In this document: positions 1 through 40,450 of the stretch, piece by piece
Layout: every line of letters begins with the position of its first letter
How positions within the stretch are numbered: the stretch's first letter is position 1
From: Magnetococcales bacterium
Lineage (GTDB): Bacteria > Pseudomonadota > Magnetococcia > Magnetococcales > UBA8363
Length of the DNA: 40,450 bases
Direction of reading: 5' to 3'
Assembly (NCBI GenBank): GCA_015228925.1
Contig: JADGCQ010000022.1
Location: forward strand, 1 to 40,450
Notes under the pieces: model-generated
What the model saw: only the letters and a program-made list of their open reading frames with translations
The model's database searches: none
What the model was told of the DNA's origin: nothing
Program-made: the position numbers and the translations under genes

Positions 1-132
1 CTAGTTCCTTGAAACGGGTTTCCGTCTTGGCGTCTAGTTCCTTGAAACGGGTTTCCGTCTTGGCGTCTAGTTCCTTGAAACGGGTTTCCGTCTTGGCGTC
101 TAGTTCCTTGAAACGGGTTTCTGTTTTGGTGT
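1..132. repeat. Four tandem 33-bp repeats inside a coiled-coil gene
   Basis: The unit starting ctagttccttgaaacggg occurs at 1-33, 34-66 and 67-99 without change, and at 100-132 with three C-to-T type changes. The next unit (from 133) is recognisable but diverged. The unit length is exactly 11 codons, so copy-number change keeps the frame and only lengthens the coiled coil. The array probably continues past the left edge. Confidence 0.95.
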
Positions 133-304
133 CTAGCTCCTTGATGTCTCGCTTCAAGTCAGCGATATCTCTTTTGGTGGCCAAACGATCCTCCACCAAA
201 TCGACCAAGGCTTCGGCTTGTACTTCCGCTTGCCGTTCATCCACGCCCGCATCTCGGAGTTTTTTGACGTAGGCGTGGGTATCGAATGCAATGGTATTTC
301 CCAT
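1..304 (-). CDS. Coiled-coil protein, DUF1640-like, C-terminus cut by window edge
   Basis: The frame opens at an ATG (302-304) with a good AGGAG ribosome site just upstream on the minus strand and runs off the left edge without a stop. The N-terminus (MGNTIAFDTHAYVKKL...) followed by a charged helix resembles DUF1640/CCDC90-type proteins, which are short helical proteins that usually end in a membrane anchor; that end is outside the window. From about residue 58 it becomes a perfect run of 11-residue units (ELDAKTETRFK), a hendecad pattern typical of an extended coiled coil. The function is not known. It lies downstream of aroK on the same strand with a 64-bp gap. The gene call is fairly safe; the family name is a recollection of the N-terminal pattern, not a search result. 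Confidence 0.7.
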   Translation of the reverse strand, partial: MGNTIAFDTHAYVKKLRDAGVDERQAEVQAEALVDLVEDRLATKRDIADLKRDIKELDTKTETRFKELDAKTETRFKELDAKTETRFKELDAKTETRFKEL

Positions 305-368
305 GATGGTTTCTCCTTTCAGAAGACTTTATCCCATAACATGACGCAACGTCACCATAAAATGTCGG

Positions 369-914
369 TTAGGGTGTTGGCCAGAAGTCGGCCAGAAGAC
401 GGATCTGGACCGCCAGGATTTCGCGTCGGACCCCTTCGATGTTGACGACATGATCTGCCGCTTGTTGGTAGAATGGTCGGCGGCGTTGCATGATGGTCTC
501 TTCGTTTTCCGTGGCACTCAGGGGGGGGCGTCGGGTATCGGCGGCGACCTTGGCGGCCAGACGGGCAATGTCCCCTTGCAGCCAAAAGACGCGGCCATTG
601 CGTTTGAGTGCGTCCATTTTGCGACGGCTGTATGTTTCTTTTCCGTGATCATCCAAGTCCACGACTACCCCACCGCCCGTGTCAACGATGACGTTATCCA
701 TGGCAGCGACTTTCTGGACGACTTGCGCTTCGATTTCCCGGAATGCCCGCCAGTCGCCTCCCACACGTTCCAGAATGGCTGGAATGGGAAGACCTTGGTA
801 TTCGTAGGAAATCAAGGTATCGGTAGACATGACTGGACGTTTGGTCAACATGGAGATACGGCGGGAAAGATTGGATTTGCCTGCGCCGCGCATGCCAATA
901 AGAATCAGATTCAC
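369..914 (-). CDS. aroK: Shikimate kinase
   Basis: Phosphorylates shikimate to shikimate-3-phosphate with ATP, the fifth step of the chorismate pathway, in the cytosol. The 181-residue length fits the family. Visible motifs are the P-loop GMRGAGKS (residues 7-14), Asp32 in STDTLI where the shikimate-binding Asp sits, FRxIE (Arg59), the glycine run DTGGGV (about 78-83) that contacts shikimate, and the lid arginines RRPPLS (about 128-133). The first Asp of the usual DxD motif is Ser30 here. The start is a GTG directly following the TAA stop of the upstream small membrane protein gene. An AAGGAGA site precedes it, so the two genes are probably translationally coupled. AroK and AroL cannot be separated by eye. 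Confidence 0.9.
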   Translation of the reverse strand: MNLILIGMRGAGKSNLSRRISMLTKRPVMSTDTLISYEYQGLPIPAILERVGGDWRAFREIEAQVVQKVAAMDNVIVDTGGGVVVDLDDHGKETYSRRKMDALKRNGRVFWLQGDIARLAAKVAADTRRPPLSATENEETIMQRRRPFYQQAADHVVNIEGVRREILAVQIRLLADFWPTP

Positions 915-1211
915 TTAGTTCTCCTTGTTGGTCCGAAGTTGCCGCTGTGCTTTGATGATCACCAACACCAACGGCGTCGCATGCATGATGAGGTCGAAGA
1001 TGTCGAGGGGACGGGATAAGGTACCGGCAACCAACATATTCAGTTTTTCCCACAGGTGGGGCTGGGGTGTAATGGGGGCAATTCCCATGAAAAAGGCGAT
1101 GGGGACAAGCATTCCCCAAGGGATCCGGTCGATGAAGTTGGACTTGGGGGGGGTGGGCAACGGTTCGTTCATGGGTATCGGTCGGGTCGGGTTGGATGTT
1201 GGAAAGGACAA
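915..1211 (-). CDS. Small two-helix membrane protein, RND-transporter-annotated family
   Basis: A 98-residue protein with two hydrophobic segments, around residues 32-47 (GMLVPIAFFMGIAPI) and 70-87 (IFDLIMHATPLVLVIIKA). The motif between them, EKLNMLVAGTLSRPLDIFDL, matches small conserved proteins often labelled RND transporter in databases, a label with little experimental support; the function should be regarded as unknown. I chose the TTG at 1211 because GAGGAG lies five bases upstream. The in-frame ATG 14 codons later (MNEPLP) has no ribosome site. The stop codon abuts the GTG of aroK. This gene is first in the minus-strand group and is divergent from the tRNA-Gly unit. Confidence 0.7.
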   Translation of the reverse strand: MSFPTSNPTRPIPMNEPLPTPPKSNFIDRIPWGMLVPIAFFMGIAPITPQPHLWEKLNMLVAGTLSRPLDIFDLIMHATPLVLVIIKAQRQLRTNKEN

Positions 1212-1293
1212 CGGCTCCTCTGTTCTAACCTACGGTGGGGGTGTGGCGAAACCTTTTTTAAGCGGATTTGGTTGGGCAATGTCATGATGACGG

Positions 1294-1323
1294 TTGACCT
1301 GAACCGGTAAAACGCAACATAAT
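1294..1323 (+). promoter_or_regulatory. Promoter of tRNA-Gly, GC-rich discriminator
   Basis: TTGACC (1294-1299) and CATAAT (1318-1323) each match five of six sigma-70 consensus bases, with an 18-bp spacer. The next bases are gggggcg, a GC-rich discriminator as seen at stable-RNA promoters under stringent control. The expected transcript start near 1330 leaves a short leader before the tRNA at 1346. Confidence 0.65.
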
Positions 1324-1345
1324 GGGGGCGTGTGGTGGTGAATGT

Positions 1346-1419
1346 GCGGGTGTCGTCTAATGGTAGGGCCTAAGCTTCCCAAGCTTAAGACGAGGGTTCG
1401 ATTCCCTTCACCCGCTCCA
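1346..1419 (+). tRNA. tRNA-Gly, anticodon CCC
   Basis: A complete 74-nt cloverleaf. The acceptor strand GCGGGTG pairs with CACCCGC. The D-loop has TAATGGTA. The anticodon stem TAAGC/GCTTA encloses the loop TTCCCAA, with anticodon CCC at 1378-1380. The T arm is GAGGGTTCGATTCCCTT with the invariant TTCGA. The discriminator is T1416 and CCA is encoded at 1417-1419. The sequence closely resembles the E. coli CCC glycine tRNA as I recall it. It reads GGG codons. Confidence 0.97.
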
Positions 1420-1427
1420 AAAAAATG

Positions 1428-1466
1428 AAGCACTTGTCTGTGTATGGGCAAGTGCTTTTTTATTTT
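1428..1466 (+). terminator. Rho-independent terminator after tRNA-Gly
   Basis: The nine-base arms AAGCACTTG (1428-1436) and CAAGTGCTT (1449-1457) enclose a 12-nt loop and are followed by a T-rich run (TTTTTTTATTTT). It lies nine bases after the tRNA CCA end, so the tRNA is a monocistronic unit. Confidence 0.92.
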
Positions 1467-1617
1467 CTGGATGCTGCATGGCGGTGCAACTTGTTCTTTC
1501 TGATATGGTTCTATAGAGTTTGGCAAGAAGTTTGCTTCTGCCCGTCTTGGATGATCTGACCATCTTGTGGCAATAGGGTTGCGATGGCCAATGGAGTGAC
1601 CCAGGATAAGGTGCGGC

Positions 1618-4600
1618 ATGAGGCACAATCGGTTGTTGATGTTGTTTTTTATCTTTTCGTTTTCTGTGGGTGTTGCTTGCTTTGTCATCCAGGCGCGTGC
1701 GGAGGATGGACGATCCATTCGTGTGGGTGTCTATCAAAATCCTCCTGGGGTGTTTTTGGACGCCGAGGGGGAAATTCGCGGTTTTTATATTGATCTTCTG
1801 AAAGATAGTGCCCAGGAACAGGGGTGGTCACTCCGTTTTGTCCCAGGGAGATGGGAAGATAATCTGCGGCGTCTGGAAAACGGTAGTATCGACCTTTTGA
1901 CTGCGGTGGCCTATACCGAGGCACTGGATCATAAATTTGATTTTACCAAACAAACCATTTTTTCCAATTGGGGACAGGTTTACACCAACGACAGACAGAT
2001 CGATTCGATCCTTCTCCTGAAAAATCGTCTCATCGCGGGCGTCAAGGGCGATGTTTATACCATTGGCCTGGAAAAACTTCTCAAAGCGTTCGACTTTCCG
2101 TATGAGATGCTCTACGTTGGCAGTTATGAAGATGTATTGACGCAAGTTGAAAATGAATATGCCGATGCCGGCATCATCCCCCGCTCGACGGGAATGGTCA
2201 TCGACCATAATTTTGATGTCTTTAAAAGTCCCGTCAATTGCTGTCCTGTTGAAATTCGTTATGCCGTCAAGGGGGGGACTCATGCGGATGTGCTGGCTGC
2301 CCTGGACACCCATCTGCAAAAGCTTAAAGGGGATGAAACTTCCCTGTATTATACGGCACTAAATCAATGGTTTGGCGGTGTCAAGCGGCAGATCTTCCCA
2401 AGATGGCTGCTGTGGTTGCTGGCGGCGGGATCCGGTACTGCGGTTCTACTCTTTATCGGCAACTTGGTGTTGCGCAACCAAGTCAAGGCGCGAACTGTGG
2501 CGTTGGAAAAGGAGATCGTTGTCCGGCAGCAGGCAGAAGCCGATTTGCGTGAAGCGATGCATAATCTGCGGACCATCCAGGTGGCTCCGGGGGTTATTTG
2601 GATGCAGATTCCTGAGGCGAGACTTTTTATCCTGTGCGGTTGTCCGGGTGAGGTCGTCAAACATTTGATGCATCGCGGTCTGATCCAACGGACCACATGC
2701 GATGGGGTGACCTGGGAGACCGGCCCCAATGTCGTTTTACTTTCCGATCTGCTGATTCAAAATGGTGGATTTGCCAATCTGTCCGAATTTCCCATTTTGC
2801 AAATGCTGTATCGTCAGGGGATGATGTTACCCAACCATCCCAACAATACGGGTGTCAAACCCATGCTGATTGGAACCCAATCGCAGGTTCGGGCGCAGTT
2901 GCATTATATCCATCGGGGCAACTATGGCTTGTTGAATAAGGAAGAGCTTTTGGCAACGGGGGTCGATGCGACGACTGCCGACATGATGATGAAGATTAAA
3001 ATGAAATTTGCTTTTGGGGCCATTCGTGAACCCTCCGAGATTGTCGATTCGCTGTTTGTAGATACCAAGCCGGTGGAAATTCGCAATGGTGTCAGCGTTG
3101 CACGCATTGCCCTGAATACGTATCGTTTTTATTATCGGGGAGACTCTGCCGATGTGGACCTTAACCTCCCTGCGGGTGCGGTGTATGAACCCCCCTATCC
3201 TTTGGGTCAGCATCGCATCCCCCGACATCATAATTTTGCGATTCTCCATACCGGCCAAGGGGATGGATGGGATCGCAATCGTCCCAGCATGTCCAGTGTG
3301 ATCCTCTATCATGGGCTGATTTATCTGATCGATGCCGGTCCGGGGGTGTTGCAGGTTTTGACCTCTCTGGGGATCGACATTTCCGAGGTGGAAGGGATTT
3401 TTCATACCCATGCCCATGATGACCATTTTGCGGGGTTACCGGCCCTGATCCGGTCGGATCGGCGTATGCGCTATTATGCAACGCCTATGGTGCGCTCTTC
3501 GGTGGTCAAGAAATTTTCTGCCCTCATGAGTCTTGATGAAGGGCAGTTTTATCAATTTTTCGATGTTTGTGATTTGCGGAGCGAACAGTGGAACGATTGT
3601 GATGGGCTTTTGGTCAAGCCCTGTTTTTCTCCGCATCCGGTGGAAAATACCATGTTTCTTTTCAAGGCCAGGGAAGGAGACGAGGAGAAGACCTACGGCC
3701 ATTGGGCGGACCTATCCAGTTTCAAGGTGTTGGATGGGATGGTGGGGATGGGAGAACACGATATTCCGGCAGAGGTCATGGAGGGGATCAAACGGACATA
3801 CCTGGAAGTGGCCAATCTGAAAAAATTGGATATTGGTGGTGGCATGATCCACGGTGTTGCGGAGGATTTTCGCTGTGACCGGTCAGACAGGCTGATTTTG
3901 GCACATATCGACCGTAAATTGACACCGGAGGAGATGGAAATCGGTTCCGAGGCCGCTTTTGGGGCGGTGGATATTTTAATCCCTGGAGAAAAGAAAATCT
4001 TGATGGATAAAGCCTTTGGCTTTCTCAAGGCTTTCTTTCCGCACATTGCCGATGAAGAAATTATGGCATTGGTTCAGGCACCCATGGTTCACTACAATGC
4101 GGGGACCATCATTCATCGCGCCCAGGACCATTCCGATCATATGGGGATGGTTCTTTCTGGCACTGTGGCGCACCTTGAAGCCCAGAATGGGATCATCAAC
4201 CATTTGTCCATCGGTTCATTTTTGGGGGGGACCGAGTTTCTTGGACTGGAATCCGAAGACTCCTGGACTTTGCGAAGTATTTCCGATTGCATGGTGATCT
4301 CGTTATCCAACGAGAAGGTTTTGGGGTTTCTTGAAAGAAATCATTTAAAGCAAGATTTCATCGATGCCATGCGGAAGATACGCTTCTTGAGAAAGACGCG
4401 ATTGTTGGGCGAAGCGACCACATCATTTACCTTGGACCGGATTGCACGTACCCTGTCTCCAATGGCCTTTGAGGCGGGGGAGGTGTTATCCATCTCGGAT
4501 CATCATTGTCTGTGGATGGTCCGTTCAGGCCGGGTTGCCTTGTTGGGCGATGACGGGCAGTTGGTGGAGGAATTGGGTGTCGGCGGTGTTTTTGGCGAAC

Positions 4601-4758
4601 AAAATTTTTTAAATCCATCCATGCGTGGGTGTACGGCCCGTGCTGTGGAAACGGGTTCCTTGTTTCAGATGGCGTATGAAGGTTTGATCAACATTCCCAT
4701 CGTGCATTGGAAAATGTTGGAGTTATATGATAAACGCTGGCGTTTCAAACAGCAGTAG
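1618..4758 (+). CDS. Membrane receptor-like fusion: SBP_bac_3, TM, MBL fold, two cNMP-binding-like domains
   Basis: A 1046-residue protein. Residues 1-28 are a signal peptide ending ARA. About 30-255 form a periplasmic amino-acid-type solute-binding domain (RVGVYQNPPGVFLDAEGEIRG start; IDLLTAVAYTE). A transmembrane helix spans about 262-285, followed by a coiled-coil linker (286-316). About 320-560 is a region I cannot assign. Next is a metallo-beta-lactamase fold with the THxHxDH motif (H598, H600, D602, H603); H673, an Asp near 698 and H763 are possible further metal ligands. Two cNMP-binding-like domains follow (about 808-905 and 938-1030). The phosphate-cassette GE is GG in the first and GE in the second, so only the second looks able to bind ligand. 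SBP-TM-coiled coil usually leads to a kinase or cyclase; here it leads to a hydrolase fold. The substrate is unknown. The permease gene follows 37 bp downstream. Confidence 0.85.
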   Translation: MRHNRLLMLFFIFSFSVGVACFVIQARAEDGRSIRVGVYQNPPGVFLDAEGEIRGFYIDLLKDSAQEQGWSLRFVPGRWEDNLRRLENGSIDLLTAVAYTEALDHKFDFTKQTIFSNWGQVYTNDRQIDSILLLKNRLIAGVKGDVYTIGLEKLLKAFDFPYEMLYVGSYEDVLTQVENEYADAGIIPRSTGMVIDHNFDVFKSPVNCCPVEIRYAVKGGTHADVLAALDTHLQKLKGDETSLYYTALNQWFGGVKRQIFPRWLLWLLAAGSGTAVLLFIGNLVLRNQVKARTVALEKEIVVRQQAEADLREAMHNLRTIQVAPGVIWMQIPEARLFILCGCPGEVVKHLMHRGLIQRTTCDGVTWETGPNVVLLSDLLIQNGGFANLSEFPILQMLYRQGMMLPNHPNNTGVKPMLIGTQSQVRAQLHYIHRGNYGLLNKEELLATGVDATTADMMMKIKMKFAFGAIREPSEIVDSLFVDTKPVEIRNGVSVARIALNTYRFYYRGDSADVDLNLPAGAVYEPPYPLGQHRIPRHHNFAILHTGQGDGWDRNRPSMSSVILYHGLIYLIDAGPGVLQVLTSLGIDISEVEGIFHTHAHDDHFAGLPALIRSDRRMRYYATPMVRSSVVKKFSALMSLDEGQFYQFFDVCDLRSEQWNDCDGLLVKPCFSPHPVENTMFLFKAREGDEEKTYGHWADLSSFKVLDGMVGMGEHDIPAEVMEGIKRTYLEVANLKKLDIGGGMIHGVAEDFRCDRSDRLILAHIDRKLTPEEMEIGSEAAFGAVDILIPGEKKILMDKAFGFLKAFFPHIADEEIMALVQAPMVHYNAGTIIHRAQDHSDHMGMVLSGTVAHLEAQNGIINHLSIGSFLGGTEFLGLESEDSWTLRSISDCMVISLSNEKVLGFLERNHLKQDFIDAMRKIRFLRKTRLLGEATTSFTLDRIARTLSPMAFEAGEVLSISDHHCLWMVRSGRVALLGDDGQLVEELGVGGVFGEQNFLNPSMRGCTARAVETGSLFQMAYEGLINIPIVHWKMLELYDKRWRFKQQ

Positions 4759-4795
4759 GTTTTGTCACCGGCAATGAGACGAGGCGTCGTACACC

Positions 4796-5671
4796 ATGGA
4801 CATGGCACCCGAACCACCGCAGACTGACCTTGAAGAACGGGTTTATTCCCCGGAATCCCAATTATTACACCCCTTGTATTTTTTTCGGACGGCCCTGCGG
4901 GACATGGCCAACTCCAGAAATTTGGCATGGCGTCTTTTTTGGCGTGATATTCATCAACGTTATCGGCAATCGGTATTTGGTTTTCTTTGGGTATTGATCC
5001 CCCCCGTGGTCACGACGGCCATCTTTGTCGTGTTGAACAACAGTGCCATTTTGAACCTTGGTAAAACGGATATCCCCTATCCGGTTTACGTCATGCTTGG
5101 GACGTTGTTGTGGCAGATTTTTACCGAAAGTGTCCAGGCCCCTTTGACCTTGTTTGAATCGTGCGTCCCGATCATGATCAAGATCAACATGCCACGGGAA
5201 GCACCCATTTTGGCGGCGATGGGACAGGTTTTGTTCTTGGCGGTGCTGCAACTCCTGATAGCGTTCGCCACGATGATCTATTTTGGTGTCGTATGGCATT
5301 GGACCATCCTGTTGGTCCCTTTTTTGATTTTGGTATTGATTCTTATGGGGACCGCCATCGGACTGTTTTTGGTTCCCATCGGTGCTCTGTACAAGGATAT
5401 CAAGGAGGGGATGACCGTTTTATTGCGTTTGGCATTTTTTGTGACCCCCATTGTGTATCCGCCACCGCAAAGTTGGCCCTATTCTTTGATTGTCAGCCTC
5501 AATCCGGTCACCTCGGTTCTTCAGTCCATCCGGGATGTTTTGGCCAAGGGTCACATGTCGGATCCTCAAGGTTTCATCATGGTTTCCGTCGTGGTTGTGG
5601 TGGTCTTTCTTTTGGCGTTGATCTATTACCGATTGGCAATTCCCGTCATTTTGGAACGGTTGGGGGCATGA
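4796..5671 (+). CDS. ABC-2 type polysaccharide export permease
   Basis: A 291-residue integral membrane protein of the Wzm/KpsM/TagG type, which carries lipid-linked polysaccharide across the inner membrane with a separate ATPase. The cytosolic N-terminus (1-50) is followed by the family signature RNLAWRLFWRDIHQRYRQSVFGFLWVLIPP (about 41-70; amphipathic helix and first membrane segment). About five further hydrophobic segments follow, with FFVTPIVYPPPQ and SLNPVTSVLQSIRDVL near the C-terminus, both typical. The start is not certain: ATGs occur at 4796 and 4802, and the ribosome site is weak. No ATP-binding partner gene is adjacent in the window, so it must be elsewhere. The downstream deacetylase-glycosyltransferase gene supports a surface-polysaccharide role. 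Confidence 0.88.
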   Translation: MDMAPEPPQTDLEERVYSPESQLLHPLYFFRTALRDMANSRNLAWRLFWRDIHQRYRQSVFGFLWVLIPPVVTTAIFVVLNNSAILNLGKTDIPYPVYVMLGTLLWQIFTESVQAPLTLFESCVPIMIKINMPREAPILAAMGQVLFLAVLQLLIAFATMIYFGVVWHWTILLVPFLILVLILMGTAIGLFLVPIGALYKDIKEGMTVLLRLAFFVTPIVYPPPQSWPYSLIVSLNPVTSVLQSIRDVLAKGHMSDPQGFIMVSVVVVVVFLLALIYYRLAIPVILERLGA

Positions 5672-5693
5672 TCATCCGGGTTGGGGTTGCGAC

Positions 5694-7742
5694 ATGACAC
5701 CTTTTGGACCTTTGGCGATTACCGCTGATAATTATGGCCTGACGGATGGAATCAACCAAGGGATTGCCGGTTTGGCGCGGACGCGCGCCATTACCGGTGT
5801 GAGTATCATGTGTCATCCGGCGGCCAGGTTGGATCATGTTGCGGATTTGAAACATTCGGGCGTATTGACGGGCGTTCATCTGGTCATGGTGGAGGAGCGG
5901 CCTATTTTGGCGGACGATCCTGGCCTGAGGCCGCTCTTGGACCGCAAGGGGTGTTTTCCCGACAGTTGGCAGCGGTTGTGCCTCATGGTTTTGCTGAAAC
6001 CTTGGGTTTTGAAGGGGTTGCGGCGGGAGGTGGAGGCGCAGATCAATCGGTTTGTTGAGCTGGGACTCAGCCTTGATTTTATCAACAGTCACCAGCATGT
6101 CCATTTATTTCCACCGGTCTGGATGGCATTGCGTCCTTTGTTGGAGTCGTACAAGGTTCCCATCCGTGGGACGGCGCAGTGGGATTGGCAGGGTTGGTCG
6201 TTTCAAGGGTTGCTCCATGCCGCCTCTTGGTTGAGTTGGCATTGGGGCCCCCGGATGAAGAACAGTCTTTCTCTCAAACCCATCGGATTGAATGTTTCGG
6301 GTCGTTTTTCCATGGCGGCGACTCAGGAACTTTTGGCGGATGTGCATGGGTTTTCCCGCTGGGAGGTGCCGGAGTTTGTGGTTCATCCGGGGGTGGAGGA
6401 TCGGCAGGCGCGGGATCATTATATCCACTGGGGGTATCGTTGGGATCAGGAACGGACCACACTGGCCTCGGAAGATTTCCAGACCTTTTTGGAGCAAAGT
6501 GGTTGCGATTTGCTGGGTGCCTCCATGAAAATCCGGGAACGGGTGGCGGAGGCGACGACTTTTTCAACGCGCTTGAAAGCGGCTGAGGTGGTGTTGGCGG
6601 TGGCTTGGCCGCAAAACTGGGAACAGATGGTTTTATTTTCTAAGCTGAGTGATGGATTGGCCCGCAAGGGGGTGGGGCCGCGGATCATTCTGCCGGATCT
6701 TTTGTTTGGTTTGGAACGGCATCAATTTGAACATTATCGTGGATTTTCATGGGGTCGGCGTTGGATTGATCTGTTGTTTTGGCTGCGGACTTTGGATCAA
6801 CGTATCGATAATCCCGAGGCGTTGTTGCATTGGGTGTTGCCTTCACCGGCATGGGCTTGGCTGGCGGGTTTGACGGGCATTCCAGGCGAAAGGATAATCT
6901 TGCATTACAGTGGCCGATCCTATGGATGGAACAAGGCCAACCTGATGGCATGGATGGCCGATCCCTGGTTGGTTGGACCGACTATGATCTCCAACCTTTC
7001 GGTTTTATCGCGTTTCGCCAAGCGTCTTAAAGTTTCCCATCTGACGATGGATGCCCATTCCGCGCAACTTCTGACCCAGATCGGGTGCGCACGGGTGTCT
7101 ACGTGTCCAGGGCTTGTGGCCTTACCGGGCCATGGGCAGGATAAGTCGATGGGGAAACCATCGGAGTTTCCAGATCCGTTATCGATCACGGTGGGTTTTT
7201 ATGGTTTGGGTTCTCCGGCAGAGGGGGTGGTCGATCTTTTGCGTGCTGTGGCACTGGCATTGCCGGAAAATCCCAGGTTACGGCTGCTCTTGGCGGTGGG
7301 GGCGAGACAACGCCTGGGGAAGATTCAGCGGATGGTGATGGGATTGCATTTGGATGATCGGGTGGAGATGGTTGGGGTTGAAGATGAAGAGCGGTTGCTG
7401 GCGCGGGTGGATGCGATGGCGTTACCCTATCGGAGCGAGGTGGTGGCACCGCTCTATCCTAGGATGTTATTGGCCACTTCTGCTGCGGGATGCCCTGTGA
7501 TTACGACGGCGATTCCCGCCTGGGAACATTTGTTCAACTTGACCTCATCCCGATTGGAGGTGATTTCACCGGGGGATGTCCCGGCGTTGAAACGGGTACT
7601 GGTGACCTTGGGGAGTCGGGTCAGTCGTCCCTTCGAGGGGGGGGCGGCGTTGAAATTGTCGGTGGGGCATCCGGGGATGGAGGCGGTATCGGCACTACAC
7701 CATCGCATGAGCGGTGGGCGGTTTGTCTCTGGCCAGTGTTGA
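5694..7742 (+). CDS. Fusion of YdjC/ChbG-type deacetylase and GT-B glycosyltransferase
   Basis: A 682-residue cytosolic protein with two enzyme-like halves. Residues about 5-270 match the YdjC/ChbG/HpnK family of metal-dependent carbohydrate deacetylases: ITADNYGLT (Asp12), GVHLV (His62) and NSHQHVHLFP (His133, 135, 137), the positions of the metal ligands. The usual ADD motif is ADN, with Asn13 in place of the second Asp; loss of a catalytic base is possible. Residues about 300-670 look like a glycosyltransferase family 4-type GT-B enzyme: a Rossmann-like N-half, then VGFYGLGSPAEGVVDLLRA, a middle strand-helix region, and PLYPRMLLATSAAGCPVITT where the donor-binding segment lies. It starts 22 bp after the permease stop. 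The two probably act on one surface glycan, but substrates cannot be read from sequence. Confidence 0.8.
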   Translation: MTPFGPLAITADNYGLTDGINQGIAGLARTRAITGVSIMCHPAARLDHVADLKHSGVLTGVHLVMVEERPILADDPGLRPLLDRKGCFPDSWQRLCLMVLLKPWVLKGLRREVEAQINRFVELGLSLDFINSHQHVHLFPPVWMALRPLLESYKVPIRGTAQWDWQGWSFQGLLHAASWLSWHWGPRMKNSLSLKPIGLNVSGRFSMAATQELLADVHGFSRWEVPEFVVHPGVEDRQARDHYIHWGYRWDQERTTLASEDFQTFLEQSGCDLLGASMKIRERVAEATTFSTRLKAAEVVLAVAWPQNWEQMVLFSKLSDGLARKGVGPRIILPDLLFGLERHQFEHYRGFSWGRRWIDLLFWLRTLDQRIDNPEALLHWVLPSPAWAWLAGLTGIPGERIILHYSGRSYGWNKANLMAWMADPWLVGPTMISNLSVLSRFAKRLKVSHLTMDAHSAQLLTQIGCARVSTCPGLVALPGHGQDKSMGKPSEFPDPLSITVGFYGLGSPAEGVVDLLRAVALALPENPRLRLLLAVGARQRLGKIQRMVMGLHLDDRVEMVGVEDEERLLARVDAMALPYRSEVVAPLYPRMLLATSAAGCPVITTAIPAWEHLFNLTSSRLEVISPGDVPALKRVLVTLGSRVSRPFEGGAALKLSVGHPGMEAVSALHHRMSGGRFVSGQC

Positions 7743-7745
7743 GGA

Positions 7746-8732
7746 TCAGGCGTCTTGTTTTGGGGGGCGTGTTTTTTCCCGGATGATTTGCGTTGCTTTG
7801 AGTACGGCCAGGGCGTGTTGGCCGGTGGTCAAGGGGGCGGTGTGACCACGCACGGCATCGACGAAATGTTGTATTTCCACGGCCAAAGGTTCGGCATGTT
7901 TGACGGTGACCCGTTCGCTGGCATAATCGAGACCATAGTGTGGACCGGGTATGTCTCTTTGATGTCCTCCCCCTTGATGAAAAACGGACAGTTCCTGCCG
8001 GATTAAATCGACGGTGATCCATCCCAGATCGGCGGTGATGTTGAGTTCTCGTATTTTATTTTGGGTGATGCGGCTGGCGGTCAGGGAGGCCATGGCTCCC
8101 CCGGAGAAACTGAGCAGGGCGGTCACGTAGTCACTACCGGGGGAGTCGGCGGTTTGCACGCTGCTGGCGACGATTTGGTGGATGGGTTCTTGGATCAGAC
8201 TCATGACGATATCCAGGTCGTGCGTCATCAGGTCGGCAATGACATCGACATCGGTGATACGGGCACTGGCACGGCTCATGCGGCGGATATCGATGGCGTG
8301 GATGCGGCATCCTTGGGCGAGGATGGCGGAAAGTGTTTGAACCGCAGGATTGAACCGTTCGATGTGACCGACCAGGAGGATGGCGTTGTTTTTTTGGGCC
8401 GCCTGGATGAGTTCTCGGCAGTGATCTTCGGTGGTGGCGAGGGGTTTTTCGATCAGACAGTGGATGCCATGGTTCAGGAGTTGGGTGCCGATTGCGGCGT
8501 GTGTTGCGGGAGGGGTGGCGATACTGACGGCATCGACGTGTTCCAGAATGGGATCGATGGTGTTAAAACTTGGGCATCCGAATGCGTTGGCGGCATCACG
8601 GGCGTGTTTTTCGTTGGGATCGACGACGCCGATCAGCTCGACGCCGCGTATTTGGGAGTAGACGCGGACATGATGCCGACCCATCTGGCCGACTCCGACA
8701 ACGGCGACACGAAGGTTATTTTTAGGGGTCAC
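7746..8732 (-). CDS. Gfo/Idh/MocA family NAD(P)-dependent oxidoreductase
   Basis: A 328-residue enzyme. The N-terminal Rossmann domain shows GVGQMGRHH (dinucleotide site) near the start and the family hallmark EKPLA, whose lysine is catalytic. The C-terminal alpha/beta domain contains VGHIERFNPAV and MTHDLDI. Members oxidise or reduce sugar hydroxyls, often on UDP-sugars for lipid A or surface glycans (for example GnnA and WlbA types), which would suit the neighbouring polysaccharide genes; this is inference. I chose the GTG at 8732, with GGAG nine bases upstream, because the family begins just before the Rossmann strand. The frame stays open to 8855, but those 41 extra residues look non-native. 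It converges with the glycosyltransferase gene, three bases apart. Confidence 0.88.
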   Translation of the reverse strand: MTPKNNLRVAVVGVGQMGRHHVRVYSQIRGVELIGVVDPNEKHARDAANAFGCPSFNTIDPILEHVDAVSIATPPATHAAIGTQLLNHGIHCLIEKPLATTEDHCRELIQAAQKNNAILLVGHIERFNPAVQTLSAILAQGCRIHAIDIRRMSRASARITDVDVIADLMTHDLDIVMSLIQEPIHQIVASSVQTADSPGSDYVTALLSFSGGAMASLTASRITQNKIRELNITADLGWITVDLIRQELSVFHQGGGHQRDIPGPHYGLDYASERVTVKHAEPLAVEIQHFVDAVRGHTAPLTTGQHALAVLKATQIIREKTRPPKQDA

Positions 8733-9050
8733 AACGAAAGCTCCATGGCATTGAAAAAACGATGTGCGCAGTATTCCACGATGTTGGGGGTGGTTTCCAT
8801 GTTCCTTTTTGCGGGGGATAAAGAAGATTTTCTGGAATGGTAACTTTACTTGCATTATTTCGTCTTCCCTGCGATAGTGCGCGGCGAAGGGCCTGGATGA
8901 ATGGGGCAGGTGTCGTTGACCGGGCTGATCATGGGGCGTTGGGGTTCAGATCAACAATTTGATTTTTTCAAAGAATATGTGAGGAATGGCATGGCGGGCA
9001 TTGTGACGTGTCGATGGGGGTTTGGCTTTTTGAATTGGGCCGGGATTGCC
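8733..9050. other. Divergent intergenic region between oxidoreductase and tolB
   Basis: 318 bases separating divergent starts, so promoters for both genes should lie here. I see no convincing -35/-10 pair on either strand. An in-frame ATG at 8991 preceded by GAGGAA could be an alternative tolB start, which would shorten this region. Confidence 0.5.
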
Positions 9051-10367
9051 ATGAAAAAATTACGGATTGCGGTGTTTTCCTTACTGTTTTTGGTGTACGG
9101 TGCCCCGGCGTATGGTGCGTTGAGTATCGACATCACCAAGGGAGGCTTGCAGCCGCTCCCCATTGCGCTCTCCGATTTTGTCGATTTGTCGCCGGATGGG
9201 ACGGCCTCTCCGCAAGGGACATCGGGACATCGCATCAACGAGGTCGTGACGGCGGATCTGGAGCGTTCTGGTCTTTTCAAACCTTTGGATCCTGCGACGT
9301 TTTTGCAGACGCCTGTGGAACTATGGCAACAGGGGCCTAATTTTCGGGGTTGGCGTCTGATCGGGGCCGATGCCGTGGTTTCGGGGGCGGTGCATGAAAA
9401 GGATGGCAAGCTGATTGCGGATTTTTTTCTGCATGATGTATACCAGGGTTCTTTGGTGGGCAAAGGGAAGCGTTTTACGGCACCCGTTCGGGATTGGCGG
9501 CATGTGGCGCATCGCATCGCCGATGAAATTTATACCCGTCTGACGGGCGAGAGTGGTTATTTTACCTCGCGTATTGCCTTTGTGGCCAATAAGGGCGATA
9601 TGAAATGGCTGGCATTGATGGATCAAGACGGGGCCAACCGTGTCGATCTGACTCGTGATCGGACCATCGTGTTGACCCCCCGTTTTGCACCGGCGGGGGA
9701 ACAGCTTTTCTATCTGTCGTATGAGCGTGGTCCGCCAAGGATTTTTCGTTGGGATCTTTATACCGGCAAACGGACCATACAGGGGGACTATCCGGGGCTG
9801 AACAGTGCCCCCGCTTGGTCACCGGACGGGCGGTCCATGGCGGTAACGCTCAGTATGGACGGCAATTCGGAAATTTATTTGCGTGACATCCATGGTGGCG
9901 GCCTGCGTCGGCTCACCGAGAACAGTGCCATCGACACCTCTCCGTCCTTTTCGCCGGATGGGAGTCAGATTGTATTCAATTCTGACCGTGGTGGGTCACC
10001 CCAGATTTACGTCATGGATGCGGCAGATGGCGGCAATGTTCGCCGATTGACCTTTGAAGGTTCTTACAATGCTGCACCCTGTTGGTCACCACGGGGGGAT
10101 TACATTGCCTATGTCAGTGGTGGTGGTGGGCGGTTTCGGATTTCTGTGATCGATCCCAAGGGTCAGAATAGTCGTGCATTGACCGATTCTTGGATGGATG
10201 AATCTCCCACTTGGTCGCCCAATGGTCGTGTTATTTTATTTTCACGACAGGCGGGGAGTCAGACACGACTTTACACGGTCGATTTAACAGGTCATAATGA
10301 GAGGCTGGTGAGTCTGGATGATGATTTGAATGGTTCCGATCCTTCCTGGTCGCCCCTGATACGTTAG
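9051..10367 (+). CDS. tolB: Tol-Pal system periplasmic protein TolB
   Basis: TolB is the periplasmic beta-propeller of the Tol-Pal envelope machine; it binds Pal and helps the outer membrane constrict at division. With the start at 9051 the protein has 438 residues. A signal peptide MKKLRIAVFSLLFLVYG... ends near AYG-A (about 24). An N-terminal alpha/beta domain follows, and then propeller repeats each carrying the SPDG-type motif: APAWSPDGRS, SPSFSPDGSQ, APCWSPRGDY, SPTWSPNGRV, DPSWSPL. The start was placed at MKK because it gives a clean signal peptide. An ATG 20 codons upstream (8991) has a better ribosome site and would give a longer n-region. pal and cpoB follow, but tolQ, tolR and tolA are not upstream as they are in many genomes. 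Confidence 0.93.
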   Translation: MKKLRIAVFSLLFLVYGAPAYGALSIDITKGGLQPLPIALSDFVDLSPDGTASPQGTSGHRINEVVTADLERSGLFKPLDPATFLQTPVELWQQGPNFRGWRLIGADAVVSGAVHEKDGKLIADFFLHDVYQGSLVGKGKRFTAPVRDWRHVAHRIADEIYTRLTGESGYFTSRIAFVANKGDMKWLALMDQDGANRVDLTRDRTIVLTPRFAPAGEQLFYLSYERGPPRIFRWDLYTGKRTIQGDYPGLNSAPAWSPDGRSMAVTLSMDGNSEIYLRDIHGGGLRRLTENSAIDTSPSFSPDGSQIVFNSDRGGSPQIYVMDAADGGNVRRLTFEGSYNAAPCWSPRGDYIAYVSGGGGRFRISVIDPKGQNSRALTDSWMDESPTWSPNGRVILFSRQAGSQTRLYTVDLTGHNERLVSLDDDLNGSDPSWSPLIR

Positions 10368-10397
10368 ATACGTTGACAGTTTTTTGGTAGAGACCGC

Positions 10398-10425
10398 TTG
10401 CCTTGAGGGGTTCTCAAGGGGGCAA
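10398..10425 (+). other. Hairpin between tolB and pal
   Basis: TTGCCTTGAG (10398-10407) can pair with CTCAAGG...GCAA (10413-10425) around a GGGTT loop, with a small GG bulge. No clean T run follows, so it is more likely an mRNA-stabilising or attenuating stem that sets the pal:tolB ratio than a true terminator. It sits about 25 bases before the pal start. Confidence 0.45.
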
Positions 10426-10450
10426 TAACAATTTCTTTTGAGGTGATTGC

Positions 10451-10981
10451 ATGAAACGCTTGGTTACGATTTTCATCACGGTGTTGTTCCTTGGAACATT
10501 GGCGGGGTGTGGAGCAGTTCCGAACGAGGGGCCGGGCGATGGCGCATCGTCGCAGGCTGGTGGGGGCGTGGGTGGCGATGGTTCTTCGGTGGGCCGTCCG
10601 GGTGGTTACGGTTCCAACCTGGATGATCCCAACGGCACCGGTGGTATGCGGGGCGAGATGGGTCGTTTGGTTCACTTTGATTTCAATTCGGCCATGCTGA
10701 CTGCCGAGGGGGAAGAGATTCTTGCTTATAATGCCCGCCAGCTTTCCAAGACCTCTGGTCGCATTCAGGTTGAAGGGCATTGTGACGAGCGTGGAACCCG
10801 TGAGTACAACTTGGCCCTTGGCCAACAACGTGCGGACGCTGCGGCCCGTTATTTGATTTCTCAGGGGATTGATGCCAGCCGTATCAAGACCATTTCCTAC
10901 GGCAAGGAGAGGCCGCTGGTCAGGGGTCATGAAGATCAATCTTGGGCACAGAATCGTCGCGCCGAAGTTGTTCCCCAATAA
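10451..10981 (+). CDS. pal: Peptidoglycan-associated lipoprotein Pal
   Basis: An outer-membrane lipoprotein that binds peptidoglycan and TolB. It has 176 residues, the usual size. The signal peptide ends in the lipobox LAGC with acylated Cys20. Residues 21-65 are a Gly/Ser-rich flexible linker. The OmpA-like domain (about 70-176) shows VHFDFNSAMLT, VEGHCDERGTREYNLALGQQRA, the diaminopimelate-binding signature, and NRRAEVV at the end. A GAGGTG ribosome site precedes the ATG at 10451. cpoB follows 25 bases after the stop, completing tolB-pal-cpoB. Confidence 0.97.
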   Translation: MKRLVTIFITVLFLGTLAGCGAVPNEGPGDGASSQAGGGVGGDGSSVGRPGGYGSNLDDPNGTGGMRGEMGRLVHFDFNSAMLTAEGEEILAYNARQLSKTSGRIQVEGHCDERGTREYNLALGQQRADAAARYLISQGIDASRIKTISYGKERPLVRGHEDQSWAQNRRAEVVPQ

Positions 10982-11006
10982 GTTGTCCGGTTACGGGTTA
11001 ATCAAG

Positions 11007-12080
11007 ATGGGCTGGAATTCATTTTTAGCGTGCTGTTTGTCAGCTTTGGCTTCCTTGTCGTTCGAGAAGGTGAGACCATGGGTTCCAGCCCTTCTTCTCT
11101 TCGTTCTACCGTTTTCGGGTTGCGTCAGTGGCAATTCTTCGGGCCGTGATTCGGGTGGGGCGGAGTATTATGAGGGGTCTGATGGTCGCAGACCGCCTGT
11201 TCGTAATCAGGCGGGTCCGCCACCGGAGTTGAAGGCTCCTTTGCCTGAGAGGGTGGATACCCTTGCCAATCGTGTCGAGAAGGATGCGGACATTCAGCGG
11301 AGTGTGGCGACCGATCTGGAGCGACGGCTGGGGTTGATGGAGAGGGAAGTGACGACTTTGCGTGGCTCGGTAGACGAGTTGCATCACGCGAAGGCTCGTC
11401 TGGAGGCTGAGCTTATAGAGAAAGAGAAGCAGATACAACAATCGGCATCGACACAGGCTGCGACACAATCGGCGCAGCCCGATGGCTCCGATGCCCCTGA
11501 TGCAAATGACCCGGACTATGATCCTGCCGATCAAGGTTCCCCAGAGGAGCCTAGCAAGGTGCCGGACGTGGCTGCTGGGAAGTCGGCGGCCTCTTCTGTA
11601 GCACCGGCCTCTGGAACGGTGGCCAAGGCGGTTCCGCCAGCGAGTTCTGAAAAAAAATCAAGTCCTCCTGTTGCCAAATCCAAGCCGGAAAGTCCCAAGA
11701 AGGCTTATGAGGAGGCGTTTCTTCTCCTCAAGGGTGGCCGTTATGAGGAATCCTTGGTAGCGTTTAAAAATTATATGGAGTGGTTTCCCAACGATAATTT
11801 ATCGGATAATGCGCAGTATTGGATTGGCGAGCTTTATTATGTACAACGGAAATTTCCCGATGCTCTGATGGCTTTTAACCAGGTTTTGGTCCGTTGGCCG
11901 ACCAGCGGCAAGATTCCGGCGAGTCTTCTTAAGATTGGTTTTTCATTTTTTGAGTTGGGTGATATGGAAAATGCGAAGAACAGCTTGAGTCGGCTGGTGA
12001 GTGATTATCCCGATTCTCCGGCTATCTCGATGGCGAAGCAGCGTCTTGAGATGATTGAGGAAAAGCAGAAGGGGCACTGA
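11007..12080 (+). CDS. cpoB: Cell division coordinator CpoB (YbgF)
   Basis: A periplasmic TPR protein that links Tol-Pal action to septal peptidoglycan synthesis. From 11007 it has 357 residues: a hydrophobic export signal, a coiled coil (LPERVDTLANRVEKDADIQ region), a long Ala/Pro/Ser/Lys-rich linker, then C-terminal TPR repeats (YEEAFLLLKGGRYEESLVAFKNY, NAQYWIGELYYVQRKFPDAL and LLKIGFSFFELGDMENAKNSL regions). The start is uncertain. ATG 11007 gives a long signal region. GTG at 11070 gives a compact one, VRPWVPALLLFVLPFSGC, whose end looks like a lipobox, so the protein may be a lipoprotein. An earlier open frame into pal is unlikely to be used. Confidence 0.87.
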   Translation: MGWNSFLACCLSALASLSFEKVRPWVPALLLFVLPFSGCVSGNSSGRDSGGAEYYEGSDGRRPPVRNQAGPPPELKAPLPERVDTLANRVEKDADIQRSVATDLERRLGLMEREVTTLRGSVDELHHAKARLEAELIEKEKQIQQSASTQAATQSAQPDGSDAPDANDPDYDPADQGSPEEPSKVPDVAAGKSAASSVAPASGTVAKAVPPASSEKKSSPPVAKSKPESPKKAYEEAFLLLKGGRYEESLVAFKNYMEWFPNDNLSDNAQYWIGELYYVQRKFPDALMAFNQVLVRWPTSGKIPASLLKIGFSFFELGDMENAKNSLSRLVSDYPDSPAISMAKQRLEMIEEKQKGH

Positions 12081-12117
12081 TGGGTGCCTTAAGAGGAATT
12101 GATTATTTTTATTATTG

Positions 12118-12290
12118 AAAGAAAAAAGGGGTCTGGGGGATTGCCCCCAGGGTTTTGCTTTTGAATTTAAATAAAAATTCATCCTGTGCTTTTGACTTTG
12201 TTTCAATGCAAAAGCAAAGTCAAAAGCGAAGAATGATTTTTTTTTAAAGTCAAAACCCTGGGGGCAATCCCCCAGACCCCTTTTTTCTTT
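12118..12290. repeat. Inverted-repeat element A (40-bp perfect arms)
   Basis: The left arm 12118-12157 and right arm 12251-12290 are exact reverse complements over 40 bp. Each arm also contains the smaller palindrome TGGGGGATTGCCCCCA. The 93-bp centre is AT-rich and holds caaagtcaaaagcgaagaat, which recurs in element B. The element fills the cpoB-tilS gap and codes for no evident protein. The transcript would fold into a very stable long hairpin. The outer ends have A and T runs, so it could terminate in both directions. Confidence 0.93.
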
Positions 12291-12359
12291 TAATAGTTTG
12301 ATAGCCAATAGCATTGGGGATGATTTCTTTCCCCGGACCCCCGCAAATCTTCGAGTTGA

Positions 12360-13454
12360 ATGGATAGTGTGGCTAGGAAGCATCCTTCTTGTTGTTCAGA
12401 ACCTGTTTTTTTCCAAGATCGCAACCATTCTGTCGATCATGGGTCTTTGGAACAGCGGTTTGATCCGATCCTGCGCTCCCTGGTCCCCCCGGAAGGGAAG
12501 ATTGTGGTGGCCGTCTCCGGTGGGATGGATTCCGTCGCGCTGCTCCATCTGATTCGAGGTTGCCGTTGGCTTCCTCCAGACCGGGTGGTGGTTGCCCATT
12601 TTGATCATGCATTACGGCAGGAATCATTGGAGGAGGCCGGTTTTGTGGCTGGGCTGTGCCAAACGCTTGGGGTCAGTATGATCCAGGAGCGGTGGTCTGA
12701 CCCCCACGGCAAGGGCAATGTGCAGGAACGTGCCAGAGAGGCCCGCTACCGTTTTTTCATCCAGGTGGCCCAACAGAGCGGTTCGGTGCTGATCGTTACC
12801 GGCCACCATGGCGATGATCAGGTTGAGACGTTTTGGGAACATTTGTTGCGGGGGAGTGGCGTCAAGGGGTTGGGGGGTATGCCAGTCGTTCGGCCATTGC
12901 AGCCGGGATTGGGGCTTGTGCGACCCATGCTGTTTTTTTTTCGGGAAGAGATTCATCGCTGGGTGTTGGCGCACGGATTGGAATGGCGGGAAGATCCCGG
13001 CAATCGTTCGGATCGGTTTTTACGGTCGCGTTTGCGTCATGAATGGATCCCGTTGGCCCACGGTTTTGCCCCGCAGTTGCGCCAACGGGTGTTGGAGACG
13101 GCGGTGCGAATGCATCGTGCCGATCATGCGCTGATGTGGATGTTGGATCATGTGTGGCCCAGTTTGGATGTGCAGACGATTGCAGAAGGTCTATCTTTGT
13201 TGCGGTCGGCTTTGATCGCATTGCCGGACGAATTGCTGGTGCGTACATTGTCGCGTTGCAGCGAGACGTTGACGGGGGTGTTTCATCCCCCGGGATCCCG
13301 TGCGGCGGAAGGGTTTTTGCGTATGGTGCGTTCGCCGGTCAGGAGGTGGCACATGCGGGTCAGAAGGTTGGAAATTTCCAGACAGGATGATAGAATCACA
13401 CTGTGTCGTGCCGAAGGTGCCCCAAGGGGCGAAAAAAAAGGTTCGCCTCCTTGA
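12360..13454 (+). CDS. tilS: tRNA(Ile)-lysidine synthase TilS
   Basis: TilS adds lysine to C34 of the CAU-anticodon isoleucine tRNA so that it reads AUA. It is an N-type PP-loop ATPase: VAVSGGMDSVALLHL with the SGGxDS loop from Ser53, VVAHFDHALR, a GNVQERAREARYRFF segment, and VTGHHGDDQVETFWEHLLRGSGVKGLGGM, all typical of the catalytic domain (about 45-240). The 364 residues are short compared with the about 430 of E. coli. The middle helical domain is present, but the C-terminal domain seems reduced. The ATG at 12360 has no clear ribosome site. It lies 69 bases after inverted-repeat element A. Confidence 0.93.
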   Translation: MDSVARKHPSCCSEPVFFQDRNHSVDHGSLEQRFDPILRSLVPPEGKIVVAVSGGMDSVALLHLIRGCRWLPPDRVVVAHFDHALRQESLEEAGFVAGLCQTLGVSMIQERWSDPHGKGNVQERAREARYRFFIQVAQQSGSVLIVTGHHGDDQVETFWEHLLRGSGVKGLGGMPVVRPLQPGLGLVRPMLFFFREEIHRWVLAHGLEWREDPGNRSDRFLRSRLRHEWIPLAHGFAPQLRQRVLETAVRMHRADHALMWMLDHVWPSLDVQTIAEGLSLLRSALIALPDELLVRTLSRCSETLTGVFHPPGSRAAEGFLRMVRSPVRRWHMRVRRLEISRQDDRITLCRAEGAPRGEKKGSPP

Positions 13455-13547
13455 AAACCTTCACTACAATGCTTATGTGATGGAGTGCTAAGTGGATTGT
13501 TACTTGATTCCGTCCCTGTTTCAGCCGTTCTGAGTGGAGCTTTCGTG

Positions 13548-14441
13548 ATGACAACATTTCCCGTAGCCTTGCCCGGTCATTCCGAAATGGTCGTTGCCGA
13601 AGACAATTCCGGGCTAAGGAAATTTTGGCAGCAAGCGACCCAGGCCCCAGTTTTGTCCAGCGAAGAGGAGTATGACCTAGCCAAACGTTTTCGTGAACAG
13701 GATGATTTGGATGCCGCCCACCAACTGGTTCGTGCCTACCTGCGCCTTGTGTTGAAAACGGCGCGGGAATATATGAATTATCGCCTGAATCTGGCCGACT
13801 TGGTGCAGGAGGGGACGGTCGGCTTGATGCATGCGGTCCGAAAATTTGATCCTGATCGCGGTAACCGTTTGTCTACCTATGCGATTTGGTGGATTCGAGC
13901 GGCCATTCATGATTATATCCTCCGTTCCTGGCGTATGGTGCGCATTGCGACAACGCAGATCAAACGGCAATTGTTTTTCAAATTGCGTCAGGCCAAATCG
14001 ACCCTTGGCCCGTTGAGCCATGAGGAAGCGGAAGAATTGGCGGCCAAGTTTCATACCGATGTTGCGACCATCCTGGATGTGGATCAACGGATGGCGGGAG
14101 CCGATACCTCGTTGAATCAACCGATTCATGAGGATTCGGGGGATATGATCGACCTGATCGCCGATACCCGGCCCAATCAGGAACGCCGTATGGTGTCCCA
14201 TCAGCAGGATGAGATGCGGGTTGCGCTGGTACAACGGGGACTGGAAACCCTTTCTGAACGTGAACGGCATATTGTCACCCAGCGTCATTTTGCGGAAAGA
14301 CAGGAAACCCTGGAAGATCTGGCCCAGAAGTATTCCATTAGCCGTGAACGGGTTCGCCAGATTGAAAACAGGGCCATGGAAAAATTGCGGACTTTTTTTC
14401 GGAGCATCCCAGAGTCCAAGGAGTTGGTTTTTGAATCGTGA
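13548..14441 (+). CDS. rpoH: Heat-shock sigma factor RpoH (sigma-32)
   Basis: Directs RNA polymerase to heat-shock promoters. 297 residues from ATG 13548, which has GGAG nine bases upstream; the frame is open to 13485 but that part lacks a ribosome site. Region 2 reads NLADLVQEGTVGLMHAVRKFDP...RLSTYAIWWIRAAIHDYILRSW, with WWIRAAI for promoter melting. The RpoH box, QIKRQLFFKLR, follows and distinguishes it from RpoD. Region 4 has LSERERHIVTQRHF and the HTH SISRERVRQIENRAMEKLR. The upstream gap has a TACAAT at 13465-13470 and an overlapping CTTGAA at 13450-13455; both are weak promoter candidates. The position between tilS and ftsH is notable because FtsH degrades RpoH in E. coli. Confidence 0.95.
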   Translation: MTTFPVALPGHSEMVVAEDNSGLRKFWQQATQAPVLSSEEEYDLAKRFREQDDLDAAHQLVRAYLRLVLKTAREYMNYRLNLADLVQEGTVGLMHAVRKFDPDRGNRLSTYAIWWIRAAIHDYILRSWRMVRIATTQIKRQLFFKLRQAKSTLGPLSHEEAEELAAKFHTDVATILDVDQRMAGADTSLNQPIHEDSGDMIDLIADTRPNQERRMVSHQQDEMRVALVQRGLETLSERERHIVTQRHFAERQETLEDLAQKYSISRERVRQIENRAMEKLRTFFRSIPESKELVFES

Positions 14442-14495
14442 CAGGTTAGGGTGTGCCGATATTCGCGCATTGGTTGACACATCTGGAACATGATT

Positions 14496-14680
14496 AAAAG
14501 AAAAAAGGGGTCTGGGGGATTGCCCCCAGGGTTTTGATTTTAAATAAAAAGCTCCATTCTTCGTTTTTGAGTTTGCCTTTGAATTGAAACAAAGTCAAAA
14601 GCGAAGAATGAGGTTTTTATTTGGATTTAAAAACAGAATCAAAACCCTGGGGGCAATCCCCCAGACCCCTTTTTTCTTTT
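14496..14680. repeat. Inverted-repeat element B (44-bp perfect arms)
   Basis: Arms 14496-14539 and 14637-14680 are exact reverse complements over 44 bp and share the same core as element A. A nested pair in the centre (cattcttcg... and ...cgaagaatg) extends the stem. It lies about 55 bases after rpoH. No open frame or transposase is inside. A and B together indicate a dispersed, possibly mobilisable non-coding family, MITE-like or a folded RNA element. Confidence 0.93.
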
Positions 14681-14917
14681 GATCGTTTGGTTGATTGTCA
14701 ACACGCTCTTCGGGTGGCGGTTTGGTTTTGGGTCATTTTTTGCATTGAAAAAAAAGATCTTTGACCCGGAAAACTGTCTTCCATTTGGATGGGGTGCATG
14801 GAAAAGCTTGAATTTTAGGCCGTGTAAACCTATTTTCAGCAGGTCGAGGATGGATCATCGTTCCTTCCCCTGTGCCACTCATGCCAGGACGCTGTTTCAG
14901 GGTGTCCGGGAGATCGT
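14681..14917 (+). promoter_or_regulatory. ftsH upstream region with weak heat-shock-type promoter candidate
   Basis: The 237 bases after element B carry no gene. CTTTGA (14759-14764), a 14-base spacer and TTCCATTT (14779-14786) loosely resemble the sigma-32 consensus CTTGAA/CCCCATNT, with four of six and five of seven matches. This would suit heat-shock control of ftsH by the adjacent rpoH product. The match is weak enough to be chance. Confidence 0.25.
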
Positions 14918-16954
14918 TTGTTGAACGGATTCTATAAAAATCTTTCCCTCTGGCTGGTTATTGGTCTGTTGCTGGTGATGCTGTTTAATTTATTCAACCA
15001 GCCACAAGTCCGGGATCAACACATACCGTTTTCCGATTTTTTGAACCAATTGGATCAGGGCAAAGTGACGGATGTCACCGTGCAGGGGCGGACTCTTATC
15101 GGAATTTTGTCCGATGGGGGAACCTTTACGACCTATACCCCGGAAGATCCCGACCTCATGCGGTTGATTCGAGAGAAGAAGGTCACCATCAATGCACGTC
15201 CTCCCGAAGAGACGCCGGTGTTGCTGACGATTTTGATATCCTGGTTTCCCATGCTGCTTTTGATTGGGGTCTGGGTGTTTTTCATGCGGCAGATGCAGGG
15301 GGGTGGTGGTCGTGGTCCCATGTCCTTCGGAAAATCCAAGGCGCGGATGCAGTCGGATAAGCAAAACAAGGTCACCTTTGCCGATGTGGCGGGGATTGAA
15401 GAGGCCAAGGAAGAACTTCAGGAGGTGATTGAGTTTTTGAAGAATCCGCAACGGTTTCAGCGGTTGGGGGGGAAAATTCCCAAAGGGGTGTTGCTGATTG
15501 GTCCTCCAGGTACGGGTAAAACGCTTTTGGCGCGGGCAATTGCCGGCGAGGCCAACGTGCCGTTTTTCAATTTATCGGGATCGGACTTTGTGGAGATGTT
15601 TGTTGGTGTTGGGGCTGCCCGCGTCCGTGACATGTTTGAACAGGGGAAGAAAAACGCCCCTTGTATTATTTTTATTGATGAAATTGATGCGGTAGGCCGT
15701 CACCGTGGTGCTGGTCTGGGTGGTGGTCATGATGAACGGGAGCAGACGCTGAACCAGCTTTTGGTTGAGATGGATGGTTTTGAATCGGCGGAGGGGGTTA
15801 TTTTGGTTGCGGCGACCAACCGTCCCGATGTTTTGGATCCGGCGTTGCTGAGGCCGGGCCGTTTTGACCGTCAGGTGGCGGTTCCCAATCCCGATATTTT
15901 GGGACGGACGCAAATTTTGGAAGTCCATATGGGCAAGGTTCCTTTGGATGAAGATGTCGATCCTGAGGTGATTGCCCGTGGGACACCAGGGTTTTCGGGG
16001 GCGGATTTGGCCAACTTGGTCAATGAGGCGGCGTTGGGGGCGGCGCGACAGGATAAAAAATTGGTGGAGATGGAAGATTTTGAAGCGGCCAAGGATAAGG
16101 TGATGATGGGCAAGCCGCGAAGATCGGCGATCATCTCCGAGAAGGAACGGCTCACGACCGCCTATCATGAAGCGGGACATGCCATCGTTGCGGCGGTGAT
16201 TCCCGGGACCGATCCCGTCCATAAGGTGACCATCATTCCCCGTGGACGTGCCTTGGGATTGACCATGCAATTGCCGACCGAGGACCGACACACCTACTCC
16301 AAGCAGCAATTGGAGGACAATATTGCCATCTTGATGGGGGGACGTATCGTTGAGGAGGTCGTCCTGAGCCAGATGACCACGGGGGCGGCGAACGATATCA
16401 AGCGAGCGACCGATATTGCCCGGAGCATGGTGTGTGAATTTGGTATGAGTGATGTCCTGGGGCCTATGGTCTACGGCGACAAGGAAGAAGAGATATTTTT
16501 GGGCCGCGAAATCACGCAGCATAAGAGCGTTTCCGAGGAGACTTCGCGGGGGATTGACAAGGAGATACGTGCGATTATTGATCGCAATTATCGGCGTGCC
16601 CACGCCATTTTGATGGAAAAACGCCAGGTGTTGGATTCTATGGCCAAGGCGTTGTTGGATCGGGAAACCTTGGATGCGGATGAAATCGCACGGCTTGTCA
16701 AAGGGATGTCATTGGAAGAGGCCCTGAAACCTTTGCCCAAGGATCCCTCGGTGAAAAAGCGTCGGGCTGCCAGTCGGGTTTCCAAGGGGCATGTCGAGAA
16801 AGCGGACGACTCTTCCATGGAGGATGGTGTCACGGACTTCATTGACGATGAGGAAGAGCCATTGCCACCGGAAAAGGCCAAACCGCGACGATCACGCGCC
16901 CGGGCGAAGAATCCTGAGGACGTTGTTGAAAAAAATGATGAAAACGACGCATGA
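14918..16954 (+). CDS. ftsH: ATP-dependent membrane zinc protease FtsH
   Basis: A membrane-anchored AAA+ protease that degrades misfolded membrane proteins and, in enterobacteria, LpxC and RpoH. 678 residues. The first membrane helix is at about 8-26, the periplasmic domain runs to about 105, and the second helix spans about 103-123. The AAA module has Walker A GPPGTGKT (195-202), Walker [12 protein letters not shown] and the second region of homology [21 protein letters not shown]. The protease has the zinc site HEAGH (H417, E418, H421). The acidic/basic C-terminal tail (about 590-678) is likely disordered. The start is a TTG (14918, or the next codon), with GGGAG five bases upstream. It overlaps folP by 4 bp. 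Confidence 0.97.
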
Positions 16955-17946
16955 TGTTTCATACAGGTTGTGACGGGGGAGTTTCTGCCCTGGGTGATGC
17001 GTTGCGGGACTACGGCGGTTTCCCCGGCCTCCTCCGTTGGGGGCGGAATGAGCGGTTTTGCCTCGACTTTGGCCGTCCTTGTATCATGGGTATCTTGAAC
17101 GTCACTTCCGATTCATTTTCGGGGGATGGCCTCCTTGGTTGTGGGAAGGGGGCGGACGCCGTGGAACAGGGGGTGGAACAGGCCGTGGAGAGAGGCGTGG
17201 AAATGGCGCGGTTGGGGGCGGATATCATCGATGTGGGTGGTGAATCGACCCGGCCTAGCGCACAGCCGATTTCAACGAAGGATGAGCTGGCACGGGTGGT
17301 GGGTGTGGTGGCGGCGTTGGCGCGTCGCGTTGCGGTTCCCATATCGGTGGATACGAGCAAACTGGAGGTCATGGAAGCGGCCCTCGATGCGGGGGCGGGG
17401 ATGATCAATGATGTCTCTGCTTTGGGGATGGCGGGGGGGGATGACCGTGATCTTTTGGATCCACGCAAGGCGGCCTTGTTGGCGAATGCTGGGGTCCCCA
17501 TCGTGCTGATGCATCGTCGGGGTCGCCCGGAAGATATGCAAAATAATCCGCAGTACGGGGATGTCGTGGGTGAGGTTTATGATTTTTTAAACCGGCGCAT
17601 CGCGGCATGTCAGGAGAACGGTATCGACAAACGCCGGTTGTTGGTCGATGTCGGGATTGGTTTTGGCAAGTCGGTCAGGCATAATCTGGAACTGTTGCGG
17701 TGCCAGCGGGTGTTTCGCGGGTTGGGGGTGCCGTTGTTGTTGGGTGTTTCGCGGAAGAGGATTGTCGGTTTTCTCAGTGGCGAGGAAACGCCCCATTTGC
17801 GGGATGTGGGCAGTCATGTGCTTGCGGTTTTCGGTATGCTGACAGGGGCTTCGGTGTTTCGTGTTCACGATGTGGCGGGGGCGCGGCAGGCACTGGCGAC
17901 GGCATGGGGTTGGATGAATGATGGGGAGTTGATGGTTGCGCTATGA
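16951..17946 (+). CDS. folP: Dihydropteroate synthase
   Basis: Joins 6-hydroxymethyl-dihydropterin pyrophosphate and p-aminobenzoate to form dihydropteroate, in folate synthesis; the target of sulfonamides. 331 residues, with an N-terminal extension of about 40 compared with E. coli FolP. All TIM-barrel loop motifs are present: [59 protein letters not shown] and GVSRKR. The ATG overlaps the ftsH stop (ATGA), and its own stop overlaps the glmM start in the same way, so the three are translationally coupled. Confidence 0.96.
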
Positions 17947-19358
17947 GTGACACGGAAACTGCAAAATCGGAATCGGAACTGGGGAAAGTGCCGGAACGGA
18001 GAATCTTTGGGACCGATGGGATCCGCAGTCGGGCCAACGTGTTTCCCATGACCGCCGAATTGGTATTGAAGTTGGGGCGGGCGGCGGGGATGGTGTTGCG
18101 CCGACGGGAGTTTCGTTCGACGGTGGTGATCGGCAAAGATCCACGTTTGTCGGGGTATATGTTTGAATCGGCCTTACGCGCCGGTTTTACCTCCATGGGG
18201 ATCCATTGTTTGCAGGTGGGGACGTTGCCGACGCCGGCGGTTGCGTTTATGACCCGTGCCCTCAGGGCGGATGCGGGGGTGGTGATTTCGGCGTCCCATA
18301 ACCCATATCATGACAATGGTATTAAATTTTTTGACCCCAACGGGATGAAGTTGCCCGACAGCATGGAGTTGGAGATTGAGCGGATCCTTTTTGCCGATGA
18401 GATGGATCAGCATCAACCGGGGCCTATGGAAATTGGTCGGGCGACCAACATTGAGGATGCATCGGGCCGGTATATTGAATTTTGCAAAAACAGCTTTCCC
18501 AAGGCATTGCGTCTGAATGGACTCCGGGTGGTGGTGGACTGCGCCAATGGGGCGGCTTACCAGGTTGCCCCCCGAGTTTTTTGGGAGTTGGGTGCCGAAG
18601 TGATTTCCATTGGTAATGAACCGGATGGGTTGAACATTAACAGCGGTTTTGGCTCACTGTTTCCGGAAAAAATGCGGGATAAGGTGCGTGAGACGCGGGC
18701 GGATATTGGGGTTGCGTTTGACGGCGACGCCGACCGTCTGCTGGTTTGTGATGAAAAAGGGCGGTTGTTGGATGGGGATCATGTGCTGGCCATGTGTGCC
18801 TTGGCGATGAAAAATAATGATACGCTGCGTGGTGGCGGCGTGGTGGCCACGGTGATGTCCAATTTGGGGTTGGAGCGGTTTCTTTCTCGCCATGGTTTGG
18901 CATTGATTCGGACCAAGGTTGGGGATCGTTATGTGTTGGAACACATGTTTAACCATGGTTATAACCTGGGTGGAGAGCAGTCGGGTCACATGATCTTTTT
19001 GGATCATAACACCACGGGTGATGGTATTGTTTCGGCATTGAAGGTGTTGGAGTTGATGGCGGCGCACCAGAAACCTTTGTCGGAATTGACATCGGGGATG
19101 GAACTTGTTCCGCAAATTCTTAAAAATGTGATCGTTCCCCTAGGTTCCGATCCCCTATCGAGTCCCAAGGTTGCGGGGGTGATCGCCCGGGCAGAGGCGG
19201 CTTTGGTGGGTACTGGCCGTCTGTTGATACGAAAATCTGGCACCGAACCCAAGATTCGCGTGATGATGGAAGGGGATTCCCTGAGCCGGATTCAGGAATT
19301 GGTGGATGGGGTTTGCCAAGCGATTCAGGAATCTGTCATTGGAGATGTTCATGTTTGA
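17943..19358 (+). CDS. glmM: Phosphoglucosamine mutase
   Basis: Converts glucosamine-6-phosphate to glucosamine-1-phosphate for UDP-GlcNAc, peptidoglycan and LPS. 471 residues. Motifs: [11 protein letters not shown] (about 22-32), the phosphoserine loop [16 protein letters not shown] with catalytic Ser118, the metal loop DGDADR, and the phosphate-binding loop [12 protein letters not shown] near the C-terminus. About 16 extra N-terminal residues compared with E. coli. It is coupled to folP by a 4-bp overlap and overlaps the thrS start by 8 bp, linking the envelope/folate run to the translation cluster. Confidence 0.97.
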
Positions 19359-21267
19359 AGTCACGTTGCCGGATGGTACGGTCAAAGGGTTTGACCGGCC
19401 CGTCACACTGGGTGAGGTTGCGGCGGCCATTGGCGCGGGATTGGCCAAGGCGGCGGTCGCCGGGCGTGTGGATGGTCGGTTGGTGGACCTTGCCCATCGG
19501 ATCGATCATGGGGTGACGGTTGCCATCATCACCATGCAGTCTCCTGAGGGGTTGGAGATTATCCGGCATTCGGCCAGTCATCTGATGGCGCAGGCGGTCA
19601 AGGAGTTGTTTCCTGGTGCCCAGGTGACCATCGGACCGGCGGTTGAACATGGGTTTTATTATGATTTTGATTTTGAACGTCCTTTCACCACCGGGGATTT
19701 GGCTGCCATCGAGGCGCGTATGCAGCAGATCGTTGACAGGAATGATGTCATTACACGCTCGGAGATGGGGCGGGATGAGGCTGTGGCTTTTTTCATGGGG
19801 ATGGGGGAGGCGTACAAGGCTGAGATCATCCGAGCCATCGATGCTGCGCAACCGTTGTCATTGTATGCCCAGGGAAATTTTATCGATTTGTGTCGTGGTC
19901 CCCATGTCCCATCGACGGGTTATCTGAAGGCGTTCAAACTGTTGTCGGTTGCCGGGGCTTACTGGCGTGGTAATTCGGCCAACAAGCAGTTGCAACGGAT
20001 TTATGGTACCGCGTGGGCCGATGCCAAATCGTTGCGTGCGCATTTGCACATGCTGGAGGAGGCGGAAAAGCGGGATCATCGGCGTCTTGGCAAAGAACTG
20101 GATTTGTTTTCCATCCAGGAGTCGGCGGGGGGTGGGTTGGTTTTTTGGCATCCGTTGGGGGCGCGGGTGCGGCAAGCTATCGAAGCCTATTGGCGGGAGA
20201 CCCATATTGCGGCGGGCTATGAGTTTTTATATACGCCGCACATGGCCAATCTGGATTTGTGGAAAACTTCCGGGCATGTCGATTTTTATCGAGATTCCAT
20301 GTTTCATTCCATGCATGTGGATGAGCAGGAGTATCAGATACGGCCCATGAACTGTCCGTTTCACATTTTGGTTTACCAGTCGCGGATGCATTCGCATCGT
20401 GATTTTCCCATCCGTTGGGCGGAATTGGGGACGGTGTATCGGTATGAGCTGTCGGGGGCGTTGCATGGCTTATTCCGGGTGCGTGGGTTTACCCAGGATG
20501 ATGCCCATGTATTTTGTCGTGAAGAACAGATTGAAGATGAAATTACGGCAATCCTTGATTTGACGTTGGCGACGTTGGGGACGTTTGGGTTTCAGGAATT
20601 TGATATTTTTCTCTCGACGCGGCCTGAAAAATCGGTGGGAAGCGATGCCATATGGGAGAAGGCGACGACCGCTTTGGGCAATGCCATCAGGAAGCATGAT
20701 CTTGATTTTGTCGAGGATCGTGGGGGTGGTGCCTTTTATGGTCCCAAGATTGATGTCAAGATCACCGATTGTTTGGGGCGCAAATGGCAGTGTTCCACCA
20801 TCCAATTGGACTTCAATCTTCCCGAGCGGTTTGATATAACCTATATCGGCGAGGATGGGGGCAAACATCGTCCCATCATGATCCATCGGGCTTTGATGGG
20901 TTCGTTGGAACGGTTTTTCGGTATTCTTCTGGAGCATTACGCTGGGCGTTTTCCAGTGTGGCTGGCTCCGGTGCAGGCGGTGGTGTTGACCATCACCGAT
21001 GCCCACCATCCCTGGGCGACCGCAGTGAGAGACCGGATGCGTGCGGCAGGTTTGCGGGTGGATGCGGATTTGCGCAATGAAAAAATTGGTTATAAGATTC
21101 GTGAACATACCTTGAAAAAAGTTCCATGGTTGCTCATAGTTGGCGACCGGGAGCAGGAGCAGAAGGCGGTCAGTCCAAGAGATGGTTCGGGAAAAGATTT
21201 GGGTTTGACGCCTCTGGAGGGATTGATTGAAACCCTGGTCGCCCAGGTGCGTGAGAGAAGGGTATGA
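19351..21267 (+). CDS. thrS: Threonyl-tRNA synthetase
   Basis: A class II synthetase, 638 residues from ATG 19351, chosen because GGAG lies six bases upstream and the TGS domain starts at once ([14 protein letters not shown]). Domains: TGS (1-62), editing domain with [16 protein letters not shown] and the CRGPHVP metal site (to about 225), catalytic core with zinc ligand Cys335 in MNCPFH, motif 2 [13 protein letters not shown], motif 3 [17 protein letters not shown], and the anticodon-binding domain (about 535-638). It overlaps glmM by 8 bp. infC follows after 60 bp, the classic thrS-infC arrangement. I see no clear operator that would autoregulate thrS. Confidence 0.97.
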
Positions 21268-21327
21268 CCTTTCAGGGAACTCACGGCATCGGGGAATGTT
21301 GTATTCTTCAAACAAGGAGTAACGCTC

Positions 21328-21909
21328 ATCGCCAAACCACCCATCAAGGATAAATTGCCTCCGGTCAGCCAGGATACGACACGTATCAATGAACAAATTC
21401 GCAACCCGGAAGTTCGCCTGATTGATGAAAATGGTGAACAAGTTGGTGTCGTTGATCGTCATAACGCCCTGAAAAGGGCGGTGGAGGCGGGTCTTGATCT
21501 TGTGGAAGTGGCCCCTTTGGCCAAACCACCCGTCTGCAAGATCATGGACTATACCAAGTTCAAATATCAAAAGGCGGTCCGTGAACGGCAGGCCAGAAAG
21601 AAGCAGACGCGCACGGAAATTAAGGAAATCAAGTTTCGTCCTGGGACCGAGATCCACGATTTTGATGTTAAGTTGCGTAATATCCGTAAGTTTTTGGATA
21701 CCGGCAACAAGGTTAAATGCACCTTGCGTTTTCGGGGGCGTGAAATGGCGCATCAGGAACTGGGTCTGGCCTTGTTACGCCGGGTCGAGACGGAGGTGTT
21801 GGATATTGGCAAACTGGAGCAGACGCCAAAACTTATGGGGCGGCAGATGACGATGGTGATTGCTCCGAGTCAGTCGGCCAAGGTCAAGAAGTCCAGCGAC
21901 TCCGAGTGA
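21328..21909 (+). CDS. infC: Translation initiation factor IF-3, ATC start codon
   Basis: IF-3 binds the 30S subunit, prevents 50S joining and rejects wrong start codons. From 21328 it has 193 residues. The N-domain holds RINEQIRNPEVRLIDENGEQVGV and DLVEVAPLAKPPVCKIMDYTKF, the linker is Lys-rich, and the C-domain holds EIKFRPGTEIHDFDVKLRNIRKFL and RFRGREMAHQELG. No ATG or GTG fits. An AAGGAG site (21314-21319) lies eight bases before ATC-GCC, and IF-3 proteins commonly begin with this rare type of codon. The first TTG in frame, at 21355, has no ribosome site. Rare-codon initiation lets IF-3 repress its own synthesis; this is known for the AUU start of E. coli infC. Confidence 0.93.
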   Translation: MAKPPIKDKLPPVSQDTTRINEQIRNPEVRLIDENGEQVGVVDRHNALKRAVEAGLDLVEVAPLAKPPVCKIMDYTKFKYQKAVRERQARKKQTRTEIKEIKFRPGTEIHDFDVKLRNIRKFLDTGNKVKCTLRFRGREMAHQELGLALLRRVETEVLDIGKLEQTPKLMGRQMTMVIAPSQSAKVKKSSDSE

Positions 21910-22056
21910 GGGGTTGCATGTTGGGGGGATGGATGGTATGGAAGGCCAGTCCATCGTTGGCCTATCGCCAACCTATCGCCAATCAATAGTATGGTGTGAA
22001 TGCTTGGGCGCGTGGGATATTAGAAACCGTACACTTCGAAAGAATGGAAAAAAAGT
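21910..22056 (+). promoter_or_regulatory. infC-rpmI leader with tandem 11-bp repeat and small hairpin
   Basis: The gap holds CCTATCGCCAA twice in tandem (21961-21971, 21972-21982). TTGGC...GCCAA around CTATC (21957-21971) forms a small stem, and GGCCA...TGGCC overlaps it as an alternative pairing. Competing stems upstream of the L35-L20 genes suggest a ribosomal-protein leader, since L20 represses this operon in other bacteria. The match to any known leader is not established. Confidence 0.35.
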
Positions 22057-22254
22057 ATGCCAAAGTTAAAAACCCACCGGGGAGCCGCCAAAAGGCTATC
22101 GGCGACCGGGACCGGGAAGATCAAGCGGAATAAGGCCTTCAAGCAGCATATTCTGACCAGCAAGAGTCCGAAACGCAAACGGAACATGCGTCACGCGGGT
22201 TTGGTAGCGGCGGTGGATGTGGCTGCCGTCAAGAAGATGCTGCCTTATATGTAA
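22057..22254 (+). CDS. rpmI: 50S ribosomal protein L35
   Basis: A 65-residue, very basic protein of the large ribosomal subunit. It begins [27 protein letters not shown] and has the conserved [16 protein letters not shown] segment and C-terminal MLPYM, matching the family throughout. It is in the standard infC-rpmI-rplT order. No strong ribosome site is visible before the ATG (AATGGAAAAAAAGT), in keeping with structured or coupled control. Confidence 0.98.
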
Positions 22255-22337
22255 GTCCGTGATTGGGACGACCTGACACCGAGGGCAGTCCCTTTGGACA
22301 CCATGGATTTTAACGATCAACACGAGGAGAATCGGCA

Positions 22338-22703
22338 ATGCCGAGAGTCAAACGGGGTGTACCGGCGCATGCTCGCCACAAGAAAATTTTAAAGTTGGCC
22401 AAAGGGTATCGTGGTCGTAATGGCACATGCTTCCGCATTGCCTTGCAAAAGGTTGAGAAGGGGCTGAAATATGCCTATCGGGATCGTAAAAACCGCAAGC
22501 GGGAATTTCGTCGGTTGTGGATTGCCCGTATCAATGCGGGTGCGCGTCTTTCGGGTCTTTCCTACAGTCGGTTTATGCATGGCTTGGCCGAGGCGGGGAT
22601 CGAGCTTGATCGCAAGGTTTTAGCGGATTTGGCGGTGAGTCATCCCGAGGATTTTGCCCGTTTGGCGGAGACGGTCAAAGCGGCGGTTGCTGCCCAGGGT
22701 TAG
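22338..22703 (+). CDS. rplT: 50S ribosomal protein L20
   Basis: Binds 23S rRNA early in 50S assembly and represses the infC-rpmI-rplT operon in several bacteria. 121 residues. [27 protein letters not shown] at the start and [26 protein letters not shown] in the globular part are diagnostic. A GAGGAGA ribosome site lies upstream. It is followed within 20 bases by a strong perfect hairpin. Confidence 0.98.
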
Positions 22704-22710
22704 ACATTAT

Positions 22711-22835
22711 TGCGGGGGTCCGGGGGGGATCATCCCCCCCGGCGGGGTTTGGGGCAGCGCCCCAAGGTTTTTCTTTTGATTTGAGAGTCAAAACCCTGGG
22801 GAAAGAATTCCTAGAGGCTCCTTCTTTTTTTTAAA
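22711..22835. repeat. Intergenic element C: stacked hairpins, degenerate relative of A and B
   Basis: The rplT-pheS gap carries a perfect 10-bp stem with a 3-nt loop at 22720-22742. A second stem lies at 22749-22765. Then comes TCAAAACCCTGGGG, which matches the inner edge of the arms of A and B. It is not a full copy: the 40-bp arm is missing. It may be a decayed copy or a composite of two repeat families. Confidence 0.6.
22749..22777 (+). terminator. Probable terminator or attenuator after rplT
   Basis: TTGGGGC (22749-22755), loop AGC, GCCCCAA (22759-22765), followed by GGTTTTTCTTTT. With the stronger stem at 22720-22742 just before it, most transcripts from the ribosomal genes should stop here. 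pheST would then need read-through or its own promoter. Confidence 0.65.
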
Positions 22836-22867
22836 TTGTTTTCCAGCCTTCAAATGATCATGGACTT

Positions 22868-23917
22868 ATGCGTAACCAATTGGAAAAATTGAAGGCCCAG
22901 GCATTGGAAGAGGTCCAGTGCGCGACCTCGGCGGTTGGTTTGGAGGAGAGCCGTGTGCGGTTTTTGGGCAAGAAGGGTTTGTTGACCCAGTTATTGCGTG
23001 GCTTGAAAGATGTATCCGATGAGGAAAGGCCGTTGTTGGGGGCCATGGCCAATGCGTTGAAGGAGGCGTTCAACGCGGCATGGGTCACCCGGATGGATGC
23101 GCTGCAACAGCAGGAAATGGATGCGCGACTGGCGCGGGAGTGGATTGATGTTACGCTACCGGGGCGGACGGGGCGTGTTGGGGGGTTGCATCCTATCAGC
23201 CGTGCCTTGGCGGAGATCATCGAGATTTTTTCCCAGATGGGATTTCCCGCTATGTCGGGGCCTGAGGTGGAGACCGATTGGCATAATTTTGGGGCATTGA
23301 ATATTCCGCCGGACCATCCCGCCAGGGAGATGCATGATACTTTTTATTTATCTCCGGGGGCGGATGGTGGTCAGAGGGTGTTGCGTACCCACACGTCTCC
23401 GGTCCAGATTCGGGTGATGGAGTCGCGCAAGCCACCGTTGCGGATCATTGCTCCGGGGAAGGTGTATCGTTGTGATTCCGATTTGACGCATACCCCGATG
23501 TTTCATCAGGTGGAAGGGTTCATGGTGGATCGCGAATGCCATTTTGGTCAGTTGATGGGATTGTTGGAAGCGTTCATTCAGCGGTTTTTTGAACGGCAGC
23601 TTCCGGTCCGTTTTCGTCCTTCGTTTTTTCCGTTTACGGAACCCTCGACGGAAGTGGATATGGGGTGTCTGTTCTGTGGCGGTTCTGGCTGTCGTATTTG
23701 CAAGGGGACGGGCTGGATTGAGATTTTGGGGGCGGGTCTGATTCATCCGAATGTCTTGGCCAATGTTGGCATCGACAAGGAAATTTTTTCAGGGTTTGCT
23801 TTTGGGGTTGGTGTGGAACGTTTGGCGATGTTGAAATATGGCATTGGTGATTTGAGAACTTTTTACGAGAATGATCTCCGCTTTCTTTCTCGATATGCCC
23901 GAGGAAGGGAGGTTTAA
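22868..23917 (+). CDS. pheS: Phenylalanyl-tRNA synthetase alpha subunit
   Basis: The catalytic subunit of the alpha2-beta2 synthetase. 349 residues. An N-terminal coiled coil (1-95) contacts tRNA. The core has [20 protein letters not shown], the motif 2 region [38 protein letters not shown], and motif 3 [23 protein letters not shown] Cys cluster at [17 protein letters not shown] is a short insertion seen in many bacterial members. ATG 22868 lacks a clear ribosome site; an ATG nine bases upstream (22859) is an alternative. pheT starts five bases after the stop. Confidence 0.97.
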
Positions 23918-23921
23918 GGCG

Positions 23922-26297
23922 ATGAAATTCACCCGACGTTGGTTGTTGGAACATTGGGATGGGGATTTGGATGCCGAATCCATTGGCAAGCGTTTGACGG
24001 GAGGTGGGCTTGAGGTTGCTGGCATCACCCGTTTGGACAAAGGTTTGGCGCATGTCCAGATTGGCCATTTGCTGGAGGTGTCGCAACATCCCGATGCGGA
24101 TCGGCTGACGGTTTGTCGGGTGGATGTGGGGTCGGAGACATTGACCATCGTTTGTGGAGCCAGGAACCATAAGGTTGGCGACAAGGTTGCGGTGGCGCGT
24201 GCGGGGGCGGTTCTTCCCAATGGTCTGAGTATTGTGGAAAGTCGTATCCGTGGCCAGGTTTCCCAAGGGATGCTGGCGTCGGAGATGGAGCTGGGATTGG
24301 CAGCCGCTTCGGAGGGGATTTTAATTTTGCCGGAGGATGCGGTTCCGGGGATGGGGTTGGCCGCGTTTCTGGGGCGGGATGATGATCTTCTGGAATTGGA
24401 ATTGACCCCCAATCGGGGTGATTGCCTTGGGGTCCGTGGGATTGCCCGGGAATTGTCGGCGTTGACGGGACAGGCGATGCGTCCGTTGGCCCCTCGGATT
24501 ACCGTCACAGACGACACCATTGCCGAAATCAGGATTGAACACGGGGCCGGTTGTCCACGCTATGCGGGGCGCGTGGTTCGTGATGTGCGTGTTGGGCCTA
24601 GCCCCGCTTGGTTGAAAAACAGGCTGGAGGCGGTAGGGTTGCGCAGCATCAACAATGTGGTGGATGTGACCAATTTTATTTTGTTGGATCTCAACCAGCC
24701 GATGCATGCTTTCGATCTGGGGCAACTGGCATTGCCTTTGGTTGTCCGTGGGGCGTTTTCTGGTGAACAAATCACCCTTTTGGATGGTTCGACCCATGTG
24801 TTGGCTCCAGAACACCTTGTGATTGCCGATTCTCGTCGTCCTTTGGCTTTGGCGGGGATCATGGGGGGGGTGGATTCGGGGGTGACCGCAGCGACCCGCG
24901 ATATTTTTTTGGAGGCGGCATTCTTTGATCCGATCCTCGTCACCCGGACGGGGCGACGGTTTGGGATTCATAGCGATTCACGGTTTCGCTTTGAACGGGG
25001 TACCGATCCCATGGGATTGCGTATGGCCATGGAACGGGCTACGGAACTGATCCTCTCTTTGTGTGGTGGGCGGGCTGGCCCTGTCACCCTGGTCGAGAGT
25101 GGTGCTTGGCAACCGGTATCGCCGATCCGTTTGCGTCACGAACGGGTCAATCGTCTGGCGGGGATTCATTTGCCCCACCAGGATATGGAGGCGTTGTTGA
25201 CAGGTTTGGGGTGCGAAAGATCGCTCTCGGGAGGGGAAACATTTTTTCGCCCCCCCAGCCATCGCCATGACTTGATGTTGGAAGAAGATTTGGTTGAGGA
25301 AATTACCCGGTTGTATGGTTATGACAACATTACCCCGGTGCTTCCCCGGTTGGAGGTGAAACCGGCGGAATATGATTCCAGAGAGAGACTTTCATGGCAT
25401 GTGCGACGGCGAATGGCGGCCATGGGTTATTTGGAAACGATCAATTATTCCTTTGTGAGTAAGAGTTTGCAGCACCGTTTTGATCCAGACAAAACCCCGG
25501 AAGCATTGGTGAATCCTATTTCGGAAGATATGGCGGTCATGCGAACTTCCTTGTGTCCGGGTTTGTTGGAGTCGGTCCGGCGCAATTTGAGCCGAGGCAA
25601 TGGTCATGCGGCATTGTTTGAGGTTGGACATGCGTTTTTCCATGAGCAGGGCCGCCTTGTGGAGCGGGAACGGTTGGCTGGTCTCATGACGGGAGGTCGT
25701 TATGGCCGTGCGTGGCATACCTCTGCAAGGGATGTGGATTTTTTTGATCTGAAGGGGGATTTGGAACAGCTTGTTTCATCTTTGGGCTGTTCCGATATGG
25801 TTTTTAGCGCGGGGGGGCCTGATTTTCTGCACCCGGGTCAAAAGGCGGTTTTTCGTTTACTGGGGCAGGATCGCCCCTTGGGATGGATTGGCATGTTGCA
25901 TCCCGAGCATCAGGGGCTTTTGGATCCTCCCCAGGCGGTTTTCCTGTTTGAATTGGAGATGGATGGTCTTCATCCCCATGTATTGGGGGTTCAACAGGGA
26001 GGGCAGCCTTTAAGTCGTTTCCCCGCCTTGGAGAGGGATTTTGCGTTTATGGTGGATTTGGAGGTGGGTGCTGGACCATTCATGGCCGCTGTGGCCCGTG
26101 TCGAACCGGATTTGATTCAGGATGTCCGTTTATTTGATGTTTATCGGGGGGATGAGTTGCCGGAGGGGAAAAAAAGTTTCACCATTAACGTTGTGTTCCG
26201 TTCTCCTGACCGAACCCTGACGGATCAGGATGCCCAGGTGTTGTGTACACGTATCGTGGGTGCGGCCCAGGAGCTTTTTGGTGCGCAACAAAGGTAG
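23922..26297 (+). CDS. pheT: Phenylalanyl-tRNA synthetase beta subunit
   Basis: 791 residues from ATG 23922, with GGAGGT nine bases upstream inside the pheS end. It carries the EMAP/Trbp111-like tRNA-binding domain (about 40-150), the B3/4 editing domain with the segment ELTPNRGDCLGVRGIAREL leading in, the B5 domain, the catalytic-like core that docks the alpha subunit, and the ferredoxin-fold anticodon-binding domain at the end (FPALERDFAFMVDLEV... to SPDRTLTDQDAQ). All parts appear intact. The gene pair is the usual last step of the thrS-infC-rpmI-rplT-pheS-pheT cluster. ihfA, common next in gammaproteobacteria, is absent. Confidence 0.97.
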   Translation: MKFTRRWLLEHWDGDLDAESIGKRLTGGGLEVAGITRLDKGLAHVQIGHLLEVSQHPDADRLTVCRVDVGSETLTIVCGARNHKVGDKVAVARAGAVLPNGLSIVESRIRGQVSQGMLASEMELGLAAASEGILILPEDAVPGMGLAAFLGRDDDLLELELTPNRGDCLGVRGIARELSALTGQAMRPLAPRITVTDDTIAEIRIEHGAGCPRYAGRVVRDVRVGPSPAWLKNRLEAVGLRSINNVVDVTNFILLDLNQPMHAFDLGQLALPLVVRGAFSGEQITLLDGSTHVLAPEHLVIADSRRPLALAGIMGGVDSGVTAATRDIFLEAAFFDPILVTRTGRRFGIHSDSRFRFERGTDPMGLRMAMERATELILSLCGGRAGPVTLVESGAWQPVSPIRLRHERVNRLAGIHLPHQDMEALLTGLGCERSLSGGETFFRPPSHRHDLMLEEDLVEEITRLYGYDNITPVLPRLEVKPAEYDSRERLSWHVRRRMAAMGYLETINYSFVSKSLQHRFDPDKTPEALVNPISEDMAVMRTSLCPGLLESVRRNLSRGNGHAALFEVGHAFFHEQGRLVERERLAGLMTGGRYGRAWHTSARDVDFFDLKGDLEQLVSSLGCSDMVFSAGGPDFLHPGQKAVFRLLGQDRPLGWIGMLHPEHQGLLDPPQAVFLFELEMDGLHPHVLGVQQGGQPLSRFPALERDFAFMVDLEVGAGPFMAAVARVEPDLIQDVRLFDVYRGDELPEGKKSFTINVVFRSPDRTLTDQDAQVLCTRIVGAAQELFGAQQR

Positions 26298-26432
26298 GGA
26301 AATGGGTATTATTGCATGTTGACATGATCGTCATACCTGTTTATGGTCCATAGGTTGCAAGGGAAGTGTGCCATGGTAGGCAGTGCCGTGGCATCTTCTT
26401 CCAATCGAACACCTGTCCGGCAAGAAGGCCTT

Positions 26433-27455
26433 ATGAATACCAGATTTTCTCTCTGTTTGATTCCCATGTTTATCCTTCCGGTGCTGGTGTTGGGGGGGTG
26501 TGTGGAATCTGAAAACATGGCCAAGGTGCGTATTGAGACGGGTCCGCCGTTGGCATGGGGGCTGGAACCGAGTCCCACGATCAAGCCATCCAAGAGCGGG
26601 GTCTATATTGTTCAGCCTGGCGATACCTTGTGGGCTATTGCGGCGGTCCATGGGGTTGAAGTGGAAGATTTGGCACAGTGGAATCGGCTCCAAAATCCCG
26701 ATCAATTGTGGGTTGGGCAGGGTTTGGTGACCAGCAAACCCGCTGACGAGGATCATCCGGTTGTATCGGGACCTCTGCAACCTCCCAAGGCGTCGGTGAG
26801 TGATATTGAGGATGTCAGGGCCAAAGATAAAGATGTTGCCAAAGCTGATGTCGGCAGGGTTGATGGTGCCAAAGCTAAAGAACCGCCCCAGGAACCATCT
26901 CCCAAGCCTGTGATGGCGAAAGTGGAAAGTGTCAAACAGCCTGTCGCAGATGATGAGCGGGTTCAGCTACCGGTGGTGCCACCCGCAATGAAACCCAAGG
27001 CGGTTGCCAATGATGACGAGGATCGTCCGGCCCCGGCAGAGGTCAAGTCATCGTGGGTGCTTCCTCCCGATGCGCCCAAGACCTGGATTTGGCCACATTC
27101 GGGGAAAGTGATCAGCAAATTTGGTAAAACGGGTGCCCGGCAGAATAATGGTATCGATATTGCGGCCAATGAGGGTGATGCGGTTGTCGCATCGGCGGAT
27201 GGTATCGTCGCCTACGCCGATGACAGTCTCCCTGGGTATGGTAATTTAATTCTTTTGCGGCATGGGGGATTTTTTACCACCGCCTATGGTCATAACCAGA
27301 AGATTTTGGTCAAGCGGGGGCAAGCGGTAAAAGCGGGAGAGAAGATTGCTTTGGCAGGTAAGTCGGGGGGGGCAAAACAGCCGCAACTTCATTTTGAGTT
27401 GAGACGCCATATCACACCCCTCAATCCTCTTTCCAGTTTACCCCGGCGCGATTAA
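26433..27455 (+). CDS. nlpD: NlpD-type LysM/LytM lipoprotein, amidase activator
   Basis: A 340-residue outer-membrane lipoprotein; NlpD activates the amidase AmiC during daughter-cell separation in E. coli. The signal ends in lipobox LGGC (Cys23). A LysM domain (about 57-101, VYIVQPGDTLWAIAAVHGV) binds peptidoglycan. A low-complexity Lys/Pro/Ala linker follows. The LytM domain (about 210-335) is degenerate: the first zinc His is Asn238 (NNGID) and the catalytic HxH is QLH. Both losses are typical of NlpD/EnvC activators and not of active M23 hydrolases. The start was chosen from the lipoprotein signal, with AAGG just upstream. rpoS, a frequent partner, is not next to it. Confidence 0.87.
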   Translation: MNTRFSLCLIPMFILPVLVLGGCVESENMAKVRIETGPPLAWGLEPSPTIKPSKSGVYIVQPGDTLWAIAAVHGVEVEDLAQWNRLQNPDQLWVGQGLVTSKPADEDHPVVSGPLQPPKASVSDIEDVRAKDKDVAKADVGRVDGAKAKEPPQEPSPKPVMAKVESVKQPVADDERVQLPVVPPAMKPKAVANDDEDRPAPAEVKSSWVLPPDAPKTWIWPHSGKVISKFGKTGARQNNGIDIAANEGDAVVASADGIVAYADDSLPGYGNLILLRHGGFFTTAYGHNQKILVKRGQAVKAGEKIALAGKSGGAKQPQLHFELRRHITPLNPLSSLPRRD

Positions 27456-27521
27456 AAGATGGCGTGGCTGTGAATGATGCAGTAGGTTGGGATTGGGTTG
27501 CCTGTGTGAAGTTGTCAGGGG

Positions 27522-28439
27522 ATGCGGATGTTGGAAGAGTTGGACTTGACGATACTACAATCGCGGTCGATGATGCACCGGATTGAGGTGGCGATGTTGA
27601 GCCATGATGAATGGTTGTCAAAGCTTTACCGCGTGCTTATTTGTGGCGGAGAGGTTCTGGGGTGCGAGTACACCGCTGCGGATGCCTATACACGTTGTGG
27701 ATTTGGTCAGTGGATGGCGGGACTTTGCCTGGGCAATCCGAAGCTTGCAGCCTTGCCTTTGATTCAGGATATTGGGTTTTTGCATCGCCGTATGCATGAA
27801 GCTGTCGCGGCATTGTTGGTGCAGCACGCGGCCAAGCCCTTGGACGCTGAGTCCATGTCCAGATTGTATGACGAGGTGATTGCAAAAAGGATGGCGTTTC
27901 GCTGGTTGGTGACGGCGTTTGATCATCAGATTTGTTTCCAGATTCTCAATACCGATCCGTTGACCAATACGTTGGGCCGAGAAAAATTGATTGCTGTGTT
28001 GCGGCGGGAGATGGAAGAGATCCAAAGGACTTCCGGGCGGGAGTCCTTGATTGCCATGGTGGATATCGACTATTTCAAGAGGATCAATGATACTTATGGT
28101 CATATTGCGGGCGACCGTGTTTTGATCGAGGTGACCCGTTTTATCAAGGCCAATCTGCGTCCTACCGATTTGGTTTTTCGTTATGGTGGCGAAGAATTTG
28201 TGATTTTTCTCCCTAGCACCTCTTTGACATGGGCGGGTGTTTTGTTGGAGCGTCTGCGGCAACAGTTATCCCAATATGAGATTACCGCCTCCGCTTTTGC
28301 GCAACCTTTGACGATTACCGCCTCTTTTGGTGTGACGCGATTGCTGGGTACTGGAAGCGTTGTCGATTACCTGGAAAGGGCGGACCAAGCGATGTATCAG
28401 GCCAAGGCTCAAGGGCGTAACCGGGTTGTGGTCGCTTGA
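27522..28439 (+). CDS. DgcZ-like diguanylate cyclase with N-terminal zinc-binding (CZB) domain
   Basis: Makes c-di-GMP from two GTP. 305 residues, soluble. The N-terminal helical domain (about 15-130) has the CZB zinc ligands in order: His28 (SHDEW), Cys59 (TRCGFGQW), His88 and His92 (LHRRMHE). Their spacing is close to that of E. coli DgcZ (YdeH), whose cyclase is inhibited by zinc. The GGDEF domain (about 145-305) has LTNTLGREKL, DIDYFKRINDTYGHIAGD and the active site RYGGEEF. RPTD five residues before GGEEF is a c-di-GMP inhibitory I-site, which by my recollection DgcZ lacks. Two ATGs (27522, 27528) are possible starts. The neighbours are unrelated housekeeping genes. Confidence 0.9.
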   Translation: MRMLEELDLTILQSRSMMHRIEVAMLSHDEWLSKLYRVLICGGEVLGCEYTAADAYTRCGFGQWMAGLCLGNPKLAALPLIQDIGFLHRRMHEAVAALLVQHAAKPLDAESMSRLYDEVIAKRMAFRWLVTAFDHQICFQILNTDPLTNTLGREKLIAVLRREMEEIQRTSGRESLIAMVDIDYFKRINDTYGHIAGDRVLIEVTRFIKANLRPTDLVFRYGGEEFVIFLPSTSLTWAGVLLERLRQQLSQYEITASAFAQPLTITASFGVTRLLGTGSVVDYLERADQAMYQAKAQGRNRVVVA

Positions 28440-28461
28440 TTTTGCGTAATCGAGGGGGGCC

Positions 28462-28857
28462 GTGAAGCCAGGAGAAACAGGTTGGAGGCGGTTGGTCCAC
28501 GCAACCGGCTATTCCATGGCCGGTTTGAGGGCTGCGTGGAACAATGAGGCGGCCTTTCGCCAAGAATTGGTGATGACGTTGGTTCTGCTCCCAGCGGGGC
28601 TATGGTTGGGGAATGGGGGGGGTGAGCGGGCAGTTCTGGTCGGATCGCTGATGCTGGTTTTGGTGGTCGAAGTCATCAATTCCAGTTTGGAAGCGGTGGT
28701 TGATCGTGTGGGTGCAGAACATCATCCGTTGGCGGGGATGGCCAAGGATATGGGGTCGGCGGCAGTTTTTTTGGCACTGCTCAACGTCGTCCTGGTTTGG
28801 GGATTGATCCTTTGGGACAGATTGATTTCGTCTCATATTTTGATTGTTGGCGAATGA
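28462..28857 (+). CDS. dgkA: Diacylglycerol kinase
   Basis: A small inner-membrane enzyme that phosphorylates diacylglycerol released by membrane-derived glycan synthesis. 131 residues with three membrane helices. The signature EVINSSLEAVVDRVG...HPLAGMAKDMGSAAVFLAL carries the catalytic Glu and the conserved DxGSAAV segment. The start is a GTG with GAGGGGGG upstream. It sits 22 bases after the cyclase gene and 21 before rnfH. Confidence 0.95.
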   Translation: MKPGETGWRRLVHATGYSMAGLRAAWNNEAAFRQELVMTLVLLPAGLWLGNGGGERAVLVGSLMLVLVVEVINSSLEAVVDRVGAEHHPLAGMAKDMGSAAVFLALLNVVLVWGLILWDRLISSHILIVGE

Positions 28858-28878
28858 TGTGGAAGGGAGAATCGTCCG

Positions 28879-29157
28879 ATGAAAGTTTCCGTTGCGTATG
28901 CCGAACCCACAAAACAAATGGTCCTGGATGTGGATGTCGATGAAGGGGCTTCTGCGGTTGTCGCGATAGAACGCTCCGGTATTTTGGCCAAGATTCCCCA
29001 GATTGATCTTGCGGAGAACAAGATCGGTATTTTTGGCAAGTTGATCAAGCCAGAGCAGGTTCTCTCTCCTGGGGACCGCCTGGAAATCTACCGACCCGCT
29101 TTGGGTAAACCTCCCAAGAAAGATCGGGCAGCCAAGGAAGTGGCCGCCGAAGAGTGA
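28879..29157 (+). CDS. rnfH: RnfH family ubiquitin-like protein
   Basis: 92 residues, with a beta-grasp fold: MKVSVAYAEPTKQMVLDVDV (strand, turn, strand), a central helix GASAVVAIERSGI, NKIGIFGKLIKPEQVLSPGDRLEIYRP near the end, and a Lys/Glu-rich tail. This matches the RnfH/UPF0125 family. The role is unclear; the name comes from proximity to rnf genes in some bacteria, and no rnf genes are here. A GGAAGGGAG ribosome site is present. Confidence 0.9.
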   Translation: MKVSVAYAEPTKQMVLDVDVDEGASAVVAIERSGILAKIPQIDLAENKIGIFGKLIKPEQVLSPGDRLEIYRPALGKPPKKDRAAKEVAAEE

Positions 29158-29172
29158 GCCAAGTAGACGACC

Positions 29173-29949
29173 TTGCCAAGATTTCGCCTGCTTCTTGAGT
29201 ATGACGGAGGCCATTTTTTTGGATGGCAACGGCAACTGGACTTGAGTACCGTCCAGGGTGTTTTGGAAGAACAGTTGCGGGTGTTGTGCGGTCATCCAGT
29301 CCAGGTGATTGGTGCGGGGCGTACCGATACGGGTGTTCATGCCCTGGGGCAGGTTGCCCACTTTGATACCATTTGCCCTCGGCCAGCCGACGTTTTTGTC
29401 CGGGCACTGAATGCGTCAACGCCGGAAGGGTTGACCGTCCTTGCGTGCCAGGAAGTTGATCCAGAGTTTCATGCCCGGTATTCGGCTCGGTATCGGGAAT
29501 ATCTTTATCGGTTGCATCTGCGCACACAACCCTCCGCCTTCGATAGGACGCGATCTTGGCATCTTGGCCGGTCTTTGGACATTGCCGCCATGCAGGATGC
29601 CGCCCGGATTTTGCTGGGTACCCACGATTTTTCCGCATTCCGGGCCTCTTCGTGTCAGGCCAGGAGTCCCGTTCGCGACATGCAGCGTGTGGATGTGGAA
29701 CTGGCTCGCCGGGGGCAGGAGATGCGTATTATTTTTGGAGCCAACGGTTTTTTGCACCATCAGGTCAGAAACATGGTGGGTAGCCTTGTGCAAACAGGGT
29801 GTGGGCGTTGGTCGGTGGAACAGTTTCAACACGTCTTCCTGGGTAGGGATCGCACCAAAGCGGCGGCGACTACCCCCCCATGGGGTTTGTACTTGACGCG
29901 CGTGATCTACGATGGCGAACCCGACTCTTTGAATATCATCGAAGTTTAA
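29173..29949 (+). CDS. truA: tRNA pseudouridine(38-40) synthase TruA
   Basis: Isomerises uridines 38-40 in the anticodon stem of many tRNAs. 258 residues, the usual size. The catalytic motif AGRTDTGVHALGQ holds Asp52. RYREYLYRLHLR and the C-terminal FLHHQVRNMVGSLVQTG (RNA-binding) are also typical. A TTG start at 29173 is the only sensible one, as the family sequence (RFRLLLEYDG) begins directly; its ribosome site is weak. It is probably cotranscribed with rnfH, 15 bases upstream. Confidence 0.96.
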   Translation: MPRFRLLLEYDGGHFFGWQRQLDLSTVQGVLEEQLRVLCGHPVQVIGAGRTDTGVHALGQVAHFDTICPRPADVFVRALNASTPEGLTVLACQEVDPEFHARYSARYREYLYRLHLRTQPSAFDRTRSWHLGRSLDIAAMQDAARILLGTHDFSAFRASSCQARSPVRDMQRVDVELARRGQEMRIIFGANGFLHHQVRNMVGSLVQTGCGRWSVEQFQHVFLGRDRTKAAATTPPWGLYLTRVIYDGEPDSLNIIEV

Positions 29950-30050
29950 ACCGCAGATTCCAAAATGGTTCTGGTTTTGCCAGAAGATGTTTTCTGGCAT
30001 GTCTATTGCTTTGCGAAAGGGACCACACAAACCAGAACAGGTCCAAAACT

Positions 30051-32003
30051 TTGAATATCCCCGCGCCATCATGTTCCCCTCGTCGGCTTTCGCAGGCTGG
30101 TTTAAAATGGTCCACCTTGGGCCTTTTGGCCAACGTTCTGCTGTCTGGCTGTACGGTGACGGTACCCAGCATCACCATGGTGGAGCAGGAACAACGGGCC
30201 AAACAAGACCAAGCCATCCTGTTTGCCGCGCAAAAAATCCCGGCGGAACCGTTGACCTTATACGAGGCTATGGCACGATCCCTGAAGTATAATCTGGATT
30301 TGCGCCAAAAGTGGATGGAGGAGGCACTATCCAGCAAGCAGAAGGATGTCTCGCAATTGGAGATGCTGCCAAGATTGGTCGCTTCGGCGGGTTATTCTTC
30401 GCGTGCCCCGGTCAATGCCGCAATCAGCAAATCGGTGGCGAGCGGTGCAATCTCCCAAGAGGCTTCCGTCTCCAGCGATCCGATCAGCAGAAACATGGAT
30501 CTGACGCTGAGTTGGAATTGGCTCGATTTTGGTTTAAGCTATTTTCAGGCACGCCAGGATGGCAATAAAGTATTGGTGCAGCGTGAATATCGACGCAAAG
30601 CGGCTCATAATCTGATCAGAGATGTCCGTTTTGCATTCTGGAAGGCGGCGGCTGCCCAATCGTTGGAAAGGGATATGGTGGTCATTCGCAAGGCTACCGG
30701 GCAGGCCCTTGAAGAGGCACGCAAGGCGGAGCAGGAAGGGTTGCGTTCTCCGATCCATGCGTTGCAGTTTCAGTTGGGTATGCTGGAAGTTATGCGGCAG
30801 ATAGAAAAATCTTTGGCCGACCTTTCGTTGGCCAGGGAAGATCTGGCCGTTTTGATCAATCTGGCACCGGGTACACCCTATCGCCTCTGCGACGACAGTG
30901 GTGCTATGGACACGGCGTTGGCCATTGGCGCGTCTCCAGAGACGTTGGAGCAGATAGCCCTTTCTTCCAGACCCGAATTGTTGATCGAACAGTATCAGGC
31001 CCGTATCGAAGCGGATGAAACGCGGAAAGCGATTGCCCGTCTATTCCCCGGTTTGGAATTGAATCTATCGGAAAACTACGATGGCAATACCTATCTGGTG
31101 AATCAACGCTGGGTGCAGGCGGGTGCGCGGTTAAGCTGGAATCTTTTACAAACCGTGACGGGTCAGTCTTCGTTGGATCTTTCCGACCAACGGGAAGAGG
31201 TGGTGCGGATGCGGCGTCTCGTTGCCCATATGGCGGTTTTGAGTCAAACCCGTATCGCCTATCAGGAGTATCAAACCGCCCGCGACATGCTGCAACGGGC
31301 TGTCATCGAGAATGCAACGCGACAACGGATGCAAAAATATTCTGCCGACCGTAGCGATTTGGGATTGGAAAGTCAGTTGAGTGCTGTCCATGCGGCGGCG
31401 TCTTTGGTGCTAGGTCGCATCCAACAATATGAAGCCTATGCCCGTTATCACAATGCATTGGGTCATTTATATGCCACGCTGGGGCTGGATCCACTTCAGG
31501 AGGAGGGGGCGCACGGGGATATTGCGCTGATGGTGCGGCAATTGCGGGAGAACGAAGCCCGTTGGCAGCAGACGATTTTTCCGTCCGTCACCCCTGCATG
31601 GATTTCCGCCAAGGAGGCGATGGTACCCCTTCCTGTTGCCGGGTTGCTTTGGGATAAGGCGATACAGGATCGGCCAGCACCGCAAGCCGCCGTGACTGTA
31701 TCTGAGGTACCGCAGCCGGTTTCTTCGACGCTTGAGACCAAGCCGTCGCAGCGATCCGTTCCCCAATTTGTCGTTCAGGTGATCGCCTCGGGTGATGCGG
31801 TAGAAATCGATACCATGGTGGCGTATCTGAAAACCAAAGGATACCAGCCGTATGTCAACCGGGTTCATGACGGCGATGGCCATGTCATCATGCAAATTTG
31901 GATTGGTCGCTATGAAAAGATGGCCGATGCCCAGGTTGCCATGGAAAACTATCGGGCGTCGGAACAACGACCCGTTTTTGTCAGAATGTTGACTGGCCGA
32001 TAA
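30051..32003 (+). CDS. TolC-like outer-membrane factor lipoprotein with C-terminal SPOR domain
   Basis: About 650 residues from a TTG at 30051; the frame opens at 29880 inside truA, so the true start is unsure. A lipoprotein signal, STLGLLANVLLSGC, is visible. The middle (about 65-500) is an outer-membrane efflux (TolC/NodT-type) domain: paired long helices with LTLYEAMARSLKYNLDL, strand segments (DLTLSWNWLDFGLSYFQARQ; GARLSWNLLQTV), and coiled-coil runs. After a Pro/Ala/Ser linker the last 80 residues (from about 572, QFVVQVIASGD...VIMQIWIGRYEKMADAQVAM) form a SPOR domain, which normally binds denuded septal peptidoglycan. It could tether the channel to the wall or septum. It converges with the minus-strand secretion genes and may serve the same system. 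Confidence 0.8.
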   Translation: MNIPAPSCSPRRLSQAGLKWSTLGLLANVLLSGCTVTVPSITMVEQEQRAKQDQAILFAAQKIPAEPLTLYEAMARSLKYNLDLRQKWMEEALSSKQKDVSQLEMLPRLVASAGYSSRAPVNAAISKSVASGAISQEASVSSDPISRNMDLTLSWNWLDFGLSYFQARQDGNKVLVQREYRRKAAHNLIRDVRFAFWKAAAAQSLERDMVVIRKATGQALEEARKAEQEGLRSPIHALQFQLGMLEVMRQIEKSLADLSLAREDLAVLINLAPGTPYRLCDDSGAMDTALAIGASPETLEQIALSSRPELLIEQYQARIEADETRKAIARLFPGLELNLSENYDGNTYLVNQRWVQAGARLSWNLLQTVTGQSSLDLSDQREEVVRMRRLVAHMAVLSQTRIAYQEYQTARDMLQRAVIENATRQRMQKYSADRSDLGLESQLSAVHAAASLVLGRIQQYEAYARYHNALGHLYATLGLDPLQEEGAHGDIALMVRQLRENEARWQQTIFPSVTPAWISAKEAMVPLPVAGLLWDKAIQDRPAPQAAVTVSEVPQPVSSTLETKPSQRSVPQFVVQVIASGDAVEIDTMVAYLKTKGYQPYVNRVHDGDGHVIMQIWIGRYEKMADAQVAMENYRASEQRPVFVRMLTGR

Positions 32004-32013
32004 CCTGGATGCA

Positions 32014-32460
32014 TCAGTCGATCAACGCCGCCATGGCACTGTGCATTTTGTCTAACCGTTCGACAATGATTTCCGCCAGCTTTCTGGTGATTTTAAGTTG
32101 CAGTGCGCAGTCGAATTGTTCCATGGTGTTGCGATCCAGCGTGAAGGCTTCCACGATGCCATCCGCGATGATGCTGGCCATGCGGCTGCGTCCGTTGACC
32201 AAGAAGGCCGCTTCTCCGACGATGGAACCCGTTTCGATGTAATCGATGATGTGGTTGCGGTATTCCTCTTTGCGTACCGATGCCGCGCCGGTCAAAATGA
32301 TAAAGACGGCGGAATTTTTAAAATCTCCCTGCTGAATGATCACCTCCCCATCCTTGAACCGCACAAAAGAACGGTTGCCGACCGCTAACATCTCTTTTTC
32401 CGCATGGCTGAATCCTGAAAAAAAAGGGATTCTCTCCATCATTTCAAGAGTTGTGTTCAT
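32014..32460 (-). CDS. Stand-alone cyclic-nucleotide-binding domain protein
   Basis: 148 residues forming one Crp-type beta-roll with helices and no DNA-binding domain. The start is IPFFSGFSHAEKEML, the roll is FKDGEVIIQQGDFKNSAVFIILTGAASV, and the phosphate-binding cassette is GSIVGEAAFLVNGRSRMAS; the Glu and Arg that contact the cyclic nucleotide phosphate and sugar are both present. The C-terminal helices could dock on a partner. AAGGA lies upstream of the ATG. It follows the TolC-like gene by 24 bp on the same strand, so it is probably part of the secretion locus. The ligand (cAMP, cGMP or none) is unknown. Confidence 0.83.
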   Translation of the reverse strand: MNTTLEMMERIPFFSGFSHAEKEMLAVGNRSFVRFKDGEVIIQQGDFKNSAVFIILTGAASVRKEEYRNHIIDYIETGSIVGEAAFLVNGRSRMASIIADGIVEAFTLDRNTMEQFDCALQLKITRKLAEIIVERLDKMHSAMAALID

Positions 32461-32484
32461 ACCGTGTCCTTGTCGTCTGGTGCA

Positions 32485-34107
32485 TCAGTTTACCTCCATG
32501 GTCCCCGCATGGCGTTCCATATCGTCCCGGTCCATGCCCTCAAGAATTTCCACATAGTCGATCAGAGAATCGGTTGCCGGTTTGTCCCATTCCTGGAAGG
32601 GGAAGTCGGGATTGGAAGAGGAGGTCACGGATCCCTTCATCGGGAACGCGAGAGGGATCATTTTCGATTCTGCAATGGCAACGGTCTCCTCCAGTAGGGA
32701 AGGGAATGCCAGATCCGACAGCGGAATCTCCCGATCACGGTGTGTTGCGGTGACATCTTCCGGCGGGGCACGGTTTTTTTCGGAGAATATGGGAGAGGAA
32801 ACGGTGTCGGCTTTGGCCATGACCTCCGCCAGAACACCCATGCTGGAGAGCAAATCAAGGTTTGAAAGTAACCGTTTATACCGTTCTTCCACCAAGTTGC
32901 GTTTGGCGGAAAAAACATCGTTGAGGGCGTTGAGGGCATCCAGATGAGACCGGGTTCCCAACGCATATTCCTGCTGATAGGCGGCGGCGACCTGTTCCTG
33001 AACCAACAGATGTTGTTCCATCAGTTGCACCTGTTGTTCTTCGGAGTTTGCGGTATGCCAAGCAGAGGAAACCTCTTTGGCCAGTTGTCGGCGAGCCTGT
33101 TCCAATTTTTCCTGGGATTGGTACATCCTGTTGGCCGTTTCCCGATTGTGCGCCCAATCGCTCCCCCCCTTGAACAGATTATATTCCAATGTGAACATGG
33201 CCGAAGCACTTTTGGTATAGCTACGGGTTCCCGATATGTTGGCATTGTCACTCATGTTCATTTCAAGGTTTACTTTGGGCAACAGGCTTGAGATGGACAT
33301 TTTTTTTTCGGCTTCCGCCGCTTCCAGCTCCGCCTGCGAAACCTCAATGGCGGGGGCTTTGTTCCAGGCCAAATTCAGGGCCTTTTCCAGACTGCCGGGC
33401 AGCATCTCCGTGGAAATGTCGGGAAACGTCAGATCTACCGGCGCACTTCCCGTGATCTCGGTGAAACGGGCCTCCGCATCCTGTAATTTTCTGAGTGTTG
33501 TCGTCCGCTCCGAACGCGCCAGCACCAGACGGCTGCGGGATTGATTGGCCTCGATGTCGGTTCCCATGCCAATTTGGGCCAAAGCCTCCATTTTCTTGAC
33601 GATCTGTTCCAGGACGCGGATGGCTTCATCGTTGACTTCGAGGATTTCCATCTGCTTGAGGGTTTCCAGATAAATTTCCACGGTGTCTTGCGTCACTTTA
33701 TTGATGGTGTCCTGCAATCCCGCTTCCGAAGATCGTGCCTGGGCTTCGGCTTGTTTAAAACGGTGGAACGTATTCAAGCCATCAAACAAAATCTGGTTGA
33801 TCGAAAGACCCAACTCACCGCGATCCAAGGCGTAGCCCCCCTCAATGGCCCGGGTCGTCGGACTGGATGTCCATTCCCGTCCGGTCCCCATGTGGAGGTC
33901 TATTTTAGGCAAAAAACCTGCAAAAGCTTGGTTGATGCGTTGATCCCAGGCGTGATAATCGCTGATTGCGGCCAACACCTTGGGGTTGCTGGCCATGGCG
34001 ATGCCAACTGCCTCCTGAAGGGTTTGCGCTTTAAGTTCCGTCAGGGGACTTAAGCTCAACCCTAAAGCTATGGCAGCGAATACCCGAAAGAGTGAGAGGG
34101 ATGTCAT
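32485..34107 (-). CDS. TolC family type I secretion outer-membrane protein
   Basis: 540 residues from ATG 34107, giving a signal peptide (MTSLSLFRVFAAIALGLSLS, cut near LKA-Q at about 27-28). TTG 34173 is an alternative. It shows two TolC repeats: TLQEAVGIAMASNPKVLAA, LPKIDLHMG and ELGLSINQILFDG, then LPKVNLEMNMSDNANISG and FTLEYNLFKGG, with long coiled-coil helices between them. It forms the outer-membrane tunnel of a type I secretion machine, as LapE/AggA types do. The C-terminal 100 residues (from about 440) are an acidic, low-complexity periplasmic tail not usual in TolC. It is divergent from the ABC-ABC-HlyD operon, which supports a joint role. Confidence 0.9.
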   Translation of the reverse strand: MTSLSLFRVFAAIALGLSLSPLTELKAQTLQEAVGIAMASNPKVLAAISDYHAWDQRINQAFAGFLPKIDLHMGTGREWTSSPTTRAIEGGYALDRGELGLSINQILFDGLNTFHRFKQAEAQARSSEAGLQDTINKVTQDTVEIYLETLKQMEILEVNDEAIRVLEQIVKKMEALAQIGMGTDIEANQSRSRLVLARSERTTTLRKLQDAEARFTEITGSAPVDLTFPDISTEMLPGSLEKALNLAWNKAPAIEVSQAELEAAEAEKKMSISSLLPKVNLEMNMSDNANISGTRSYTKSASAMFTLEYNLFKGGSDWAHNRETANRMYQSQEKLEQARRQLAKEVSSAWHTANSEEQQVQLMEQHLLVQEQVAAAYQQEYALGTRSHLDALNALNDVFSAKRNLVEERYKRLLSNLDLLSSMGVLAEVMAKADTVSSPIFSEKNRAPPEDVTATHRDREIPLSDLAFPSLLEETVAIAESKMIPLAFPMKGSVTSSSNPDFPFQEWDKPATDSLIDYVEILEGMDRDDMERHAGTMEVN

Positions 34108-34352
34108 CACCGATTTTATTGACCAAGTTGTGACCGTCACTATCGAGAAACTTCGTAAGGCGTGTGTATCCAAGCAACAAACATGCCTTTAGCTGAATTA
34201 ATAAAAAAATATAATGCAATCAACGATGATTAACGTGGGGTGTGTGACTTGTCAAAAAATGTTAATATATGTTCATGTTTAACGTTTGCCGTCGTTTGAT
34301 TTCATTCAATAGCCGTCGTTGGATGGTTGCATCGGGGTGTTGAGACTTGACT
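34108..34352. promoter_or_regulatory. AT-rich divergent promoter region of the secretion locus
   Basis: 245 bases between divergent starts, clearly richer in A/T than its surroundings. A perfect TATAAT at 34210-34215 faces the ABC genes but lacks a good -35. TTGTCA (34249-34254) is a second candidate -35 without a convincing -10. An activator-dependent promoter would fit. No gene is seen. Confidence 0.4.
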
Positions 34353-36104
34353 ATGGCAGCCAAGGATAATTTTTTTTCCAACAAGGGGTGGCCGGCGCGG
34401 CTGACACCATTTTCGATGGTTTCCACGGTCATGGGCGATCTGTTTTTGGTCTCCTTCATGATCAACTTGCTTGGATTGGCCCTGCCGCTGACCCTTTTGC
34501 AGATTTATGATCGCATCCTCCAGTTTCAAGCGGTCAGTACGTTGAGCCTCCTGATTATTGGCGTGAGTGTCGCCCTGCTCCTCGAAGGGGTTTTGCGCAT
34601 AGGGCGTTCCTATATCGGAGCTTGGTTGGGGGCACGTTTTGAGCATCTGGCCGCGTGTAGTGCCGTGGAACGGTTGTTGACCACCAATCTGGCCGCTTTT
34701 GAACGGGATGGTGCCGGTGTCCACCTGGAACGGCTCAACGCCCTTAACATCCTCAAAGATTTTTATGCCGGGCAGGCGGTAGGGGTCATTTTGGACCTGC
34801 CATTCGTGGTGGTGTATCTGGGCCTCATGTACCACTTGGCCCAAAGTTTGGTTTTGGTTCCGCTGGTCGTTTTTGCGCTGTTTGTCGTCTTTGTGGTGCT
34901 GATTGGCGAAAATTTGCACAAACTGGTGGGGGCGCGCATCGAATCGGATGATCGCAGAATCAACTTCATCATCGAAATTTTGGGAGGGATCCACGCCATT
35001 AAATCCATGGCCATGGAAGCGATGATGCTCCGGCGTTATGAGCGGTTGAGCGAAGCGTGTGCCAAGGGGGCGGAGGATGTCGGCATCCAAGGGGCCGATT
35101 CGCAAAATATTGGGGCTTTTTTTGGCCAGATTTCCATGGTGGGGGTGGTGGCTTACGGGGCCATCATGGTGGTCCAGCAGGAGTTGACCATCGGTGGGCT
35201 TTCGGCGTGTACCATGCTGTCCGGTCGGGCGTTGCAACCTTTGCAAAGGGCAGTGGGGATCTGGACTCGGTTTCAGACCATCCGTCTGGCCAAGGATCGG
35301 GTCGCCAAAATTTTTGAATTGCCGGAAAATGACAGTGCCAGCAAGCCCCCCATTCCCGCCATCATCGGACGGTTGACTATGGAAGAGGTCTCCTTTGGTT
35401 TTTCCGAGGATAAACCACCGCTGTTACATGACATTTCCCTGGATGTGCAACCGGGTGAAATCATCGGTATCTCGGGTGACAACGGGAGTGGGAAAACAAT
35501 TCTTTTGTGGTTGATGATGGGGGCATTGAAACCGACTAAGGGGCGGGTTTTGATCGATGGGTATGACTTGGCAACCCACGATACCAACAGCATCATGGAT
35601 AAAATTTCCTATTTGCCCCAGGTTGGTATGTTGTTTCGGGGTACCATTCTGGAAAATATCCACATGTTTCGGAATCAATATTTGGATGAGGCGACCAAGA
35701 CGGCGCATCTATTTGATCTGGAAGAGTTTGTATCCAAGCTTCCCAAAGGTTTTGAAACCATGATCGATGATGGTGCCGATGAATCCATCCCCAGGGGTAT
35801 CAAACAACGGATCACTTTGGCCAGATCCATGGTGACACATCCCAAGGTGATTTTGTTCGACGAGGCGAACACGGGGATCGATGGACGTGGGGATGAAAAT
35901 TTAAAGAAAGTTTTTGAGGAGATGAAAACGAAGGCGACCATCATCCTGATCAGTGCCCGTCCCTCCTTGTTGAGTCTTGCGGATCGTTCTTTTTTGTTGA
36001 AGGAGGGAACTTTGATCCCCAAGCCCCCACCCGCGGCCAAATCCCAATCCGTGCCTCTGGTGGGGAATGGGGTGCCACCCGTACTGCGGCAGGTCACGGC
36101 ATGA
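34353..36104 (+). CDS. Type I secretion ABC exporter subunit 1, degenerate ATPase site
   Basis: 583 residues from ATG 34353 (a TTG two codons earlier is also in frame). The membrane domain (about 25-290) begins directly with helices, DLFLVSFMINLLGLALPLTLLQIYDRI being typical of type I secretion exporters; there is no C39-like domain. The nucleotide domain has Walker A GDNGSGKT (375-382) and Walker B ILFDEAN (Asp503, Glu504). The signature LSGGQ is SIPRGIKQR, and the H-loop His is Ala535 (ISARPS). It probably pairs with the next gene product as a heterodimer in which one ATP site is weak. It overlaps that gene by 4 bp (ATGA). Confidence 0.9.
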   Translation: MAAKDNFFSNKGWPARLTPFSMVSTVMGDLFLVSFMINLLGLALPLTLLQIYDRILQFQAVSTLSLLIIGVSVALLLEGVLRIGRSYIGAWLGARFEHLAACSAVERLLTTNLAAFERDGAGVHLERLNALNILKDFYAGQAVGVILDLPFVVVYLGLMYHLAQSLVLVPLVVFALFVVFVVLIGENLHKLVGARIESDDRRINFIIEILGGIHAIKSMAMEAMMLRRYERLSEACAKGAEDVGIQGADSQNIGAFFGQISMVGVVAYGAIMVVQQELTIGGLSACTMLSGRALQPLQRAVGIWTRFQTIRLAKDRVAKIFELPENDSASKPPIPAIIGRLTMEEVSFGFSEDKPPLLHDISLDVQPGEIIGISGDNGSGKTILLWLMMGALKPTKGRVLIDGYDLATHDTNSIMDKISYLPQVGMLFRGTILENIHMFRNQYLDEATKTAHLFDLEEFVSKLPKGFETMIDDGADESIPRGIKQRITLARSMVTHPKVILFDEANTGIDGRGDENLKKVFEEMKTKATIILISARPSLLSLADRSFLLKEGTLIPKPPPAAKSQSVPLVGNGVPPVLRQVTA

Positions 36105-38275
36105 GTGGGAATCCCAAAAATCGTGATGTGGAACTCGAAGCCATCGCCAAAAATCTTCGGCCTCAGGATGGTGTCGGCGGCTTATTGGCGGAATTTGGCC
36201 AAATGTCCGATTTTGGGGCCTGTATTGTCCCGTTGCTTCTTGCCATTGGCTATCGCGGCGATCTACGCCATGTCGCCGAAGCGTTGCCGCATTTTGCCGA
36301 AACGCTGGATCTGACCGGCTTTCGCAACATGATGGCCAACATGTCCTACATCAGCCGCGAAGGGCGGCTCAATATGGCCACGTTGGATCCCAGGCTTCTT
36401 CCATGTCTGTTCGTCCCGGACCGCGGGGGGGTCATGGTGTTGTTGAAACGGAATCTTGATTCCATCATTTGTTTCAATGGAGAATTGCGGCGTGTGGAAA
36501 GAATGCCGACACATTCGATTTCTGGACGGGCGTTCTTTTTTGAACTGATGGACCTGGAACAGTGGGAATCGGCACAGACCCGCCTGGGGTGGTTCCGCAT
36601 GATTGCCGAACGATTTCGCACGATCATCGGGTTGATCTTGCTTGTGACCTTCGCCATTACATTGCTACAGGTTGCCACCCCCATGTTTGTCATGGCGGTC
36701 TATGACCGGGTGGTGGGTAGCCGTTCCATCAGCACCTTGATTCACCTCCTTATCGGCATCAGCGTCGTCATTTTTTTCGACTGGATACTGCGCAAGACTC
36801 GGACAAAAATGTTGATGTATGTCGGCTCACGGCTCGATTCCATCGTCAGTAACGCCATTTTTATGCGCATTCTCTCGCTGACGCCCAGTTTTACCGAACG
36901 GGCACCCATTGGTGCCCAGGTTTCGCGGATCAAAGACTTTGACAGTGTGCGCGAGTTTTTTACCGGACCACTGATGATGGTTTTTTTTGAAATGCCTTTT
37001 ACGGTGGTATTTTTTATCGTCATTGCCATCCTAGGCGGTAGTCTGGCGTTGATTCCCATGGTAACCATGGTGCTGTTTGTCGTTCTGTGGGCGGTGATGA
37101 TGCCTTTGGTGACCAATCATGAGGCCAAAAGTCGGCGTATGGCGGCAAAAAAACAGGAATTTGCCGTGGAAGCCTTGGGAAAAATCCGGGGGATCAAATA
37201 TGCCGGTATTGAAAAAATATGGATGGATCGTTATCGGGATTTGGCCGCCAGTTCCGCCATGACCAACTTTGATACCGCGATGATCAATGCGGCGGTCAAT
37301 ACCATGGCGCATGTGTTGATTGTCGGGTCGGGGGTTGCCACGATTGGGACCGGGGTGTTCAAGGTGTTGGATGGCACCATGAGTACCGGTGGCTTGGTGG
37401 CCTCCATGATTTTGGTCTGGCGGGTTCTTGGCCCCATGCAGAGTGCTTTTATCGCCATGACCCGGTTGGAACAGGTACGCAATTCCGTCAAACAGATCAA
37501 CGGCCTCATGGGTGTGGTTCCCGAACGTAAGGAGCATGCCCCCATCGAGCCGATCAAGCCCTTGGAAGGTTTTGTCTCATTTGTCCGCGTCAGCATCCGC
37601 TATACACCGGAGTCGGAACCCTCCCTCATGGGGGTCTCTTTTGATATCCAACCGGGCACCATTGTTGCTGTGATTGGACGCAATGGTTCGGGAAAATCCA
37701 CGGTGGTCAAGTTGATTGCCGGACTTTATCAACCCCAGGCGGGAAGTATTCGTATCGATGGCCAGGATATCCGGCAAATGAATTTGATTGAGTTGCGGCA
37801 TTCCATTGCCTATGTCCCGCAAAGGTGTTCCCTGTTTTATGGCACGATCAAACAAAATTTGCTGTTGGCCCATGCCACCGCTTCTGATGATGATGTGGAG
37901 CGGGCTTGCCGTATGGCGGGTGTTTACGATGAAATTATGGCTTTGCCACAAAAATTTTGGACCCGGGTTGGGGATCAAAAGGCGACCAATTTGCCATCGA
38001 GCATGATACAAAAACTATCATTGGCCCGGGCCTACCTGAAACCGGCCAAAATTATGTTGTTTGATGAACCGGCCAATACCCTCGACTGGGAAGGAGACCA
38101 AGCTTTCATGAAGGTTGCCCGTTCTCTGCGGGGTGAGCGGACCATGTTTATTGTGACCCATCGTCCCAGTCATATCCGTATGGCCGATCAGATTCTTTTT
38201 TTCGACCATGGTTATTTGCGTCTGGCCGGTTCCCCCGAACAGATACTTTCCAAAATTCCCAATGATCTGGTATGA
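36101..38275 (+). CDS. Type I secretion ABC exporter subunit 2 with N-terminal C39-like domain
   Basis: 724 residues. The N-terminal 150 residues resemble the C39 peptidase-like domain of RTX exporters (GGLLAEFGQMSDFGACIVPLLLAIGYRGD) without the catalytic Cys-Gly motif, so it would bind substrate and not cut it. The membrane domain spans about 170-460 (TIIGLILLVTFAITLLQVATPMFVMAVYDRVVGS). The nucleotide domain has Walker A GRNGSGKST (526-534), Walker B MLFDEP (Asp655, Glu656) and H-loop His687 (VTHRPS). The signature is LPSSMIQKL in place of LSGGQ. It is coupled by ATGA overlaps to both the gene before and the gene after it. Confidence 0.92.
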   Translation: MSGNPKNRDVELEAIAKNLRPQDGVGGLLAEFGQMSDFGACIVPLLLAIGYRGDLRHVAEALPHFAETLDLTGFRNMMANMSYISREGRLNMATLDPRLLPCLFVPDRGGVMVLLKRNLDSIICFNGELRRVERMPTHSISGRAFFFELMDLEQWESAQTRLGWFRMIAERFRTIIGLILLVTFAITLLQVATPMFVMAVYDRVVGSRSISTLIHLLIGISVVIFFDWILRKTRTKMLMYVGSRLDSIVSNAIFMRILSLTPSFTERAPIGAQVSRIKDFDSVREFFTGPLMMVFFEMPFTVVFFIVIAILGGSLALIPMVTMVLFVVLWAVMMPLVTNHEAKSRRMAAKKQEFAVEALGKIRGIKYAGIEKIWMDRYRDLAASSAMTNFDTAMINAAVNTMAHVLIVGSGVATIGTGVFKVLDGTMSTGGLVASMILVWRVLGPMQSAFIAMTRLEQVRNSVKQINGLMGVVPERKEHAPIEPIKPLEGFVSFVRVSIRYTPESEPSLMGVSFDIQPGTIVAVIGRNGSGKSTVVKLIAGLYQPQAGSIRIDGQDIRQMNLIELRHSIAYVPQRCSLFYGTIKQNLLLAHATASDDDVERACRMAGVYDEIMALPQKFWTRVGDQKATNLPSSMIQKLSLARAYLKPAKIMLFDEPANTLDWEGDQAFMKVARSLRGERTMFIVTHRPSHIRMADQILFFDHGYLRLAGSPEQILSKIPNDLV

Positions 38276-40275
38276 ACGCCTTCTCCATGACAGATCTTCG
38301 TCCTTCAGGATCGAAAGAAAAGGGGACCGTCCCTGGAAAAGCGCAGGGGGATACACCGCCCGCCAGGAGTGGTTTGAATATTCGCATGGGGCAGAAGAAA
38401 CCATCCTCGAACTCGCAAGAGACATCCAAGCCCCCTGAGGCGAACCGATCACCTCTTGGCATTGCCCTGAAAGTGGGGAAGCCGCCGAAAGCGGTTGCGG
38501 ATGGACCAAAGCCCAAAGAGTCCGATCCGACGACGCATCCGCAACCGGCCCCGCAACCCGATCGTCCCCCTTTGACCATTGCCCAGGTGCCGCGTGCGAC
38601 TGCGGCTCCAACGTCCACCCCCTCGGCAACAGAGGGGGTGGGTGTTGTCCCCAAGCCCAAGGAATCCCAACCGGGTGCTGCGGCCAAGGCACTCATACCT
38701 CCCAAGCCAAAGGGATCGGAAACGATTGCTCCCGCTTCTAGTGGCCCCCCTGGTTCTCAAGGGGAACCCCCCCAGGGGGCCGCTTTACCGGTGCCAAAAC
38801 CACCGGAAACGACGGTGCCGGTTCCGGTGGCTGCTCCCGTGGCTGTGCCCAAGGTTGAAAAAAGGGAAGAAAAACAGGACTGGCTGGTGCGTGTCCAACA
38901 GGAACCGGAATCGTTGCAATCCCTGTTGGAGCCGGAGCCGGAGGAGGTCGCCCGTTTAAAGCAAGGGTATAAGCAACACCGTTTTATGGCGCAATCGGTG
39001 ATTTTGGAAGAGTCGGGTTTGTCCAATCAGGTACGATCCGCCATGTTTGCGGTTTCTCTGCTGATTGTCGCTTTTTTTGTCTGGGCTTCGTTTTCTTCCA
39101 TGGATGAAATCGCTTCGACCCAAGGGCAGGTGATGCCATCCAGCCCAGCGCAGTTGATTCAACATCTGGAGGGGGGGATTATTCGGGAAATTTTGGTCCA
39201 GGAGGGGCAAATCGTCAAAAAGGATGCATTGCTGGTCCGTTTGGATTCGGAGGGTGTTCTGGCGGATTTGAATCAACTCAAAGCCAAAAGGGCCTCTTTG
39301 CAGGCACAGGAGATTCGTATTCGTGCGGTTCTTTCGGGCAAAGACGCCAATTTTAATGAAATTGATCAGCAATATCAATCATTCATCCAGGGGCAGCATT
39401 TGCTATTGTTGGCGCAACGCTCCGCTTTGGCCAGCGAACGGGGGGTGTTGGAGACCCGGATCTCCCGGTCTCGATCACGGATTGAGAATCTGCTGGTACA
39501 ACAACAAAATATTGAAAAGCAACGGGCTTCCCTTTCCCAGGAATTGGGGATGAAGGATCAGGGGTATGAGCAGGGGGTGGTATCTCGGCTGGCGGTTTTA
39601 GGGTCTCAACGGGATTTTGCCAGGATCGAAGCGGAGGAAGTTCGAAACCAGGGTGATCTTACTGCGGCCAAACGGGAGTTGGAAGAGGCACTGGGTGATT
39701 TGGACGAATTGTTGAAAAAGGCCCGTGAAACCAATTTGCGGGAATTGGCAGCGGTGACGACCGACCTGGCGCAGGCGGAGGAACAAAGCCGCAGGCTTTC
39801 GGATCGGGTCCAGCGGTTGGAGGTGCGTTCGCCGGTGTGGGGGGTGGTCAACAATCTTCAGGTGAATACGGTTGGCGGTGTGATCACACCGGGGGCTTTG
39901 ATTGCTGAAATTATCCCGATGGATTCGACGCGCCGTGTGGAAACTCGGATCAGTACCCGGGATATTGGCCATGTGGCTGTCGGACAGACCGTTACTGTGA
40001 AGGTGACGACCTATGATTTTGCACGTTATGGCGGTATCAACGGTATCCTGGAATCGGTTTCGCCGACAACATTCAAGCAACAGGATGAAAAGGAACCCTT
40101 CTACAAAGGGATTATCCGTCTGGATCAACCGTATGTTGGCAAAGATGAGAAGAAAAACCCGGTGCTTCCGGGGATGACCGTGCAGGCGGACATCGATACC
40201 GGTTCCAAGACTTTGATGGAATACATGCTCAAGCCCATTTATGCTTCGGTGAACAAGGCTTTCCGGGAAAGGTAA
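38272..40275 (+). CDS. HlyD-family membrane fusion protein with long proline-rich cytosolic region
   Basis: Bridges the inner-membrane ABC exporter and the TolC tunnel. 667 residues; usual members have about 390-480. Residues 1-205 are Pro/Lys/Ser/Ala-rich and likely disordered, with repeated PKPKES-like units. About 206-255 form a charged helix, and one membrane helix lies at about 258-278 (MFAVSLLIVAFFVWASF). The periplasmic part is standard: the lipoyl half QLIQHLEGGIIREILVQEGQIVKKD, long coiled coils (about 325-510), VRSPVWGVVNNL, then a beta barrel ending KNPVLPGMTVQADIDTG, the family's C-terminal signature, and KTLMEYMLKPI. It overlaps the preceding exporter gene by 4 bp. Confidence 0.95.
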   Translation: MNAFSMTDLRPSGSKEKGTVPGKAQGDTPPARSGLNIRMGQKKPSSNSQETSKPPEANRSPLGIALKVGKPPKAVADGPKPKESDPTTHPQPAPQPDRPPLTIAQVPRATAAPTSTPSATEGVGVVPKPKESQPGAAAKALIPPKPKGSETIAPASSGPPGSQGEPPQGAALPVPKPPETTVPVPVAAPVAVPKVEKREEKQDWLVRVQQEPESLQSLLEPEPEEVARLKQGYKQHRFMAQSVILEESGLSNQVRSAMFAVSLLIVAFFVWASFSSMDEIASTQGQVMPSSPAQLIQHLEGGIIREILVQEGQIVKKDALLVRLDSEGVLADLNQLKAKRASLQAQEIRIRAVLSGKDANFNEIDQQYQSFIQGQHLLLLAQRSALASERGVLETRISRSRSRIENLLVQQQNIEKQRASLSQELGMKDQGYEQGVVSRLAVLGSQRDFARIEAEEVRNQGDLTAAKRELEEALGDLDELLKKARETNLRELAAVTTDLAQAEEQSRRLSDRVQRLEVRSPVWGVVNNLQVNTVGGVITPGALIAEIIPMDSTRRVETRISTRDIGHVAVGQTVTVKVTTYDFARYGGINGILESVSPTTFKQQDEKEPFYKGIIRLDQPYVGKDEKKNPVLPGMTVQADIDTGSKTLMEYMLKPIYASVNKAFRER

Positions 40276-40381
40276 GGGGTGTGTTCAAGGTTCAATGATT
40301 GCGGGAGTCTGGGGGGAGTGATGTCCATGGTTGCAACATATCCACAGAAGACCGACAGTGTTCTTTTGATCGGAGGCTGAC

Positions 40382-40450
40382 ATGAAGAATTTGGATAAGA
40401 CGAGCGTGTCCCACGACAAGTCTTTGGTGCGGGAACTGCGTGATGATCCT
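40382..40450 (+). CDS. Start of an unidentified gene, cut by window edge
   Basis: 23 codons (MKNLDKTSVSHDKSLVRELR...) after a strong CGGAGG ribosome site six bases upstream of the ATG. The last visible residues, LVRELRDDP, are reminiscent of the start of small addiction-module antitoxins (HigA-like), but too little is visible to say. It lies 106 bases after the HlyD gene; the gap holds no other gene. Confidence 0.55.
   Translation, partial: MKNLDKTSVSHDKSLVRELRDDP

Follow-up and report, generated by a model that had tools for sequence, protein, structure and literature searches.

A transmembrane receptor-hydrolase of the Magnetococcales is one member of an undescribed, widespread family of output modules with a metallo-beta-lactamase fold and tandem cNMP-type domains

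In Dictyostelium, GbpA and GbpB are class IIb phosphodiesterases in which a catalytic metallo-beta-lactamase-fold (MBL) domain is followed by two activating cNMP domains (PMC11988041). Cyclic mononucleotides are the substrates of the phosphodiesterases Apyc1 and YhfI (PMC9117128). Atypical class-II phosphodiesterases carry a [T/S]HxHxDH signature and are assigned to PF12706, and the X residues of their motif tend to be small or hydrophobic (PMC9293780). Sensor kinases with an SBP_bac_3 domain (e.g. the sensor protein of PDB 3h7m) combine a signal peptide, this domain, a transmembrane (TM) helix and a coiled coil with a kinase output. To our knowledge, few one-component receptors remove rather than make a messenger.

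Here we analyzed a gene in a window of 40,450 nucleotides (the whole stretch of DNA under study) from a Magnetococcales bacterium, an organism of magnetotactic type. The encoded receptor shares the input half of the SBP_bac_3 sensor kinases but ends in a hydrolase module and has no kinase. Its back half has the order MBL-cNMP-cNMP in common with GbpA and GbpB, a likeness at the level of domain order (PMC11988041), and this order has therefore already been characterized in a eukaryote. GbpA and GbpB are soluble, cGMP/cAMP-activated and without reported SBP/TM, receiver or hemerythrin input, whereas the receptor family has degenerate cassettes and a conserved region of ~220 residues ahead of the MBL domain. 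The original prediction, made from the letters of the DNA, knew of no described receptor with this order; this agrees with the open-access literature for the TM receptor form, for which none was found there, but not for the MBL-cNMP-cNMP part, which is known from GbpA/GbpB (PMC11988041). In the open-access literature neither the TM receptor, nor the hemerythrin and receiver forms, nor the region of residues 322-540 was found, which is weak evidence of novelty.

Table 1. Features of the receptor gene and of the two genes downstream (positions in the window).
Feature	Position	Strand	Basis
Whole gene	1618..4758	+	intact ORF, 1046 aa, ATG 1618 to stop 4758
Signal peptide, about residues 1-28	1618..1701	+	hydropathy maximum residues 6-24 (peak ~4-28), ARA-like end
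Periplasmic SBP_bac_3 domain, residues 34-253	1717..2376	+	Pfam PF00497, E 6.7e-15
TM helix, about residues 262-285	2401..2472	+	hydropathy
Coiled-coil/signal helix linking input and core, about residues 286-316	2473..2565	+	heptad-like sequence
Conserved region, residues 322-540	2581..3237	+	invariant residues, no family match; probably forms a single unit together with the MBL fold
MBL-fold hydrolase domain, residues 541-790	3238..3987	+	Pfam PF12706/PF00753 in 59/59 members
Metal motif THAHDDH, residues 597-603 (H598, H600, D602, H603)	3406..3426	+	ligands 167/167; D601 also 167/167
Metal ligand H673	3634..3636	+	167/167
Bridging metal ligand D698	3709..3711	+	167/167
Family-specific motif KKxDxGGGxIHG, residues 735-746	3820..3855	+	K735, K736, D738, H745 167/167
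Metal ligand H763	3904..3906	+	167/167
cNMP-type domain 1, residues 824-908, degenerate phosphate cassette	4087..4341	+	Pfam PF00027
cNMP-type domain 2, about residues 945-1022	4450..4683	+	second PF00027 stretch
Phosphate-cassette-like stretch FGEQNFLNPSMRGCTARA in cNMP domain 2	4591..4644	+	
ABC-2-permease-like ORF directly 3' of the receptor	4796-5671	+	no Pfam match at E<=0.1; synteny in six congeners
YdjC-like deacetylase domain fused to a glycosyltransferase	5694-7742	+	Pfam

The intact reading frame, Pfam matches and hydropathy confirm the predicted single receptor chain of signal peptide, SBP_bac_3 domain, TM helix, coiled coil, MBL fold and two cNMP-type domains (Table 1). In Pfam, Lactamase_B_2 matched residues 570-641 (E 7.4e-9; about 556-641 together with Lactamase_B), and cNMP_binding matched the receptor protein over two stretches (E 1.9e-21). 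It had been considered that separate genes were merged by an assembly join or a frameshift, and the source assembly is indeed of metagenome type (219 contigs). However, homologues of the same length and domain order were present in 7/7 other genomes of the genus, the named congeners being Magnetococcales MAGs (core identity 76-99%), and this excludes either artefact. With the receptor itself included, the fusion occurs in 8/8 genomes of the genus; another 9 genomes that have it belong to a second family of the order, and the 17 SBP-fused members form one clade in the tree (support 0.98), nested among receiver-fused members. A merger of separate genes is ruled out for all practical purposes.

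The SBP_bac_3 domain passes the Pfam gathering score (55.4 bits, cut-off 26.4) and lies in an exported position, as judged from the hydropathy of the signal peptide and the TM helix. Across the 17 members, 27 of its polar, aromatic or cysteine residues are invariant. Amino-acid binders of the LAO/HisJ type hold the ligand carboxylate with an Arg and the amino group with an Asp. When these canonical sites were aligned by eye, the Arg position was Leu103 in the window protein and in L035 (Arg in 15/17 members), and the Asp position (188) was Pro or Ser in 17/17. These replacements suggest that the ligand is probably not a standard alpha-amino acid.

The receptor-hydrolase is a real and conserved protein and one member of a larger family: residues ~320-1046 are a shared output module, widespread and previously undescribed. 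Genomes of 100 relatives, ~400 genomes of the phylum, 248 of one order and 78 of one class were searched, from which a set of 167 distinct members was extracted. The core reaches all Magnetococcales genomes examined (48/48), about 29% of the sampled genomes of one large Pseudomonadota order (71/248) and 6/78 genomes of one class. A viral contig scan and tblastn of plasmids revealed no relative. A second copy of residues 296-1044 (52% identity) is present in the window's own genome, where it follows a receiver domain. The architectures, confirmed by Pfam for example members, are core with a C-terminal hemerythrin (74/167), core alone (42/167, a class that includes a few short N-terminal extensions and some long N-termini from frame read-through), receiver-core (33/167), SBP-core with periplasmic SBP and TM (17/167) and receiver-core-hemerythrin (1/167); with the latter, the totals are 34 receivers and 75 bacteriohemerythrins. 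Receiver-type members meet the core at the same joint as SBP-type members. Inputs are therefore swapped at a fixed N-terminal joint or appended C-terminally. The added domains keep their functional residues, the receiver Asp pattern being detected in 32/34 receivers and the conserved hemerythrin columns of metal-ligand type (H, H, E, H, H, H, D) in 71-75 of 75. None of the family members has a further output domain that could be recognised. Signalling proteins with hemerythrin or receiver domains are like the sister members in their inputs, and no paper describing a fusion of either domain to this core was found in the open-access literature.

Among the remaining N-termini, three core members (L067, L068 and L069) have unassigned extensions of 135-150 residues that may be degenerate receiver domains. 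In L166/L203 (G152), the ORF L203:3443-5893 consists of the core with a short hydrophobic N-terminus and a TM helix but no SBP domain, possibly a membrane-anchored form without sensor.

The original prediction had also left the region before the MBL fold unassigned and possibly new, and the searches agree: residues 322-540 have no match in Pfam, NCBIfam or PDB (best E 0.69 when this region alone was used in a PDB profile search). K348, E367, Q381, N387, H407, R433 and K461 are invariant in 167/167 members. A degenerate second MBL domain was tried as an explanation and rejected (hhalign probability below 1%), and apart from fragments the region was not seen without the MBL domain in the match tables. 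Since it was found apart from the MBL domain in fragments only, is not an MBL duplicate and resembles nothing in PDB or Pfam, it is best viewed as part of one catalytic unit that it probably forms with the MBL domain.

The MBL motif THxHxDH, predicted to be intact, is indeed complete, and the seven metal ligands H598, H600, D602, H603, H673, D698 and H763 are the same in 167/167 members, and so are D601, H695, K735, K736, D738, H745 and D754. With T or S at position 597 in 167/167, every member contains [T/S]HxHxDH and the full ligand set. The first X is mostly A, S, G or C; the second is Asp in 167/167, which departs from the small or hydrophobic residues typical of atypical class-II phosphodiesterases. 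A profile of 59 members found Apyc1 as first PDB match (E 6.6e-7), closely followed by arylsulfatase 8gyg (E 7.1e-7) and then by enzymes of the RNase Z type; B3 lactamases also score close behind Apyc1. AlphaFold2 prediction of the full chain together with seven close homologues was unusable (mean pLDDT 35.5). For the core alone (mean pLDDT 43.2) only residues ~560-696 were useful, and a fold search with this low-confidence part ranked Apyc1 first, followed by similar MBL proteins. The receptor did not pass the curated cut-offs of the Apyc1 family PF23023 (18.7 bits, Pfam gathering cut-off 50), of NF041851, the NCBIfam model of a cyclic nucleotide-degrading phosphodiesterase (13.4 bits, cut-off 400), or of RNase Z TIGR02651 (40.6 bits, cut-off 293), the best NCBIfam match, with which the MBL subtype is shared over residues 553-613. 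Motif and Pfam assignment agree with atypical class-II phosphodiesterases, yet the second X is Asp and the cut-offs are missed, so the fold supports a phosphodiesterase but does not fix the substrate. Compared with Apyc1, YhfI, CpdA and Rv1339, the family has the same MBL fold, [T/S]HxHxDH and PF12706. These enzymes are, however, single-domain proteins of ~250 aa, whereas the receptor core adds the large N-terminal region and tandem cNMP folds, and the family is further set apart by KKxDxGGGxIHG, the sensor inputs and the invariant Asp as second X.

For the cNMP-type domains, a broken first and an apparently intact second phosphate cassette had been predicted. In the window protein both hold: Glu and Arg of the cassette are absent from domain 1, and FGEQNFLNPSMRGCTARA of domain 2 looks intact. 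As a family trait the intact second cassette fails, since its Arg is T or K in several relatives at 76-79% identity, and among the 167 members the canonical Arg context occurs only in the window protein, L006/L035 and L012. A pattern search flags an Arg at cassette positions 11-13 in 30/167 second domains and in 10/167 of the first, for the most part outside the canonical context. The cassette Gly-Glu is retained in 156/167 second and 104/167 first domains. Judged from these residues, classic cAMP binding is unlikely as a family trait, and the domains may possibly bind some other ligand. Right after domain 2, a motif IPIVHWKxxE (window about 4693-4737) is kept in most members.

In another lineage the core lies directly downstream (<100 bp) of a TPR-CHAT gene in 18 of the 25 genomes with both, as seen from the coordinates. 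A CHASE2-class III cyclase precedes TPR-CHAT and core in 6/6 loci examined (L169, L170, L171, L177, L183 and L201); the trio is seen in these six loci, and the other 12 of the 18 genomes represent CHAT-core adjacency by coordinates. The two genera with this arrangement carry cores from different clades of the tree, which favours a functional link. CHASE2-cyclase, TPR-CHAT protease and MBL-cNMP core look like a complete messenger circuit, possibly related to stress or defence. This trio belongs to the other lineage and does not adjoin SBP-fused members. Class III cyclases are present in 244/248 genomes of that order, and because of this saturation their genome-level co-occurrence with the core is uninformative. 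The window's own genome encodes 6 of them.

Phosphodiesterase action is the leading hypothesis, and we give it about an even chance: the protein would be a single-chain TM receptor-hydrolase whose module most likely acts by hydrolysing a cyclic mononucleotide or a phosphodiester messenger closely related to one. The sequences show the domain layout, the intact frame, the swappable inputs, the invariant metal site, the spread of the family and the loss of canonical cassettes; metal binding, catalysis, substrate, direction of regulation and the SBP ligand are inferred. A small solute would be bound by the periplasmic SBP_bac_3 domain, and the signal would pass via one TM helix and the coiled coil to the cytosolic module, composed of the new conserved region, the MBL-fold hydrolase and the pair of cNMP-fold domains. 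The reaction would follow a two-metal class-II-type mechanism, and the cNMP-fold domains would serve less as classic cAMP sensors than as a frame for dimerisation or allostery. In relatives the module, a general output unit, may respond to phosphorylation through the receiver or to O2/iron through hemerythrin. This reading is supported by the swappable inputs, the retained sensor residues, the invariant ligands, the first rank of Apyc1, the GbpA/GbpB layout, the cyclase trio and the six cyclases of the genome itself. Against it count that the MBL fold leaves the substrate open, with RNase Z, arylsulfatase and B3 lactamases scoring near Apyc1, as well as the Asp at the second X, the low NF041851 score, the location of the trio in another lineage, the near universal cyclases and the poor models. 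The predicted ligand-gated hydrolase tied to a cyclic nucleotide is plausible, with Apyc1 as best structural relative and cyclase genes next to the core in one lineage, but its tuning by nucleotide binding to the second cNMP domain is unsupported as a conserved property. The same layout might instead act on a substrate other than a cyclic mononucleotide, be it RNA, as in enzymes like RNase Z/J, a cyclic dinucleotide, an ester of sulfate or carboxylate, or a novel messenger, with the new N-terminal region and KKxDxGGGxIHG shaping the pocket. We consider this a serious, if less probable, alternative. RNase Z as best NCBIfam match, the Apyc1-like score of arylsulfatase and the invariant residues of the N-region together with the additional K/H/D residues, for which no counterpart was found in known phosphodiesterases, speak for it, but the RNase Z score is far under its cut-off, Apyc1 heads the list in the sequence-profile search as well as in the fold search, and the core gene is linked to a cyclase in one lineage.

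The MBL domain could also be a non-catalytic metal sensor, like the flavodiiron-type ODP oxygen sensors, with the output given by the cNMP domains or a partner. Such a role would fit the 75 members fused to hemerythrin, which binds O2 at a di-iron site, and the probably microaerophilic-type life of many hosts. Flavodiiron/ODP-type MBL domains, however, have the iron motif HxExD, whereas here HxHxDH and the entire hydrolase ligand set are invariant and no member has another recognisable output domain, which makes such a sensor unlikely. Nearly as doubtful is direct switching of the hydrolase by a cyclic nucleotide on the cNMP domains, i.e. a feedback-regulated phosphodiesterase as in GbpA/GbpB. 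The shared domain order, the widely kept Gly-Glu and the canonical-looking second cassette of the window protein agree with this idea, but the phosphate-coordinating Arg has its canonical context only in the window protein and its two nearest matches and gives way to T or K in relatives as close as 76-79% identity. More speculatively, and rather improbably as a whole, the ~470-residue unit of the 322-540 region and the MBL domain might be a new enzyme class that destroys a novel second messenger, controlled through domain swapping by periplasmic solutes, phosphorelays or O2, and in one lineage working in a circuit with CHASE2 cyclase and CHAT protease. Should the module prove to be a phosphodiesterase, it would be a bacterial counterpart of the GbpA/GbpB layout and a widespread output domain alongside GGDEF, EAL, HD-GYP and class III cyclases.

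Around the SBP-fused members no common partner gene was found, in a neighbour clustering that was noisy due to overlapping spurious ORFs; the neighbours in the second family differ from those in the congeners. At six loci in the genus, the ABC-permease-like gene and then the YdjC/glycosyltransferase fusion lie downstream of the receptor.

Follow-up and report, generated by a model that had tools for sequence, protein, structure and literature searches.

Outer-membrane factors of the TolC/OprM/CusC kind (Pfam OEP; NodT-type) resemble the channel described here in their OEP repeats, helical-barrel fold and N-terminal lipobox; the present channel differs in having a SPOR domain at the end of a flexible linker, and its genomic linkage is to giant repeat proteins, not to pumps. 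Type I systems (LapBCE/HlyBD-TolC) likewise combine a TolC-like channel with HlyD-like adaptors, whereas the operons of this channel family elsewhere carry an M50-HlyD gene, with no type I ABC match nearby. The SPOR fold and its conserved Gln are shared with FtsN, DamX, DedD, RlpA and CwlC, which are division proteins or wall hydrolases and not channels. The nearest experimental precedent is PilQ, likewise an outer-membrane pore with a wall-binding domain, whose AMIN domains bind the wall, bring the pilus machine to division sites and are proposed to localise and anchor the pore (PMC5285504). PilQ, however, is a secretin with AMIN at its N-terminus and its wall role was shown by experiment, whereas the present protein is of the TolC type, carries SPOR at its C-terminus and is known from sequence and models. 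No published description of an OEP-SPOR channel was found in the literature searched, most subscription papers lying outside it.

The window, by which we mean the whole stretch of 40,450 nucleotides analysed, is one entire contig of a Magnetococcales genome of 4.25 Mb in 219 contigs. The gene under study is a single unbroken reading frame (Table 1); its TTG start is plausible, but a clear ribosome-binding site was not found. Pfam detects two OEP matches in the 650-residue protein (E 4.2e-23), and the full AlphaFold model shows a helical barrel, followed by a disordered linker and then a SPOR domain, with TolC, OprM and CusC as its best structure matches. Both repeats and the fold are thus present, as expected of an OEP member. 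The lipobox Cys34 is invariant across 30 aligned homologs; among 143 members of the channel family, 127 have a loose lipobox pattern, and none has Asp at position +2. The product belongs to the outer-membrane lipoproteins of the TolC/OprM type and carries SPOR at its C-terminus, and its description as a lipid-anchored outer-membrane channel bearing a tail of the wall-binding type is well supported. The sequence-only reading had proposed a TolC-like lipoprotein carrying a C-terminal SPOR domain beside a SPOR-less TolC-like gene, and each of these assignments was borne out.

Table 1. Positions in the window of the gene, its parts and its downstream neighbours
Feature	Position	Strand	Basis or remark
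OEP and SPOR lipoprotein gene	30051..32003	+	650 aa; TTG start assumed
Signal peptide and lipobox LLSGC, Cys34	30051..30152	+	sequence
Outer-membrane-factor region, residues 67-478, two OEP repeats	30249..31484	+	Pfam OEP; weak TIGR01844; fold match
Linker, residues about 511-568	31581..31754	+	disordered in model; pLDDT <50 at 518-555 and 557-568
SPOR domain, residues 573-646	31767..31988	+	Pfam, tail profile, AlphaFold, Foldseek
Gln576, aligning with FtsN Q251 and RlpA Q270	31776..31778	+	alignment
Single-domain cNMP-binding protein gene, downstream neighbour	32014..32460	-	Pfam, ortholog loci
Second TolC-like gene, without SPOR	32485..34173	-	Pfam
Two ABC exporters and HlyD adaptor (type I secretion type)	34347..40275	+	adjoin channel in window

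Judged by its own Pfam score alone, the SPOR identity of the tail is borderline. A profile search returned a match to PF05036 over residues 573-644, almost the full profile, but at 16.8 bits for the protein, 19.1 bits for the tail alone and 20.5 bits in a whole-genome scan, all below the Pfam cut-off of 21. The tail is assigned to SPOR because the scores of relatives, a profile of the family's tails and the predicted fold concur. All ten family proteins of relatives scanned by Pfam, seven of them orthologs, have SPOR above the cut-off, and nine of the ten also match OEP (L143 matches SPOR only). When a profile of 24 tails was compared with solved structures, the first seven matches were the SPOR domains of CwlC, DedD, DamX, FtsN and RlpA. 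The AlphaFold model of the tail has the beta-alpha-beta-beta-alpha-beta order of the SPOR fold at a pLDDT of about 95, and the top eight Foldseek matches include DedD at rank 1, CwlC at rank 4 and RlpA at ranks 5 and 8. The source genome holds 24 SPOR matches at E 0.01, and a second OEP-SPOR protein is encoded on its contig C214 (SPOR, 27.9 bits).

The strand-1 Gln, Gln576 here, is kept in 19 of the 24 aligned tails and in 11/11 SPOR-bearing orthologs (counted by eye), and the corresponding residue of FtsN (Q251) and RlpA (Q270) contacts glycan (PMC6895207). The position of FtsN R285, an Arg that aids septal glycan binding, is occupied by Gln615 and is not basic. According to the same source, only the Gln is highly conserved among SPOR domains, the residues that form the basic patch differ from one domain to another, and many SPOR-glycan contacts are made by the main chain (PMC6895207). 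Gln615 is therefore compatible with SPOR membership, and glycan binding by the tail is plausible on these sequence grounds.

Matches to the channel occur in 47 of 61 genomes, including 46 of the 48 within the order. In a larger set of 398 genomes, 350 lie outside the order, and 34 of these have a match. A single-sequence search of genome contigs returned one locus, the G001 ortholog (Magnetococcales), 70% identical over residues 1-535. We took a census of the tails of 143 channel frames, of which the 61 genomes supplied 123; the other 20 were drawn from 18 of the 34 matching genomes outside the order, long reading frames being favoured in this draw; 23 duplicate OEP reading frames were left out before counting, among them a copy on contig C111 of the source genome, which has an identical stretch of 200 residues in common with L068, and the tail of L107 (masked bases) was omitted from A1. 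A recognised wall-type module was present in 59 channels: SPOR in 31, NTF2/Cds6_C in 17 (seven of which also have SPOR), SH3 in 10, OmpA in five and AMIN in three. The remaining 84 had no recognised tail module, a figure that includes some frames ending at contig ends (e.g. L025, L066). Pfam scans of 97 tails (SPOR 30, Cds6_C 17, SH3_3 10, AMIN 3) and of representatives agree with the census. The linker of the 31 SPOR-tailed channels varies from 43 to 334 residues. Wall-type tails turn up in separate clades, and on a FastTree tree the presence of SPOR requires at least 13 changes, long branches leaving the details unsure.

Among the 15 orthologs, the window included, 11 have SPOR and four do not (L010, L015, L019 and L020), and the nearest one (70% identical) is without it. 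A frameshift as the cause was rejected: the ends of these four encode no SPOR, whichever frame is read. Anchoring is therefore not essential to the channel, and across the family wall-type tails are recurrent yet dispensable. Domains of the Cds6_C-type NTF2, SH3 and OmpA kinds are wall-related and are not known to be septal. AMIN is likewise a wall-related domain (PMC5285504). That one channel family carries five kinds of wall-type module suggests general wall anchoring rather than a septum-specific role. The sequence-only reading had left open whether the tail would place secretion at the division site or anchor it to the wall; the repeated pairing of the family with different peptidoglycan-type modules favours the wall, and placement at the division site is the less probable of the two. 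We regard it as unlikely that SPOR acts as a localiser bringing export to the septum, as the AMIN domains of PilQ do for the pilus machine. Such a role would fit the affinity of SPOR domains for denuded glycan, which is enriched at the septum (PMC6895207), the combination of wall-binding domain and outer-membrane pore in PilQ (PMC5285504) and the retention of Gln576, but it sits poorly with the OmpA, SH3 or NTF2 modules of related channels, the loss of SPOR from four of 15 orthologs and the Gln at the R285 position.

Adjacency in the window would pair the channel, as outer-membrane component, with the adjoining type I system (two ABC exporters and HlyD), the second TolC-like gene being an alternative channel, and two distant homologs (L136 and L153) also adjoin large LssB-like ABC reading frames, one of them with an HlyD gene as well. 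However, two ABC exporters and an HlyD at comparable scores are found at one of the 15 ortholog loci only, the window itself; conserved linkage of the channel to such genes is absent at the other 14. Moreover, the system has a TolC of its own in the neighbouring operon, and no type I ABC match lies near the channel at any of 20 loci outside the order. The type I genes were thus dropped as partner, since the ortholog loci give no support, and the tie to them that the first reading implied fails across orthologs; we hold a role of the channel in this type I system to be doubtful. Some other features of these loci may be recorded. The ABC-exporter frames at L136:367-4818 and L153:3546-7589, of about 1484 and 1348 residues, are possibly two exporters fused. 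A lone cNMP-binding domain gene, as in the window, occurs near the channel in seven of the 15 ortholog loci, the window being one of them. A few genes upstream of the channel, positions 26343-27455 encode an M23 peptidase with LysM, read as NlpD-like. Elsewhere in the window, positions 1618-4758 encode a 1046-residue protein with solute-binding, metallo-beta-lactamase and cNMP-binding domains.

By gene position and co-occurrence, the conserved partner of the channel is instead a giant DUF4347/LEPR repeat protein. DUF4347 giants are present in 46 of the 61 genomes, 45 of which also have the channel. A DUF4347 match lies within 3 kb of 38 of 124 channel matches (0.94 expected) and within 10 kb of 51 of 124 (2.6 expected). 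Among 55 channel-giant pairs within 15 kb, counted after exclusion of six tail-only or fragment channel rows and six weak or second-segment DUF4347 rows, 25 are divergent, 30 are on the same strand and none is convergent. Nine of the 15 orthologs are divergent from a DUF4347 giant; the other six have no giant within 3 kb, two of them (G023 and G028) lying at contig edges. With the N-terminal 282 residues of the G001 giant as query, a subfamily stood out: 14 genomes gave matches of at least 288 bits, and the next match scored 183.5. Channel orthologs (at least 566 bits) also occur in 14 genomes, 13 of which are common to both sets (hypergeometric 3e-11, a value that ignores the relatedness of the genomes). 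Within the window's genus (eight genomes), three have giant and channel, four have neither and one, 78% complete, has the giant alone. The window has no giant next to the channel, the type I set adjoining instead; the source genome encodes one on another contig, C179, as a complete frame of 2690 residues, which shares 73.5% identity with the giant next to the G001 ortholog across 1253 aligned residues.

Giants of this subfamily have close to their N-terminus a motif resembling LEPR-XLL; the NCBIfam LEPR models gave no match in the giants. By eye, the C-termini of giants at six loci (L176, L186, L123, L179, L171 and L172) share a P-G-F-S-x-Q-L-like stretch, which might act as a signal for export. 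The literature includes a LEPR-XLL giant some 8000 residues long (PMC10868602). How DUF4347 proteins leave the cell was described nowhere in the papers searched, most subscription papers lying outside them.

Further genes accompany the channel family at other loci. On contig C111 of the source genome the order is giant, channel (with an SH3-like tail), RND-type adaptor, HlyD-like adaptor and M50-HlyD protein; channel, both adaptors and M50-HlyD occur together at 14 of the 20 loci outside the order, DUF4347 at five of the 20, and M50-HlyD relatives in 46 of the 61 genomes. At two loci, L125:2997-8951 (G000:C190) and L126:3112-8820 (G004:C6), a LEPR-motif giant and an OEP lipoprotein form one frame, of 1985 and 1903 residues, respectively, with a lipobox at the joint, and at L154:8378-13225 (G009:C333) a DUF4347 giant runs in frame into an RND-type adaptor; an internal start could split such fused frames. 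A lipoprotein with three SPOR matches is encoded at L127:4593-6443 (G000:C133), directly upstream of a DUF4347 frame of 4534 residues, and the pair has a close copy in G004:C78. The window channel has no adaptor gene of the RND/HlyD operon kind beside it, and would therefore depend on adaptor genes at other loci or on the HlyD of the adjoining type I set.

These loci also bear on whether the protein is an ordinary NodT-type efflux lipoprotein for small molecules with an inconsequential SPOR tail, which appears very improbable. NodT-type factors do have the lipobox and fold in common with it, and the first adaptor of the channel family matches an RND adaptor model; yet no RND pump gene is found among the annotated genes at the 20 loci outside the order or at those of the source genome, the linkage to giant genes is far above chance, giant-channel and giant-adaptor frames exist, and wall-type tails recur in separate clades. 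Export of giant proteins by the channel would be the best reading of these arrangements. It is conceivable, if tentative, that the loci represent a system, so far undescribed, that exports giant surface proteins of the DUF4347/LEPR kind, with a wall-held lipoprotein TolC-like channel bearing interchangeable modules, two HlyD-type adaptors, an M50-HlyD membrane protein replacing the ABC exporter, and cargo and channel sometimes in one frame.

On balance, we favour for the protein itself a role as wall-anchored exit channel of an export module whose likely cargo is one giant DUF4347/LEPR subfamily. Nine relatives encode such a giant divergently beside the channel; the source genome has its own on C179. 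The N-terminal lipid and the barrel would hold the protein in the outer membrane. The C-terminus of TolC-type channels is on the periplasmic side, where the flexible linker and SPOR domain could grip peptidoglycan glycan strands, a trimer providing three such grips. From this arrangement we infer a mechanical role: the anchor may steady the channel during export, or hold the cell surface with a very large surface protein suspended from the channel.

What keeps an outer-membrane channel for very large proteins in place at the cell wall is poorly understood. Repeated gain of different peptidoglycan-type modules by one channel family makes wall anchoring directly testable, and the loci hint at how the giant DUF4347/LEPR proteins so common in these genomes may exit the cell.
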